A stretch of 64,000 nucleotides of DNA from Synechococcus sp. M16.1. GTDB taxonomy: Bacteria; Cyanobacteriota; Cyanobacteriia; PCC-6307; Cyanobiaceae. The translations under genes and the position numbers were made by a program. A model generated the notes under the pieces. That model did not search any database. It was not told the origin of the DNA and worked only from the letters and a program-made list of their open reading frames with translations. This document shows, one piece after another, positions 1 to 64,000 of the stretch (its first letter is position 1; every line of letters begins with the position of its first letter). The DNA lies in the NCBI RefSeq assembly GCF_014279895.1, contig NZ_CP047954.1, positions 1,922,001 to 1,986,000 of the forward strand, in the 5' to 3' direction.

Positions 1-786
1 CTGGAGCGCCTGCTCAGCGGCGAATACGACAAAGAGGGTGCCGTGCTCAGCATCAATGCGGGGGCTGGCGGAACAGACGCCCAGGACTGGGCCCAGATGC
101 TGCTGCGGATGTACACCCGCTGGGCGGAAGACCACGGCATGAAGGTGACCGTGGATGAACTCTCCGAAGGGGAGGAAGCCGGGATCAAGAGCTGCACGAT
201 CGAAATCGAAGGGCGCTACGCCTACGGCTATCTGCGCAACGAAAAGGGCACCCACCGCCTGGTGCGCATCTCACCGTTCAACGCCAACGACAAGCGCCAG
301 ACCAGCTTTGCCGGTGTGGAGGTAATGCCCAAAATCGAAGAGGACGTCAAGCTCGACATTCCCGAAAAGGACCTGGAGATCACCACCAGCCGCTCCGGAG
401 GCGCCGGTGGCCAGAACGTGAACAAGGTGGAAACGGCTGTGCGGATCCTGCACATCCCGACCGGGCTGTTTGTGCGCTGCACCCAGGAGCGGTCCCAGCT
501 CCAGAACAAGGAGAAGGCGATGGCATTGCTGATGGCCAAATTGCTGGTGATCGCCCAGGAGCAACGGGCGGCCGAAATTGCCGACATCCGCGGCGACATC
601 GTTGAAGCGGCCTGGGGCAACCAGATTCGCAACTACGTGTTTCAGCCATACCAAATGGTGAAAGACCTGCGCACTAATGAAGAAACCAACGATGTGCAAG
701 CGGTGATGGATGGGGCCCTCGACCCCTTCATCGATGCCTGTTTACGCCAGGGTGTCGACAGCCCCGGCGCCGACGCCGATTCCTGA
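1..786 (+). CDS. prfB: Peptide chain release factor 2, C-terminal part (5' end outside window)
   Basis: Class I release factor that reads UGA/UAA in the ribosomal A site and triggers hydrolysis of peptidyl-tRNA. The frame is open from base 1, so the gene starts upstream. The catalytic GGQ lies at 406-414 inside [14 protein letters not shown], and the flanking basic segment ([15 protein letters not shown]) is typical of the family. The N-terminal domain, and any programmed frameshift site, fall outside the window and cannot be judged. The product ends in an acidic tail rich in D, A and P. It is followed 4 nt later by the DUF3285 gene on the same strand. RF2 is preferred over RF1 from the overall sequence pattern; identity as a class I release factor is certain. 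Confidence 0.95.
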
Positions 787-790
787 TCCC

Positions 791-955
791 ATGGCCAGCG
801 AGAGCACCCCACCGCCGAGCTTCGTTAAACAGGCCATGCGCAACATGGTGCGCAAGGGCAGCAAGAGCCTGTTCCATTTCGGCCTCACGGCCATGGGATT
901 CCTTGGCTTCATCACCCTCGTGGCTTGGCTGGGGCGGCCGACCCTGCCGGGCTAG
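791..955 (+). CDS. DUF3285 family small membrane protein
   Basis: A 54-residue protein starting at ATG 791, just after the prfB stop. It has a short hydrophilic N-terminus (MASESTPPPSFVKQAMRNMV), a basic stretch (RKGSK) and one hydrophobic segment (LTAMGFLGFITLVAWLG) that should be a single transmembrane helix with the basic side in the cytoplasm. It matches, from memory, the short cyanobacterial DUF3285 family of unknown function. The next gene, ybeY, starts 2 nt after its stop, so translation is probably coupled in the prfB-ybeY-dgkA-trpG run. No function is assigned. Confidence 0.8.
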   Translation: MASESTPPPSFVKQAMRNMVRKGSKSLFHFGLTAMGFLGFITLVAWLGRPTLPG

Positions 956-957
956 GC

Positions 958-1476
958 ATGGAGCTCGACCTCGCACTGGATCGGGAGGGGGTGACGCTGC
1001 AACCCTCCGACAGCACCGATCTGCTCGATGAAACGGCCTGGCTCCAGCAGCTGGAGCACTGGCTCAACAGCATCTGCGGCAATGCAAGCCTCGACTGCCC
1101 AACCCTGGTGCGTTCGGCGGACGAGCTCAGCCTGGGGCTGCGCTTCACCGATGACGCCACCATCGCGGATCTGAACAGCTCCTGGCGCCAGAAAACAGGC
1201 CCCACGGATGTGTTGTCCTTTGCCGCCCTCGATGACGCTGGCGACTGGATGGAAGGCCCCAGCATCGAACTGGGAGACATCGTCGTCTCCCTGGAGACGG
1301 CCCGGCGTCAGGCCCAGGAACAGGGGCACAGCCTTCAGCGGGAATTGCGCTGGCTGGTGAGCCATGGCCTGCTGCACCTGCTGGGCTGGGACCATCCCGA
1401 CGACACCAGCCTTGCCGCAATGCTGGCCCTGCAGGAGAGACTTCTTGGGGATGGGTGGCCTGGACAACCCGGGTAG
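958..1476 (+). CDS. ybeY: Endoribonuclease / rRNA maturation factor YbeY
   Basis: Zinc-dependent RNase involved in 16S rRNA 3'-end processing and ribosome quality control. The signature [11 protein letters not shown] lies near the C-terminus (about 1363-1395) and supplies the three zinc-binding histidines. The length of 172 residues is usual for the family. ATG 958 was chosen because it follows the previous stop by 2 nt; a TTG at 925 would overlap DUF3285. The 3' end overlaps the long form of the dgkA frame, and the likely dgkA ATG is at 1524. Co-orientation with prfB fits a translation-related operon. Confidence 0.93.
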
Positions 1477-1523
1477 CCTTCGGAAAGGGGGCGTGTGCCC
1501 TGCGGAGGAGAAGTTCTGTTCCG

Positions 1524-1988
1524 ATGACCACCGAATCGCCCCGGACACGAACCGCAGATGCAGCTTCCGAAGAGGTGGCCATGGTGCCCAATGCCATGCG
1601 ACGTCGGGGCAGCTGGCGCATTGCCGGCGATCTGCCGGCGAGCTTTCGCTATGCCGCTCAGGGCCTGGGCTACGCCTTCCTCACCCAGCGCAACTTCCGC
1701 ATCCATGTGGTGACGGGGCTGGTGGTGTTCGGCCTGGCCACCTGGCTGCAACTGGATCTGATCCGCCTGGCCGTGCTGGTGCTTACGGTGGCTGCCGTTC
1801 TGGTGTTGGAGCTGCTGAACACAGCGATGGAAGCGGTGGTGGATCTGGCCGTCGGTCGGCGCTATCACCCCTTGGCCCGCATCGCCAAAGACTGCGCTGC
1901 TGCCGCCGTGCTGACGGCCGCCATCAGCTCTTTGCTGATCGCTCTGTTTCTCCTGCTTCCGCCGATCCTGCTCCGCCTGGGGCTCTGA
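1524..1988 (+). CDS. dgkA: Diacylglycerol kinase family membrane protein (prokaryotic DgkA)
   Basis: Small integral membrane lipid kinase, 154 residues. After a hydrophilic N-terminus comes the family pattern [24 protein letters not shown], then hydrophobic helices and the [13 protein letters not shown] segment that carries the active-site glutamates and asparagine. A final pair of helices follows ([19 protein letters not shown]). In Gram-positive relatives this family phosphorylates undecaprenol; either lipid substrate is possible here. ATG 1524 is preferred, with GGAGGAG about 14 nt upstream, over in-frame upstream codons that overlap ybeY. trpG starts 14 nt after the stop. Confidence 0.9.
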
Positions 1989-2002
1989 CTCCCGATTCGC
2001 AG

Positions 2003-2596
2003 ATGCTGCTGGTCATCGACAACTACGACAGCTTCACCTTCAACCTGGTGCAGTACTTCGGTGAACTCGCCGCCCAGCATCCGGTGGCAGCGGATCTGCA
2101 AGTGCATCGCAACGACGCCATCAGCCTCGAGCAGATTCGTGCCCTGAAGCCCGACGCGATCCTGCTTTCTCCAGGCCCTGGCGACCCGGACCAATCGGGT
2201 GTCTGCCTCGACATCCTCAAAGAGCTTTCCGCAACGGTGCCCACCCTGGGGGTGTGCCTGGGCCATCAGGCCATCGCCCAGGTGTACGGCGGCCGGGTGG
2301 TGCGCGCCCAGCAGCAGATGCACGGCAAGACCTCACCGGTCCTGCACAAGGGCGACGGCGTGTTCGCGGGACTGCCCCAACCGCTGACGGCCACCCGCTA
2401 CCACTCCCTGATCGCCGAACGCGACACCCTGCCGGACTGCCTCGAGGTGACCGCCTGGCTCGAGGACGGCACGATCATGGGCTTGCGGCATCGTGAGCAT
2501 CAGCACCTGCAGGGGGTGCAGTTCCACCCCGAAAGCGTGCTCACCGATCAAGGCCACCAACTGCTGGCCAACTTCCTGCGGGAAGCCGAGGGATAA
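2003..2596 (+). CDS. trpG: Anthranilate / aminodeoxychorismate synthase, glutamine amidotransferase subunit
   Basis: Class I glutamine amidotransferase that supplies ammonia to TrpE or PabB for tryptophan or folate synthesis. The 197-residue protein begins [18 protein letters not shown] and has the oxyanion SPGPGDP, the nucleophile in GVCLGHQA and the His/Glu pair in VQFHPES. Because one amidotransferase often serves both pathways in cyanobacteria, TrpG and PabA cannot be separated from sequence alone. A much longer frame runs upstream, but family alignment fixes the start at 2003. It lies downstream of dgkA on the same strand. Confidence 0.92.
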
Positions 2597-2631
2597 CGCT
2601 GTTAGCGTCCGAAACAGGTTTAACCCCACCC

Positions 2632-3354
2632 ATGTCCGTCCTGCGTTCCGCCGTGACCGCCGCTGCAGGCCTGGCACTCAGCCTCACGTATCCGGCCTTA
2701 GCGGGTGGTGGAGTGTCGATCAGCAGCTATGGGCAGCGGTCCCTGCTGATCCAGGGGGGCGGGCAATCGGTTCTGCTCAACCCCTACAAGGCCGCGGGTT
2801 GTGCTGCGGGGCTCCCTGAACCTCGGCTGACGGCCGGCGTTGTTCTGGCCAACTCCGAACTCGCCGATGAAGGAGCCCGCGACGTGGCCGGTGGCCGCTT
2901 TCTGGCCCAACCTGGGTCGTATCGCATCGGCGGGCTGAGCCTTGAGGGCTTTGCCAATCCCCACGACCGCGTGGGCGGACGCCGCTTTGGCAACGCCACC
3001 CTCTGGCGCTGGCAGCAGGGGGGCCTCAGCTTTGCCCATCTCGGTGCCACCGCTGGAGAGCTCACGGCTGCCGACCGCGTGCTGCTCGGCAACCCCGATG
3101 TGCTGATCATCGGCGTGGGTGGCGGCAGCAAGATCTACACCGCCGAAGAAGCTGCGGCGGTGGTGGAGCAGTTGAACCCCAAGCGCGTCATTCCTGTGCA
3201 GTACGTCAACGGCGAGGCGCCTGAAGGCTGTGATCAAGAGGGTATTCAGCCCTTCCTCGATGCCATGGGCGGCACCGCCGTGCGCCGGGTGGGCCAGTCG
3301 CAAACCCTGCCGGGCCGCCTCGACGACGACACCGTGATCACAGTGATGCAGTGA
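2632..3354 (+). CDS. Exported MBL-fold protein with lost metal ligands
   Basis: A 240-residue protein with a probable signal peptide (hydrophobic to about residue 24, ending PALAGGG). The body follows the UlaG-like metallo-beta-lactamase layout: VSISSYGQRSLLIQGGGQSVLLNPYK, then the position of the metal motif, then AHLGATAGELT and RVIPVQY. The usual HxHxDH is replaced by NSELADEG. The Asp after HLG is Ala, and the last His (PxHY) is Gln. A zinc-hydrolase role is therefore doubtful; a structural or binding role is possible. Start ATG 2632 is 35 nt after trpG. Its stop abuts the stop of the convergent asparaginase gene. Confidence 0.8.
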   Translation: MSVLRSAVTAAAGLALSLTYPALAGGGVSISSYGQRSLLIQGGGQSVLLNPYKAAGCAAGLPEPRLTAGVVLANSELADEGARDVAGGRFLAQPGSYRIGGLSLEGFANPHDRVGGRRFGNATLWRWQQGGLSFAHLGATAGELTAADRVLLGNPDVLIIGVGGGSKIYTAEEAAAVVEQLNPKRVIPVQYVNGEAPEGCDQEGIQPFLDAMGGTAVRRVGQSQTLPGRLDDDTVITVMQ

Positions 3355-3374
3355 TCACGGTGATGCAGTGATCA
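3335..3374. repeat. 17-bp tandem repeat across two convergent stop codons
   Basis: TGATCACAGTGATGCAG (3335-3351) is followed directly by TGATCACGGTGATGCAG (3352-3368) with one difference, then by a third partial TGATCA. The repeat spans the last codons of the MBL-fold gene and of the asparaginase gene, whose stop codons touch at 3354/3355. It looks like a small local duplication that set the gene ends. Confidence 0.8.
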
Positions 3375-4338
3375 GCGCCTGCAGCTGATTTCTGTCCCAA
3401 CCCGCCAGCACAGCCAACAACAACATCACCCTGGCTTTCTGGGGATTGAGGCTCCCTGCCGGCAGCAGCCCGAGCCGTTCATCCTCGGGATGGTGGTGCA
3501 CGGGCCCCGACCCGCAACGGTTGGCCCGCAGCATCAACGGCCGTGGTCCAGCCCACGCCTCCAACACACGGCATTCGCACGCCGACAACTGGCCGGCACC
3601 GGTACCGGTGAACACCAGGCCATCAACGCAGGCGTTGAGGCAAGCGCTGAGCAGGAGCGGCTCGGGCTCCACACACCCGTAGACGATCGGCACCTGGGGC
3701 CATTGCTCCGGCAAATCGAGCCCAGCAAAGGGCACCTGCCGGGATCCACTCGCCATGGGCAGATGAACGCCAACGTCATCCACCCAGCCCAAGGGCCCGC
3801 GGCCGGGACTGGCGAAGGCCCCCACCCCCTGGGATGCCAGCTTGGTGACCAACTGGGCGGCATGGATCTGGCCATCCATCACCACCAGCACGCCCTGACC
3901 GCGAGCTTCTGGGCTTGAGGCCACCTGCACCGCCTGCAACAAATTGAGGGGGCCATCGGCACTGAGGGCCGTGGCCGGCCGCATCGCACCCACCAGCACC
4001 ACCGGCCGAGGATCGTCGATCAACAGCTGCAGCAACCAGGCGGTTTCCTCCAGCGTGTTGGTGCCATGGGTGATCACCACCCCAGCCAGCTCAGGGTCTG
4101 CCGCAAAGGCAGCACGGATGCGCCCCACCAGCGCACGCCAATGGGCAAACAACAGATCAGCGCTGTCGACGTTGGCGATCTGCTCCACATCGATCGCCGC
4201 CAACTCCTGCAGCTGCGGCACCGCCGCAAGCAGGGCGTCGCCCCCCAGCACGCCCGCGGTGTAGTTGTTCAGCGTTGCGCTGTTCTCCGCACAGCCGGCA
4301 ATGGTGCCGCCGGTGGCGAGCAGCAGCAGGCGGTTCAT
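3355..4338 (-). CDS. L-asparaginase family protein
   Basis: Type I/II (AnsA/AnsB superfamily) amidohydrolase of 327 residues. The N-terminal TGGTIAG supplies the nucleophilic Thr12, NNYTAG the flexible-loop Tyr, and THGTNT (90-95) the second catalytic Thr. The GAMRPATALSADGPLNL segment is also typical. The family normally reads HGTD, but here Asp is Asn94, and no lysine is seen where E. coli AnsB has Lys162 (VASSPEARGQ). Asparagine hydrolysis is therefore possible but not assured. The start overlaps the hisC stop by 4 nt (ATGA), so it is the last gene of an argS-hisC-asparaginase run. No clear signal peptide is present. Confidence 0.85.
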   Translation of the reverse strand: MNRLLLLATGGTIAGCAENSATLNNYTAGVLGGDALLAAVPQLQELAAIDVEQIANVDSADLLFAHWRALVGRIRAAFAADPELAGVVITHGTNTLEETAWLLQLLIDDPRPVVLVGAMRPATALSADGPLNLLQAVQVASSPEARGQGVLVVMDGQIHAAQLVTKLASQGVGAFASPGRGPLGWVDDVGVHLPMASGSRQVPFAGLDLPEQWPQVPIVYGCVEPEPLLLSACLNACVDGLVFTGTGAGQLSACECRVLEAWAGPRPLMLRANRCGSGPVHHHPEDERLGLLPAGSLNPQKARVMLLLAVLAGWDRNQLQALITASP

Positions 4339-5453
4339 TGCTGCAGGGGGAGGAACGCCTCCATGAAGCGCTGCATCTGGCTGGTGGTGCCGATGCTCAC
4401 CCGGAAGCAGCCATCGATCAGGGGCTTGCCTGCCATCGAACGCACCAGAATTCCCGCCTCGCGCAACGCCGCATCGACCTCCGCCACCGGGCGCTGGGGC
4501 CAGATCAGCAGATAGTTGCCGCCATCGCAGTGATACCGAACCCCCGCGTCCTGCAGCGCCTGCAGGGTCCAGTCGCGAGCCCGCAGCACCTCAGCCACAT
4601 AGGCATCCACATAGGACTGGTCCGCCAAGGCGGCAAAGGCCGCGGCCACGGCCACGCTGTTGACGTCGTAGGGGCCCGTGACGCGGCTAACCCGATCCAC
4701 CACATCGGCATGGCCGATGGCAAAGCCAATCCGCAACCCCGCCAAACCAGCAGTTTTGGCCAAGGAGCGGAACACCAGCAGGTTCGGTGTGGCCGTAAAA
4801 TCTGCGCTCGGCAGCACACTGTCTCCGGTGAAGGCTTCGTAGAGCTCATCCACCACCACCAAGGTGCCCGGGGCTGAGGCCGCCAAGGCGATCACCTGAT
4901 CTGCTGGCAAGCGCGTGCCGGTGGGGTTGTTGGGGTTGCAGATCAACAGCAGCCGCGGCGCTCGAGCCGCTAACGCCTCCTGAATGGCCGCCAGCGGGAA
5001 GTCGAACGTCTCCCCTTCGTAGGGAATCGCCTCGATCGTCATGCCCTGCATGCCGGCGCAGGGGCTGTAGTAACCAAAGGTGGGCGCTGTGGTCAGCAAC
5101 GTCTCACCGGCATCGCCATAGGCCTGAAACACCGCATGGATAGCGGCATCCACACCGTTGAACAGGCCCACCTGATCCGGCTTCAATCCAGGCCGGCAGC
5201 CGGTTTCCTCCAGGTTCTGCAGTAACGCCTCCCGCAGGCCGTCGTACTCCGGATAAACGGCAATCTCTTCGGTGCTGAAGTTGCGCAGGGCCTGGGCCAC
5301 CAAGGGACTGGGGCCAATCGTGTTCTCGTTGAAATCCAGCCGCAGCATCTGGCGGCGGCCCTCCAACGGCGCGCTGTAGGCCTTGAGCTGCTCAACGGCG
5401 GCGCGGGCCACCGGAGCACCACCGGCTGTGAACGGTTGAGTGTTGTCGCTCAC
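4335..5453 (-). CDS. hisC: Histidinol-phosphate aminotransferase family (class I/II PLP enzyme)
   Basis: A 372-residue fold-type I PLP enzyme. It shows [22 protein letters not shown] (172-179), [10 protein letters not shown] with the PLP-pairing Asp, [14 protein letters not shown] with Schiff-base Lys233, and FRVSIGT near the end with the carboxylate-binding Arg. This pattern is that of HisC, which converts imidazole-acetol phosphate and glutamate to histidinol phosphate. Related aminotransferases are close, and a second relative sits at 20128. Both ends overlap neighbours by 4 nt (argS upstream, asparaginase downstream), which suggests coupled translation. Confidence 0.87.
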
Positions 5454-7222
5454 ATGCGGTCCAGGGTGGCGATGCCCAGCAGTCCGAGCCCCAGTCTGAG
5501 GGTGTCGGCCGTCAAACGGCAGAGGGCGAGGCGGGATGCCAGCGCTTCAGGATCGGCCTTGAGCACAGGCACCTGGTCGTAGAAACGGTTGAACACCTGG
5601 CTGAGCTCGAACAGATAGCTGCACAAGCGGTTGGGCAGCAGCTCCTCCTCCACCTCTGCGATCACGGCATCGAACTTGAGCAGCTCCCGCACCAGGGCCC
5701 ACTCCTGGGGCTCGCTGAAGTTCAGTTGGGCCTTGGTGGCGGCAAGGTCGCCCCCCTTGCGGGCGATACCGGCGATGCGCACTACGGCATAGAGGAGATA
5801 AGGCGCCGTGTTGCCCTGCAGCGCCAGCATCCGATCGAAGGAGAACTGGTAATTGGTGATCCGGTTCTGGCTGAGGTCGGCGTATTTCACCGCCGCCAAA
5901 CCCACGGTGCCCGCCACATGCTGGATGAACTCCTCCGACTCGCTGCGCTCCTCCTCCATCAGGCGTGAACGCAGATCGGTTTCGGCGCGCTCGACGGCTT
6001 CATCGAGCAGATCCCGCAGACGCACGGTGTCTCCCGCACGGGTCTTGAGCTTCTTGCCGTCCTCCCCCTGCACCAGGCCAAAGGGCACGTGCTCGAGGCG
6101 CGCACCGTCCGGGATCCAGCCGGCCCGTTCGGCCACCTGGAACACCCCGGCGAAATGGTTCGCCTGGCCAGCGTCGGTGACATACACAACGCGGCGGGCA
6201 CCATCCCCTTCAGGAGCCGCTCCGAAGCGGTAGCGGATCGCCGCCAGATCAGTGGTGGCGTAGTTGAAGCCGCCGTCGCTCTTCTGCACGATCACCGGCA
6301 GGGGCTTGCCGTCCTTGCCCTGCACACCCTCAAGGAACACGCACTGGGCACCGTCATCGGTGACCAGCAGCTCAGCGGCCTTCAGGCCATCAATCACCGC
6401 TGGCAGGAAGGGGTTGTAGAACGACTCGCCGCGTTCGCTCAGGCGAATGTCGAGCCGGTCGTAGATCTTCTGGAACTCGCGCCGCGACTGGTCGCAGAGC
6501 AGGCCCCAGGCCTTGAGCGACACCGGATCGCCCCCCTGCAGCTTCACCACCTCGTCGCGGGAGGTGGACTGGAACGCTTCATCGTCATCGAAGCGCTTCT
6601 TGGCCTCGCGGTAGAAAGCCACGAGATCTCCAAGATCCACCGCATCGGCGGTGTCCAGGGCTTCCGGCGCCACCTGCTTGAGGTGGGTGATGAGCATGCC
6701 GAACTGGGTGCCCCAGTCGCCCACATGATTAAGGCGCAGCACCGGATGGCCGCGGAACTCGAGCACCCGCGCGAGGGAGTCGCCAATGATCGTGGAGCGC
6801 AGATGCCCCACATGCATCTCCTTAGCGATGTTGGGGCTGGAAAAATCCACCACCACCGGCGCCGGGTTCTCCACCGCCGGCACGCCGAGACGCTCGTCCC
6901 CCAGCCGTGCCGACACCTCCGCCGCCAGCCGCTCCGGGCGGATCGTGAGGTTGATGAAGCCCGGCCCGGCGATCTGCGGCTCCAGGCAGAGGTCGGTGAA
7001 GGCAGGATCAGCCTGCAGCTGCTCCACGATCGCCGTGGCGATCTGCCGAGGAGCCTGCTTCAAGGGCTTGGCCAGGGGCAGCGCACCATTGGCCTGGAAG
7101 TCGCCGAATTCCGGCTTGCTGGCAGGGGCCAGCAGGGGGTCCAGCCCCGCATCCGCCTCCGGGAAGGCCCGTTGCATCGCCGCCCGCAGCTGGGCATCCA
7201 GGGACTGGGACAGGCTGAGCAT
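5450..7222 (-). CDS. argS: Arginyl-tRNA synthetase
   Basis: Class I synthetase of 590 residues that charges tRNA-Arg. An N-terminal Add-1 type domain with [16 protein letters not shown] is followed by the HIGH-like HVGH (137-140) in [15 protein letters not shown]. The KMSKS-equivalent region is [15 protein letters not shown], and a C-terminal DALR anticodon-binding domain ends [12 protein letters not shown], as is usual. Full length. It overlaps hisC by 4 nt and follows nadC with a 43-nt gap. Confidence 0.97.
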
Positions 7223-7265
7223 GGGCAGTGCGTGGCCGGGGGAATCCGGCTCTGATCATCCCTCT

Positions 7266-8105
7266 TCAGGTGAAACGCATGCTCAGGTCCAACCAGCGGC
7301 TGCGGGTGACCGGCGCGCTGGTGGAGATCAGATCGATGCCGGTGGCGGCGTAGGCCTGCAACTGCTCCGGCTGAATGCCGGAGGCCTCAAGCACCACCCC
7401 ACCGGCGCTGCAGTCCCGCAGGCGCGGCACCAGCTGCCTGAGCTGCTCGGAGCTGAACTCATCCAGCAGCACCCCATTGGCGCCCGCCTGCACCGCCTCC
7501 AACGCCTGGACTTCCGTCTCCGCTTCCACAATCACGGCCGTGGGCCAGGGGGCCTGCTCACGCACCGCCGCGATGGCCGCCGTGATGCCACCGGCCCAGG
7601 CGATGTGGTTCTCCTTGAGCATGGCCGCGTCATCCAGCCCCATGCGGTGGTTGATGCCGCCGCCGCAGCGCACCGCGTATTTCTCCAGCAGACGAAGCCC
7701 AGGCGTGGTCTTGCGGGTGTCGGCCAGACGCACACCGGTGCCCTCAAGCTGGGCCACCAATGCAGCGGTGGCGGTGGCAATGCCGGAGAGGCGCATGGCC
7801 AGGTTCAAGGCGGTGCGTTCCCCCGCCACCAAGGCCGCTGCGGGCCCCTGCAGCTCCAGCAGGCAGTCCCCGGCCTCGACGGCGTCACCGTCCTGCCGCA
7901 GCAGGCGAAGGCTCACCCCGGGATCCAGGCGCTGGAACAGGCGCTGCACCAACGGCCCACCACAGAAGCGGCCCGGCTGTTTGGCGACCCAATGGGCCTG
8001 ACCCTGCTGTCCCTGCAAGGCAGCCGCCGTTAGATCACCGCGGCCGATGTCTTCCGCCAGCCAGGCCTCCAAGGCAGCGGTGAGTGCCGGAGATTGCCAG
8101 TCCAA
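7266..8105 (-). CDS. nadC: Nicotinate-nucleotide pyrophosphorylase (quinolinate phosphoribosyltransferase)
   Basis: NAD synthesis enzyme that converts quinolinate and PRPP to nicotinate mononucleotide. The 279-residue protein has EDIGRGDLTAAAL near the N-terminus, ERTALNLAMRLSGIAT, ADTRKTTPGLRLLEKYAVRCGGG with the substrate-binding basic residues, HRMGLDDAAMLKENH, and the C-terminal VVLEASGGI-like region, here VVLEASGIQPEQL. Full family length. It lies between mnmE (23-nt gap) and argS on the minus strand. Confidence 0.96.
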   Translation of the reverse strand: MDWQSPALTAALEAWLAEDIGRGDLTAAALQGQQGQAHWVAKQPGRFCGGPLVQRLFQRLDPGVSLRLLRQDGDAVEAGDCLLELQGPAAALVAGERTALNLAMRLSGIATATAALVAQLEGTGVRLADTRKTTPGLRLLEKYAVRCGGGINHRMGLDDAAMLKENHIAWAGGITAAIAAVREQAPWPTAVIVEAETEVQALEAVQAGANGVLLDEFSSEQLRQLVPRLRDCSAGGVVLEASGIQPEQLQAYAATGIDLISTSAPVTRSRWLDLSMRFT

Positions 8106-8128
8106 ACCGTTTCAGACGTCCGCTGAAC

Positions 8129-9481
8129 CTATTTTCCGATGCAGAAGCGCGAAAACACCCGATCCAGCACCGCTTCGGTGAGCTCTTCTCCAGTGATCTC
8201 CCCCAGGGCGCGGATTGCCTCCCGCAGATCGATGGTCCAGAAGTCCCATGGGAGCTGCTGGGCCGCCACCTCCTGGCTGCGGGCCAGGGCTTCGGCGGCT
8301 TGGGCAGCCAGATCGCGTTGGCGTTGGTTCAGCGCCAGCAGCACCCCTTCGGTTCCAGCAGCACCACAACGCTCCAGCAGGGCCTGCACCAGGTCAGCCT
8401 CCCCCGTGCCCTCCAAGGCCGACAACTGAACATCCACCGGCTTGGGGAAGGTCCCCGCAGGGAGATCCGCCTTGTTGGCCACCAGGATCCTGGGGATCTG
8501 CGCAGGGATGCGCGCCAGCAAGGCGGCGTCTTCAGCGGTCCAGCCCGCATGGCCGTCGAGCACCAACAGCACCACATCCGCCGTGGCCAGAGCTTCCTCG
8601 CTGCGGGCAATCCCCAGCTGCTCCACCGCGTCATCGGTGCTGCGGATGCCGGCGGTGTCGAGCAGGGTGATCGGCACCCCTTCCAGCACGATCTCGCTCT
8701 CCAGCAGATCTCTGGTGGTGCCCGGCAGATCGGTCACGATCGCCCGCTCGCGGCGGCTGAGCCGATTGAGCAGGGAACTTTTTCCCACGTTGGGGCGACC
8801 CACCAGGGCCACGCGCAGGCCCTGGCGCAGGGCATCGCCCCGCTCGCCATCGCGCACCAACTGCTGAAGCTCCAGCCGCACGGCTTGCAGCTGCTGCAGC
8901 AGGGCCTCGCCATCGAGGGGCGGCAGGTCCTCCTCGAAATCCACCCGAGCCTCCAGTTCGGTGAGCTGATCGAGCAGACGTTCCCGCAGCGCCGTGATCT
9001 GGGCCTGAATGCCGCCATCGAGGCCTGCCATCGCCAACTCGGCTGCCCGGCGGCTGCGGGCCGCCACCAGCTCACTCACCGCCTCGGCACGGGTGAGATC
9101 GAGCCGGCCGTTGAGCACGGCCCGCTGGCTGAATTCGCCCGGATGGGCCCGCCGCACTCCCGGCTGCCGCAGCACCTGTTCGAGCACCCGCTGCACGGCG
9201 ATCACCCCGCCATGGCAGTGGATCTCCACCACGTCCTCACCGGTGAAGCTGCGGGGCCCGCGCATCAGCAGCAGCAGCACCTCATCGAGACGGCGGCCCT
9301 CGCCATCCATCACATGGCCGTACACCACCCGGTGCGATCCCCACTCCTGCCGGCCCGGGCAGTGCACCACGCTGCGCCCCGTCGCTTCCGCAGCCGGTCC
9401 GGAGAGACGAATCACGGCGATGCCGCCCTGCCCTGGGGCCACGGCGGTGGCCACGGCCGCAATCGTGTCGGTGCTGGGCAC
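8129..9481 (-). CDS. mnmE: tRNA modification GTPase MnmE
   Basis: With MnmG it makes the 5-carboxymethylaminomethyl (or taurine/glycine-type) modification on wobble uridine of certain tRNAs. The GTG start at 9481 gives 450 residues and places DTIAAVATAVAPGQGG at the N-terminus, as in the family. The frame is open further upstream, but that part overlaps the DUF2062 gene on the other strand. Visible motifs are the tetrahydrofolate-binding N-domain, G1 GRPNVGKSS, G3 DTAG, G4 NKAD and the invariant C-terminal FCIGK. It heads the mnmE-nadC-argS-hisC-asparaginase strand run. Confidence 0.95.
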   Translation of the reverse strand: MPSTDTIAAVATAVAPGQGGIAVIRLSGPAAEATGRSVVHCPGRQEWGSHRVVYGHVMDGEGRRLDEVLLLLMRGPRSFTGEDVVEIHCHGGVIAVQRVLEQVLRQPGVRRAHPGEFSQRAVLNGRLDLTRAEAVSELVAARSRRAAELAMAGLDGGIQAQITALRERLLDQLTELEARVDFEEDLPPLDGEALLQQLQAVRLELQQLVRDGERGDALRQGLRVALVGRPNVGKSSLLNRLSRRERAIVTDLPGTTRDLLESEIVLEGVPITLLDTAGIRSTDDAVEQLGIARSEEALATADVVLLVLDGHAGWTAEDAALLARIPAQIPRILVANKADLPAGTFPKPVDVQLSALEGTGEADLVQALLERCGAAGTEGVLLALNQRQRDLAAQAAEALARSQEVAAQQLPWDFWTIDLREAIRALGEITGEELTEAVLDRVFSRFCIGK

Positions 9482-9535
9482 AGCAGTCGCCGCTGGTGAT
9501 CCATACCTAAGATCCGGCCGATTTCTGCTGGGTTC

Positions 9536-10009
9536 ATGCGCCGGTTGCTGCGCCTCAGTCGCATCCGGATGCGCCGCGGGGTCCTCTGGTTGTGGAGACA
9601 GGAAGGCACCCCAGGCCAACGGGCCCGTGGCCTGGCCGCTGGAGTGTTCTGCGGCTGCTACCCCTTCTTCGGGCTGCAGATCTTCCTCAGCGTGGGTGTG
9701 GCCAGCGTGGTGCGTGGCAATCACCTGCTCGCCGCCGCAGGAACCCTGGTGAGCAATCCCCTCACCTATCTGCCCCTCTATTGGTTCAACTATCTGGTGG
9801 GCTGTCGGCTGCTGGGCCCAGGCCAAGGCGGGATCAACCTGGCGGAGCTGAATCGCAGCAGCCTGTGGGCCCAAGGGTGGGAGTTCAGCCAGCGCATCCT
9901 GTTGGGCTCCACCGTTGTGGGGATGGTGATGGCCATCGCCAGCGGCTGGATGGCCTACCGCCTGTTTCTGCAGCGTGAAGCCCGTGCCGTCGTGAGCCGA
10001 GGCAGCTAG
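9536..10009 (+). CDS. DUF2062 family membrane protein
   Basis: A 157-residue protein with a basic N-terminus, the GVFCGCYPFFGLQIFLSV segment and SNPLTYLPLYW typical of DUF2062, and two to three transmembrane helices (15-40, 60-80 and 125-145 regions by eye). The function of the family is unknown. It is divergent from mnmE; the gap from the mnmE GTG is 54 nt. Its TAG stop overlaps the TAG stop of the convergent rel gene in a shared CTAG (10006-10009). Confidence 0.85.
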   Translation: MRRLLRLSRIRMRRGVLWLWRQEGTPGQRARGLAAGVFCGCYPFFGLQIFLSVGVASVVRGNHLLAAAGTLVSNPLTYLPLYWFNYLVGCRLLGPGQGGINLAELNRSSLWAQGWEFSQRILLGSTVVGMVMAIASGWMAYRLFLQREARAVVSRGS

Positions 10010-12348
10010 CTCGTGCCCACCCGGGCAATCCCGATCACATCCGCCATCGAGCGGATCTGGTCCATGGTGCGGCTGAGCTGATCGGCACCCTCGAGCTCAA
10101 CCCGCAGATCGATGCGGGCCGGCTTGCCCGCTGCCGTGGTGACCCGGGCATCACTGACGTTGATGGCCCCATCGGAGAGACGCAGCAGGATGTCTTTGAG
10201 GATGCCGACGCGATCGATCACTTCGATCCGCAACTGCACCGGGAAGCGCTGTTTCTCCTGTTCGGCATGGGCGGTGTTCCAGCGCACGGGGAGCCGCCGT
10301 TCCCGCGGGATTGTCTCCACGTTGGAGCAGTCCTGCCGGTGAATGGTGATGCCGTGGTTGCCGAGGGCCACCGTGCCCACGATCAACTCACCCGGCAGCG
10401 GACTGCAGCAGCCACCGAGGCGGTAGTCCAAGCCCTCCAGCCCAAGGATCGCCCCTTCGCCTCCGGAACGGTCCGGCGCCGGATCCCGCGATGGCAGCAG
10501 CGCAGCGGCCACGTCTTCGTTGCTGGGTGGGGCCTGCTGTTGTTCCGCCAGCAGACGCATCTCCTCCCGCAAACGGTTGAGCGCCTGCTGCAGCGTGACG
10601 TCTCCAAATCCCAGTGAAGCCAGAAGGTCTTCGGTGGTGGGCACATTGCAGCGCTGCGCCACCCGCTGCATCGCCTCACCGTTGAGTAGGGCATCGAAGC
10701 CATCCCGCCCCAGCTCCCGCTCCAGCAGATCCTTGCCCCGTTCAATCGTTTCGTCACGGTGGCTGCGCTTGTACCACTGGCGTATGCGATTACGGGCCGT
10801 CGGCGTGGCGACGAAGTTCAGCCAATCGAGGCTGGGATGGGCCGTTTTGCTGGTGAGCACCTGAACGAAATCACCGTTCTGCAGCGGCGTTGCCAGCGGA
10901 CACAACCGATCGTTGATGCGAACGCCATGGCAGTGATTGCCCACCTCGGAGTGGATGCGATAGGCGAAGTCGACGGCGGTTGCCCCCTTGCGCAACCCGA
11001 GCACATCACCCTTCGGGGTGAACACAAACACCTCTTCGTCGAAGAGGTCTTCCTTGATCGAGGAGAGGTAGTCGTTGTGATCGTCGTTGCCGCCTTCCTG
11101 CTGCCAATCCACCAGCTGACGCAGCCAGTTAAACCGCTCCGCATCACTGCTGCTGCTGGCCGGTGAGCCGCCTTCCTTGTATTTCCAGTGGGCCGCAATC
11201 CCGAATTCGGCCACATGGTGCATCTCAAGCGTGCGGATCTGCACTTCGATCGGGCGATGCCGACCGATCACCGCCGTGTGCAGGGATTGGTAGCCATTGG
11301 GTTTCGGCAACCCGATGTAGTCCTTGAAGCGTCCAGGAATCGGGCGGAAGGTGTCGTGAACCACCGCGAGGGCGCGATAGCAGCTCTCGACATTGGGGGT
11401 GAGGATCCGCAACGCCGCCACGTCGTAGATCTCGTGGAACTCCTTCTGCTGGCGTTGCATCTTGCTCCAGATGCCAAACAGATGCTTGGGGCGACCACTC
11501 ACCTCGCAGTGCTCTAGGCCGGCCCGTTCCAACCGCTCATTCAGCAGCCCCACCGTGACGCCGAGCCGTTGCTCCCGTTCACTGCGCTTGGTGGCCACCT
11601 CCTCCTGAATCTCCCGGAAGGCCTCCGGTTCCAGCAATTTGAAGGCCAGATCCTCCAGCTCCCACTTGAAGCGACCGATGCCGAGGCGGTTGGCCAGGGG
11701 GGCATAGATCTCACGGGTTTCGCGGGCGATCCGCTGGCGCTTCTCCTCCTTCAACGCACCCAGGGTGCGCATGTTGTGCAAGCGGTCGGCCAGCTTCACC
11801 AACACCACACGGATGTCGCTGGCCATCGCCAGGAACATCCGGCGCAGATTCTCCGCCTGCGCTTCCGTGCGGTCGTTGAAGTGGATGCCGCCGAGCTTGG
11901 TGACCCCCTCCACCAGTTCACGCACCTCGGAACCAAAGTGCAGCTCGATCTGATCGGGGGTGACGTCGGTGTCTTCGACCACGTCGTGGAGGAACCCTGC
12001 GGCGATCACCGGAGCGCTGGCGCCGATGTCCCGTAAGAGATCAGCCACCGCCACCGGATGGACGATGTAGGGGTCCCCACTGGCGCGGAACTGGCCTTCG
12101 TGCAGCTGAAAGCCGAAATCGAAGGCCGACACCAGCAGCGCCTCGGAATCGGTGGGGCAGCTCTGACCAATGCCGGGCGGCACATTGGCGATGCACTCCC
12201 TCAACCAGTCCGGTAGAGCGATGCCGTAATCGTCCGGATGGCGGACAGGATGGCGCCTCACTTCGGGCAACGCGCAGCCCACCGTGGCCGAACCTGAGCT
12301 GGTTCGGGGCTCTTTGGGTGTGGAGGCAGCGTTGAGCATCCGACCCAT
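10006..12348 (-). CDS. rel: Bifunctional (p)ppGpp synthetase/hydrolase (Rel/SpoT type)
   Basis: Stringent-response enzyme of 780 residues. An HD hydrolase domain (AAGFLHDVVEDTD, with LADRLHNMRTL later) looks intact. It is followed by the synthetase domain (GRFKDYIGLPKPNGYQSLHT), a TGS domain (VFVFTPKGDVLGLRKGATAVDFAY) and a C-terminal zinc-finger/ACT region (IHRQDCSNV; VLKDILLRLSDGAINVSDARV). This suggests that one enzyme makes and degrades (p)ppGpp. Start ATG 12348 or 12339 (third codon further). The divergent ABC ATPase gene begins very close by, so regulatory sites would lie within one of the coding regions. Confidence 0.96.
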   Translation of the reverse strand: MGRMLNAASTPKEPRTSSGSATVGCALPEVRRHPVRHPDDYGIALPDWLRECIANVPPGIGQSCPTDSEALLVSAFDFGFQLHEGQFRASGDPYIVHPVAVADLLRDIGASAPVIAAGFLHDVVEDTDVTPDQIELHFGSEVRELVEGVTKLGGIHFNDRTEAQAENLRRMFLAMASDIRVVLVKLADRLHNMRTLGALKEEKRQRIARETREIYAPLANRLGIGRFKWELEDLAFKLLEPEAFREIQEEVATKRSEREQRLGVTVGLLNERLERAGLEHCEVSGRPKHLFGIWSKMQRQQKEFHEIYDVAALRILTPNVESCYRALAVVHDTFRPIPGRFKDYIGLPKPNGYQSLHTAVIGRHRPIEVQIRTLEMHHVAEFGIAAHWKYKEGGSPASSSSDAERFNWLRQLVDWQQEGGNDDHNDYLSSIKEDLFDEEVFVFTPKGDVLGLRKGATAVDFAYRIHSEVGNHCHGVRINDRLCPLATPLQNGDFVQVLTSKTAHPSLDWLNFVATPTARNRIRQWYKRSHRDETIERGKDLLERELGRDGFDALLNGEAMQRVAQRCNVPTTEDLLASLGFGDVTLQQALNRLREEMRLLAEQQQAPPSNEDVAAALLPSRDPAPDRSGGEGAILGLEGLDYRLGGCCSPLPGELIVGTVALGNHGITIHRQDCSNVETIPRERRLPVRWNTAHAEQEKQRFPVQLRIEVIDRVGILKDILLRLSDGAINVSDARVTTAAGKPARIDLRVELEGADQLSRTMDQIRSMADVIGIARVGTS

Positions 12349-12404
12349 CGGGTCAATCCATGGTATTCAGTGCAGGACCTCCTGTCGCTCGCGCAGCACT
12401 GTTC

Positions 12405-14000
12405 ATGGGCCGGCCTGTTCTGGAACTCGAACAGCTGCGGTTGCGCTATCCCGGCAGCAACTCCTGGACGCTGGATGGGATGAATCTCAACCTCGAGCCG
12501 GGAGAGACCCTGGCCTTGGTGGGATCTTCGGGCTGCGGCAAAAGCACGGTGGCGCGGGCTGTGATGCAGCTGCTGCCCCAGGGAACGGTCTGTGAAGGAC
12601 GGCTGTACTTGACCGGCCAGGATCCACGCCAACTCCGGCGACCGCAGTTGCGGCAGCTGCGGGGTGAGGCCGTGGGTCTGGTGTTCCAGGACCCGATGAC
12701 GCGGATGAATCCGCTGATGAGCGTGGGCGGCCATCTGATCGACACCCTCAGGGCCCACCGACCTCGAACCAGTGCCGCGGCCCACCAGGAACGGGCCCGA
12801 GAACTGCTGGAGCGGGTGGGCATTGGCGCCAACCGCTTCCGCGCCTACCCCCATGAGCTCAGTGGTGGGATGCGCCAGCGCCTGGCCATTGCCTTAGCGA
12901 TTGCCCTGGAACCACCGTTGCTGATCGCCGATGAACCCACCACCAGCCTGGATGTGGCGGTGGCCGGGCAGGTGATGGCCGAACTCAGCGGCCTCTGCCA
13001 GGAACTGGGCAGCGCCCTGCTGCTGATCAGCCACGACCTGGCCATGGCCGCCCGCTGGTGCGAGCGCATGGCCATGCTCGACGGCGGACGCAAGGTGGAG
13101 GACGGCCCCAGCCATCAGTTGCTCACCCGGCCGCAGTCGCCGGTGGGGCAACGGCTGGTGGCCTCCGCCCAGGCCCGGGAAGGGGGACGCTCACCGGCAC
13201 GTCCCGACAGCGGCAGCGTGCTGCGGGTGGAGGAGATGCGCTGCTGGCATGCCGTGGGTGGCCCACCTTGGGCACCCCTCTGGCTGAAGGCGGTGGATGG
13301 GGTGAGTTTCGAGCTCCGGGCCGGGGAAAGCCTGGGGGTGGTGGGGGCCTCCGGCTGCGGGAAAAGCACCCTCTGCCGGGCCTTGATGGGGCTCAATCTC
13401 ATCCGCGGCGGACGGGTCGACCTGCTGGGCCAGGACCTGCTGAGCATGCGTGGTGAGGCGCTGCGAACGGCCCGCCGGGCCCTCCAGATGGTGTTTCAGG
13501 ACCCTCTGGCCTGCCTGAATCCCGCCCTGCAGGTGGCCGATGCCATCACCGATCCGTTGCTGATCCATGGTCTCTGCTCGAAAGCGACAGCCCGGGAGGA
13601 AGCCCGTCGCCTGCTGGAACGGGTCGGCCTCAGCCCGGCTGAGCAGTTTCAAGATCGCCTGCCGAAGCAGCTCTCCGGCGGTCAGCAGCAGCGGGTGGCG
13701 ATCGCCCGCGCCCTGGCGTTGAAACCCAAGGTGCTGATCTGCGATGAGAGCGTCAGCATGCTCGATGCCGAAGTGCAGGCGGATGTGCTGGCGCTGCTGC
13801 GGGAGCTGCAGCAGGAGCTGGGCCTGGCGATCGTGTTCATCACCCACGACCTCTCGGTGGCCAGTGGTTTCTGCCACCGGGTGATGGTGCTGGACAAGGG
13901 GAAAGTGGTGGAAGAAGGGCCAGGGGACCGGATCTTCAACGCACCTCAGGCGCCGATCAGCCGCACCCTCGTGGAGGCCTGCCCAAGGCTGCCCCGTTAA
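12405..14000 (+). CDS. Double ABC ATPase, peptide/nickel (Dpp/Opp) transporter type
   Basis: Two ATP-binding cassettes fused in one chain of 531 residues, like DppD-DppF or YejF. The first half has Walker A GSSGCGKST, signature LSGGMRQRL and Walker B LLIADEPTTSLD. The second has GASGCGKST, LSGGQQQRVAIARAL and VLICDESVSMLD. It should power uptake of peptides, nickel or similar substrates, but the partner permeases and binding protein are not in the window. ATG 12405 is chosen because the conserved part starts two residues later; an in-frame ATG at 12360 is possible and would leave only 11 nt to the divergent rel start. Confidence 0.9.
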   Translation: MGRPVLELEQLRLRYPGSNSWTLDGMNLNLEPGETLALVGSSGCGKSTVARAVMQLLPQGTVCEGRLYLTGQDPRQLRRPQLRQLRGEAVGLVFQDPMTRMNPLMSVGGHLIDTLRAHRPRTSAAAHQERARELLERVGIGANRFRAYPHELSGGMRQRLAIALAIALEPPLLIADEPTTSLDVAVAGQVMAELSGLCQELGSALLLISHDLAMAARWCERMAMLDGGRKVEDGPSHQLLTRPQSPVGQRLVASAQAREGGRSPARPDSGSVLRVEEMRCWHAVGGPPWAPLWLKAVDGVSFELRAGESLGVVGASGCGKSTLCRALMGLNLIRGGRVDLLGQDLLSMRGEALRTARRALQMVFQDPLACLNPALQVADAITDPLLIHGLCSKATAREEARRLLERVGLSPAEQFQDRLPKQLSGGQQQRVAIARALALKPKVLICDESVSMLDAEVQADVLALLRELQQELGLAIVFITHDLSVASGFCHRVMVLDKGKVVEEGPGDRIFNAPQAPISRTLVEACPRLPR

Positions 14001-14004
14001 GCCC

Positions 14005-15009
14005 TCAGCCCGAGGCGGCGCGTCGCCTCAGCACCCCCAGCAACTTCTCCATCACTGGAGGCAGGGGAGCTTCGAACAGCATCCGCTCGCGGGTGATCGG
14101 ATGGTCCAGCCCCAGCTGCACGGCGTGCAGGGCCTGGCCGTGCAGCTCAATCGGCAACTTGCGGCAGCGGCTGTAGGTGGGGTCACCCACCACGGGGTGA
14201 TTCATGTGGGCGCAGTGGACGCGGATCTGATGGGTCCGCCCGGTGTCCAGCTTGAAGCGCAACAGGGAGTAGTCGCCCAGCCGCTCCACCAGGGTCCAGT
14301 GGGTGCAGGCATACCGGCCGTTTTCGCTGCTCACCACCGCGTACTTCTTGCGATCCGCCGGATGACGGCCAATGGCGCCGACGATCGTGCCGGAATCGCC
14401 GGCGGGCACGCCATGAACGACGGCGAAATACTCGCGGGAGGCGATTCGTTTCTGGATCTGCACCTGCAGCCGCACCAGGGCCTCCTGGCTCTTGGCGATC
14501 ACGATGCAGCCGGTGGTGTCTTTATCAAGGCGGTGCACAATCCCCGGGCGCAACTTGCCGCTGATACCGGGCAGGTCCGGGCAGTGATGCAGCAGGCCGT
14601 TCACCAGGGTGCCGTCCTTGTTGCCCGGCGCCGGATGCACCGTCAGTCCGGCCGGCTTGTTGAGCACGATCAGATGGTCGTCCTCAAACAACACATCTAA
14701 ATCCATCGGCTCCGGCTTGAGGTAAGGCAGCGGTTCCGGTGGTGGCATCCAAAGCTGCACCTCATCGCCCTGGCGCAGGGGGGTTTTGGCCTTGCCGGTC
14801 TTGCCGTTGACGCGCACGTAGCCCGCGTCGATGAACTTCTGAATCCGGGCCCGGCTCTGCTCCGTGCGCTGGCTCACCAACCAGCGGTCGAGCCGCATCG
14901 GCAACGGCTTGGGATAGGCCAGCGTCAGCAGCTCTCCCTCCCCTTCACCAAAGCGATCCGTGAAGGTCTCCTCCGGCAACGGAGGACGTTTCCACTGCTG
15001 CGGACTCAT
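14005..15009 (-). CDS. Ribosomal large subunit pseudouridine synthase, RluD-like
   Basis: RluA-family pseudouridine synthase of 334 residues. An S4 RNA-binding domain (MRLDRWLVSQRTEQSRARIQ) precedes the catalytic domain with GIVHRLDKDTTGCIV, which carries the catalytic Asp, and RTHQIRVH, PVVGDPTYS and HGQALHA. It is most like RluD, which modifies helix 69 of 23S rRNA, but the exact target sites cannot be fixed by eye. The start overlaps the stop of the RbgA-like GTPase by 4 nt, so the two ribosome-assembly factors are probably co-expressed. Confidence 0.92.
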   Translation of the reverse strand: MSPQQWKRPPLPEETFTDRFGEGEGELLTLAYPKPLPMRLDRWLVSQRTEQSRARIQKFIDAGYVRVNGKTGKAKTPLRQGDEVQLWMPPPEPLPYLKPEPMDLDVLFEDDHLIVLNKPAGLTVHPAPGNKDGTLVNGLLHHCPDLPGISGKLRPGIVHRLDKDTTGCIVIAKSQEALVRLQVQIQKRIASREYFAVVHGVPAGDSGTIVGAIGRHPADRKKYAVVSSENGRYACTHWTLVERLGDYSLLRFKLDTGRTHQIRVHCAHMNHPVVGDPTYSRCRKLPIELHGQALHAVQLGLDHPITRERMLFEAPLPPVMEKLLGVLRRRAASG

Positions 15010-15872
15010 GCCGGCAGCTCCAATGCAATGCTGCCGAGGGCCGACTTGCGGAAATCATCCAGTAGCCGCTGGGCCATGCGCGCTGTCTCACCGGAGGTGT
15101 GGCGGGCCGCTGCGGCATCCAGCCAGAGAGCCGGGTCGGCCGTTTCACCGCTCAAGGGAATGCCGTAGCGCTCCTGAAGCAGCGGAATCGTCACCCCAGC
15201 GGCAGGCTGCGATCCCACATCCAGCAGCAACTGCAGGAAGGCCTGGGCCACCAGTTCACCGTCGTAGGCGGCCTGGCCGATGTCGTCGCAAAGGGCCAGC
15301 CGCAGGGCCGCCTGCTGGTCGTCGAGCCGAGGCGGCAGCACGCCAGGGGCATCAAGGAGGTCAAGGTCTTGCCCCAGACGCACCCAGCGCAGGGTGCGCG
15401 TCACGCCGGCCCGCCGGGCGCTAGCCACCACCTTCTGCCGCACAAGACGGTTGATCAACGCCGACTTGCCCACGTTGGGAAAGCCCAGGGTGAGCGCCCG
15501 CACGGGCCTGGGCCGCATGCCCCGGTTGCGGCGGCGTTCGTTGAGCTGATCGCCGGCACGGATCGCGGCCTGCTGCACCTGCTTCACGCCGGTACCGGCC
15601 TTGGCATCACACCAAACCGTCCGCTGGCCCTGGGCTTTGAACCAGGCCTCCCAGGCCTCCTTGGCGGCTGCGGTGACCATGTCGCGCCGGTTGATCACCA
15701 ACAGATGCTGCTTGCCCTTCAACCAGCGGTTGAGGTGGGGGTGGCCCGTGGCCAGAGGAATGCGGGCATCACGCACCTCGATCACCAGATCCACCTTGTC
15801 GAGATGGCGCTTGAGCTGCTGCTCCGCCTTGGCGATGTGGCCGGGATACCACTGGATCGTTGGGGTGCTCAC
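15006..15872 (-). CDS. rbgA: Ribosome biogenesis GTPase, YlqF/RbgA type
   Basis: Circularly permuted GTPase of 288 residues involved in late 50S assembly. The N-terminal IQWYPGHIAKAEQQL is the family hallmark. G4 comes first (VINRRD, with Arg where NKxD has Lys), then G1 GFPNVGKSALINR, G2 in the AGVTRTLRW region and G3 DAPGVL. A C-terminal helical RNA-binding domain follows. It overlaps the rluD-like gene by 4 nt. The divergent pgk gene starts 118 nt away, so the gap holds both promoters. Confidence 0.92.
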   Translation of the reverse strand: MSTPTIQWYPGHIAKAEQQLKRHLDKVDLVIEVRDARIPLATGHPHLNRWLKGKQHLLVINRRDMVTAAAKEAWEAWFKAQGQRTVWCDAKAGTGVKQVQQAAIRAGDQLNERRRNRGMRPRPVRALTLGFPNVGKSALINRLVRQKVVASARRAGVTRTLRWVRLGQDLDLLDAPGVLPPRLDDQQAALRLALCDDIGQAAYDGELVAQAFLQLLLDVGSQPAAGVTIPLLQERYGIPLSGETADPALWLDAAAARHTSGETARMAQRLLDDFRKSALGSIALELPA

Positions 15873-15990
15873 AGAGGCAAACGCACAGAACAGACGGCCA
15901 GCCGGAACGAATTCACTTTGAACGCGCTGGCACCAACGTCATTCACACGGGTTAATCTCACCCCGTTTTCTTACCGCACGACACAACCCT

Positions 15991-17196
15991 ATGGCGAAGC
16001 GTTCCCTGGCCAGCCTCAACGCCGGCGACCTGAGCGGCAAACGCGTTCTCGTGCGGGTTGACTTCAACGTGCCCCTGAACGATGCCGGTGCGATCACCGA
16101 CGACACCCGCATCCGTGCTGCCCTGCCCACGATCAACGACCTGATCGGCAAGGGCGCCAAGGTGATCCTGTCCGCTCACTTCGGCCGTCCCAAGGGCCAG
16201 GTGAATGACGCCATGCGTCTCACCCCCGTGGCGGCTCGCCTGAGCGAACTGCTGGGCAAGCAGGTGGCCAAGACCGACAGCTGCATCGGCCCCGACGCCG
16301 AAGCCAAGGTGGGCGCCATGGCCAACGGCGATGTGGTGCTGCTGGAGAACGTGCGTTTCTTCGCTGAAGAAGAGAAGAACGAAGCCGGTTTCGCCGAGAA
16401 GCTCGCGGGCTTGGCTGAGGTATATGTGAACGACGCCTTCGGCGCCGCCCACCGTGCCCACGCCTCCACCGAGGGCGTGACCAAGTTCCTCAAGCCCTCC
16501 GTCGCCGGCTTCCTGATGGAGAAAGAACTTCAGTACCTGCAAGGTGCTGTGGATGAGCCCAAGCGTCCCCTGGCGGCCATCGTCGGCGGCTCCAAGGTGA
16601 GCTCCAAGATCGGCGTGCTCGAAGCCCTGATCGACAAGTGCGACAAGGTGCTGATCGGCGGCGGCATGATCTTCACCTTCTACAAGGCTCGCGGCCTCTC
16701 GGTGGGCAAGAGCCTGGTGGAAGAAGACAAGCTGGAACTGGCCAAGGAGCTCGAGGCCAAGGCCAAGGCCAAGGGCGTGCAACTGCTGCTGCCCACCGAC
16801 GTGGTGCTGGCGGACAACTTCGCCCCCGATGCCAACAGCCAGACCGCTGACATCAATGCCATCCCCGACGGCTGGATGGGTCTCGACATCGGCCCTGATT
16901 CGATCAAGGTGTTCCAGGACGCCCTGGCCGACTGTCAGACCGTGATCTGGAACGGCCCCATGGGCGTGTTCGAGTTCGACAAGTTCGCTGCTGGCACCAA
17001 TGCCATCGCCACCACCCTGGCCGACCTGAGCGGCAAGGGCTGCTGCACGATCATCGGCGGCGGTGACTCGGTGGCAGCGGTCGAGAAAGCTGGCCTGGCC
17101 GAGAAGATGTCGCACATCTCCACCGGCGGTGGCGCCAGCCTCGAACTGCTGGAAGGCAAGGTGCTGCCCGGCGTGGCTGCCCTCGACGCGGCCTGA
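15991..17196 (+). CDS. pgk: Phosphoglycerate kinase
   Basis: Interconverts 1,3-bisphosphoglycerate and 3-phosphoglycerate with ADP/ATP, serving the Calvin cycle and glycolysis. The 401-residue protein has [14 protein letters not shown] (about 20-32), [26 protein letters not shown], the nucleotide-binding [12 protein letters not shown] and the C-terminal [13 protein letters not shown] (about 355-367). Full length. It stands alone, with a divergent neighbour upstream and a strong terminator downstream at 17239-17277. The Gly/Ala/Lys-rich, strongly biased codon choice suits a highly expressed gene. Confidence 0.98.
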
Positions 17197-17238
17197 TCAG
17201 CGGCTGAAGCCTGGAGCTTCAGGTCTTCATCGATCTTG

Positions 17239-17277
17239 TCCCGGACGTCCCTCAAAGCGGACGTCCGGGATTTTTTA
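17239..17277 (+). terminator. Rho-independent terminator of pgk
   Basis: A perfect 12-bp stem (TCCCGGACGTCC at 17239-17250 with its complement at 17259-17270), an 8-nt loop, then six T residues. It begins 42 nt after the pgk stop. It overlaps the earliest possible ATG (17277) of the next gene, which argues for that gene's start at 17340. Confidence 0.93.
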
Positions 17278-17339
17278 TGTCCTGGAGGCACAGCTGCTGC
17301 GCATCCGTCGATCAGGATCCAAATGCTTCGCCATGCGTC

Positions 17340-18227
17340 ATGACCAAAGGTGACCTGAGCCTGGGCTTCGTGGGACTGGGGGCACTCGGCCTGCCGATGG
17401 CGGTCAACCTGAACAAGGCTGGCTTTCCACTACGGGTGCACACCCGCAGCCGCACCGCCGAAACCGATCCGGAGCTCGAGGGTGCAACGCCATGTTCCAG
17501 CCCAGCCGATGCCAGCACCGGCGTGGATGTGCTGCTGCTGTGCGTCAGCGACGATGCAGCCGTTGAGGAGGTGCTGTTCGGAGTAGAAGGCGCCGCATCA
17601 CAGCTGCGCGCCGGCAGCGTGGTGCTGGATTGCTCCACCATTGCTCCCGCCACAGCCCAACACTGTGCGGAACGCCTGGCACGCCAGAACCTCCATTACA
17701 TGGATGCCCCGGTCACTGGCGGCACGGAAGGGGCCAAACGCGGCAGCCTCACGGTGCTGGTGGGTGGAGCCAGCGAGCCATTGGAGCGGGTACGGCCCAT
17801 CCTCGAGGTGATTGGAGGCTCCATTCATCACTTCGGTGACGTGGGGCGGGGACAACAGGTGAAAGCGGTGAACCAAGTGCTGGTGGCCGGCAGCTATGCC
17901 GCCGTGGCCGAAGCGGTGGCCCTAGGCCAGCGTTTGGAGCTGCCCATGCCCCAGGTGATCGATGCCCTCAAAAATGGTGCAGCCGGCTCATGGGCCCTCG
18001 ACCATCGCAGCATCGCCATGCTGGAGGGCAGCTATCCCCTTGGCTTCCGGCTGAGCCTGCATCGCAAGGATCTCGGGATTGCCCTTGATGCAGCCAAGGC
18101 CGTCCAACTGGATCTGCCCGTCACAACGCTGGTGGAACAGCTGGAACTCGATCTGATCAACAACGGCCATGGCGATGAGGACGTGTCCGCCCTGCACCGC
18201 TGGAATCAAACAAGACAACGGAGCTAG
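17340..18227 (+). CDS. NAD(P)-dependent beta-hydroxyacid dehydrogenase (3-hydroxyisobutyrate / tartronate semialdehyde reductase family)
   Basis: A 295-residue oxidoreductase. The N-terminal Rossmann motif is [17 protein letters not shown]. The substrate-binding [22 protein letters not shown] follows, and then the catalytic Lys in [16 protein letters not shown] (about residue 174). The substrate could be tartronate semialdehyde (glycerate/photorespiratory pathway), 3-hydroxyisobutyrate or a related semialdehyde; sequence reading does not decide. ATG 17340 is chosen because the in-frame ATG 17277 lies in the pgk terminator. Its TAG stop shares CTAG (18224-18227) with the convergent gene. Confidence 0.88.
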
Positions 18228-18973
18228 TAGCTGCTGACCACGCGCACCCGTTTGGTGGCCGTCACCACGCCATCGGGATGCACCAGCATCACGGCCCAGG
18301 TCTGCGAACCGGGTTGCTGAGGTGCCTGGACGCTTTTGAACAATCCACCCCCAGCCTGAGGCGACAACGGCAGGTTGGGGCGCTGATGAGCCGACAGCTG
18401 CTCATCGGTGAGGTCGATCAAACCGCCCGCCACCAGGGCCTGGCCTAGCGGTTTTTCAACGATCAAGTCGACGTCATAACGGCTGCCGGTGAGCACCACG
18501 TCGGGGATGGCGACGTCAACCGCCAAGGGGCGCTCACCACTGCGCAGCAAGGACTGCTGGGCCAGCAGTTCCTGGTCTACGAGCTGGCCGTTGTCCAGAC
18601 GAATCGCGATCTGTTCGCTGGCCTCAAGGGAATAACTGAGCCCCTGGGATTCGGCGGCACCCCGCACCTGCAGGCTGAGGGTTGGACGGCCATCTGGTGT
18701 GGGTGCTGCGGGCTCCACCTGCCAGGTGACCTCGGGGAAATCCTGCCGGAAACGCTCCAGGCGCTGGGCCAAAACAGGCTGAAGCTCAACGCTGGCCAGC
18801 GTGTCGAACGCCGAAGAGCTGCCGCTGTTCAACGCCGCTTGCAGGCGATCGCTAAAATGACCTACGGCACTGCCCTCGCGTCCGGGCTGCCCAAGGGCTT
18901 GAACCGGTGACAACACCAATGCCATGGCCGAGACGAGCGTGACTCCCAAGAAACGACGCACGGGCCAGACCAC
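18224..18973 (-). CDS. Exported protein of unknown function
   Basis: A 249-residue protein with a clear signal peptide (RRFLGVTLVSAMALVLSPVQALG, cleavage around residue 28). The rest is soluble and mixed in character, with a predicted beta-rich C-terminal half (DVDLIVEKPLGQALVAGGLIDL, TWAVMLVHPDGVVTATKRVRVV). It is not recognised as a named family; it may be one of the conserved picocyanobacterial periplasmic proteins. It is divergent from murG, with a 46-nt gap to the murG ATG, and convergent with the dehydrogenase. Confidence 0.75.
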   Translation of the reverse strand: MVWPVRRFLGVTLVSAMALVLSPVQALGQPGREGSAVGHFSDRLQAALNSGSSSAFDTLASVELQPVLAQRLERFRQDFPEVTWQVEPAAPTPDGRPTLSLQVRGAAESQGLSYSLEASEQIAIRLDNGQLVDQELLAQQSLLRSGERPLAVDVAIPDVVLTGSRYDVDLIVEKPLGQALVAGGLIDLTDEQLSAHQRPNLPLSPQAGGGLFKSVQAPQQPGSQTWAVMLVHPDGVVTATKRVRVVSSY

Positions 18974-19019
18974 ATCAACCCAATTAAGTTAGGCCTGGTG
19001 TGCGGTGACGGCCGACGCG

Positions 19020-20096
19020 ATGACCCGGCTTCTGATCGCCGCCAGCGGCACCGGCGGCCATCTCTTCCCCGCCCTGGCCGTTGCGGAAGCCGTTGAAAGT
19101 CAGTGGCCCGTGCGCTGGCTGGGGGTGCCCGATCGGCTCGAAACGCAGCTTGTGCCGCAGCGTTTTGGCTTGGTGTGCGTGAACGCCGGTGGGCTGCAGG
19201 GACGCGGGCTGACCAAGCTGCTGCAGCTGCTGCGGCTGTTGCTGGCCAGCATCAGCGTGCGGCGGGTGATCCGCCGAAACGCGATCGATGTGGTGTTCAC
19301 CACCGGCGGCTACATCGCCGCCCCCGCGATCCTTGCGGCACGTTGGTGCGGCATTCCCGTGGTGCTGCATGAATCCAATGCCATCCCGGGGCGAGTCACC
19401 CGCTTGCTGGGTCGCTTCTGCAGCGCCGTAGCCATTGGCCTGCCCGCGGCCGCCAAGCGCATCCCCGGCAGCCAGCCGGTGCTGACGGGCACACCGGTGC
19501 GTTCCAGTTTCCTGGCCCCACAAGCCCTGCCGGGCTGGGTCCCTTCCGGGGAGGGGCCGCTATTGGTGGTAATGGGCGGCAGCCAAGGCGCACTCGGCCT
19601 CAATCGGATGGTGCGTGCCGCGGCGCCAGCCTTGTTGGAGCAGGGCTGCCGCGTGGTTCACCTCACCGGCGACAACGACCCCGACATCGGGCAACTGCGG
19701 CACTCGCAGCTGGTGGAGCGCCACTTCAGCGACGAGATTCCCGGGCTGCTGCAGCATGCCGACCTGGCCATCAGCCGCGCGGGGGCCGGCAGCCTGAGTG
19801 AACTGGCGGTCTGCGGGACTCCAGCCGTGCTGGTGCCATTCCCGCAGGCAGCAGACCAGCACCAGGAGGCCAATGCTGCCTGCGCCGCATCTCTTGGTGC
19901 GGCCGTGATCGTTCATCAGCACGTGCCCGAGCATGGAGCACTGAAAGCAATGCTCCTGCACCTGCTCGGCCCTCGTCTAAGCGGTTGCACGGCAGAAGCC
20001 GATCCATTGGTAAGCATGGCGAAGGGGATGAAGCGCCTGGCCGTTCGCGATGCCGAAGCGGAACTGGCCACGCTTCTCAGAGCACTATCAACCTGA
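19020..20096 (+). CDS. murG: UDP-N-acetylglucosamine--undecaprenyl-PP-MurNAc-pentapeptide GlcNAc transferase
   Basis: GT28 enzyme that turns lipid I into lipid II at the cytoplasmic face of the membrane. The 358-residue protein starts [20 protein letters not shown] with the GTGGH diphosphate loop. It has [28 protein letters not shown], the second G-loop [10 protein letters not shown], and the C-terminal UDP-binding [29 protein letters not shown] 19020 is chosen over GTG 19005. Its 3' end converges on the CobC-like gene with a 31-nt gap. Confidence 0.95.
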
Positions 20097-20127
20097 AGCA
20101 GGCTGCGCCTTAACGAATCCCTCTGCC

Positions 20128-21243
20128 TCAATTCAGCGGATGATCGTCCAGGCTCATTTGCAGAGCCCGCACAATCCGCCGATTGCCCGAACGGCTTTGC
20201 AGACCGATTCGCAACCAGCACTCCCCCAAGCCCTCAAACGAGCGGCAGTCGCGTAGCAACACACCCCTACGCGCCACCGCCTCCCGTACTGCCAGCAATG
20301 ACTGGCCAGCCTCGACCAGCAGGTAATTGGCGCTGCTTGGGTAAGCCGTCAGACCTGGCAAAGCATCAAGTCGATGTTGCAACCAAGGCCCCTCACACTG
20401 CACCCAGTGATGAACACGGCGCAGCCAACGCTCCAATGCAGCCCCATCCGCCATCACCGCGCTGCCTGCAGCCAGCGCCAGCCCATTCACACTCCAGGGG
20501 TCACGCCAACCGCTCCAGCGCTGGAGGCGTTCAGGAGAGGCAAGGGCATAGCCGAGCCGCAGGCCTGCTATCGCGAACAGCTTTGTGAGGCTGCGGATCA
20601 CCACCAGGTTGGGATGGCGGTTGAGCAGCGGCACCAACGATTGCGCTTCACCGCCAGGAACCAAAGGAAGAAACGCCTCGTCGCAGACCACCAGGGCATA
20701 ACCAGGAACCAGGGCTTCCAAGGAGGCGCGATCCCACAACTGTCCGGAGGGGTTGTGAGGGTTGGTGATCCAGAGACACTGGCTCAAGCCTTGACATGGC
20801 GCAGCGGGTTTGAGAGGAAAGGGCTGGGGCCAGCTGCAGGGCCAGGACAACGGCAGTACCAGGGATTGCCAGTGGCCCTGCCAACAGCGCAGTGCGCGGG
20901 GATAGTCGGCAAATCCAGGTTGCGGCAACACGCTCACACCAAGGGCTGCCGCGTCGCGAGCTGCCCAGGTGAACAGCTCGGCCGCACCATTACCGGGCAA
21001 CACCGCTGCTGGATCGAGCTTGTGATGCTCGGCCAGGACGACTCTCAACTCCCACTGCTGACGGTCGGGGTAGTCACGCAGGGCCGCCCCCCGAATCCCC
21101 TGCGCTAACGCGCGCTTCAAGACGCGCGGCGGCTTGAACGGCACCAGCGACGCACTGGCATCCAGCAGCCGCCAGGGATCAAGACCGAGACGCCGGGCTT
21201 CATCGCTGAGGTTGCCGCCGTGGGGAGGAACGGGGCTAACCAC
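20128..21243 (-). CDS. cobC: CobC/CobD-like aminotransferase (threonine-phosphate decarboxylase family)
   Basis: Fold-type I PLP enzyme related to HisC and to L-threonine-O-3-phosphate decarboxylase of the cobalamin pathway. From GTG 21243 it has 371 residues and starts MVSPVPPHGGNLSDEARRLGLDP, the HGGN opening typical of CobC/CobD. ITNPHNPSGQ, VVCDEAFLPLVPGG and IRSLTKLFAIAGLRLGYA follow, the last with the Schiff-base Lys. An in-frame TTG at 21339 would add 32 residues of low similarity. The role in B12 aminopropanol-arm assembly is by family; a general aminotransferase role cannot be excluded. Confidence 0.82.
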   Translation of the reverse strand: MVSPVPPHGGNLSDEARRLGLDPWRLLDASASLVPFKPPRVLKRALAQGIRGAALRDYPDRQQWELRVVLAEHHKLDPAAVLPGNGAAELFTWAARDAAALGVSVLPQPGFADYPRALRCWQGHWQSLVLPLSWPCSWPQPFPLKPAAPCQGLSQCLWITNPHNPSGQLWDRASLEALVPGYALVVCDEAFLPLVPGGEAQSLVPLLNRHPNLVVIRSLTKLFAIAGLRLGYALASPERLQRWSGWRDPWSVNGLALAAGSAVMADGAALERWLRRVHHWVQCEGPWLQHRLDALPGLTAYPSSANYLLVEAGQSLLAVREAVARRGVLLRDCRSFEGLGECWLRIGLQSRSGNRRIVRALQMSLDDHPLN

Positions 21244-21377
21244 GGGGCGTTGACGCGGATGGATGCATCTTGGCGACCCGCGCGCAACATCAACATTGGA
21301 GACCGACGCAGCAGTCGATTGCGCCGCTTGACGGAGCAAGCGAAGCTCGGTGCAGCAAGCCAGCCACCTAAATACTG

Positions 21378-22181
21378 ATGGCCGATCTCAAGCAACGCTT
21401 GGTTCTGGTGGCCGCTCTGCTGAGTCCATGGATGCTCGCGCCGCATGTCCAGGCCGACGAGGAGCTGATACAGCTGCTGCAAGACAAACGCTGTCCTCGG
21501 TGCCAGCTGGCCGACGTGGATCTCGTGCACGCGGATCTGCGCGATGCCGATCTCAGTGGTGCCGAACTGCAACGGGCGAATCTGAGTCAAGCCAGGCTCG
21601 ACGGAGCCGACCTCAGTGGCGCCGACTTGCGCTTCACCAGCCTTCAGGGGGCCTCCCTACGGGGGGCCAACCTGCGGGGTGCGAATTTCTAAGGCACCGA
21701 TTTGAGGGACTCCGACCTAAGCGGGGCACAACTTGATGCCAATGCCCTCGAGCAAGCCCACTGGAGCGGCGCCACCGGTCTGCCAGCCAAGGCCCAGAGC
21801 CACGCAGCACTGCACAACGCTGGCGTTATGGCCGCGGAAAGCGGCCGCTGGAAAGCAGCAGAGGAACTGTTCGGCAAAGCCATCAAACGGCAACCCGGCA
21901 CTGCCGAAAGCTGGATTGCCCGTGGAATCACCCGAGAGAAGCTGGGCAAACGCCAACTGGCGATGCAGGATTTCAGCTACGCCAGCACCCTGTTTGACAA
22001 GGAGGGTGACAGCCAAAAAGCTGAACAGCTGAAAGCAGCTGCCAAAGCGCTCAAAGAACACATCACGAAGCCTGAGGGCGGCAATGGCATTGGCAGTGCC
22101 GTCCTCAACGGCCTGATCTCAACAACGCAGGCTCTGATCCCCCTGGCCTCGAAGTTATTCATGCCTGCCTTGGGCCTTTAA
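21378..22181 (+). pseudogene. Pentapeptide-repeat/TPR protein gene interrupted by in-frame TAA
   Basis: A signal-like N-terminus (LVLVAALLSPWMLAPHVQADEE) is followed by a CPRCQL pair and about 14 pentapeptide repeats of the A(D/N)L type. The frame hits TAA at 21690-21692 directly after RGANF and then continues in the same frame with GTDLRDSDLSGAQL. A TPR-like helical part follows (HNAGVMAAESGRWKAAEELFGKAIKRQPG) and the frame ends at 22181. The whole would be 267 codons. One base change (for example a Tyr or Gln codon to TAA) explains the break. Upstream of the stop 104 residues remain, and could still be made. Confirmation needs reads over 21690. Confidence 0.85.
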
Positions 22182-22182
22182 A

Positions 22183-22878
22183 TCAACGGGTGCCGAGCAG
22201 CTGCCGTGCCTCTCGGGTGGAGGGACGATAGCCATAGCCATAAGACCCTCCTTGATTGTCATCAACAATGGAGGGAGTAACAAGAATGACCAGCTCATTC
22301 TTCTCCCGCGAAGAGGTTGTTTTGCTGAATAATGAGCCCAGGAAGGGTAGGTCACCAAGAATGGGCTACTTTATTACAATTTCGCGATCTTTATCTTGAA
22401 TAACGCCCGTGAGAACCAATGCTTGACGGTCACGCAAGCGAATAGTTCCAGATTCCAAACTTCGCTTAGTAATTTTATAAACAAGTATACCGTCAACTGG
22501 ATCCGCAGGCTGCGGCACCGAGATTTCAGGATTTACAGACAATGTAACGAATCCATTGTCATCGATTTTTGCAACTTCAAGATTCAAAGTCAGGCCCGCA
22601 TTCTCCCTTTCCGTTGACAGAGTTGTTCCACTATCAGTAACTGTTTTCGTGACATCCGTAATCACGCTTGTGCCTGTTTGGACCTTGGCAGTATTTCCCT
22701 CTTGCACAAGAAGAGTAGGGGTTGCCAATGTTTTAGCGTTTCTGGATTCAATCTGCGCTTCAACATAGGCCAAGAATGAATCCTGAGGCTGACGGTATTC
22801 ATTTGGATCCTTGCCAGCCACGTATATCGGGCGACCATTGGAATCCAAACGAGGTGACTTTGAAGCAACAGAACAGAT
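22183..22878 (-). pseudogene. Remnant of a type II/IV secretin (PilQ/GspD family), 5' truncated and with in-frame TAG
   Basis: In the same frame as pyrD, directly after its TGA at 22879-22881, about 230 codons encode only the C-terminal part of a secretin. They read SFLAYVEAQIESRNAKTLATPTL, VQTGTSVITDV, LRDRQALVLTGVIQDKDREIVIK, then TAG at 22366-22368, then PILGDLPFLGSLFS and SSREKNELVILVTPSIV. The last block is the secretin signature. Trp is usual at the TAG position, so TGG to TAG is likely. The N0/N1 domains and signal peptide are missing and no start codon fits. A TTG at 22848 would give a short product up to the TAG. The stretch is more A+T-rich than its flanks, which fits a decaying gene. 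Confidence 0.85.
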
Positions 22879-24060
22879 TCAGTCCTGCCAGGGCAAACCG
22901 CTGCCGGATGCTTCCGCGATGTTTCGCAGACCGTGGCGGTCCAACTGCAGCAGAAGACCGTCCAGAATCCGCGGCACAAGATTCGGCCCCTGAAAGATCC
23001 AGCCGGTGTAGAGCTGCACCAATGAAGCCCCCGCGGTGATGCGCTCCCAGGCGACTTGCGGAGAATCAATCCCGCCCACACCGATCAACGGCAGCGCTGG
23101 TCCGGCACTAGCCCGCAAACGACGGATCACCTCCTGAGCCCGCTGACGCAACGGGGCACCGCTGAGGCCACCGGCTTCCTCCGCCAGGGTGCGCCCGGTC
23201 TGCGGCAGCCGCCGTTGCTCCAGGCCCAGCCGATGGAGGCTGGTGTTGACCGCGATCACACCGGCCAGACCCTCCTCAAAAGCCAAGCGGGCCACCGCAT
23301 CAATCGATTCATCGTCCAGATCAGGCGCGATTTTCACCAACAAAGGGGGGCAAGCCGGCAGCCGGCGCAAGCGCTCCACCAGACGCCGCAACTGGGCTGT
23401 GTCCTGAAGATCCCGCAATCCAGGGGTGTTGGGGGAGCTGACGTTGATCACCGCGTAGTCCGCCAAAGGGGACAACATCTCCAGAGAAGCCGCGTAGTCG
23501 TCCGGTGCCTGCTCTAGAGCCGTGATCTTGGATTTACCCACGTTGATGCCGAGCACCGCTGGCCGCCGGCCTGGCGGGTCGAGACGTTGACGCTCCAGCG
23601 TTTTCAACAGCGCCTTGGCGCCATCGTTGTTGAATCCCATCCGGTTCAACGCGGCCTGCTCCACCGCCAAGCGGAACAGGCGTGGTTTGGGGTTGCCCGG
23701 CTGGCCATGCCAGGTGACCGTGCCCACTTCGGCGAAACCGAAGCCGAAGCGATCCCAGATCCCAGCCGCCACACCGTTTTTGTCGAACCCCGCCGCCAAA
23801 CCCACCGGGTTGGGGAAGCGACAGCCAAACAGCACCTGTTCCAGGCGCAGATCGCGCCGTTGCAGATCCGCCGCAACGCCATCCAACACCGTGGACACCC
23901 CTGGCCAACGGCGGCGCAGGCTGGCCTGACCCAGTGCCGTGAGGGCAGTGCGCGACAGCTGTTCCGCATCCAGCCCTTCGTCCCGCGCCAACACGGGGCC
24001 AAGCCAACGCTGATAAAAGGCACCGCTGCTGAGCGGTCCGGCCGAAGAGGACGGCGACAT
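22879..24060 (-). CDS. pyrD: Dihydroorotate dehydrogenase (quinone), class 2
   Basis: Fourth step of pyrimidine synthesis, oxidising dihydroorotate to orotate with membrane quinone as acceptor. The 393-residue protein from ATG 24060 has an N-terminal helical extension ([16 protein letters not shown]) for membrane contact, then the FMN barrel: [62 protein letters not shown] with the class 2 Ser, [15 protein letters not shown] and GVGGIDS. The 3' end runs directly into the secretin remnant in the same frame. rnhA lies 8 nt upstream. Confidence 0.95.
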
Positions 24061-24068
24061 GCTCTGGC

Positions 24069-24827
24069 TCAGGACTGTTCTGATCCTGCCTCGCGACGTT
24101 GCAGGGTCCAGCGACCTTCCGCCTGGGGCTCGACCATCCAATCCCTCCAGATCCAGCTCTCCCGCTTCGTTTCCAGCTGTTTGAGCGGCTTTTCCACCAG
24201 CTGCGCCAGCTCCAGCAACGAGAGGCTGTAGCCACCCTGCGCCAGACGGTCCGCCAGCTCCAACCGGGACAACAGCTGCAGCAGAGGCTTGGGGGCAACC
24301 TCGGATGGAGCTTCAGGTGCGGCCTCGGCGGAAGACAGCTCCAATGATCCCTGCTTCAGAGCCAGGGCCGGCTGGGCGTTATGGGAAAACGCCACGGCGA
24401 TGCGATCGACCCGTTCGTTATCTGGATCACCGCTGTGGCCTTTGACGTAGCGCAGGGGGACATCGTCCAGACGAGCGGCATCCAAGGCCTTCCAGAGGTC
24501 CTGGTTGAGCACGGGCTTACCCGCAGCCGTTTTCCAGCCTTTGCGCTTCCAGCCTTTGATCCAGGAGCCCAGCCCATCAATCAGATATTTGCTGTCGGTG
24601 CGCAGGGTGAGATCCGGATGACGGGGCAGCTGGTCAAGCCGTTGCAGCACCTCCAACGCCGCCTGCAGTTCCATGCGGTTGTTGGTGGTGTCGGGCGCAT
24701 GGCCACCGAATTCCTCGACACTGCCGTCTTCAAAACGCAATAAGGCCCCCCAACCTCCCGGACCTGGGTTGCCGCTGCAGGCACCATCCGTCGCTGCAGC
24801 CACGACCCGTCCCCGTCCTTCCGCCAT
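24069..24827 (-). CDS. rnhA: Ribonuclease HI with C-terminal extension
   Basis: Cleaves the RNA strand of RNA-DNA hybrids. The catalytic set is visible: Asp14 in [16 protein letters not shown], Glu53 in [10 protein letters not shown], Asp78 in [10 protein letters not shown], His131 in VKGHSGD and Asp141 in NERVDRIA. The RNase H domain ends near residue 150, and the protein runs to 252 residues with an extra helical domain ([33 protein letters not shown]). That extension resembles a small helix-turn-helix or protein-contact domain and is not part of E. coli RNase HI. Start ATG 24827, 51 nt from the divergent DUF3747 gene. Confidence 0.93.
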
Positions 24828-24878
24828 TGATCGGTCCCAACACTGTTCGGTACAACACGGTTTCTGGCGTCACCGTGG

Positions 24879-25622
24879 ATGAGCCGAACCTACCTGCGGG
24901 CGGCTGGTCTGACTGCCGTGGGGCTCTTGGCGGCCGGTCTGTCGCAGGAGGGCACCGCACGGGCCTTGTTTAACAGCGCTGCGGTGCCGCAGGAGCACTT
25001 CGCTGTGCTGGCACAACCCCTTGGCAGAGCCCAGTGGAAACTGCTGGTGCTGGAACAGATCAAGGCCCAACCGCGCTGCTGGAGGGCACGCCAGGACGGA
25101 CTGGTGGAGCCCAGCCTGAATCGCTTCAACTTCAGAGGCATCTGCAAGCGCTACCTGGACAGCAATGGCTATTCGCTGCGCAGCGGTGGCCAAGACCTTG
25201 GAACCCGCTTTCGCTTCCGGCTCAAGCCATCCGGCGCCTCGCTGAGGCTCGAAGCCCTCGACCCCCAGCAACGGGCACCACTCCTGGTGGGTCAGGCTCC
25301 TTTACCAGCTCGCCGCGATCCCAACGGGTTCGTGGCTCTGCAGCTGGAGCCGGGCTGGGCCTTGGAACGCCGGGTTTACCAGGGTCGCCCGTTGAACCAC
25401 CTGTACTTCGCGCATCACGACCCGGTGAACCGGCTGCTCGCGCTGGCCAGCAGCCGCGGCCAGCGTTCAGGCTTTCAGCGGTTGGGAGCGCCGATGCCGC
25501 CGATCGCACCACCGCCGTTGCCCACGGCACGATCAACACGGCGACGCACCACACACCGACGCACCACACGCCTGGCCAGCAATGCCCCGATCCGGCTGCA
25601 GGTGATCCCCTATCGCCGCTGA
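24879..25622 (+). CDS. DUF3747 family exported protein
   Basis: A 247-residue protein with an N-terminal signal (LRAAGLTAVGLLAAGLS) and a conserved body: ALFNSAAVPQEHFAVLAQPLG, WKLLVLEQIK, RCW, DGLVEPSLNRFNF, GICKRYLDSNGYSLR, DLGTRFRFRL. This matches DUF3747 of cyanobacteria from memory. Two or three Cys residues may form a disulfide after export. The tail is low-complexity, rich in P, R and T (TRRRTTHRRTTR), ending in IQVIP-like IRLQVIPYRR. Function unknown. It is divergent from rnhA and is followed by the candidate small RNA. Confidence 0.8.
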   Translation: MSRTYLRAAGLTAVGLLAAGLSQEGTARALFNSAAVPQEHFAVLAQPLGRAQWKLLVLEQIKAQPRCWRARQDGLVEPSLNRFNFRGICKRYLDSNGYSLRSGGQDLGTRFRFRLKPSGASLRLEALDPQQRAPLLVGQAPLPARRDPNGFVALQLEPGWALERRVYQGRPLNHLYFAHHDPVNRLLALASSRGQRSGFQRLGAPMPPIAPPPLPTARSTRRRTTHRRTTRLASNAPIRLQVIPYRR

Positions 25623-25667
25623 GGACCAACCGTCACAGTGCCAGTTGAGAGGGCGACCAGACAGGGC

Positions 25668-25695
25668 CTGACATCGGATTCCCCGCCCTTATTTT
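25668..25695 (+). promoter_or_regulatory. Sigma70-type promoter of the candidate small RNA
   Basis: CTGACA (25668-25673), a 16-nt spacer and TATTTT (25690-25695). Transcription would begin near 25701-25703. The call rests on pattern and on the terminator about 95 nt downstream, with no open reading frame between them. Confidence 0.5.
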
Positions 25696-25700
25696 AAAAA

Positions 25701-25798
25701 TGTGTGAGGAGTGCTGAACGCCTCTTCAGGGTCGAAACAAGGACAGACTCCTGAATGTGTTCCTCTCTAAAAAGCTCCGCCTTTGGCGGGGCTTTTTT
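25701..25798 (+). ncRNA. Candidate small RNA of about 97 nt (possibly Yfr2-like)
   Basis: Between DUF3747 and rplL, a promoter-like pair is followed by a 5' end GTGTGAGGAGT. A small hairpin follows (CTGAA/TTCAG), then a second hairpin formed by CAGG and CCTG around a loop carrying GAAACAAGGACA, then TTCCTC, which can pair back to GAGGA. The end is a strong terminator (stem 25772-25781/25785-25794, loop TTT, six T). No frame is coding. The first 11 nt are the exact complement of the Yfr1 core ACTCCTCACAC. The GAAACAAGGA loop recalls the GGAAACA motif of Yfr2-family RNAs; that link is from memory and not verified. Confidence 0.5.
25772..25798. terminator. Rho-independent terminator, potentially bidirectional
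   Basis: A 10-bp stem (AAGCTCCGCC / GGCGGGGCTT, one G-T pair), loop TTT, followed by TTTTTT on the plus strand and by a T run on the minus strand (TAAAAA before the stem on plus). It would end the small RNA or DUF3747 transcript and back up the rplL terminator. Confidence 0.85.
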
Positions 25799-25816
25799 AT
25801 TGGCCAGAGAAAATCA

Positions 25817-25846
25817 CAAAAAAAACCGGCCCTCGAAAGGACCGGT
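25817..25846 (-). terminator. Rho-independent terminator of the rplJ-rplL operon
   Basis: On the minus strand, ACCGGTCC and GGGCCGGT form an 8-bp stem with one G-T pair around TTTCGA, followed by at least seven T residues. It lies 48 nt after the rplL stop, as expected for the end of a ribosomal protein operon. Confidence 0.88.
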
Positions 25847-25893
25847 GACTGAATGCAAACAGGGGGAGAGGGACAAGCCCTCTCCCAAGGCGA

Positions 25894-26283
25894 TCACTTG
25901 AGGGTGACCTTGCCGCCTGCTTCTTCGATGGCCTTCTTGGCAGCTTCGGCGTCTTCCTTGGAGACACCTTCCTTGACGGCCTTGGGAGCAGCCTCGACCA
26001 GAGCCTTGGCGTCGCCCAGACCCAGACCGGTGGCCTCACGGACGGCCTTGAGGACCTTGATCTTGGCGGAGGCATCGAAGCCTTCCAGGATCACGTCGAA
26101 TTCGGTCTTCTCTTCAGCGGCATCGCCACCGCCACCAGCAGCGCCAGGGGCAGCCATCACAACACCAGCAGATGCTGCGGCGGACACACCGAAGGCCTCT
26201 TCGATCTGCTTGACCAGCTCGGAAGCTTCAAGCAGGGAGAGGGATTTCAGCGATTCGAGAATTTCGTCGGTTTTTGCAGACAT
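25894..26283 (-). CDS. rplL: Ribosomal protein bL12 (L7/L12)
   Basis: Stalk protein of the 50S subunit that recruits translation GTPases. The 129-residue protein has an N-terminal dimerisation helix pair ([28 protein letters not shown]), an Ala/Gly-rich hinge, and a C-terminal domain with [26 protein letters not shown] and [44 protein letters not shown] as expected. It lies 54 nt after rplJ and is the last gene before the operon terminator. Confidence 0.98.
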
Positions 26284-26337
26284 GGTTTTGAAAGGGGAAG
26301 CAACAGATCAATGAACAGTGGTCTCGGCAGGGCCGAA

Positions 26338-26865
26338 TCAGCCTTCGCCGCCTTCGGCGTGCTGCTTGAGTGCCCTGGCCATACCAGAGGGAACCTCGTT
26401 GATGCCCACAGCGACCTTCGTGGCCACGGCGTTGATGGCACCGGCGATCTGAGCCATGAGCTGCTCCTTGGAGGGGAGATCGGCAATGGCTTTGATCTCG
26501 TCCTGAGACAGGAGCTTGCCTTCGAAAAGGCCGCCCTTGGTCTCGGACTTCTTGAGTTCCTTCTGGAAGGTCTGAACGGCCTTCACACCGGCGCCAACAT
26601 CGCCCTTCACCAGGACGAAGGCGTTGGTTCCGGTCAGCAGGGAATCGAGGCTGGCCCAGTTGCTGTCACCATCAATGGCACGGCGCATCAAGGTGTTTTT
26701 GGTCACCTTGCAAACGCTGTCGCTGGCCCGCAGACGATCCCGCAGGTCAGACATTTCCTTGATGGACAGGCCCTTGAAATCAAGGACAAGTGCCAGTTCG
26801 GCGTCGGCGAGGAGCTCTTTGAGCTCTCCGACGATCTGCTGCTTGTTCTCCAGCGTGCGGCCCAT
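26338..26865 (-). CDS. rplJ: Ribosomal protein uL10
   Basis: Anchors L7/L12 dimers on 23S rRNA. The 175-residue protein has the N-terminal [31 protein letters not shown] region and [11 protein letters not shown], and a C-terminal helix for L12 binding ending [10 protein letters not shown]. Full length. The 238-nt gap upstream to rplA includes a strong hairpin (26900-26940), consistent with feedback control of rplJ-rplL by the L10-L12 complex, as is known in other bacteria. Confidence 0.97.
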
Positions 26866-26899
26866 AGGGATTGGATCGGATCAAAGGAACAAGCTGGGC

Positions 26900-26940
26900 A
26901 CACGGCCGATCGAGTCTTCGAAAGGAAGACGAGGCCGCGT
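26900..26940 (-). promoter_or_regulatory. Hairpin in the rplJ leader
   Basis: On the minus strand ACGCGGCC pairs with GGCCGTGT (one G-T pair). Inside it, GTCTTC pairs with GAAGAC around CTTTC. It lies 35-75 nt before the rplJ start in the 238-nt gap. It may be the translational operator bound by L10(L12)4 or an attenuator; this role is inferred from other bacteria. Confidence 0.5.
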
Positions 26941-27103
26941 GCCGATCCAATCCCGAATGGGACAAAACCTTGTCGCGTCTGCCTCGGCAGGGATTACATC
27001 AACGGGAATGACTGACGTCATGCCCAGGGACTTCCTGCTGTCTCTGGCCGGGCGCGTGCCCGATTTGGCTTTCGCCAATCGTTAAGTGTAGAGGAGAGCC
27101 GGA

Positions 27104-27811
27104 TCAGCTCCCCTGCTCGATGTCCTGCAGAGCAGAGAAATCGACTTCAACGGAAGGACCCATGGTGGAGGTCACATACAGGGACTTCCAGTAACGGCCC
27201 TTAGCACCGCTGGGCTTGTTGCGGTCGATGGTTTCCTGCAGGGTCTTGAGGTTCTGCAGCAGGGCATCGGCACTGAAGCTGGCCTTGCCGAAGCGAACGT
27301 GGACGATGCCGGTGCGGTCGGCACGGAATTCCAGTTTGCCGGCCTTGAATTCCTTGATCGCAGCCTCGAGGTCCGTGGTGACGGTGCCTGCCTTGGGGTT
27401 GGGCATCAAGCCACGGGGACCGAGAACCCGACCCAACTTGGCCACTTTGGGCATCATGTCGGGGGTGGCGATCAACAGGTCGAAATCCATTTCGCCCTTG
27501 CTGATGCTTTCCACCAGGTCTTCTTCACCGGCGAGTTCGGCACCGGCGGCTTTGGCTTCAGCCACCTTCTCACCGCGGGTCACCACGGCGATGCGCACGG
27601 TCTGACCGGTGCCGTTGGGCAGAGCCACGGTGGTGCGCAGCTGCTGGTCGGTGTACTTCGGATCGATGCCGAGGCGCACATGGGCCTCCATCGTCTCGTC
27701 GAATTTCGCATTGGCGTTGTCCTTGACCAGGGCAATCGCCTCGAGGGGTGCGTAGGCACGATCCTCGATCTTGCCGGCCAGGCTGGCCAGGCGCTTGGAG
27801 ATTTTGGGCAT
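27104..27811 (-). CDS. rplA: Ribosomal protein uL1
   Basis: Builds the L1 stalk at the ribosomal E site. The 235-residue protein shows [24 protein letters not shown], the [10 protein letters not shown] region, [35 protein letters not shown] as broken conserved blocks, and a C-terminal MGPSVEVD. Full length. It follows rplK by 71 nt. In many bacteria L1 also represses its own operon by binding the leader. Confidence 0.98.
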
Positions 27812-27882
27812 GTTCAGGGTTGGGGTTCAGACGACATCAGGGATGCCTCCCCCGTATGGGTTGGAGAAGCGATGCAGCGACG

Positions 27883-28308
27883 TCAGTCGCTGATGGAAAC
27901 GCCCATGTTGCGGGCGGTGCCTTCGATGATCCGCATGGCGGACTCAACGCTGGTGCAGTTGAGGTCAGGGAGTTTGGTCTTGGCGATCTCCTCGAGCTGA
28001 GCCCGACTGATCGATCCAACACTGCCCTTGGCGGACTCACCGGATCCCTTTTGGATCTTTGCGGCCTTGGTGATCAGCACCGACGCCGGAGGCGTCTTGG
28101 TGATGAAGGTGAAGCTGCGGTCTTCGAAGACCGAGATCTCCACCGGAATCACATAACCGGCTTTGTCCTGCGTCCGAGCGTTGTACTCCTTGCAGAACAT
28201 CATGATGTTCACACCGTGCTGACCGAGGGCAGGGCCCACCGGCGGCGCGGGGTTAGCTTTGCCGGCATCTAGGGCCAGCTTGATCACAGCTACGACTTTC
28301 TTGGCCAT
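27883..28308 (-). CDS. rplK: Ribosomal protein uL11
   Basis: Binds the GTPase-associated centre of 23S rRNA and is needed for the stringent response to uncharged tRNA. The 141-residue protein begins [20 protein letters not shown] with [15 protein letters not shown] and ends with the RNA-binding C-domain ([15 protein letters not shown]). Full length. It sits between nusG (109-nt gap) and rplA. Confidence 0.98.
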
Positions 28309-28417
28309 CGGCTGGGGGGTTTGGACAGCTGCGGATCACCAGACCCTCGGGTCGGGTGCGGCGGAATGGTTGCCCACTCCCAAGGCCGCCCTCCGCAGGG
28401 AGACGGCCGCCGCCAGG

Positions 28418-29086
28418 TCAGTTCTGTTTGCTGATCTGAGAGAACTCCAGTTCCACCGGGGTCTCGCGACCGAAGATGGAGAGCAGGGCCTTGAGCTTGT
28501 TGCGCTCGCCGGAGACCTCGATCACCTCGCCCTGGAAGTCCTTGAACGGACCAGCGGTCACCAGGATCTGATCGCCTTCGGTGAGATCCACCTTGACGAC
28601 GGTCTTCTTCTCGGCAGCGCGCTTGAAGATGCGGTCCACCTCAGAACGGCTGAGGGGACGGGGCTTGATGTGACCGCGGGCCTTACCGGTGGCGCGCCGA
28701 TCTTCAGCACCGACGAAATTGATCACGTTCGGGGTGCTCCGCACCGCCATCATCGTGTCCTCATCCAGCACCATCCGCACCAGCACATAACCGGGGAACA
28801 CCTTCTCCTCGGTGGACTGACGGGTGCCGTCCTTCTTCAGCTTGACGGCAGGGGTCTGGGGAATCTCGATTTCGAGGATCCGGTTGCTCACCCCGAGGGT
28901 GACGGCCCGCTGCTCCAGGGTGGCCTTGACCTTCTTCTCGCAGCTGGAGGCCACCTGAACGGCGTACCAACGGGCGATGGCCGTGTTGGCGACAGCCGCC
29001 GCAGGCAAGGTGCCGTCTTCCCCCTCATTCGGGGCTGGCAGATCAAGCACCTCAGGGGCGTCCGGTGTGGTCAGGTCGTCGGGCAC
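28418..29086 (-). CDS. nusG: Transcription termination/antitermination factor NusG
   Basis: Binds RNA polymerase and affects pausing, Rho action and transcription-translation coupling. The 222-residue protein has an acidic N-terminal extension of about 38 residues, then the NGN domain (WYAVQVASSCEKKVKATLEQR, VFPGYVLVRMVL) and a KOW domain (EGDQILVTAGPFKDFQGEV). The N-terminal extension is longer than in E. coli and is seen in other cyanobacteria. It lies 21 nt after secE. Confidence 0.97.
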   Translation of the reverse strand: MPDDLTTPDAPEVLDLPAPNEGEDGTLPAAAVANTAIARWYAVQVASSCEKKVKATLEQRAVTLGVSNRILEIEIPQTPAVKLKKDGTRQSTEEKVFPGYVLVRMVLDEDTMMAVRSTPNVINFVGAEDRRATGKARGHIKPRPLSRSEVDRIFKRAAEKKTVVKVDLTEGDQILVTAGPFKDFQGEVIEVSGERNKLKALLSIFGRETPVELEFSQISKQN

Positions 29087-29107
29087 GGCGAGAAAGGTGA
29101 TATCGAG

Positions 29108-29350
29108 TCAGCGGAACACCTGGGACGAAGCCCACCCAAAGAAGCGACTGACAGCCGCGATGGTGGCGGCCGAAAGGCTGACCATCAGGATCACAGCGAT
29201 GGATTCGCTGAACAGTTGCTGGCGGCTGGGCCAGACCACGAGCTTCAGCTCATCAACCGTGTCCGCCAGAAAACCACCGGATTTGGTGGAATCGGCAGCG
29301 GCTTTTGAGCCGTCGGAAGTGGTGGTGTCCTCAGAGATGGGGCTGGTCAC
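29108..29350 (-). CDS. secE: Preprotein translocase subunit SecE
   Basis: Small essential partner of SecY. From GTG 29350 it has 80 residues: a hydrophilic N-terminus rich in S, T and D, the conserved amphipathic DELKLVVWPSRQQLFSES, then one transmembrane helix (AVILMVSLSAATIAAVSRFFG). A TTG at 29398 could add 16 residues but gives an unlikely start. secE-nusG-rplK-rplA-rplJ-rplL is the usual bacterial order. Confidence 0.93.
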   Translation of the reverse strand: MTSPISEDTTTSDGSKAAADSTKSGGFLADTVDELKLVVWPSRQQLFSESIAVILMVSLSAATIAAVSRFFGWASSQVFR

Positions 29351-29420
29351 GGGGATGGGACCGGAAGTTGACAACGGTGCCGGTAGGCACTTCGCCAAAC
29401 AGACACCCTACCGGATGCCC

Positions 29421-32198
29421 TCAAACCCCCACCGGATCGAACACCAGGGCATCCGTGCCGGCCTCCCCCAGCCGCACCGTCACGCCACTGGCTCCGGCAA
29501 AGCGCTCCTCAAGCAGCAGCGTGGAGAGCGGATTTTCCAGCTGGCGGCGCAGCACCCGACGCAGCGGCCGCGCCCCGTACTCCGGTTCATGGCCCTGACG
29601 GGCCATGGCCTCAGCGACAGCATCGTCCACCTGAAGGGCAAGACCCTGCTCGGCCAACAGAGCAGCGAGGTCCTTCAGCTGCAACTGAACAATCCGCACC
29701 AGATCGGAGACTTCCAACGGACGGAAACGAATCACCTCATCGATGCGGTTGAGGAATTCAGGCCGGAACTGGCTTGAGAGCGCTGCATCCACCTGCTGTT
29801 GCAGGGCTGACTCATCCGTGGATCCCGAGCGGGCATGCTCAAGGATCGCCGGGCTGGCCAGATTGCTGGTCATCACGACCACGGTGTGGCGGAAATCAAC
29901 GGTGCGGCCCTGGGAATCGGTGAGCCGGCCGTCATCCAGCACCTGCAGCAGCAGGTTGAACACATCGGGATGGGCCTTCTCCACTTCATCGAGAAGCAGC
30001 ACCGCATAGGGACGACGCCGCACGGCCTCCGTGAGTTGCCCCCCTTCCTCGTAACCGACGTAGCCCGGAGGAGCACCGATCAGCCGGGCAACAGCGTTCC
30101 GCTCCATGAACTCGCTCATGTCGAGGCGAACCAGCGCCTCCTCTTCATCGAACAACGACCCCGCCAGCGCCTTCGCCAGCTCGGTCTTACCGACGCCGGT
30201 CGGCCCCAGGAACAGAAAAGAACCCACCGGTCGACGGGGATCCTTCATGCCGGCCCTGGCCCGGCGGATGGCAGCAGCAACGGCGGACACCGCCTCACCC
30301 TGACCAATCACCCGTTCGGCGAGATGAGCGTCGAGATCCAGGAGTTTGCGCCGCTCGCCCGCCAACAGCCGCTGCACGGGAATCCCGGTCCAACGAGCCA
30401 CCAGATCAGCGATGTCACCGGCTTCCACCTGCTCGCGAAGCAGAGCCGTTCCAGCGGACTGGGCCTCCGCCTGGGACGCCTCCAGTTCATCCCGGCGCTG
30501 CTGCACCCGATGCAGCTGGTCGTACTGGAGGCGAGCCGCTTCCTCCAGATCACCATCCCGCTCGGCCTCAGCGATGGCGTGGCGCAGGTCTTCATCCTGC
30601 TGAAGCAGCTGGCCGAGCTCCTCGAGCTGACCGCGCTCCTCCTGCCAGCGCCGCCGCAGATCTTCGAGTCGCGTGGACACTTCAAGCCGGTTGCGTTGGA
30701 GCTGAATCCGCTCCGCTTCAGGGGCCTGCTCGGCAGCGAGCAAGGCCAGTTCAACGCGGCGTAGATCTGCTTCGGCCTCCTCCACCACCTGCGGCTTGGA
30801 GGTGACCTCCATCTTCAGTTGTGCGGCCGCCTCATCGATCAAATCAATGGCTTTGTCCGGCAGGCAGCGATCACTGATGTAGCGGTCGGCAAGACGGTTG
30901 GCGGTCTGAATGGCCTCATCGGTGATGGTGACGCCGTGGTGCAGCTCGTAGCGCTCCTTCAAGCCGCGCAGAATTTCGAGGCTGAGCTCCAGATCCGGCT
31001 CGCGGATCACCACCTGCTGGAAGCGGCGGTTGAGGGCCGGATCCTTTTCCACCGTGAGCCGGTAATCCTCCGGCGTGGTGGCACCGATGCAGCGCAGGTC
31101 TCCCCGGGCCAGAGCTGGCTTCAACAGGCTGCCGGCATCGGTGCTGCTGCGATCGCTGCCAACAACGGTATGCAGCTCATCGATGAACAACACCACACCG
31201 GAATCGGAACCACTCACCTCCTCGAGCACCGAGCGCAAGCGTTCCTCGAACTGACCACGGAACTTGGCACCGGCGATCAAAGCCCCGAGGTCCAGCGCCA
31301 CCAGCCGCAGACCTTGCAGCGACTCCGGCACTTCACCCGCCACGATCCGCTGCGCCAGCAGCTCTGCAATCGCTGTTTTGCCAACACCGGGTTCACCGAT
31401 GAGCACCGGATTGTTCTTGCTCCGGCGCGACAGCACCTTGATCAGGTTGCGAATTTCAGAATCGCGACCGATCACCGGATCCAGGCTGCCTGCTTCCGCC
31501 TCTTCGGTGAGATCCCGCCCATAGGACTCCAAGGCCGAGGGGGGCTCCTGCAGGGGGGGCTCAGGGGCGGGCGACTGGGGGGTGACAGGGGAGGCGACAG
31601 GCTCCGGCCCGCTCAGCGCACGGGAGGAGGAGGGAACGCGCGCCACCCGTTCACGGCGGGGCGCTTCCTGCTGCACCTCCGGCTGAGCCCGCGGCATCGA
31701 GCGTTCTTGGGGAGGAACGGTCATGCCAGGAACCCGGTCATCCATGCCCCGTTGGATCAGCTGCTCCAGGGCATCGGCCGACAAACCAAAGCCGGCAAAC
31801 AGATCAGCGCCGATCCGCGGATCGGCACCAATGGCCATCAGCACTTCCGGCAGATCGATGACGTCTCCATTCCAGCGCCGACGGATGGCATCAGCCGAAT
31901 CGAGCAGCTGTTCCAGGTCATCACCGATGAAGAGCTCATCGCCTCGCCCCGAAGGCTGATCAGCCAGCACATCCTCCAAGCGATCCAAGAGCGCATCGAT
32001 GGGGAGGGGCAAGCGCTCCACCAAGCGGCGGCAGGCGGGATCGGTGAACAGCACCTGAATCAGGTGCTCCACATCCAACTGCTCATGGCGCCAGCGACGG
32101 GCAACGTCCTGACCACTGAGCAGCAGATCCCAGGCCGCGTCGCTGAAGCGATCCGGCTCATGGGTGAGGCTGCCGTTCAACGCTGGCGATGAAGTCAT
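29421..32198 (-). CDS. clpB: ClpB-type AAA+ chaperone, ClpB2-like
   Basis: HSP100 disaggregase family, 925 residues. An N-terminal Clp repeat domain (to about 150) is followed by an unusual Pro/Glu-rich linker of about 70 residues, then D1 (Walker A GEPGVGKT, Walker [11 protein letters not shown]), a coiled-coil M domain ([17 protein letters not shown]... [12 protein letters not shown]) and D2 ([28 protein letters not shown]). The D1 pore loop reads [12 protein letters not shown], with Phe where ClpB normally has Tyr. Together with the linker, this suggests the essential ClpB2 type of cyanobacteria rather than heat-shock ClpB1. That assignment is inferred. Confidence 0.9.
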
Positions 32199-32206
32199 CC
32201 GGTTCT

Positions 32207-32605
32207 TCAGGCGTGGGCTTTGGAGGACATCTCGATCAATTCCACCTTGTAGCCATCTGGATCCTCAACAAAGGCGATGACTGTGGTGCCGTGCTTCATC
32301 GGACCAGGTTCCCGCACCACACGACCACCCTTATCGGCAATGCCAGAGCAGGTGCTGTGGATGTCCTCCACCCCCAGCGCGATGTGGCCATAGCCATCCC
32401 CGAGGTTGTAGCTGTCGGTGTCCCAGTTGTGGGTGAGTTCGAGGACCGTGTGGTCGCTCTCCGAGCCATAGCCAACAAAGGCCAATGTGAAGCGGCCGCT
32501 GGGGTAATCCTTTCGACGCAGAAGCTGCATGCCCAGGACCTCGGTGTAGAAGCCCAGAGACCTCTCCAGATCAGCAACCCGGAGCATGGTGTGAAGCATC
32601 CGCAT
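32207..32605 (-). CDS. gloA: Lactoylglutathione lyase (glyoxalase I)
   Basis: Detoxifies methylglyoxal as its glutathione hemithioacetal. The 132-residue VOC-fold protein has the metal ligands expected from the family: His near the start ([18 protein letters not shown]), Glu in TVLELTHN, His in GYGHIALGV and Glu in GYKVELIEM. The length matches the short Ni2+-dependent bacterial type. It lies 8 nt before clpB on the same strand. The divergent eno gene starts 112 nt away. Confidence 0.95.
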
Positions 32606-32654
32606 GGGTGAGCGTCGTGCAGCGTGAACCTGCCGTCATTCTGGCCAGGTATGA

Positions 32655-34010
<1,356 letters not shown>

Positions 34011-34031
34011 TCCCAGGCCCCCGACGAACGT

Positions 34032-35684
34032 TCAACGGTTGGAACCGGGCAACTGCTCCAACCGTTGATCACGACGGATCTTGACCTGCATTCGGAACCA
34101 GCCCAAGCCCACCGGCAACGCAGCAGCAGCCGGAAGAAGTGACCAGAGCGGGCGGGCACTGGCACCTACAATGGCGGTGGCCAAAGCCAGGCATCCGAGC
34201 AACACCGATTGGCCGATCGATTGCTGGGCCAGGGCCATCCGACGGAACTGACGATCCGATTCGCCCAGCCGCACCTGGAGCTGAAGATCCCCCTGCTCCA
34301 GACGTTCCAGACTTTCATCCAAGCGCCGCGGGAAGGCAGCAGCGCGGCTGCTGAGAGCCCCGACCTGACGGCCGAGTTCGTTGAACAGATCGTTGCTGCC
34401 GGAGCCGCTGGAGGTCATGAGTGGAAGGAGATAAGGCTTGGCAATCGCCACCAAGCTAAAAGCGGGATCAAGGCTGCGGCCAACACCCTCGAAGGTGGAC
34501 AACGCCCGCATCACGAAGATCAGCTCAACCGGCAGACGAAAGGGCTGTCCATAGACCAGGTCGTAGAGATCGCCGGAGAGTTTGTCGATCACGTTGGCCG
34601 TGAAGGGTGGGGTGAGGGCCTCCTGCAGCATCAACCGCACGAGACGGCGCACCGGACCCACATCAATGCCGCCGGAGATCACACCGGCCGCCTGCATCTC
34701 CTCCACCAATGCCGCTGAATCTCTCGCAGCAGCAGCGCGGACCATGGCTCCCAGACGTCGACGCAAGCCGTCCGACAACAACCCCATCATCCCGAAGTCG
34801 TAGTAGATGAGCGCTCCATCACTCGCCACGGCGAGGTTGCCGGGGTGGGGGTCGGCATGGAAGAAACCAAACCTCACCAACTGCTTGAGATAACTGGCTG
34901 CACCCACCTCAGCCACCGCGGCCGGATCAACGCCGGCTTCAAGCAACGCCTCACGGTCGTTGACCTTGATGCCGGGCAGGTAGTCGAGGCAAAGCACACG
35001 GCGCGTGCTCAACTCCCAGACCACACCGGGGATTCTGATGCGTTCGTCATCCAGAAATTGCTGACGGAAACGAGCGGCGTACTGCGCTTCAACGCGGAAA
35101 TCGAGCTCACGCAGCAGCACACGTCGACATTCCCGTGCCATCGCCGGCCAATCCCGACCACGCCCCCAACTGGGATTGCGTTGCAGCACAGCTGCCACCT
35201 GCTGCATCACCTCCAGATCAAGGCGAAACAGGCGATCGAGCCCAGGGCGCTGCACCTTGAGCACCACCTGCCGGCCACTGCGCAGGCTGGCGCGATGCAC
35301 CTGGGCCAGCGAGGCTGCACCCAGGGGTTCGGGATCCAGATCGATCACCTCGGCACAGCGTGGCCCAAGCTCTCGCTCGAGCACGGTCTGCACCTGATCA
35401 AAACTGAAGGCCGGAACGCTGTCTTGCAGCGCTGCCAGTTCGGCCACCCAACCCGCGGGGAGGATGTCTGGGCGGGCGGAGAGCAGTTGCCCCAGCTTGA
35501 TGAAGGCGGAGCCCAGAGACAGCAACTCAGCCGTCAACCAACGGGCTCGCTGTTGCTGACGGCGGGCACGACGCTCGGCGGTGACACCTCCGCGGTAGGT
35601 CCAGGACTGGCCATCCCACCAAAGCAGCAGCAGCAACGTCAGGACAGCGCGCCAGATGCGGAGCGCTCGCAGCAGTCCCAGCAT
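34032..35684 (-). CDS. ABC1/UbiB family atypical kinase
   Basis: A 550-residue protein with the KxGQ motif (FIKLGQLLSARPDILP), the Ala-rich nucleotide loop (EPLGAASLAQVHRA), the ion-pair Lys (VVLKVQRPG), the catalytic HADPHPGNL and the metal-binding YYDFGMMG. The family supports quinone or tocopherol metabolism and lipid homeostasis in cyanobacteria and plastids, though the direct substrate is unknown. Two C-terminal hydrophobic helices (SVLLGCLALATAIVGAS and the LLPAAAALPVGLG region) suggest a membrane anchor. The start overlaps the stop of the upstream small gene by 1 nt (TGATG). Confidence 0.92.
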   Translation of the reverse strand: MLGLLRALRIWRAVLTLLLLLWWDGQSWTYRGGVTAERRARRQQQRARWLTAELLSLGSAFIKLGQLLSARPDILPAGWVAELAALQDSVPAFSFDQVQTVLERELGPRCAEVIDLDPEPLGAASLAQVHRASLRSGRQVVLKVQRPGLDRLFRLDLEVMQQVAAVLQRNPSWGRGRDWPAMARECRRVLLRELDFRVEAQYAARFRQQFLDDERIRIPGVVWELSTRRVLCLDYLPGIKVNDREALLEAGVDPAAVAEVGAASYLKQLVRFGFFHADPHPGNLAVASDGALIYYDFGMMGLLSDGLRRRLGAMVRAAAARDSAALVEEMQAAGVISGGIDVGPVRRLVRLMLQEALTPPFTANVIDKLSGDLYDLVYGQPFRLPVELIFVMRALSTFEGVGRSLDPAFSLVAIAKPYLLPLMTSSGSGSNDLFNELGRQVGALSSRAAAFPRRLDESLERLEQGDLQLQVRLGESDRQFRRMALAQQSIGQSVLLGCLALATAIVGASARPLWSLLPAAAALPVGLGWFRMQVKIRRDQRLEQLPGSNR

Positions 35685-35995
35685 CAGGGACGCGCCTCGA
35701 TCGCTTGGCTCAGATCAGCCACCTTGGCCCGAAGACGATCGATCACCGCCTGAGGACTCTCCGGCGGTTCCGACGAGGACGCCCCATCCGTGCTCATCGG
35801 AGCCGAATCACCCCGTTCGATCCGTTCCGCCTCAGCACGCACCTCGTCTTGAAACAGATCCCATTCCTGGCGCAGCCGTTGCGGGGCATCTTGCGCCAAC
35901 ACCGCCAACTCGGCGGCCGCGTCCGCAAAGCCGTGACCAAGGCGCGCACTGATGCGGTTCACCGTGGCGCGTATCAAGGCCTCCGACGAGCCCAT
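35684..35995 (-). CDS. Small conserved protein of unknown function upstream of the UbiB kinase
   Basis: A 103-residue acidic, soluble protein. The N-terminal helix-forming part is ALIRATVNRISARLGHGFADAAAELAVLAQDAPQRLRQEW, followed by a Ser/Pro-rich linker and a C-terminal helix (VIDRLRAKVADLSQAIEARP) that could form a coiled coil. No family recognised. Its stop overlaps the UbiB-family start (TGATG), so the two are almost certainly translated from one mRNA; it may be a partner or assembly factor of that kinase, which is inference. Confidence 0.75.
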   Translation of the reverse strand: MGSSEALIRATVNRISARLGHGFADAAAELAVLAQDAPQRLRQEWDLFQDEVRAEAERIERGDSAPMSTDGASSSEPPESPQAVIDRLRAKVADLSQAIEARP

Positions 35996-36040
35996 GGACC
36001 GATTGCAGAGAGCTTCGACTGTGGCAGATCCAACCGGAGA

Positions 36041-36670
36041 TCAGGGCTGAGGCGGGGTCATGGGCTCAATGGCTTCGAAAAAGGCTTCCGCGCCAGGCGG
36101 CAGCACCAAAGGGTCCGGCTCAGCCACCAACACCGGTGAATCACCGCCTGGAACAACAACAGCAGGCATCACCTCAATGGACTCCTCAGGAAGCACCAGG
36201 GAATCAGCGTTGCTGTCATCAAGCTCAGGTCCAGGCTCCTGGGCGGATGAAGGGGCGGGTCCGTTGTCGCCCTCCATCTCGGGGGCAATGGTTTGGGGGT
36301 CCGACCAGGCTGGGGCCGTCCAGACCTGGGGTTCGGGCGTCTGCAGCGCCACATCGGGTTTGGGTGTCTCCTTGACCACTGGTTTGGCCGCTGGCTGGGC
36401 CGGTCGGCTCGCAGCCTCCAAGGCTGAGACATCCACTTGCAGGGATGGATCCTCGTCACTGAACCGGGCCCGAATCTCCTGCAGGGAATCCCCTGGAAAC
36501 GCAAGTGGTGTGAAGGCCTCAGGGACAGGGTCCTGAGCATTGGTCTGCAGCGTCAGCACCCGCTCGGCGATGCCGTAACCAAGGGCGAAACAACAACCAG
36601 CCACCAGTGGGCCCACCCAGAAACGTGCCTTGGTCTCAACGGGAGCGTCAGGGGAGCTGGAATTGTCCAC
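36041..36670 (-). CDS. Membrane-anchored Pro/Glu-rich protein of unknown function
   Basis: A 209-residue protein with one transmembrane segment near the N-terminus (FWVGPLVAGCCFALGYGIAERVL), then a long low-complexity stretch rich in P, E, A and D (AAKPVVKETPKPDVALQTPEP). No enzymatic motif is present. It lies on the argJ strand, and its ATG is 51 nt after the displaced argJ 3' end at 36722. Before the cassette arrived, argJ was probably its immediate upstream neighbour. Coding is supported by codon bias and strand order; function is unknown. Confidence 0.65.
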   Translation of the reverse strand: MDNSSSPDAPVETKARFWVGPLVAGCCFALGYGIAERVLTLQTNAQDPVPEAFTPLAFPGDSLQEIRARFSDEDPSLQVDVSALEAASRPAQPAAKPVVKETPKPDVALQTPEPQVWTAPAWSDPQTIAPEMEGDNGPAPSSAQEPGPELDDSNADSLVLPEESIEVMPAVVVPGGDSPVLVAEPDPLVLPPGAEAFFEAIEPMTPPQP

Positions 36671-36721
36671 GGATGGGTCTGACGGAGACTCGGATTGTGA
36701 CAGGGATCCAGAACAGAAGCT

Positions 36722-36749
36722 TCAGGTGGTGTAGTCGGCGTTGATGCGC
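36722..36749 (-). repeat. Displaced argJ 3' end, distal direct repeat of the cassette
   Basis: On the minus strand the sequence encodes RINADYTT followed by TGA, the same C-terminus as intact argJ (RINADYTT, TAA). The DNA match is 20 of 21 nt (36729-36749 against 38999-39019), in the same orientation. Upstream of it the similarity to argJ stops abruptly. It marks the far edge of the A+T-rich cassette. Confidence 0.85.
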
Positions 36750-36885
36750 CAAGTAAAAATTTGATCAACGCGAACATTCTCTAAAGGGAGAACAAGGATG
36801 AGAAAAGAGCGAGCTTCAGCAACCTTTCAATCAAAGCAAAGGGACAAAACATCTACGAGGAAAGCCTTTTCTTACCCTGATTTTA

Positions 36886-37830
36886 CTAATAAGAATTCGA
36901 ACGCATATCATTACTTATGGCTCCTAAAGTGTTCTTTCCGGTCACAAATGAGCCTAGCTGTAATAGAGAGTATTTTAAGTTTTCAAGCGCCCGAGCCAAA
37001 GGCGTATTAAGCTGATAAATGGCATTACCTCTTGAACGATTAGGAGCTCTCATCAAGGATTTAAAAATTCTAAAAGAAATAGACTTCGGCGTGGAAGTAA
37101 ACTTGGTCTGCAATGATGCGTTCAGAGGAAAGTAGTGAGAAGTCAAAGACTTCCTTGAAAAAGAGTTGTCTTTCACTTTACTTGCCCCATGTATTGTGCA
37201 GGAATTCCAGACAACGAGATCGCCCTTTTTTAAAATCAGTTCCCGGCAAGGAAAATCTTGCTTTACTTGTTGAATAATTTTTATAAAATCATCATGAGCC
37301 AATTCTTGAATTTTATAAGCTTCAACTATTTTATGAGATCCCGGATAGACCCTAAAGGGACCAGAATGAGGATGAATATCTTCAAGCGCAATCCAAGCCC
37401 CAACGAGCGCCCCTTTTGGATGTGTATCAAGATACCAGCTATCAATATGATCTACAGTCTCCATTGACTTGTCAAAAAGCATATTATTTTGCTGAACGAA
37501 TTTGCTGTAGTAAGGAAAAATTTTACGCAGATAATTCTCCATTTCCGAAGAAAGTAGCAATCGCGAAGAGAGTAGAGAAAGTTTGCCAAGAAATTTATTC
37601 CTAGCAAACCCCAACATCGATTCATCAATGAAACCATTAGCATCTATGCTTATTTTCTTATACCTATGCGTAGCTTGGGAATAGTAAAAGGGAGCAATTT
37701 TGGAGTTTTTTATTTTCTCAAGCTCTGCGACAATTGAATCAATTTGTGAAGCAGGAAAGGCATTTTTGATTACCACAAAGCCTTCTTTTAAAAACTCAGA
37801 ATTTAGCTCCCAATCTGCGCCTATATTCAT
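36886..37830 (-). CDS. Phytanoyl-CoA dioxygenase (PhyH) family oxygenase
   Basis: Fe(II)/2-oxoglutarate-dependent oxygenase fold, 314 residues from ATG 37830. The facial triad is visible as HID in METVDHIDSWYLD and a distal His in WNSCTIHGASKV. GPFRVYPGSHKIVEAY is the conserved PhyH turn, and an Arg follows (SFSRKSLTSHYFP) that could bind 2-oxoglutarate. The substrate is unknown; relatives hydroxylate lipids, amino acids or small metabolites. Codon use is A+T-rich, unlike flanking genes, and it lies in the argJ-bounded cassette. The C-terminal 80 residues (from SLMRAPNRSRG) are basic and not recognised. Confidence 0.82.
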   Translation of the reverse strand: MNIGADWELNSEFLKEGFVVIKNAFPASQIDSIVAELEKIKNSKIAPFYYSQATHRYKKISIDANGFIDESMLGFARNKFLGKLSLLSSRLLLSSEMENYLRKIFPYYSKFVQQNNMLFDKSMETVDHIDSWYLDTHPKGALVGAWIALEDIHPHSGPFRVYPGSHKIVEAYKIQELAHDDFIKIIQQVKQDFPCRELILKKGDLVVWNSCTIHGASKVKDNSFSRKSLTSHYFPLNASLQTKFTSTPKSISFRIFKSLMRAPNRSRGNAIYQLNTPLARALENLKYSLLQLGSFVTGKNTLGAISNDMRSNSY

Positions 37831-38032
37831 TTTCAAATTCTAATAATAGCATATGTAGTCAAATCAACGCAATAAGATTGATGTCCTTACACTTGGTGGG
37901 CTGCCGACCAAAACTTACTGACAGACCCACTACAGCAAGTTTGAGGTCCATATGAGACAAAAAAAGAGCCAGCACCATGCCCAAGCAAACAGCACTTCTG
38001 CATGATACTGTGATAAAAACAAAGAGACATGA

Positions 38033-38839
38033 ATGATTGGCAAACTTTTAGACGTTTATTCCCACTTTTTCGCAAAGGTTAAATTCAGAAAATTCAACAA
38101 ATTTCTTTTTCTCGCGGGAGCGAGAGGTCTTGGAATCCTTAATTACAAAACCTCCTGGGCAAGCGGTGAAGAACCATTTCTGAGGAGATTTCTTATGGAT
38201 TATGACAACTCAGACTCAATTGTTTTGGATGTAGGGGCGAATAAAGGCCAGTTTGCATCATGGGTGCTACGCAACTCTTCCAAGCTAAAGGTATTATCCT
38301 TTGAACCCAACCCTGCAGCAGCAGTCATTCTGAAGAAAAATATTGACTCAAGCAAACGACATTTGTTAATAGAAAAAGGCGTATCGAGTTCTATTAAAAT
38401 AGGAAAAATATACGATTACAGCAAAAATGCTGGGAGCGGACATGCATCTATGTATAACGAGGTCATTACTGAAATTCATAACCACAAAACTTTTTCAGAA
38501 ACCCCAATTGAACTAACAACCATTGACCATGAATTAGAAACACTTCCGACAAAAAGAGTATGCCTTCTCAAAATTGATACCGAAGGCCATGAAAAAGATG
38601 TCCTAATAGGCTCCAAGATCCTCTTATCATCGAACCCCCCCGCAGCAGTACTGGTTGAGTTCAATGAGATGAATGCGGTCAGCAACACACAATTCCGCAC
38701 AATAAAACAACTAATAGGTGATAAGTATATTCCCTATAGATTACTGCCAGGAGGCTCTCTCCTTCCTCTAAAAGGGCAATCACCTTTGTATACAGAGATC
38801 TATGCATATCAAAACCTTGTATTCCTAAGAGAAAACTAG
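38033..38839 (+). CDS. FkbM family methyltransferase
   Basis: SAM-dependent methyltransferase of 268 residues. VLDVGANKGQFASWVL is motif I, LSFEPNPAAAVILKKNI the acidic motif II, and LLKIDTEGHEKDVLIGS the FkbM signature. Members O-methylate sugars in capsule, LPS or glycolipids, or natural products; the substrate here is not known. It is divergent from the PhyH gene, with a 202-nt A+T-rich gap that can hold both promoters. Start ATG 38033 has AAAGAG upstream. It belongs to the same transferred cassette. A weak hairpin (AAAGGCC/GGCTTT, about 38954-38973) follows 115 nt downstream. Confidence 0.88.
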   Translation: MIGKLLDVYSHFFAKVKFRKFNKFLFLAGARGLGILNYKTSWASGEEPFLRRFLMDYDNSDSIVLDVGANKGQFASWVLRNSSKLKVLSFEPNPAAAVILKKNIDSSKRHLLIEKGVSSSIKIGKIYDYSKNAGSGHASMYNEVITEIHNHKTFSETPIELTTIDHELETLPTKRVCLLKIDTEGHEKDVLIGSKILLSSNPPAAVLVEFNEMNAVSNTQFRTIKQLIGDKYIPYRLLPGGSLLPLKGQSPLYTEIYAYQNLVFLREN

Positions 38840-38991
38840 AGGGACTAAATTTATCGAAGTGGCAATAGATTTGATTCAACAAATTCCTTCTAGCTACCTT
38901 TTGCATCTCCTATTCTTCAATATGGCTATGTAGTTTTTAATTTTAATGGGAATGAAAGGCCAAAAAAGGCTTTATAATATGTTTTTATGAA

Positions 38992-39019
38992 TTAAGTCGT
39001 GTAATCGGCGTTGATGCGC
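38992..39019 (-). repeat. Intact argJ 3' end, proximal direct repeat of the cassette
   Basis: Encodes RINADYTT and TAA at the end of argJ. 38999-39019 matches 36729-36749 at 20 of 21 positions, same orientation. This copy completes the functional gene, so the cassette appears to have brought or rebuilt the argJ end. Confidence 0.85.
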
Positions 39020-40194
39020 ACGTACTGATCCGATAGGTCACATCCCCAAGCCTGACCACAGCCGGGACCATGCCCCAAGCCGAGGCGAATCGGAACATGC
39101 TCCTGCTTCAAAACATTGCTGGCTGCAGCGCGATCAAAGGCCACGGGTTGACCAGCCGCCATCAGTTGATGGGGACCAATCCAAAGAGCAACCGCATCCG
39201 GATCGAAAGACACACCAGAGCGACCCGCGGCCGCCACGATCCGCCCCCAGTTCGGATCCCGGCCGTGGACCGCTGTCTTCACCAGAGACGAACCACAGAC
39301 CGTGCGCGCCACCTGCAACGCCGCGGCCTCGTCAACCGCACCCTCCACCTGCACCTCGATCAGACAGGTCGCCCCTTCGCCATCCCGGGCAATGGCCTGG
39401 GCCAGCTGTTGCATGGCCTGGGTGAGGCCCTGTTCCAGAACGGCATGGTGTTGTTGGGCCAGCGCTGGGCCTGCCGCAAACGCCAGCACGGTGTCGTTGG
39501 TGCTGGTGTCTCCATCCACGGTGATGGCGTTGAAGGAACGCTGCACCGCACGTCGCACCATCCCCTGCCAAACGCTGGCATCGATGCCGGCATCACAACT
39601 GAAAAAGCCGAGCATCGTGGCCATATCGGGATGAATCATTCCCGAGCCTTTGGCCATCCCTCCGATGCGCACCCGGCGCCCCTCCAGTTCCAGTTCGAGC
39701 GCCACCTGCTTGTCCACCAGATCGGTGGTGAGAATGGCGTTGGCCGCAGCATCACCCCCCGCGTCATCCAAGGCCTCCACCAAAGGAGCCAACCCGGCCA
39801 GAAGGGTGGGCATCGGAATCGGCACACCGATCACGCCCGTGGAGCAGATCAACACCGACTCCGCATCGACGCCAAGCTGATCGGCCAGCACCTGGGTGGC
39901 GCGCTGACTGTCGACCAGACCGCGATCGCCGGTGCAGGCATTGGCCTGACCGGAGTTGATCAACACGGCACGGGCCTGGCCGGCAGTACTGACGAGGCGA
40001 TCACGGCAGAGGTCAACACAGGCCGCCCGCACCACGGAGGTGGTGAAGGTGCCGGCACAAACGGCCGTCACCGGTGCCAACACCAGCGCCAGATCAGGCT
40101 TACCTGAGGGCTTAAGACCGGCAACGATGCCAGCGGCCTGGAACCCATTCGGTGCCGTCACACCACCCTGGATCGGTTGCCAAGAAGAAGCCAT
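38992..40194 (-). CDS. argJ: Glutamate N-acetyltransferase / amino-acid acetyltransferase
   Basis: Transfers acetyl from N-acetylornithine to glutamate in the cyclic arginine pathway, and may also use acetyl-CoA. ATG 40194 gives 400 residues. The self-cleavage and nucleophile site is the Thr in KGSGMIHPDMATMLGF. Other blocks are NSGQANACTGDRG, STGVIGVPIP and DGDTSTNDTVLAFA. The C-terminus DQYVRINADYTT is standard. The last 21 nt of coding sequence are repeated at 36729. The coaE gene is divergent, with a 50-nt gap between the ATGs. Confidence 0.96.
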   Translation of the reverse strand: MASSWQPIQGGVTAPNGFQAAGIVAGLKPSGKPDLALVLAPVTAVCAGTFTTSVVRAACVDLCRDRLVSTAGQARAVLINSGQANACTGDRGLVDSQRATQVLADQLGVDAESVLICSTGVIGVPIPMPTLLAGLAPLVEALDDAGGDAAANAILTTDLVDKQVALELELEGRRVRIGGMAKGSGMIHPDMATMLGFFSCDAGIDASVWQGMVRRAVQRSFNAITVDGDTSTNDTVLAFAAGPALAQQHHAVLEQGLTQAMQQLAQAIARDGEGATCLIEVQVEGAVDEAAALQVARTVCGSSLVKTAVHGRDPNWGRIVAAAGRSGVSFDPDAVALWIGPHQLMAAGQPVAFDRAAASNVLKQEHVPIRLGLGHGPGCGQAWGCDLSDQYVRINADYTT

Positions 40195-40244
40195 CGCCAC
40201 CGCTGATCCGCCGCGAGACACTGGGTGCATCCTGCTCCGACACC

Positions 40245-40871
40245 ATGGCGCCTGGCGAGCCGTTCTCGCAACGACGCATCGGACTCACGGGCGGGATTGC
40301 AAGCGGCAAGAGCAGCGTGGGCCATTGGCTGGCGCAGCAAGGGCTGCCGGTGCTGGATGCGGATCAATTCGCCCGAGAGGCCCTTGCACCCGGTCGCCCC
40401 GCCACGACCAGCGTGATCCAGCGGTACGGCGCTGGAGTCCAGGCTGAAGGGGGCGCAGCCGTCGACCGCGCTGCCCTGGGTCGGATCGTGTTCCAGGACC
40501 CCGCGGAACGGCGGTGGCTCGAGCAACTGGTTCACCCGATCGTGCGGGAGCGCTTCGACCAAGAACTCAGCCTCCATGCCAAGACACCAGCCGTTGTGCT
40601 GATGATTCCGCTGTTGTTCGAAGCGGGGCTGGAGTCGCTCTGCAGCGAAATCTGGCTGGTCGACTGCGATGCATCCCAGCAGCTCGAGCGCTTGATCGCG
40701 CGGGACGGGCTCAGCCCTGACGCCGCTCAAGCCCGCATTGCCGCCCAATGGCCCCTAAGCCGCAAACGTGGCTTGGCAGATCACGTTCTTGCCAATCGAG
40801 GCCAACCCGGCGCCTGGAAAGCCCAGGCGATGGGTCTGCTCAACGCGTCGCTGCCAGCAGATCCCGGTTAA
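40245..40871 (+). CDS. coaE: Dephospho-CoA kinase
   Basis: Last step of coenzyme A synthesis. ATG 40245 gives 208 residues. P-loop GLTGGIASGKSSV, LDADQFAREAL, the VHPIVRERF region, MIPLLFEAGLESLCSEIWLVDCDASQQLERL and a lid with Arg residues (DAAQARIAAQWPLSRKRGLADHVLANRG) are all as expected. An in-frame ATG at 40152 would overlap argJ. The TAA stop shares TTAA (40868-40871) with the stop of the convergent oxygenase gene. Confidence 0.95.
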   Translation: MAPGEPFSQRRIGLTGGIASGKSSVGHWLAQQGLPVLDADQFAREALAPGRPATTSVIQRYGAGVQAEGGAAVDRAALGRIVFQDPAERRWLEQLVHPIVRERFDQELSLHAKTPAVVLMIPLLFEAGLESLCSEIWLVDCDASQQLERLIARDGLSPDAAQARIAAQWPLSRKRGLADHVLANRGQPGAWKAQAMGLLNASLPADPG

Positions 40872-41689
40872 CCGTTCCTCCCGAAGTCGGCACGGAACCA
40901 CTTGGTGATCACCCATTTGTGGCCCGCCTGCACCGGCAAGGCCTCATGCAGCGTGAAGGGGTTGGGAGTGCCATCGGCCTGGAGGTTGTTCCAGGCCAAC
41001 GCCATTCCAGGCACAGGCGTGAACGAGCGCCCCAGGCGGCGGAACAACGTCTCTCCACCCCGCTCCACAGGGTTGAGATAAACCATCACCGTCCACGTGC
41101 GTTGCCCGCCACTGTCGGTATGGGTGGCGTATTCCTCCGTGCCCGGCATAAACCAATCCGTGTGTTCCTTGAAGTATTCGCCAGGGTCGTAGCGCTGCCC
41201 CTGAATCGGTTCCGAGAGCCGCGGATCCACGCCGAACAAGGCCGCAAAGCGCTGATCAAGGCTCGCCGCCAGCTGGGGATGGTTTTGGCGCAAATGACAG
41301 GTGCGACTGGTGCGGTAATCGCTGCTGCCGCGGGTCACCGTTGACGGCTGCAGTGACGTGTTGATGGCGTCGATCACCTGCTCGCATTCCTCGTGGCTGA
41401 GCAGCCCTGGCAGCTCGTAGACCTGGGCCAGCGACGTATCCAACCGCCAGGCGCGAGGCCGGTGCTCTGGCCGGGTGAGGGGGGACTCGAACCAGGCGAG
41501 CCAATCGGGCGATGGTGGGTCCGTGGTTGTGAGCCGAAGGAACGACGAATCGAGAACTGCCGCAATCGCCTCTTGCGCAAACCCCTGGTCGAGGGCCCGC
41601 TGCATCAAGCCTTGAGGATCACAGCCGCGATCCCGGTTCTGCAGCAGCCATTCCTTCCAGGCATCGGGAATGACTGCCGCTCCGCTCAT
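40868..41689 (-). CDS. 2OG-Fe(II) oxygenase, prolyl 4-hydroxylase-like
   Basis: A 273-residue protein with the P4H alpha-subunit fold: LSHEECEQVIDAI, RTSRTCHL, RYDPGEYFKEHTDWF (HxD of the iron triad), VMVYLNPVERGGETLFRRLG and ALPVQAGHKWVITKWFRADF (distal His and 2OG-binding Lys). An N-terminal region of about 90 residues with no known motif precedes it. The target may be a protein proline or a small molecule. ATG 41689 overlaps the gatB stop by 1 nt (TGATG), which suggests coupled expression downstream of gatB. Confidence 0.88.
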   Translation of the reverse strand: MSGAAVIPDAWKEWLLQNRDRGCDPQGLMQRALDQGFAQEAIAAVLDSSFLRLTTTDPPSPDWLAWFESPLTRPEHRPRAWRLDTSLAQVYELPGLLSHEECEQVIDAINTSLQPSTVTRGSSDYRTSRTCHLRQNHPQLAASLDQRFAALFGVDPRLSEPIQGQRYDPGEYFKEHTDWFMPGTEEYATHTDSGGQRTWTVMVYLNPVERGGETLFRRLGRSFTPVPGMALAWNNLQADGTPNPFTLHEALPVQAGHKWVITKWFRADFGRNG

Positions 41690-43170
41690 CAACCCTTGAG
41701 CTTCTTGCTCAGAATCTGGTTGGCGAGCTTGGGATCCGCCTTACCGCCGGTCTTCTTCATCAACTGTCCGACGAAGAAGCCCTGCAGCTTGGTCTTGCCC
41801 CCGCGGAAGGCCTCCACCTCATCGGGGTGGGCCCCCAACAGCTCATCAACGATGGCTTCGATCGCCGCCGGATCGCTGATCATGCCGAGACCGCGCTCGT
41901 CGACAATCGCCTTTGGTGAGCCGCCTTTCTCAAGCAGCTCCGGAAGGATCTCCTTGGCGATCTTGCCGCTGATCTTGCCGCCATCAATCAGTTGCACCAT
42001 CTCGGCCAACTGCTCCGGCCGGAAGGGCAGTTCGGCATAGCTGAGCCGATTGCTGTTCACGTGGGCGGCGATGTCGCCGGTAATCCAGTTCGCCGCAAGC
42101 TTGGCGTCAGCGCCGGCACCCACCACGGCCTCGAAATAGTCGGCCATCGGTCTCTCATCGGTGAGCACCCGCGCGTCGTACTGGGAGAGACCCAGCTCAT
42201 CGGCGTAGCGATGCCGCTTGGCCGCTGGAAGCTCAGGCAATTCAGCACGCCAGGACTCCCGCTGATCCGCGCTCACCTCAATCGGGCCGAGGTCGGGATC
42301 CGGGAAGTAGCGGTAATCGCTGGCGCCTTCCTTGCTGCGCATGCTCTTGGTGAGCTGCTTGCCCTCATCCCAGAGGCGGGTCTCCTGAACGATCGGCTCA
42401 CCGGTTTCGTAGGCCTTGATCTGACGCTTGATCTCGTACTCGCAGGCCTTTTGGATGGCCGAGAACGAGTTCATGTTCTTGATCTCCACCTTCGTGCCGA
42501 AGGGCGCATCCGGCCCCCGTCGCACGGAGATGTTGACGTCGCAACGCAGGGATCCCTCCTGCATGTTTCCGTCACTCACCCCCAGATACCGCATGATCCG
42601 GCGGATCTCCGAGGCGTACTCCGCCGCTTCACGGCCGGTGCGCAGGTCCGGCTTGCTGACGATTTCCGCCAAGGCCACACCGGCCCGGTTGTAGTCCACG
42701 AGCGAATGGGTGGAACCCGCCAGGCGGTCACTGCCGGCATGCACCAACTTGCCGGCGTCCTCCTCCATGTGCAGTCGTTCGATGCCGATTTTCTTGAGAT
42801 AGGTGTCCTTTCCCTTCTCCGCCACTTCCACCTCGATCCAGCCCTCCTCGGCGATCGGCTGGTCGTACTGGGAGATCTGGTAGTTCTTCGGCAGATCTGG
42901 ATAGAAGTACTGCTTGCGGTCGAACTTGCTGTGTTCGGCGATGTTGAGGTTCAACGCCATCGCTGCCTTCACCGCATACTCGAGCACCTTCTGGTTCAGC
43001 ACCGGCAATGTGCCAGGCAGACCGCACACCACCGGGTCGATATGGGTGTTGGGGTCATCACCAAAGGTGGTGGACGCAGCCGTGAAAATTTTGCTGTCCG
43101 TTCCCAGCTGCACGTGGGTCTCGAGACCGATCACGGCCTCCCAGGCCGGTTGGGTTGCTGCGTCGGCCAT
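41689..43170 (-). CDS. gatB: Aspartyl/glutamyl-tRNA amidotransferase subunit B
   Basis: Part of GatCAB, which converts Glu-tRNA-Gln (and Asp-tRNA-Asn) to the amide form. The 493-residue protein has WEAVIGLETHVQLGTDSKIF, KNYQISQYDQPI, EEDAGKLVH, VDYNRAGVALAEIVS, GSLRCDVNISVR and DYRYFPDPDLGPI, and a C-terminal YqeY-like tail domain (GKADPKLANQILSKKLKG). Full length. It is divergent from thiO (91-nt gap to the thiO ATG) and followed by the oxygenase gene. Confidence 0.97.
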   Translation of the reverse strand: MADAATQPAWEAVIGLETHVQLGTDSKIFTAASTTFGDDPNTHIDPVVCGLPGTLPVLNQKVLEYAVKAAMALNLNIAEHSKFDRKQYFYPDLPKNYQISQYDQPIAEEGWIEVEVAEKGKDTYLKKIGIERLHMEEDAGKLVHAGSDRLAGSTHSLVDYNRAGVALAEIVSKPDLRTGREAAEYASEIRRIMRYLGVSDGNMQEGSLRCDVNISVRRGPDAPFGTKVEIKNMNSFSAIQKACEYEIKRQIKAYETGEPIVQETRLWDEGKQLTKSMRSKEGASDYRYFPDPDLGPIEVSADQRESWRAELPELPAAKRHRYADELGLSQYDARVLTDERPMADYFEAVVGAGADAKLAANWITGDIAAHVNSNRLSYAELPFRPEQLAEMVQLIDGGKISGKIAKEILPELLEKGGSPKAIVDERGLGMISDPAAIEAIVDELLGAHPDEVEAFRGGKTKLQGFFVGQLMKKTGGKADPKLANQILSKKLKG

Positions 43171-43261
43171 GCGCCCGTGATGTGAAGCAGATTCCGGGAT
43201 CCTATGGAATCAGGATGAAGCCCTCTCCTGACACCATGACCAGCAAGGGCCTTTCTTGCGC

Positions 43262-44374
43262 ATGACTGCCGCCTCTGCCTCAGCCGTCTGTGTTTTGGGC
43301 GGGGGACTGATGGGCTTAGCCGTTGCCCATCAGCTGGCCCGTCGCGATCAGCGCGTGACCGTGATCAGCCGCCGCCGCAGCGAAGCGGCAGGCTTTGTGG
43401 CTGCAGGGATGCTGGCGCCCCATGCCGAAGGCTTGAGCGGCAACCTGTTGGAGCTGGGTCAAGCCAGCCTCGCGCTGATCCCCCGCTGGGTGGCGCAGAT
43501 CGAGGCGGACAGCGGCCTGAGCTGCGGCCTGCGCACCAGCGGCATCGTGGTGCCGTTCCGAACAGCGACCGAGCGGGACGCTTACCCCACCGCCAGCCTT
43601 GGGCAAACCCTGGACCGCACCGGCCTTGAGCGGGAAGTCCCAGGCCTGGGGCCGGAGTGGAGCACCGGGCTGCTGTTCGAGCAGGACGGCCAGATCGACA
43701 ACCGCAGGCAGTTGATGCGGGCCCTGGAGCGGGCCTGCGTGTCCCTGGGCGTGCAGTTCATGGAAGGGGCCGAAGTGCTTGATCTGGAGCGGGAGTCCGC
43801 CGGACAGCTCTGCGGCATCCATCTGCGCAGCGCCGAAGGAGAACAGCAGCAACTGCGCTGCCAGCAAGCCGTGCTCTGCAGTGGCGCCTGGAGCCAACAA
43901 CTGGTGCCGCAACTGCCCGTGTTCCCGGTGAAAGGGCAGATGCTGTCACTGCAGGGTCCGCGGGAGGCACTGAAGCGGGTGATCTTCGGCCCTGGCACTT
44001 ATCTGGTTCCACGCGAAGACGGATTGATCGTGGTGGGGGCCACCAGCGAACGGGACGCCGGATTTGCCGAAGGCCTCACCCCCGATGGCCAGAAACAACT
44101 GCAAGCGGGGATCGCCAGCCTGCTGCCAACAGCGGCCACATGGCCCCCGATGGAGCGTTGGTGGGGGTTCCGGCCCTGCACGCCCGATGAAGGCCCCTTG
44201 CTCGGCCCTGGTCCGCTACCTGGTTTATGGCTGGCCTGTGGGCATCACCGCAATGGCGTTCTGCTTGCCGCCATCACGGCTGAGCTCACGGCCGGCGGCG
44301 TCATGAAAAAAGCCCCCAACGCCGCCGAAGAGACGTTGTTGGGGGCATTCCGCTGGAACCGGTTCGAAAACTGA
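43262..44374 (+). CDS. thiO: Glycine oxidase / FAD-dependent amine oxidase (ThiO-like)
   Basis: DAO-family flavoenzyme of 370 residues that in thiamine synthesis oxidises glycine to dehydroglycine. VCVLGGGLMGLAVAHQLARR is the FAD-binding GxGxxG, AAGMLAPHAE the conserved turn, VFPVKGQMLSL the substrate region, and the end CGHHRNGVLLAAITAEL then LLGAFRWNRF matches the ThiO C-terminus. ATG 43262 is preferred over 43256. The coding 3' end also contains a terminator-like hairpin read on the opposite strand, placed for ndk. It is separated from the ndk stop by 4 nt. Confidence 0.88.
   Translation: MTAASASAVCVLGGGLMGLAVAHQLARRDQRVTVISRRRSEAAGFVAAGMLAPHAEGLSGNLLELGQASLALIPRWVAQIEADSGLSCGLRTSGIVVPFRTATERDAYPTASLGQTLDRTGLEREVPGLGPEWSTGLLFEQDGQIDNRRQLMRALERACVSLGVQFMEGAEVLDLERESAGQLCGIHLRSAEGEQQQLRCQQAVLCSGAWSQQLVPQLPVFPVKGQMLSLQGPREALKRVIFGPGTYLVPREDGLIVVGATSERDAGFAEGLTPDGQKQLQAGIASLLPTAATWPPMERWWGFRPCTPDEGPLLGPGPLPGLWLACGHHRNGVLLAAITAELTAGGVMKKAPNAAEETLLGAFRWNRFEN
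44306..44346 (-). terminator. Probable ndk terminator embedded in the thiO coding end
   Basis: On the minus strand GCCCCCAAC (44346-44338) pairs with GTTGGGGGC (44320-44312) as a 9-bp stem, followed by TTTTTT (44311-44306). A small inner hairpin (CTCTTCGGCGGC region) lies in the loop. It is 33 nt past the ndk stop and entirely within the thiO reading frame. Confidence 0.75.
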
Positions 44375-44378
44375 GCGA

Positions 44379-44834
44379 TCAGCCTTCGACGCGCCACTCC
44401 TGATCGGAAGGAGACCAGTCGTTCAGCTCAGAGGCTTCAAACCAAAGGCCGATCTCGAAGGCAGCGGTTTCCGCAGCATCGGAACCGTGGATGACGTTGC
44501 GGCCGATGTTGACGGCCAGATCGCCACGAATGGTGCCGGGCTCAGCCTCGAGGGGCTTGGTGGCACCGATCAGCTTGCGGGCACTGGCGATCACACCATC
44601 GCCTTCCCAGACCATGGCCACCACGGGGCCGGAGGTGATGAAATCGACCAGACCAGCAAAGAAGGGACGCTCCTTGTGGACGCCGTAGTGCTGCTCAGCC
44701 AGGGCGCGGCTGGGAGTGATCTGCTTCAGACCCACCAGCTTGAAGCCCTTGCGCTCAAAGCGGCCGAGGATCTCGCCCACCAGGCCGCGCTGGACGCCGT
44801 CGGGCTTGATGGCGATGAACGTGCGTTCGGCCAT
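44379..44834 (-). CDS. ndk: Nucleoside diphosphate kinase
   Basis: Balances NTP pools through a phosphohistidine. ATG 44834 gives 151 residues: [22 protein letters not shown]-type opening, [32 protein letters not shown], and the active His in [16 protein letters not shown]. Full length and conserved. An in-frame upstream start at 44891 is unlikely. speA is divergent, with 122 nt between the starts. The terminator appears to lie inside thiO. Confidence 0.97.
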
Positions 44835-44956
44835 GGATTGGTGTGAAGTAAAAGCGCCGCCATCGTCAGTGCTGGCCACCCCGCTTGGCAAGCACTGACC
44901 TTGGGCAGCGCAGGGAATGTCCCTAGATTCCGGCCATCCACTTCAAGCAGACGCAG

Positions 44957-46885
44957 GTGTCAGACAGCGAACACTGGTCGATTCAGGACAGTGCTGCGCT
45001 GTACGGCCTCGACCGCTGGGGCGATCCGTATTTCTCCATCAATGGGCGCGGCCACATCAGCGTTCAACCCCAAGGGGATCGCGGCGGCAGCCTGGATCTG
45101 GTGGATCTGGTGTCGGAGCTGAAAAGCCGCAACCTGGCGCTGCCGTTGCTGATTCGCTTCGACGACATCCTCGAAGACCGCTTGGAGCGGCTTCATGCCG
45201 CCTTTGAACGCGCCATCGCGCAATACAGCTACCCAGGCCGGTACCAGGGCGTCTTCCCAGTGAAGTGCAACCAGCAACGCCACGTGGTGGAAGAGTTGGT
45301 GAGCTGCGGAAAGCGCTGGAACTTCGGGCTGGAAGCGGGCAGCAAGGCGGAGTTGCTGATCGCTCTCTCGCTGCTGGACGACCCCGAAGCCCTGCTGATC
45401 TGCAACGGCTACAAGGATCGGCTCTACATCGAGACCGCGATCCTGGCGCGACGGCTGGGACGGCAGCCGGTGGTGGTGATCGAACAGCCGGACGAAGTTG
45501 ACCGGATCATTGAAGCCAGCAAGAGCCTGGGGGCAGCGCCCTACATCGGTGTAAGGGCCAAGCTCTCCAGCCGCAGCACAGGGCGCTGGGGCAGCTCCGT
45601 CGGCGACAAGGCCAAATTCGGCCTTTCGATTCCCGAGTTGCTGGCCACAGTGGAGCGGCTGCGGGAGAACAACCTGCTCCCCGATCTGCGCCTGCTGCAC
45701 TTCCACATCGGCAGCCAGATCAACGACATCGCCGTGCTCAAAGACGCCCTCCAGGAGGCGGGGCAGATCTATGTGGAGCTCACCCGACTGGGGGCTCCGA
45801 TGGGGTTCCTGGATGTGGGTGGTGGACTCGGCATCGACTACGACGGCAGCCGCACCGCATCAGCCGCCTCCACGAACTACTCGCTGCAGAACTACGCCAA
45901 CGACGTTGTGGCCACGGTGCGGGAATGCTGCGAACCCAATGGTGTGGCCGTACCCACGCTGGTAAGCGAAAGCGGCCGCGCCATTGCCAGTCATTTCTCC
46001 CTGCTGGTGTTCGACGTGCTGGGCAGCAGCGCACTGCCGGCATCGGTTCCCAAGGCCAGCGGAGATGAACCACTCACCGTTCGCAACCTGCGGGACACCC
46101 TCGCCACAATTCAAGAGTTATCGGCGACGGCGGATGCGCAATTGGTGCGTCTGCAGGAAGCCTGGAACGACGCCTTGAAGTTCAAGCAGGATGCGCTGGC
46201 CGCATTCCGGCTCGGGTACATGGGGCTGCCCGACCGCGCCACCGCTGAACAACTGACGTGGGCCTGTGCTGATGCGATTGCGCAGCGACTGCCCAAGGAT
46301 CAAGCCATCCCGGAAGAGCTCGCAGCCCTCAACAAGGCATTGGCGGGAACGTATTACGCCAACCTGTCGATCTTCCGCTCAGCACCCGACACCTGGGCCA
46401 TCGACCAGCTGTTTCCAGTGGTGCCCATCCAGCAGCTGGATCAACGACCGACCCGACTGGCCAACCTCGCCGACCTCACCTGTGATTCCGATGGTCGGCT
46501 GGATCGCTTCATCGGAGAAGGACAACCGAAACACCTATTGGAGCTGCACGAACTCGACGACAACAACCCCTATCTGATCGGCCTGTTCCTCAGCGGTGCC
46601 TATCAGGAGGTGATGGGCAATCTGCACAACCTGTTCGGCACCACCAACGCCGTGCACATTCGCCTCAGCCCCGGCGGTAGCTATCGCATTGACCACGTCG
46701 TGCGGGGTGACACCAATGCCGATGTGCTGGAGGCCATGGAGCACGACCCCCGTGCCTTGCTGGAGCGGTTGCGGGTGGCGGCGGAAGCGGCCATCAACAA
46801 CGGCCAGCTGCGCATCGACGAGTCACGCCGGCTGCTGGATCACCTCGAAAGCAGCCTGCGACAGACCACCTACCTTCAGGACTGA
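44957..46885 (+). CDS. speA: Biosynthetic arginine decarboxylase
   Basis: Fold-type III PLP enzyme that makes agmatine, the entry to polyamines. It uses GTG 44957 and has 642 residues. The PLP Lys103 lies in [17 protein letters not shown], then [48 protein letters not shown], and the C-terminal [19 protein letters not shown]. The insert and C-terminal domains match the SpeA family in length. The 3' end overlaps the convergent alaS stop by 10 nt. Confidence 0.96.
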
Positions 46886-49545
46886 GCCAACGCTGCCGCC
46901 AGCTCGGAGCGAGCGGACTCAAGAGCAGCAGGGAGGGCAGCACCATCGCGTCCCCCGGCCTGGGCCAGGTTCGGGCGTCCACCGCCGCCACCGCCGCACT
47001 GTTTGGCAATGCCTCCGATGAACTTGCCGGCCTGGAGCTTGGCAGCGATCACCTGCTTGCCGAAGGCCGCCACCAGGATCACCTTGCCCATGTCGCCAGG
47101 ATCCGGCAGACCGCCGATCACCACGGCCGCACCATCCCCCAGCTGATCCGCCAGGCTCTGGGCTGCACCCTGCAAACCAGCGCCATCCACGCCGTCGAGG
47201 CGTTCCACCAGCAGTTGGAAGTCGCCCACGGCCTCGGCCTTAGCGGCCAGAGCGCCGGCTTTCGCCACCGCCAGTTCCGCCTGAGCCGCGGCCAGCGCCT
47301 TGCCGGTGGCCTTGAGCTCCTCCTGAAGGGCCGCCACACGATCCACGATCTCGGCCGGCTGAGCCTTGAAGCGATCCCCCAGCTGCTTCACCACTGCATC
47401 GCGCTCGTTCAGATACGCGAGCACAGCGGGACCAGCGACGGCTTCAATCCGGCGGATACCGGCCGCAACGCCACTTTCCGCCACGATCTTGAACAGGCCG
47501 ATCTCAGCGGTGTTGGCCACGTGGGTGCCGCCGCAGAGCTCCATCGACACACCGGGTACGTCGACCACCCGCACCACATCGGCGTACTTCTCACCGAACA
47601 TCGCCACGGCACCGGCCGCCTTGGCCTGATCAATCGCCATCTCCTGCACCTGGAGCGCATGGGCCTCGTTGATCCAACCGTTGATCAGGGTTTCAACCTG
47701 CTGCAACTGATCCGCCGTCACCGCCGTGGGGCAGTGGAAGTCGAAGCGCAGGCGATCGAAATCCACCAATGATCCGGCCTGGCCGATGCCTGGATCCACC
47801 ACCTGCTTGAGCGCTGCTTGCAGCAGGTGGGTGGCGGTGTGATTCGCCTGGGCCCGACGCCGGCAGGCACGATCCACCTGGGCCTTCACGGTGTCGCCCA
47901 AGGCGAGCTCGCCGCGTTCCACCCGCCCGGCATGGACGAAAACATCGCGGCTGCGGCTCACCGACTCAATCCGAACAATCAGATCGCTGCCTGCAAGCAC
48001 GCCGCGATCGCCCACCTGACCGCCGCCTTCTCCATAGAACGGCGTGTTGTCGAGCACCACCTGAACCGCATCACCCGCCTTGGCGGTGCTGGCTGGCTCA
48101 CCGTTCACCACCAACGCCCGCACACAGGAGGCGTGATCGAGGGCTTCATAGCCCTCGAAACAGGTGGCCGCCTGATCTGCCACCACCTGGTCGATCGCAT
48201 CCTGCAGGGTGAGATCGATGCTCACCGCGGCCGCCTTGGCCCGCTGGCGCTGTTCCTCCATCGCCGCCTCGAAGCCATCGAGGTCAACGGCCAGGCCCTG
48301 CTCCTCAGCGATCTCCTGGGTGAGCTCCAGCGGGAAGCCATAGGTGTCGTACAGCTCAAAGGCCTGGGCACCGCTGATCTGGGTGGGCTTGGAGGCCAGC
48401 ACCTCCGCCAGCAACTTCTCGCCGCGCTCGAGGGTCTCGAGGAAGCGGGCTTCCTCCCGCTGGAGCTCGGCCAGGATCACCTCCTGGCGCTCGATCACGC
48501 TGGGGTGGGCCCCCTTCAGCAGGGCAATCGCCGCCTCGCCCATGGTGACGAGGAAGGGTTTGTCGATGCCCAGCAGGCGGCCATGGCGCACCACCCGGCG
48601 CAGCAGACGCCGCAGGATGTAGCCGCGGCCCAGGTTGCTGGCGGTGACGCCATCGCAGATCAGCTGCGTCACCGCACGGCTGTGATCGCCGATCACCTTC
48701 AACGACGTCTTGCCCTTGTCGTTGAGCTGGTGGTAGTCGACCCCCGCCAGATCCGCGGCCGCTTGGATCAGCGGGAAGATCAGATCGGTTTCGTAGTTGT
48801 TGGGAACCTTCTGCAGAATTTGGGCCATCCGCTCAAGGCCCATGCCGGTGTCGATGTTGCGGTTGGCCAGCGGCGTGAGGGTGCCCTCCGCGTCGCGGTT
48901 GTACTGCATGAACACCAAGTTGTAGAACTCGATGAAACGGTCGTCGTCCTCGAGATCGATGCCCTCATCCCCAAGCTCGGGTTTGAAGTCGAAATAGATC
49001 TCCGAGCAGGGGCCACAGGGGCCGGTGGGGCCGGAGGCCCAGAAGTTGTCGGCCTCATCCATGCGGATGATCCGCTTGGGGTTCACCCCCACCACATCAC
49101 GCCAGATCTGCTCGGCTTCGTCGTCTTCCCGGAAGACGCTCACCACCAGGTTCTTGGGGTCGATGCCGTAAACGCCGGTGCTGAGCTCCCAGGCCCACTC
49201 AATCGCCTGCTGCTTGAAGTAATCCCCAAACGAGAAGTTGCCGAGCATCTCGAAAAAGGTGTGATGCCGGGCCGTACGCCCCACGTTCTCGATGTCGTTG
49301 GTGCGGATGCACTTCTGCGAACTGGTGGCCCGGGGCGCGGGTCGCTCCTGCTGGCCCAGAAAAACCGGCTTGAACGGCAGCATTCCTGCAATGGTGAGCA
49401 GCACCGTTGGGTCTTCGGGAATCAATGAGGCGCTGGCCATCCGCTTGTGGCCGCGCTCGGCATAGAAGTTGAGAAAGGCCTCACGGATCTCCTCCCCACT
49501 GCGCGGTGCAGACGCTGCAGAAGACGACGATGCGGCGGCAACCAT
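46876..49545 (-). CDS. alaS: Alanyl-tRNA synthetase
   Basis: Class II synthetase with editing. From ATG 49545 it has 889 residues. The aminoacylation domain ([58 protein letters not shown]) is followed by the editing domain with [13 protein letters not shown] and [15 protein letters not shown] zinc-site residues, and the C-Ala/DHHA1 domain with [14 protein letters not shown] near the end. A poly-Ser/Ala segment follows the start. Upstream in-frame codons (to 49677) overlap the divergent small membrane-protein gene. The 3' end overlaps speA by 10 nt. Confidence 0.97.
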
Positions 49546-49570
49546 GACAGGAAAGGGGGATCCTGCCGTC

Positions 49571-49987
49571 ATGATCGCCTTTGAACCGCCGGCGCCCGTG
49601 GCCGTTCCACCCAGTGATCCCGAGATTCGCCAGCGACTGCGGCTGCAGTCGATCGGTTGGGCGCTGGCTGCCGGCATCAGCGCAGGGCTGCTGAGCTTGC
49701 CCTGGGGTCTGGAAGCTGCGGTGCGTTCGGGCGGTTGTGGCCTCTTTTACGGCCTGCTGGCTTTCCACCTGCAACGGGTGGACCCTGATGACGGGCATTT
49801 GCAGGCGGGTCTGGTGGGGGCGGTCTGCGGGTTGCGCAGCCTCGGCATGCCCCTACCCCTTGACAACTGGCAGGTCGATGGCCTGGCATCATTACTACTG
49901 GAGCTACTTCAGGCCTGGCTGCCGTTGATCGGCAGTGCTCTCCTGCTCCACGGCACCCTCCGCTTCCTGCCCGCGTCGCGGCCATGA
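49571..49987 (+). CDS. Small membrane protein of unknown function upstream of the SNF2 helicase
   Basis: A 138-residue protein from ATG 49571, with probable helices at [52 protein letters not shown] and [21 protein letters not shown]. No family recognised. An in-frame ATG at 49544 would overlap the alaS start codon. The stop overlaps the start of the SNF2 gene by 4 nt (ATGA), so the two are co-translated. Confidence 0.72.
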
Positions 49988-52900
49988 GCCTGCTGCACGC
50001 CACCTGGCTTCCCGCCATCCGCACCTCCAGCAGTTCCGGTCAACCGGCACTGCTTGTTTGGGCTGACACCTGGCGGGTGGCCACACCGGAAGGCCCCGGC
50101 CTCACCCCCGCGCTGCACCCCTTCACCCTCAGCCATGAAGACCTCAGGGCCTGGCTGAGCGAACGCGACCTTTTGCCGGGCGGCTGCATTGATGCCACGG
50201 CCTGTCTCACCCTGCCGAGCCGCACGGTGAAGCCGCGCAAAAGCCGCAGCAAAAAAGAGGAGCCAACACCGGAACCACCTGGCTGGACCGGGCTACCGAT
50301 GCAGGCCGGCGAACCGATCCCCAAGCAAACCGAATGGTGGCCCTGGCAGGTGCAAGGGCTCGCGGTGGAACCATCAGCTGCGACGGAGTGGCTGTCCCGA
50401 TTGCCCCTCTCCGGCACCAATCCAGACCTGGCTGACGAGCTGCGCTGGTGGAGCCATCTACAGCGCTGGGCCCTGAGCCTGGTGGCCCGGGGCCGCTGGA
50501 TTCCCCAGATGGAGCTCAGCAAAGGGGAGGGTTATCCGCATCGGGCCCGCTGGGTGCCGCTGCTCAACCGGGAAGAAGACCGGCGCCGGCTGGAGGATCT
50601 GGCGGCCAGCCTGCCGCTTGTGGCCACCTGTGCCTTGCCCTGGCGAGAACCCCTTGGGCGCCGCAGCAACCGCACCACCCGGTTGCGACCGGAGGCCATG
50701 CGGGCCGCCAACCCTGTGGCCAGCTGCCGGCCCCGCAGCGGACGCCTGCGGGTGGCGACGCTGCTGGAAGACCTGGTGGACGCGCAGCTGCGCAAGGACT
50801 TTGAACCATCCACCGATGGGCTTAATCCCCTGCTGACCCTCTGGCAGGAGGCCCTGGGGTCGGAGACCGGGGTGATCGAGATCGGTGATGAAGAGGCCGA
50901 ACGCCTGGCCACCGCCAGCCATCACTGGAGGGAAGGCATCGCCGGCGGTTTTGCTGCGGCCCGCACCTGCCTTGAGCTGCACACCCCGCCGGATGGGGAA
51001 GATCTCTGGGAGCTGCGCTTCGGGCTGCAGGCGGAAGCCGACCCCAGCCTGAAGCTCCCGGCAGCCGCAGCCTGGGCCTCCGGCGCCGAGATGCTGCAAC
51101 TCGGGGAGATCCAGGTGGATCAACCGGGCGAAGTGCTGCTGGAGGGCCTGGGACGAGCCCTCACGGTGTTCCCACCGATCGAACGGGGGCTGGAGAGCGC
51201 GACGCCGGACACGATGCAGCTGACCCCTGCCGAAGCCTTCGTGCTGGTGCGCACGGCTGCCCGCCAGCTGCGGGATGCCGGCGTGGGGGTGGAGCTGCCG
51301 CCGAGCCTCTCCGGCGGCCTGGCCAGCCGGCTGGGCCTGTCGATCAAGGCCGAACTCCCGGAACGCTCCCGCGGCTTCACCCTGGGCGAATGTCTGGACT
51401 GGGAGTGGGATCTGATGATCGGCGGGGTGACGCTCACCCTGCGGGAACTGGAGCGTCTGAGCGGCAAGCGCAGCCCCTTGGTGCGCCACAAGGGGGCCTG
51501 GATCGAACTGCGGCCCAACGACCTCAAGAACGCCGAACGCTTCTGTGGCGCGAAACCGGAACTGAGCCTCGATGACGCGCTGCGGCTGACAGGAACGGAA
51601 GGGGAACTGCTGATGCGGATGCCGGTGCATCGCTTCGACGCCGGCCCAAGGCTCCAGTCGGTGCTGGAGCAATACCACCAGCAGAAGGCGCCCGATCCCC
51701 TGCCGGCTCCTGAGGGATTCAGCGGTCAGCTGCGGCCCTATCAGGAGCGGGGCCTCGGCTGGCTCGCCTTCCTGCACCGCTTCGACCAGGGGGCCTGCCT
51801 GGCTGACGACATGGGCTTGGGCAAAACCATCCAGCTGCTGGCGTTTCTGCAGCACCTCAAAGCAGAGCAGGAACTGAAGCGCCCGGTGCTGCTGGTGGCC
51901 CCCACCTCGGTGCTCACCAACTGGCGACGGGAGGCGGAATCGTTCACCCCGGAGTTGAGGGTCACCGAGCATTACGGCCCCCGCCGCCCCTCCACACCGG
52001 CCGAACTCAAGAAAGCGTTGAAGGAGGTGGATCTGGTGCTCACCAGTTACGGACTCCTGCAACGGGACAGCGAACTGCTGGAAACCCAGGACTGGCAGGG
52101 GGTGGTGATTGACGAAGCCCAGGCGATCAAGAACCCCGGCGCCAAACAGAGCCAGGCCGCCCGGGATCTGGCCCGACCCGGCCGCAGCAAAAGCAACCGC
52201 TTCCGCATCGCCCTCACCGGCACCCCCGTGGAGAACCGGGTGAGCGAACTGTGGGCCTTGATGGACTTCCTCAACCCCAAGGTGCTGGGGGAAGAGGACT
52301 TCTTCCGCCAGCGCTACCGGATGCCGATCGAGCGGTATGGGGACATGTCGTCCCTGCGGGACCTCAAAGGCCGCGTGGGTCCGTTCATCCTGCGCCGGCT
52401 GAAAACAGACAAAACGATCATTTCCGATCTGCCGGAGAAGGTGGAGCTGAGCGAATGGGTGGGGCTGAGCAAGGAGCAGAAATCCCTGTACAGCAAGACC
52501 GTGGAAGACACCCTCGATGCCATTGCACGGGCACCGCGCGGGCAGCGCCACGGGCAGGTGCTGGCCCTGCTCACCCGGTTGAAACAGATCTGCAACCACC
52601 CCGCCCTGGCCCTGAGCGAAGGGGCCGTGGACGATGGCTTCCTGGGCCGTTCGGCCAAGCTGCAGCGGCTTGAGGAAATCCTCGATGAGGTGATCGAAGC
52701 GGGCGATCGGGCCCTGCTGTTCACCCAGTTCGCCGAATGGGGGCATCTGCTGCAGGCCTGGATGCAGCAGCGCTGGAAATCAGAGGTGCCCTTCCTGCAC
52801 GGCGGCACCCGCAAGAGCGAGCGCCAGGCGATGGTGGATCGCTTCCAGGAGGATCCCCGCGGTCCGCAGTTGTTCTTGCTCTCGTTGAAAGCAGGTGGTG

Positions 52901-53181
52901 TGGGCCTCAACCTCACCCGGGCCAGCCACGTGTTCCACATCGACCGCTGGTGGAACCCAGCTGTGGAGAACCAGGCCACCGACCGGGCCTATCGGATCGG
53001 CCAGACCAACCGGGTGATGGTGCACAAATTCATCACCAGCGGCTCGGTGGAGGAAAAGATCGATCGCATGATCCGCGAAAAATCACGCCTGGCTGAGGAT
53101 GTGATCGGCTCCGGCGAGGATTGGCTGGGAAGCCTCGGTGGCGATCAATTGCGCGATCTCGTCGCCTTGGAGGACACCTGA
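49984..53181 (+). CDS. SNF2-family DNA-dependent ATPase / helicase-like protein
   Basis: A 1065-residue SWI2/SNF2 protein. The first about 570 residues form the bacterial SNF2-associated N-terminal region. Then come the two RecA lobes: motif Q/I (LRPYQERGLGWLAFLHRF, DDMGLGKTIQLLAFL), Ia (VLLVAPTSVLTNWRREAESF), II (VVIDEAQAIKN), III (ALTGTPVENRVSELWALMDFL), and IV-VI (FLHGGTRKSERQAMVDRF, LKAGGVGLNLTRASHVFHIDRWWNPAVENQATDRAYRIGQ). It likely moves along DNA and remodels protein-DNA complexes; its cellular role is unknown. It is translationally linked to the SWIM protein that follows. Confidence 0.93.
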   Translation: MSLLHATWLPAIRTSSSSGQPALLVWADTWRVATPEGPGLTPALHPFTLSHEDLRAWLSERDLLPGGCIDATACLTLPSRTVKPRKSRSKKEEPTPEPPGWTGLPMQAGEPIPKQTEWWPWQVQGLAVEPSAATEWLSRLPLSGTNPDLADELRWWSHLQRWALSLVARGRWIPQMELSKGEGYPHRARWVPLLNREEDRRRLEDLAASLPLVATCALPWREPLGRRSNRTTRLRPEAMRAANPVASCRPRSGRLRVATLLEDLVDAQLRKDFEPSTDGLNPLLTLWQEALGSETGVIEIGDEEAERLATASHHWREGIAGGFAAARTCLELHTPPDGEDLWELRFGLQAEADPSLKLPAAAAWASGAEMLQLGEIQVDQPGEVLLEGLGRALTVFPPIERGLESATPDTMQLTPAEAFVLVRTAARQLRDAGVGVELPPSLSGGLASRLGLSIKAELPERSRGFTLGECLDWEWDLMIGGVTLTLRELERLSGKRSPLVRHKGAWIELRPNDLKNAERFCGAKPELSLDDALRLTGTEGELLMRMPVHRFDAGPRLQSVLEQYHQQKAPDPLPAPEGFSGQLRPYQERGLGWLAFLHRFDQGACLADDMGLGKTIQLLAFLQHLKAEQELKRPVLLVAPTSVLTNWRREAESFTPELRVTEHYGPRRPSTPAELKKALKEVDLVLTSYGLLQRDSELLETQDWQGVVIDEAQAIKNPGAKQSQAARDLARPGRSKSNRFRIALTGTPVENRVSELWALMDFLNPKVLGEEDFFRQRYRMPIERYGDMSSLRDLKGRVGPFILRRLKTDKTIISDLPEKVELSEWVGLSKEQKSLYSKTVEDTLDAIARAPRGQRHGQVLALLTRLKQICNHPALALSEGAVDDGFLGRSAKLQRLEEILDEVIEAGDRALLFTQFAEWGHLLQAWMQQRWKSEVPFLHGGTRKSERQAMVDRFQEDPRGPQLFLLSLKAGGVGLNLTRASHVFHIDRWWNPAVENQATDRAYRIGQTNRVMVHKFITSGSVEEKIDRMIREKSRLAEDVIGSGEDWLGSLGGDQLRDLVALEDT

Positions 53182-53183
53182 CC

Positions 53184-54071
53184 ATGACCCTCAGCAACGG
53201 CAGCAGCAACGGCATCACCGCCATCGGCGACGACGGCCTGGGCCAACAGCCCTGGTGGGTGGAGCAGTGGATGGAGCTGATCAACGGCTACCGCTTCAAG
53301 AAACGGTTGGAGCGGGCCTGGGGCTACGCCCGTGAAGGCCATGTGACCTCGATCCGCTTCGAAGGCCGCCGCGTGCATGCCCGCGTTCAGGGCACCGATG
53401 AAGCGCCCTACAAGGTGAAGCTCTGGCTGGATGTGCTCAACGATGAGGACTGGGGCTATGTGCTGGAAGCGCTGACCCAGAAAGCCCGCTGGTCGGCCCA
53501 GCTGCTGGCGGGGATCATGCCCTCCGACATCGAACGGGCCTTTGCCGCCAGCGGCAAACGCCTGTTCCCGTTCAAGTTGCAGGAGGTGCGCAGCGAGTGC
53601 AGCTGCCCCGACAAAGCCAACCCCTGCAAACACATCAGCGCGGTGTATTTCCTGATGGGGGATCGCTTCAGTGAAGACCCCTTCGTGCTGTTCCAACTGC
53701 GGGGCCGCAACCGGGCTCGGCTGCTGGAAGACCTGGCAGAGCACCGGCGCAAGGCCCTGGCCGAGCGGGCGGCGGCAGCCAAGGAGGAGAACAAAGCCAG
53801 CACATCTGAAGAGGCAACACCGCTGCCGCCCCATGCGGCGGTGCAGGACCCGGCCCTGTGGTGGCGCTACAACCGCAGCCTCGATGGCGACCTGGTGGTG
53901 ATCACCCCAGCCATGGAGGGCGACACGGGCCTCGATGCCGCCGGAGAGCTGCCGCTGGCCGAAGACCCACGCTTCGCCGATGCGCGCAGCACCTTCCTGA
54001 ACAACCTCAAGGCCCATGGCCAGGCCAGTGCCCAGAAGGCGATGCTGCAGGCCATGGCAGCCGGCAGCTGA
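53184..54071 (+). CDS. SWIM zinc-finger protein
   Basis: A 295-residue protein beginning ATG 53184, 2 nt after the SNF2 stop. The SWIM motif CxCx(n)CxH is seen in SECSCPDKANPCKHISAVYF (about residues 136-155). The N-terminal part (PWWVEQWMELINGYRFKKRLERAWGYAREGHV) and a Lys/Ala/Glu-rich segment (KALAERAAAAKEENKAS) flank it. SWIM proteins next to SNF2 ATPases are a known bacterial pairing; they probably act together on DNA. The C-terminal third is not recognised. Confidence 0.88.
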   Translation: MTLSNGSSNGITAIGDDGLGQQPWWVEQWMELINGYRFKKRLERAWGYAREGHVTSIRFEGRRVHARVQGTDEAPYKVKLWLDVLNDEDWGYVLEALTQKARWSAQLLAGIMPSDIERAFAASGKRLFPFKLQEVRSECSCPDKANPCKHISAVYFLMGDRFSEDPFVLFQLRGRNRARLLEDLAEHRRKALAERAAAAKEENKASTSEEATPLPPHAAVQDPALWWRYNRSLDGDLVVITPAMEGDTGLDAAGELPLAEDPRFADARSTFLNNLKAHGQASAQKAMLQAMAAGS

Positions 54072-54085
54072 CGCGGAGCAGAGCC

Positions 54086-54565
54086 ATGGCCCGTGAAGCC
54101 GCCTGGCTCACCGCCGACAAACAAAGGCTCGCCGCAGTGCTGCTGCAATCGCATCAACGGGCCTTCAGCAGGCCGCTGATCGCCTCCGCCCAACCGGGCC
54201 AGCCGAAGCGGCTGCTTTGCCAGAACCTGTTTGCCTGCGGCTTTCCGGTGCTGGCTCACGGCACTGAGCAGGATCCCTCACTCAGTTACGCCAACGCTGC
54301 GGCCCTGCAGCTGTGGGACAGCCACTGGGATGGGCTGATTGGCATGCCCTCACGGCTCACCGCCCCGGACAGCGAACGGGCGGAACGCAGCAGCGCCCTG
54401 GGCCAGGCCAAACGCCTCGATGCCGTGCAGAACTATCGCGGCATTCGCATCAGCCGCAAAGGGCGGCGATTCATGATCAACAAGGCCCGGATCTGGACCC
54501 TCTGGGATGCAGAAGAGCGGATCTGCGGCCAGGCGGCCTGCTTCAGCGACTGGTGGTGGCTTTAA
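54086..54565 (+). CDS. MEKHLA domain protein
   Basis: A 159-residue protein with the MEKHLA pattern, a PAS-like fold: SLSYANAAALQLWDSHWDGLIGMPSRLTAPDSERAERSS, then NYRGIRISRKGRRFMINKARIWTLWD, ending in AACFSDWWWL. It begins 14 nt after the SWIM gene stop. A PAS-like fold suggests binding of a small molecule or protein; no function is established. Its place behind the SNF2-SWIM pair may be operon membership or read-through. Confidence 0.82.
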   Translation: MAREAAWLTADKQRLAAVLLQSHQRAFSRPLIASAQPGQPKRLLCQNLFACGFPVLAHGTEQDPSLSYANAAALQLWDSHWDGLIGMPSRLTAPDSERAERSSALGQAKRLDAVQNYRGIRISRKGRRFMINKARIWTLWDAEERICGQAACFSDWWWL

Positions 54566-54731
54566 GGAGATTCGGTTTCAACACCATCCCTGTGGTGCCA
54601 GCCGAACCTGGTGGTACAGACCGAATCAAAACGGACGGTTCTCACGCTTCTGGTTCTCATCCAAGCGGCGCAGATTGTGATGGCGGGCGATCAACCCAGT
54701 CCGCAGATGTTCATTCTTCGGAGCCACCATC

Positions 54732-55124
54732 ATGCTGACCCTGCGCCAATCCCCCTTTGATCTGTTCGAGCGTCTCGAACAACAACTGGCCACCGCTGAG
54801 CGCGTTCCCAACGCCGAAATCCGCGAAACCGAGACCAGCTACACCGTGCAACTGGAACTGCCCGGGGTGGACCGCGACTCGATCGACGTCAAGGCCACCG
54901 ATCGCAACCTGGTGATCAGCGCTGAACGCCCAGCCACAGGCAGCGATGACAGCAACGCACCGCTGCTGAGCGAATTCCGCAGCGGCACCTGGAGCCGCAG
55001 CTTCCGTTTCCCCCAGAGCCTCGATCGCGACCAGCTCAAGGCCAGTTATCGGGACGGCATTCTTGAAATCAACGCCGGCAAAGCGGTGGAACACACCAGC
55101 GTTTCGGTGAAGGTGGAGAGCTGA
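54732..55124 (+). CDS. Hsp20/alpha-crystallin small heat-shock protein
   Basis: A 130-residue ATP-independent holdase. It has a short N-terminal arm (SPFDLFERLEQQLATAERVP), the alpha-crystallin domain (ETETSYTVQLELPGVDRDSIDVKATDRNLVISAERP, SGTWSRSFRFPQSLDRDQLKASYRDGILEINAGKA) and a short tail. A C-terminal IxI/V-like motif is seen only as SVSVKV. The 166-nt gap upstream shows no CIRCE element. A terminator follows at 55205-55231. Confidence 0.93.
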   Translation: MLTLRQSPFDLFERLEQQLATAERVPNAEIRETETSYTVQLELPGVDRDSIDVKATDRNLVISAERPATGSDDSNAPLLSEFRSGTWSRSFRFPQSLDRDQLKASYRDGILEINAGKAVEHTSVSVKVES

Positions 55125-55204
55125 TCAGGTCCTGAATCAGAACCTGAGCACTAAGCCTTGAGCTGGACAAGCCCAACACACCAAGACAAGAAGAACGGAA
55201 GCCC

Positions 55205-55231
55205 AACCCCTGCCAACGGCAGGGGTTTTTT
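55205..55231 (+). terminator. Rho-independent terminator after the Hsp20 gene
   Basis: AACCCCTGCC and GGCAGGGGTT form a 10-bp stem around AAC (55215-55217), and the right arm runs into a six-T run. It lies 80 nt after the Hsp20 stop. It is not a good terminator in the opposite direction, since no T run follows on the minus strand. Confidence 0.88.
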
Positions 55232-55249
55232 GTTGAAGCAAGGGCGAAA

Positions 55250-56545
55250 TCAGCCGCCGAGGCCGAGGAAGAAACGGCCGATGAACAGCAGGCTGAAGCC
55301 ACTGAAAAACACCAGACCGAACCAGCAGAAGGCCTGGGTGAGCCGCCCATAACGGTGCGCCACTGGAACCAAGGGGCTGTTGATCGTGTCCATGGCCATC
55401 CAGGCGAACAGAGGAGCGGTGAGGAAGCTGCCGGTCATCGCCCCGAAGACGAAATCCTTCACGCCGATTCCGCCGCTCTTGGCCACCACCAGCGCCAGCA
55501 CAGCGGCCAGGAAATGCACGATCACCCAGATGTCGAAGCGACGCTGCATGGGCCCCGGCGCTGAATCTCCACTGTCGTGATGACGCAGCAGCCCCTAAAT
55601 CGCCGCAATGCTGCGGGGATAGGCATCCAGGCAGGTGAGGGTGGTGCTGAACATGGCGGAAAAGGCCGCCGGGATGATCACCCAGGCCGCCCAACCACCC
55701 ATGGCGGCGGTGTAGAGCTTGATCAGCTTCTGGGCGAAGGACACGCCACTGCCGGCCAGCATTCCGTCTCCGCTGCCGTACATCGTGTAGGCGCCCAGGA
55801 TCACAAAGAACATGGCCGTCACGACGGTGACGCCATAGCCGAGGTTGAAATCGAACTCGGCCTCCTTCGGCGTCGCGGTGTGCTCGGTGTCGCGCGCCCG
55901 GGAGAACATCCACAACGATGGCCACACGCACATCTCCACCGGTCCGGGCATCCAGCCCATCAGGGGAATCAGGAAGGCCAGGTTGGCCAGGGTCCAGGGG
56001 CTGGGATCCGTGCTGACCCAACTGGCCGCCACATCCCCGACGGGGCCGCGGATCAGCAGCGATGCAGCCGCAATCCCCGTGAGCAGGGTGAGCAGCACCA
56101 CCAACAACTTGGAGAGACGGTCGAGCGCCCGGTAATGCCCCAGCAGCAGCACCAGGCCACTTACCGCCAGCACGGCGATGGACAGTCCGTAGGGGTCCAA
56201 CCCCGCCAGCAGAGGGATGTTGGTGAGCAGCAGCCCCGCCACAAAACTCACCGCCGCGATGGTGAAGGTGCCGGTGACCAGGCTCACCACCAGGTACAGC
56301 GGCAGGTAGAGGGGATTGCGTTTCTGGAAACCCTCCAGCAGCGACAGTCCGGTGGCCGCTGTGAAGCGGGTACCCACGCGCAGGAACGGGTACTTGATCA
56401 GATTGGTGAGCAGGATCAGGCCCACCAGCGCAAAGCCAAATCGGGCACCCGCCGTGGTGGACGACATCAAGTGGGATCCACCGATGCAGGCACCGGCCAA
56501 AAGGATCCCGGGTCCAATGCTGCGTCGCAGCGTCGATGACGCCAT
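55250..56545 (-). pseudogene. Nramp-related membrane transporter gene interrupted by in-frame TAG
   Basis: From ATG 56545 about 432 codons, broken once at TAG 55595-55597 after YPRSIAAI. The frame then continues GLLRHHDSGDSAPG and MQRRFDIWVIVHFLAAVLALVV to 55250. About eleven hydrophobic helices are visible (GPGILLAGACIGGSHLM..., FALVGLILLTNLIKYPF, ...). CAG to TAG (Gln) would explain the break. TM1 reads IGGSH where Nramp has DPGN, and TM6 reads MPGPVEM where Nramp has MPH, so metal selectivity would differ even if intact. It could still make a truncated protein of 316 residues. Confidence 0.8.
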
Positions 56546-56627
56546 CACAAGGTTGCGGTTGCTACCAGTCTCCGCCGCCTTGCCCCGCTGAATCTCCGTA
56601 GAGTCGACTTCCGTCACGGTCGGTTTC

Positions 56628-58376
56628 ATGGTCGTTGCTCCCGCTGCTCCGAAGCTGTCGCTGCAGTGCGAGGCCATCGCCGCCGACACCACCACGATCC
56701 GCTCCCTCGACTGGGACCGCAGCCGCTTCGACATTGAATTCGGCCTGCGCAACGGCACCACCTACAACGCCTTCCTGGTGCGGGGGGAACGCACCGCCCT
56801 GATCGACACCAGCCACGCCAAGTTCCGCGACACCTGGATCCCCCTGCTCAAGCAGCAGATCGATCCAACTGCGATCGATGTGTTGATCGTGAGCCACACC
56901 GAACCCGACCACTCCGGATTGATCGGTGACCTGATCGATCTCAATCCTGAGATCGAAATCGTGGGATCGAAGGTGGCCCTGCAGTTCCTCAAGGACCAGG
57001 TGCACAGGCCGTTCAAATCCCGTGCGGTGAAGTCGGGCGAGGAATTGGATCTCGGCACCAACCCCGAGAGCGGCATCCAGCACCGCTTCGAATTCCTCAG
57101 TGCTCCGAACCTGCACTGGCCGGACACGATCTTTTCCTTCGATCACGGCACCGGCATCCTTTACACCTGCGATGCCTTTGGTCTGCATTACTGCTCTGAC
57201 GACGTCTTCGACGCCGACCCCGGCGCCATCGCCCCTGATTTCCGCTTCTACTACGACTGCCTGATGGGCCCGAATGCCCGCAGCGTGCTGCAGGCCCTCA
57301 AGCGCATGGATGGCCTGCCGAAGATCAACACCATCGCGGTGGGCCACGGGCCGCTGTTGCGGCATCACCTCAGCCACTGGATCAGCGACTACCGCGAGTG
57401 GAGCGGCCAGCGCAGCAAAGGCGAGAGCTATGCCGCCGTTTGTTATCTGAGCCAGTACGGCTTCTCCGATCGGATCAGCCAGGCCATTGCCCACGGCATC
57501 GGCAAGGCAGATGCCCCGGTGCAGCTGGTGGACCTGCGGGCCACCGACCCCCAGGAACTCACCGCCCTGGTGGGCGATGCCAAGGCTGTTGTGGTGCCGA
57601 CCTGGCCCGCGGAACCGGAACCGGATCTCCAGGCCTCGATCGGAACCCTGCTGGCGGCCCTGCATCCCAAACAACTGGTGGGGGTGTACGACGCCTTCGG
57701 CGGCAACGATGAACCGATCGACGCCGTCGCCGATCAACTGCGCAGCCAGGGGCAGAAGCAAGCCTTCAGCCCATTGCGGATCAAACAGCTGCCCCAGGGC
57801 AGCGACTACCAACGCTGTGAGGAGTCGGGCACCGACCTCGGCCAGCTGCTGACCAAAGAAAAGACAATCGCGGCGATGAAAAGCCTCGATGGCGACCTCG
57901 ACAAGGCCCTGGGTCGCATCAGCGGTGGCCTTTATGTGGTGACCGCCAGCCAGGGGGAGGGCGAATCGCAACGCCGCAGCGCCATGGTGGCCAGCTGGGT
58001 GAGCCAGGCCAGCTTCACCCCACCGGGCCTCACCATCGCCGTCGCCAAAGACCGTGCGATCGAAGCCCTGATGCAGGTGGGCGACCGCTTCGTGCTGAAC
58101 GTTCTACGGCAGGACAATCATCAACAACTGATGCGCCATTTCCTCAAGCGCTTCCCCCCCGGTGCCGATCGTTTCGCTGGGGTGAACGTGCTGGAGGGAA
58201 CCGCTGATGGCGGCCCGGTGCTCGCCGATGCCCTGGCCTTTCTGGGCTGCCGAGTGGAGCAACGGATGGAGGGCCCCGATCACTGGATCATCTATGCCGT
58301 GGTGGAGCAGGGCAATGTGGCCGATGCCGAGGCCAGCACGGCGGTGCACCACCGCAAAGTGGGGAACCACTACTGA
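56628..58376 (+). CDS. flv3: Flavodiiron protein, Flv3-type
   Basis: Cyanobacterial class C flavodiiron protein that reduces O2 to water with electrons from photosystem I. The 582-residue protein has an MBL-like diiron domain with intact ligands (HTEPDH, 90-95; the HW in APNLHWPDT; D in YTCDAFGLHYC; H in VGHGPLL), a flavodoxin domain (YAAVCYLSQYGFSDRISQAI) and a C-terminal flavin reductase domain (MVASWVSQASFTPPGLTIAVAKDRA). The intact ligand set fits Flv3 rather than Flv1. The Flv1-type gene starts at its stop (TGATG). Confidence 0.92.
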   Translation: MVVAPAAPKLSLQCEAIAADTTTIRSLDWDRSRFDIEFGLRNGTTYNAFLVRGERTALIDTSHAKFRDTWIPLLKQQIDPTAIDVLIVSHTEPDHSGLIGDLIDLNPEIEIVGSKVALQFLKDQVHRPFKSRAVKSGEELDLGTNPESGIQHRFEFLSAPNLHWPDTIFSFDHGTGILYTCDAFGLHYCSDDVFDADPGAIAPDFRFYYDCLMGPNARSVLQALKRMDGLPKINTIAVGHGPLLRHHLSHWISDYREWSGQRSKGESYAAVCYLSQYGFSDRISQAIAHGIGKADAPVQLVDLRATDPQELTALVGDAKAVVVPTWPAEPEPDLQASIGTLLAALHPKQLVGVYDAFGGNDEPIDAVADQLRSQGQKQAFSPLRIKQLPQGSDYQRCEESGTDLGQLLTKEKTIAAMKSLDGDLDKALGRISGGLYVVTASQGEGESQRRSAMVASWVSQASFTPPGLTIAVAKDRAIEALMQVGDRFVLNVLRQDNHQQLMRHFLKRFPPGADRFAGVNVLEGTADGGPVLADALAFLGCRVEQRMEGPDHWIIYAVVEQGNVADAEASTAVHHRKVGNHY

Positions 58377-60178
58377 TGAGCGTGACCAGCACCGCAACCT
58401 CGCGTCGCACGATCCAGCTGCCGATCGACGATGGGGTCGTTGGTCTGCGCGGTCTGAGCCCTCAACGGCACCGCTTTGAACTGGAATACGCCCTGGAGCG
58501 GGGCAGTACCGCCAACAGTGTTTTGTTCGAGGCCGGTGATGGCGCCCCTGCTGTGCTGGTCCATCCCCCGGGGGTGGCCTACAGCGCGGCCTTTCTACCG
58601 GTGCTTGCCGAAGCCCTGCCCAGCAGCGACGCACCGTTGCTGGTGGTGGTGGGCCACGTCAACCCCAACCGCGTTGCCCTGCTGCGGGATCTGGCGGAGG
58701 CCTACGCCGGCCTTGAACTGATCGTCTCCAACCCCGGCGCCAAGCTGATCGAAGAGCTGTGGAGCCAGCGCAAGCCGGCCCCTCCCGGTGAGACGAGCGA
58801 GCAACCACCACTGCCCGATCTGCCGCCCCTACGGGTGATCCGCCAGGAGCAAACACTTCCGCTCAGCCATCAGCGCAGCTTGATGCTGCTGCCGGCCCCA
58901 ACCCCCCGCTGGCCCGGCGGATTGCTGGCCTTCGAGGAAAGCCTGGGCCTGCTGATGAGCGACAAGTTCTTCAGTGCCCACCTCTGCACGGACAGCTGGT
59001 CCGAAAGCAACCGCAGCAGCACCGAAGAAGAACGCCGGCACTTCTACGACTGCCTGATGGCCCCCATGGCCCGTCAGGTGGATGCCCTGGTGGAACGACT
59101 CGAAGAACTCGACATCCGCACGATCGCGCCGGGCCATGGCCCGGCCATCGAAGCCAGTTGGCGCAGCCTGCTGAATGACTACCGCCGCTGGGGCGAAGGC
59201 CAGCAGAACGCCAGCCTGACGGTGGCTTTGCTGTTTGCCAGCGCCTACGGGAACACCGCAGCCATTGCCGATGCCCTGGCCCGCGGGGTCAGCCGCACCG
59301 GCATCCGGGTGAGCAGTTTGAACTGCGAATTCACCCCCGCCGATGAACTGGTGAGCACGATCCAGCAGGCCGACGCCGTGTTGATCGGCTCACCCACCCT
59401 GGGGGGCCATGCCCCCACACCGATCGTCTCGGCCCTGGGAACCCTGTTGGCGGAGGGGGATCGCAGCAAGCCCGTGGGGGTGTTCGGCAGCTTCGGCTGG
59501 AGCGGCGAGGCGGTGGACCTGCTGGAAACGAAGCTGCGGGATGGCGGCTTCAGCTTTGGTTTCGAGCCGATCCGGGTGAAGTTCAGTCCGGATGCCGCCC
59601 GGGTGAAGGAGCTGGAGGAAACCGGCACCCGTTTCGCCCGCCAGCTGCTGCAGAGCCAGAAACGGGCGCAACGTCGCAGTGCAGGGGGCTTGAGCGAAAG
59701 CCGCAGCGATCCAGCGGTGCTGGCCCTGGGCCGTGTGATCGGCTCCCTCTGCGTGCTCACCACCCGCAAAGCGGAGCTGAGCGGCGCCATGGTGGCCAGC
59801 TGGGTGAGCCAGGCCAGCTTCAGTCCTCCCGGCATCACCGTGGCCGTGGCCAAAGACCGCGCCGTGGAAGCGCTGCTGCACAAGGGCGATCGCTTCGCCT
59901 TGAACGTGCTGGCCGAAGGCCGCGAAACCGCCCTGATGAAGCAGTTCCTGCAACCGTTCGAACCCGGTACCGATCGCTTTGCAGGCCTCGAGCTGGACAC
60001 CAGCCCCGCCGAACAGCCCTTACTGCCGGATGCTCTGGCCTGGCTGGACGGCAAGGTGAGTCAGCGGATGGAATGCGGCGACCACTGGCTGATCTATGCC
60101 GAAGTGGATCGCGGCGGGGTGCTGGATGCGGAGGGCAGCACCGCGGTGCACCAACGCCGCAGCGGCGCCAACTACTGA
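58376..60178 (+). CDS. flv1: Flavodiiron protein, Flv1-type
   Basis: A 600-residue partner of Flv3, with the same diiron-flavodoxin-flavin reductase order. The metal motif is altered: HVNPNR stands where Flv3 has HTEPDH, and other ligand positions (PRWPGG) also differ, as known for Flv1. The flavodoxin domain (VALLFASAYGNTAAIADALARGV) and reductase domain (MVASWVSQASFSPPGITVAVAKDRAVE) look intact. Flv1 and Flv3 work as a heteromer in photoreduction of O2 under changing light. The start overlaps the flv3 stop by 1 nt. Confidence 0.92.
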   Translation: MSVTSTATSRRTIQLPIDDGVVGLRGLSPQRHRFELEYALERGSTANSVLFEAGDGAPAVLVHPPGVAYSAAFLPVLAEALPSSDAPLLVVVGHVNPNRVALLRDLAEAYAGLELIVSNPGAKLIEELWSQRKPAPPGETSEQPPLPDLPPLRVIRQEQTLPLSHQRSLMLLPAPTPRWPGGLLAFEESLGLLMSDKFFSAHLCTDSWSESNRSSTEEERRHFYDCLMAPMARQVDALVERLEELDIRTIAPGHGPAIEASWRSLLNDYRRWGEGQQNASLTVALLFASAYGNTAAIADALARGVSRTGIRVSSLNCEFTPADELVSTIQQADAVLIGSPTLGGHAPTPIVSALGTLLAEGDRSKPVGVFGSFGWSGEAVDLLETKLRDGGFSFGFEPIRVKFSPDAARVKELEETGTRFARQLLQSQKRAQRRSAGGLSESRSDPAVLALGRVIGSLCVLTTRKAELSGAMVASWVSQASFSPPGITVAVAKDRAVEALLHKGDRFALNVLAEGRETALMKQFLQPFEPGTDRFAGLELDTSPAEQPLLPDALAWLDGKVSQRMECGDHWLIYAEVDRGGVLDAEGSTAVHQRRSGANY

Positions 60179-60212
60179 GCCGGCAGCCTGATCCGGCCAA
60201 CCGAACTTCCTG

Positions 60213-60237
60213 CTAACTCATACTCACTATGAGTTAG
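60213..60237. promoter_or_regulatory. 25-nt perfect inverted repeat, candidate operator of rubrerythrin
   Basis: CTAACTCATA and TATGAGTTAG form perfect 10-bp half-sites with a 5-nt spacer (CTCAC). It lies 35 nt before the preferred rubrerythrin ATG (60272) and 36 nt after the flv1 stop. No T run follows, so it is not a terminator. A dimeric repressor or activator is the likely binder; none is identified. Confidence 0.65.
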
Positions 60238-60271
60238 AGCTAGGCTGATGGAACGATCCCCGGGGCCATCG

Positions 60272-60985
60272 ATGGACCTTTCCAAGCCTTCCACCCACGC
60301 CAATCTCGAGGCCGCTTTCGGTGGCGAGAGCATGGCCAACCGCAAATACCTGTTCTTTTCAGAGGTGGCCAAACAGCTGGGCCACAAGGACCTGGCCAAG
60401 TTGTTTCGTGACACCGCAGCGCAGGAAACGGAACACGCCTTCGCCCACTTCCGCCTGCTGCACCCTGAGTTTGTGGTGAACGATCCCGAGCAGCTCAGCG
60501 ACGAGGAGAAGCAGGCCATCCTGAGCCGCTGCCTGGAGCTGGCGATTGAAGGCGAAACCTACGAGTACACAACGATGTATCCGGAGTTCGCCGCCCAGGC
60601 CCGGCAGGACCGGGACAGCGGAGCCGCAGCGGAATTCGCCGAGCAAAGCAGCGAATCCAAGGAGCATGCGGGCCTATTCCGCTCCGCCGCCAAGAACTTC
60701 GGCCTGCTGACCCCGATCGAGCAGCATCACGCCGAAACCTATGGCGTTGCCCTCGAGGCCCTGCAAGGCAAGGGCACCGCAGGCCAGGCCGATCAACCGA
60801 TCCCGGGCAAGTGGATCTGCAAGGTGTGCTCGATGATCTACGACCCCGCCGAGGGGGATCCTGATTCCGGCATCACCCCAGGCACGCCGTTTGAGGCGAT
60901 TCCCGACGATTGGCACTGCCCGATCTGCGGCGCCCGCAAAGCCAGCTTTGTTCCTTACCGCGAAGCCGAATTGAAAACGGCCTGA
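60272..60985 (+). CDS. Rubrerythrin with C-terminal rubredoxin domain
   Basis: Diiron peroxidase of 237 residues. It opens with [20 protein letters not shown], then the four-helix ferritin-like domain with ExxH motifs ([21 protein letters not shown]), and ends in a rubredoxin domain with [10 protein letters not shown] and CPICGARK for one FeS4 iron. It reduces H2O2 with NAD(P)H-derived electrons. ATG 60272 matches the family start; 60248 is the in-frame alternative. Its place next to flv3-flv1 suggests a shared oxygen-protection role. A palindrome lies upstream. Confidence 0.94.
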
Positions 60986-61021
60986 CGCCCTTGCACGATT
61001 CCATCAAGAGCCTTCGTCTCC

Positions 61022-61537
61022 ATGCCCTCCGACCTCATCGTTCTGACGGCGAGCAATGGCGAAAACCGGAAGCTGGCGGAACGCTTCGTGCAGGCCGCCG
61101 CAGCTCAGAACGCCAGCGCCGAACTGATCGATCTCACGCAGCTCAACCTGCCCCTGTTCACGCCACGGGTCCAAGCAGCAGGGGCCGGCCCTGACCTTGT
61201 CGCCCTGCACGACCAGCTGCATGCAACCCCACGCTGGGTGATCTGCGCCCCGGAATACAACGGCTCGATTCCGCCGTCGCTCACCAATGCCATTGCCTGG
61301 CTCTCCGTAACCGACGACGACTTCCGATCCCTGTTCAACGGGCGGCCAATCGCCATGGCCACCTTCTCCGGCGGTGGCGGCATGGAACTGCTGGTGTCGC
61401 TGCGCATCCAGCTCACCCACCTCGGGGCCCAGGTGGTGGGGCGTCAGCTGCTGAGCAACCACGCCAAACCCGCCCAGGACGACAGCATCAACGACCTGGT
61501 GCAGCGGCTTCTGCAGATGCAACCTCTCCAACTCTGA
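61022..61537 (+). CDS. NADPH-dependent FMN reductase family protein
   Basis: A 171-residue flavodoxin-like protein with the FMN loop (LTASNGENRKLAERF), the WVICAPEYNGSIPPSLTNAIAWLS signature of the family and a GGGGMELLVSLRIQLTHLGAQVV turn. It reduces FMN or quinones with NAD(P)H, and could supply electrons to neighbours such as rubrerythrin, which is inference. It lies 36 nt after the rubrerythrin stop on the same strand and 8 nt before pirin. Confidence 0.9.
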   Translation: MPSDLIVLTASNGENRKLAERFVQAAAAQNASAELIDLTQLNLPLFTPRVQAAGAGPDLVALHDQLHATPRWVICAPEYNGSIPPSLTNAIAWLSVTDDDFRSLFNGRPIAMATFSGGGGMELLVSLRIQLTHLGAQVVGRQLLSNHAKPAQDDSINDLVQRLLQMQPLQL

Positions 61538-61545
61538 ACACCTCG

Positions 61546-62301
61546 ATGTCCCGGATGGCCACGCCAACAGGCCAACACGCCACCACCTCAACCGTGATCC
61601 TGCGACCCGCAGACCAGCGCTTCCACAGCCAGCTGGACTGGCTCGATTCCTGGCACAGCTTCAGCTTCGGCAGCCATCAGGATCCGAACTGGATGGGCTT
61701 CGGCCCCTTGCGGGTGATCAACGACGACACCATTGCTGCAGGCCAGGGGTTCGGCATGCACCCCCACCGGGACATGGAAATCATCACGGTGATGGTGGAG
61801 GGGGCCCTGAGCCATGCCGACTCGATGGGCAACAGCGCGGTGCTGCATGCCGGCGAGGTGCAACGGATGAGTGCCGGCAGCGGCATCGTTCACAGCGAAA
61901 TCAACCAGACCGGCGCGCCCTGCAGGCTGCTGCAGATCTGGATTGAGCCTGCACAGCTGGGCATCCAGCCCGCCTACGAGCAGAAACCCTTCGCCATCGG
62001 CGAGGGCTGGACGCCCCTGATTGAGCCCGACGCCACCGGAGATGCGATGGCCATCGAACGTCCCGTGCGCCTCTGGCGTGCACAACCGCAACGCCAACAG
62101 CAGTTGCCATTGCCCGCCGCCAAGGAGCGATGGCTCTGGCTTCAGATGATTGATGGGGAGCTGACGCTCAACCGTGAAGGCTCCCCCACGCAGGCGCTGC
62201 GGCGGGGCGATGGGCTGGGCCTGATCCAAGACGCAGCAACACAAGGCGAGCTGATCGGCCTCAGTGAACGCGCCGACGTGCTGCTGTTTGCCCTGGCGTG
62301 A
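61546..62301 (+). CDS. Pirin family protein
   Basis: Bicupin protein of 251 residues. FHSQLDWLDSWHSFSFGSHQDPNWMGFGPLRVINDD and GFGMHPHRDMEIITVMVEG carry the metal-binding His, and AGEVQRMSAGSGIVHSE completes the conserved cupin. Some relatives are quercetin dioxygenases or regulators. Start ATG 61546, alternative ATG 61555. A perfect stem-loop follows the stop at 62314-62346. Confidence 0.92.
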   Translation: MSRMATPTGQHATTSTVILRPADQRFHSQLDWLDSWHSFSFGSHQDPNWMGFGPLRVINDDTIAAGQGFGMHPHRDMEIITVMVEGALSHADSMGNSAVLHAGEVQRMSAGSGIVHSEINQTGAPCRLLQIWIEPAQLGIQPAYEQKPFAIGEGWTPLIEPDATGDAMAIERPVRLWRAQPQRQQQLPLPAAKERWLWLQMIDGELTLNREGSPTQALRRGDGLGLIQDAATQGELIGLSERADVLLFALA

Positions 62302-62313
62302 AGCAATCCGGAA

Positions 62314-62346
62314 AAGATCTGGTGCAAGTGCGTGACACCAGATCTT
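62314..62346. repeat. 11-bp perfect inverted repeat downstream of pirin
   Basis: AAGATCTGGTG (62314-62324) and CACCAGATCTT (62336-62346) with an 11-nt loop. No T run follows on either strand within a few nt, so an intrinsic terminator is doubtful. It could be an mRNA 3'-end stabiliser or a protein site. It lies 12 nt after the pirin stop. Confidence 0.65.
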
Positions 62347-62390
62347 GTGCCCTGAAATGACGAAGTCACTTCCAAACAATCCCTAGAGCG

Positions 62391-62597
62391 ATGGGATTCA
62401 TGAACGGTCAGGAGGCCTCGGTTCGGTACCGCGGCTTTCTTTTGATGCCTCAAACCAACCGGAGCTGGCTGGTGAGGCCGGAACGCAGCCCGATGCGATT
62501 GCTGCCCTTCCGCACACCAACCTGCTCATTGGCCGACGTCAAAGCCCTGCTGGACTGGCGTCTGGCCCAGGAAGAATCGGAAATCGGCGTGGCCTGA
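62391..62597 (+). CDS. Small conserved protein of unknown function (68 aa)
   Basis: A basic, soluble protein: MNGQEASVRYRGFLLMPQT, WLVRPERSPMRLLPF, CSLADVKALLDWRLAQEE. The pattern, one compact domain ending in a helix, looks like small unnamed picocyanobacterial proteins. ATG 62391, or 62400 with only three residues less. Its 3' end meets the convergent small gene with a 2-nt gap. No function is assigned. Confidence 0.6.
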   Translation: MGFMNGQEASVRYRGFLLMPQTNRSWLVRPERSPMRLLPFRTPTCSLADVKALLDWRLAQEESEIGVA

Positions 62598-62599
62598 AC

Positions 62600-62854
62600 T
62601 CAGGCCGCCGCCGGCGGTGGAGTGGGATCGCCCACCGGTTGAAAAGGAATCACCAGGGTGGCCCAGTGATCGGGCCGCTCGGGGCGGCTGCGACGAGAAC
62701 GGCGCGTGCCAAAGGGAACCCGAATCACATTGGTTCCTTCAATTGACAAGGTATGGCCGCGATTGAAGGCCGATTCCAGACCCTCAGGAAGTTGAGGAAG
62801 GGCAGGCCCTTCAACGCTGCTGAGCGCAGATTTCTTGTTGTTGTCCCGATCCAT
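62600..62854 (-). CDS. Small protein of unknown function (84 aa)
   Basis: A Pro/Arg-rich basic protein with no transmembrane segment. GLESAFNRGHTLSIEGTNVIRVPFGTRRSRRSRPERPDHWATLVIPFQP is the most structured part. It may be conserved in related cyanobacteria. ATG 62854. Upstream of it, 62855-62983 is an A+T-richer gap (129 nt) without a convincing gene. Confidence 0.55.
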   Translation of the reverse strand: MDRDNNKKSALSSVEGPALPQLPEGLESAFNRGHTLSIEGTNVIRVPFGTRRSRRSRPERPDHWATLVIPFQPVGDPTPPPAAA

Positions 62855-62983
62855 GGTGTCCCCCGACAGACGAATCAGTTGTCGAACAGTTTGACCGAAC
62901 TCGCAAGGGCGATGAACGGAATCAAACCAATTTTTCCACTTTCAGTGAAAATTTACATGCTCTGAACCCCTTGCACCAGGGCT

Positions 62984-64000
62984 TCAAGCCGCCACAGCCA
63001 CCGCTTCCACCGACGGACAGGTGCACACCAGGTTGCGATCACCAAAGGCGTTATCAATCCGTGCCACCGCGGGCCAGACCTTGTTCGCCTGCTGGCCCTC
63101 CATCGGGAAGGCGGCCTGCTGACGGCTGTAGGGACGATCCCAGTCATCCGCTGTGACGGCAGCGAGGGTGTGCGGAGCCCGCTTGAGCGGGTTGTTCCGA
63201 GGGTCGCTGCTGCCGGCTTCAATGGCGCGAATCTCCTGGCGGATCGCCACCAGGGCATCGGCGAAACGATCCAACTCCGCCAGGCTTTCGCTTTCGGTGG
63301 GCTCCACCATCACCGTGCCGGCCACCGGCCAGCTGACGGTGGGCGCATGGAAGCCGTAGTCCATCAAACGCTTGGCGATGTCATCCACATCGATCCCCGC
63401 ATCCCGCTTGAGCGGGCGCAGGTCAAGGATGCATTCATGGGCCACCCGGCCGGTGCTGCCGCGAAACAGCACGGGGTACGAGGCGTCGAGCCGATGGGCC
63501 AGGTAGTTGGCCGACAACAGCGCCACAGCACTGGCCTGCCTTAGGGCCTCCGCCCCCATCATCCGCAGGTACATCCAGCTGATCGGCAAGATGCTGGCGC
63601 TGCCGAGCGCAGCTGCGGATACCGGACCGATGGCCGATGCGGCGCCGGCCTGCAAAGGGTGCCCCGGCAGGTAGGGCGCCAGATGCGCCGCAACACCAAT
63701 GGGCCCCACGCCTGGGCCACCGCCCCCATGGGGGATGCAGAAGGTCTTGTGCAAGTTGAGGTGACAGACATCGGCACCGAAAGCACCGGGACGGCACAGC
63801 CCCACCTGGGCATTGAGGTTGGCCCCATCGAGGTACACCTGCCCGCCGTTCCGATGCACCACCGAGCAGATCTCACGGATACCGGTTTCAAACACGCCGT
63901 GGGTGGAGGGGTAGGTGACCATCAGCGCCGCCAGCCGGTCCGCGTGCTCGGCCGCCTTCGCCGCCAGATCCTGCTGATCGATGTTGCCCTCGTCATCACA
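62984..64000 (-). CDS. gcvP: Glycine dehydrogenase (glycine cleavage P protein), C-terminal part
   Basis: PLP-dependent P protein of the glycine cleavage system, important in photorespiration. The frame is open to the window edge (upstream part [20 protein letters not shown]), so the 5' end is missing; about 338 residues are seen. [30 protein letters not shown], the PLP Lys in [23 protein letters not shown], and the C-terminal [15 protein letters not shown] are standard. It ends 129 nt past the start of the small convergent-side gene. Confidence 0.97.

Follow-up and report, generated by a model that had tools for sequence, protein, structure and literature searches.

The 3' end of argJ very probably constitutes an attachment site (attB) for mobile elements in picocyanobacteria, the argJ ends carried by these elements acting as attP and recombination within the core leaving ArgJ intact. 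This reading agrees with the gene-end-targeted insertion that an earlier note had proposed, and it is supported by empty sites, varied cargo and argJ-linked integrases in relatives. According to the proposed mechanism, an element would bring as attP an argJ end of its own, which encodes INADYTT and includes a stop codon, and recombine with the chromosome within a short core, which would amount to 15 nt in the case described below. The argJ end of the element would thereby be joined to the chromosomal gene, so that ArgJ stays intact and the old end is left downstream. Integration would be catalyzed by the argJ-linked recombinases, and elements devoid of an integrase would be moved in trans.

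The window, a 64,000-nt stretch analysed here, comprises bases 1,922,001-1,986,000 of the single 2.11 Mb contig of Synechococcus sp. M16.1. Its argJ gene (38992-40230, minus strand) is intact and ends with TAA at 38992-38994, and the PF01960 match of the 412-residue ArgJ extends to the final residue. The 21-nt repeat GCGCATCAACGCCGAYTACAC is found within argJ at 38,999-39,019 (minus strand; attL-like copy, GCGCATCAACGCCGATTACAC) and again at 36,729-36,749 (minus strand; attR-like copy, GCGCATCAACGCCGACTACAC), on the same strand and in the same frame with one C/T difference. A search of the 2,112,236-base genome allowing up to three mismatches retrieved no further copy, and a reversed control pattern gave none either. 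Hence, the repeat was described correctly in the earlier note except for its designation as the last 21 coding nucleotides: the last coding base of argJ is 38,995, and the final 21 coding nucleotides of the two copies differ at three places. The displaced original argJ 3' end (36722-36749, minus strand) reads RINADYTT followed by TGA at 36,722-36,724, so that the stop codons indeed differ.

The DNA between both copies (36750-38991, unstranded) is A+T-rich, as had been noted, and the cassette as a whole measures 2.27 kb. In 500-base windows lying wholly within the insert GC content is 36-40%, whereas windows ending or starting at its borders reach 63-64% and the remainder of positions 32,000-44,000 ranges from 59 to 69%. 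The two sizeable genes of the insert encode a PhyH-type dioxygenase (36886-37830, minus strand; PF05721, E 1.9e-24) and an FkbM-family methyltransferase (38033-38839, plus strand; PF05050, E 1.9e-14), neither of which matched a recombinase model, in keeping with the oxygenase and methyltransferase reported at first sight. PhyH had no match at E 1e-15 in the other congeners of a 300-genome sample, and FkbM had one weak match among 33 other congeners, at a different chromosomal location. Comparison of the cargo DNA with the 299 other family genomes yielded short and weak matches, two candidates per genome being scored in the rows listed and the longest match among these spanning 111 bases at 74% identity. 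That both genes are ancestral at this locus and were lost in relatives is hardly conceivable for the genomes examined given the missing PhyH matches, and the junction is uninterrupted in four relatives, which also speaks against it; no evidence in favor was found.

These four relatives represent the empty site. The right flank is marked by a conserved gene without Pfam family (36041-36670, minus strand), which adjoins argJ at empty sites, and by a likewise conserved DUF6825-like gene (35684-35995, minus strand; 25.7 bits against a Pfam cut-off of 27). In L003, an uncultured Synechococcus with an ArgJ identity of 98%, there is one argJ end with a TGA stop, and the homologue of the 36041 gene lies 55 nt past the last coding base. 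The displaced end of the window faces the same flank at the same distance, which identifies it as the old argJ end, as the note had claimed. L116, L117 and L121 are also empty, each with a single argJ end and with 55 nt between the last coding base and the homologue; hence, these four cassette-free relatives carry one copy and not two.

Comparison with L003 also indicates where strand exchange may have occurred. The displaced copy, whose 21-nt repeat does not differ from the argJ end native to L003, matches L003 over 31 nt, from GCGC through the core and the TGA stop to the AGC that follows; left of GCGC the sequence is foreign. On the other side, the argJ genes of window and L003 show no difference from 40 to 10 nt before the end but differ 10, 4 and 1 nt before it, and their stop codons contain one further difference. 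Taken together, these differences bracket the exchange within the 15-nt core GCGCATCAACGCCGA, and the terminal approximately 10 coding nucleotides of argJ plus its stop (38992-39004), which differ from L003, would be derived from the element. In L118, compared with the empty L116 and L117, the displaced copy seems to stem from the element in its left half and to be native in its right half; if the native allele assumed for L118 is correct, this comparison would narrow the exchange to about GCCGA.

A repeat of this kind could also have arisen without site-specific recombination, through an illegitimate or homologous event by which the argJ end was duplicated in tandem or as a segment. One locus, L020, looks like such an event: its duplicate takes in more of argJ on the left side and is hence read as a segmental duplication, no arm pair is visible, and the locus was rejected as a member of the elements described here. 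For the window we regard this origin as quite improbable, for its match to argJ ends at GCGC with foreign sequence beyond, and the same boundary recurs in other genomes with different cargo and adjoining integrases.

To appraise this recurrence, 60 regions downstream of argJ, mostly of single-contig genomes, were chosen from the 300-genome sample, 262 genomes of which had an argJ match; 19 regions belong to the genus of the window and 41 to other genera of the family, yielding 61 regions with the window included (L003 is outside this set). Taking a site as empty if the 36041 homologue lies at most 300 nt away, 30 regions are empty, 15 are filled and contain a displaced end, 11 are filled without one, and in five no 36041 homologue was found, two of which nevertheless carry displaced ends. 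ArgJ terminates with INADYTT in 60 of the 61 regions and with INAHYTT in the remaining one. The scan for displaced ends gave 21 matches on the sense strand, whereas the antisense strand yielded none, nor did equal lengths of DNA beyond abc1 wherever abc1 was located. Chance repeats were rejected on account of these empty controls and of the mere two copies in the window genome. Moreover, the distance to the 36041 homologue is that of empty relatives at 10 of the 15 displaced ends, for instance 55 nt in L113, L118, L119 and the window and 86-88 nt in L137 and L150, and the other five (L114, L120, L142, L148 and L172) have an extra 0.8-3.2 kb past the displaced end. Five congeners (L113, L114, L118, L119 and L120) harbor differing cargo at the site, as the note had foreseen. 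The 11 regions with extra DNA but without displaced end imply that the argJ neighborhood gains DNA by other ways too. No displaced end was seen in eight non-picocyanobacterial cyanobacteria, one of which (L048) has almost no downstream DNA.

Clustering of open reading frames from 47 chosen filled or large regions yielded a family of 14 integrases, fragments included. The five full-length members scanned matched PF00589, two of them below the Pfam cut-off, and integrase matches were also obtained in PHROGs. Judged by these profile matches, many argJ inserts encode one divergent family of putative tyrosine recombinases, the genes of type A, among them that of Synechococcus RCC307 (L148:11588-13114), mostly adjoining attR and those of type B adjoining attL. 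A profile built from 10 family members matched at least 44 of the 300 genomes at E values up to 1e-15, five candidates being scored in some of the genomes. The 19 best matches (E up to 5.4e-113) are all situated 120-191 nt from an argJ end although 10 of them were absent from the profile; thus, integrases adjoining argJ ends, for which the note had suggested a search, do occur in relatives. Among the 30 loci listed an argJ end is present in 22, with one mismatch to the codon pattern in L184 and L187, and at the type B loci L189 and L191 the adjacent end is that of argJ itself. The eight listed loci without argJ end comprise partial or broken frames of the family (L192 and L193) and weaker relatives or fragments. 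Of 28 integrases placed in a tree, 22 are argJ-linked and fall into two groups, one of 18 (support 84/79) and one of four (100/100); the other six are not argJ-linked.

In addition, several minor observations concern recombinases at or near this site. L212 (G126:C7) contains two stacked integrases, each adjoining a copy of the argJ end, which precede the conserved genes for DUF6825 and abc1. Related small serine resolvases accompany a tyrosine integrase in six argJ inserts (L120:3896-4543, L142:3257-3835 and four more). Two genomes belonging to one genus (L198 in G165; G134:C1:1379930-1381240) contain distant integrase relatives some 21-23 kb upstream of argJ. No tRNA gene lies within about 8-10 kb on either side of the distant relatives in L216-L220 and L223 or near those in 12 shorter loci, and in L221 one tRNA-Gly is found at about 4.4 kb.

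Many elements feature paired direct repeats with a period of 11 inside both ends, the same word being used in both arms. Together with the core, these pairs resemble att sites of the lambda type. Relative to the core, the arms are positioned at about +48 and -74 in type A and at about +72 and -95 to -102 in type B, with outliers at -86 (L145 and L230 element 3), +40 (L067) and -82 (L222). An arm test, passed with a score of at least 29/32 that no shuffle equaled, was passed by 18 of 33 elements in one set and by 13 of 27 in another, one element (L037, identical with L222) being common to both. L120, which encodes a complete integrase, scored just 25/32, equaled by four of 100 shuffles. The test is not exhaustive, as element 3 of L228, 94% identical to an armed element of L236, fails it; missing arms hence do not exclude membership of the class.

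Elements without integrase are stacked behind argJ at the named Prochlorococcus loci L034, L053 and L067 and in low-GC genomes (genus g56 and G052) whose nearest named argJ genes in the set are all from Prochlorococcus. Up to five elements are stacked (L230), many of them carrying one or two genes, and among Prochlorococcus-type stack elements the integrase profile matched L213 and L222 only. Matching arms are present in 17 integrase-less elements of 0.6-3.5 kb, six in the first set (two each in L170 and L034, one each in L067 and L053) and 11 in the second; L034 element 4 and L123, in which integrase fragments persist, were left out of this count. Their cargo includes cyanate lyase, a HupE/UreJ protein, a C5 methylase with an EcoO109I-like nuclease, a restriction helicase, an outer-membrane barrel and a methyltransferase. 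Thus, these genome comparisons lend good support to a class of passenger elements targeted to argJ, and the small passenger class suggested in the note is borne out by the integrase-less elements of Prochlorococcus and Prochlorococcus-like genomes; the window cassette, for which it had been put forward, shares their site and has neither integrase nor recognizable arms.

Single elements recur in different positions. A cyanate lyase element of 1.3 kb is the first in L236 and the fourth in L233, with 97.5% identity over 1,286 nt, whereas identity between the argJ 3' regions of the two genomes amounts to 88.6%. L038 element 1 and L227 element 3 are 88.9% identical over 861 nt at an argJ identity of 68.6%, though neither passes the arm test. 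In further pairs the excess over argJ is absent (L227 element 4 and L230 element 5, 86.1 against 88.5) or slight (L224 element 1 and L227 element 2, 89.8 against 87.7).

Some cargo deserves separate mention. Cyanate lyase makes up a one-gene integrase-less argJ element at L233:7132-7575 (minus strand; PF02560) and, by DNA similarity, in L236 element 1 and L228 element 3. The methylase and the EcoO109I-like nuclease form a restriction-modification pair in a 2.6 kb integrase-less element (L230:2665-4728). Proteins with a C-terminal DUF4214 are encoded in stacked elements at L224:2686-4176 and L233:3920-5158, and several other elements are similar in DNA to part of them, so that this cargo recurs. 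Defence models matched one of ten cargo proteins, a DNA methyltransferase.

Integron gene cassettes are likewise small units without an integrase of their own that are stacked at one site, but they are alike in outline only, since each argJ unit brings an argJ end. Nonetheless, argJ might be viewed as an integron-like capture locus, into which units of one or two genes with no more than core and arms (cyanate lyase, a HupE/UreJ-family protein, restriction-modification, an outer-membrane barrel, a methyltransferase) would be loaded in trans and successively by several argJ-specific integrases, which would read different arm codes around a common core located in a conserved coding motif of this arginine gene. 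The window cassette would then be one such unit. This reading as a whole falls slightly short of an even balance in our estimation.

With regard to the window cassette itself, the site, the core, the restored gene, the displaced end and an empty attB in relatives are shared with the elements described above, and neither recombinase nor arms were recognized. Its arm score of 24/32 was equaled by 14 of 100 shuffles, so the cassette is regarded as lacking recognizable arms, and its insert contains no other 8-nt repeat spaced by 11 with at least 7/8 matches. At E 1e-15 the integrase profile had no match in the entire window genome, in which partial or broken tyrosine recombinase frames are observed at C1:1,737,144-1,744,161, far from argJ. 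Under the proposed mechanism it would have arrived by the same route as the other elements and would now be either a passenger or a remnant without integrase and arms.

The latter possibility, that the cassette is the decayed remnant of an integrase-bearing argJ element and not a passenger in its own right, appears credible though not favored. Such decay is evident in congeners, as the integrase is broken in L118 (G197) and truncated in L123 (G234), and by eye L113 and L119 keep the attL arm only. Against this stands the absence of any integrase remnant in the window insert as judged by clustering and profile search. In addition, the displaced end is still identical to L003 over 31 nt, which is weak evidence of youth because the next 55 nt differ at only three places.

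Alternatively, the cassette could be the passenger of a third, unrecognized type of integrase with other arm sites. Two integrase groups with different arms already share the core, and the ends of the window cassette fit neither; but among the listed PF00589 and PF00239 matches in argJ inserts of 30 chosen genomes no third argJ-linked group was seen, these matches comprising the known family, small resolvases and one integrase of 213 residues (G193). A third type is thus considered unlikely.

Cargo elements of picocyanobacteria with tyrosine recombinases, termed tycheposons, were reportedly described by Hackl et al. in 2023 and are, to our knowledge, the nearest known elements in this group. 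Tycheposons are described as using tRNA genes, spanning 4-200 kb and encoding a tyrosine recombinase (PMC10872708). Compared by these descriptions, argJ elements agree with them in host group, cargo and type of recombinase but use a protein gene and can be as small as 0.6-3.5 kb without recombinase. The window cassette departs further from the description, its core being located in argJ coding sequence instead of a tRNA gene and its 2.27 kb lacking a recombinase. In freshwater Methylophilaceae, fGI-2 consists of additive islands marked by repeated tRNA-gene ends at tRNA-Lys; according to the same source, repeated copies of the last approximately 20 bp of the gene mark the island as they do here, while argJ differs in being a coding gene and in its arm-like repeats and linked integrase family (PMC10872708). 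It is established that tyrosine-recombinase genomic islands and prophages can integrate into a gene and restore it; they resemble argJ elements in the direct repeat of the gene end, the restored gene, empty sites and an integrase beside att in full elements (PMC12884075). The argJ elements differ from these by their target, by the many integrase-less and stacked elements, and by the window cassette without integrase.

Gene-end integration with restoration is therefore a known principle, and it is argJ as target and the stacks that were not found in the literature searched, outside Hackl et al.; neither was a family of integrases tied to argJ. Publications naming argJ together with integration site, tyrosine recombinase or Prochlorococcus did not look relevant by title and beginning of the abstract.

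The argJ system bears on the question of how streamlined picocyanobacteria exchange small adaptive genes, to which it contributes a defined address, a core with arm sites, a candidate family of enzymes and tiny elements that lack an integrase and carry niche genes such as cyanate lyase. Hence, horizontal acquisition becomes testable with two plasmids and cargo can be listed by reading downstream of argJ. Moreover, the argJ end may serve as a native integration site for the engineering of picocyanobacteria.

A relation of argJ elements to prophages was not apparent from pattern scans of viral contigs (IMG/VR), in which the core, searched as one exact pattern, was not found and two integrase peptide patterns matched 78 stretches, none of them a relative. 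One element of 11.1 kb (L145) encodes a phage-type single-subunit RNA polymerase beside its integrase (L145:2625-5093, minus strand; PF00940, E 2.7e-45; phrog_414, E 2.4e-136). Since seven other scanned proteins of this element had no PHROG match, it may represent a phage satellite or parasite.
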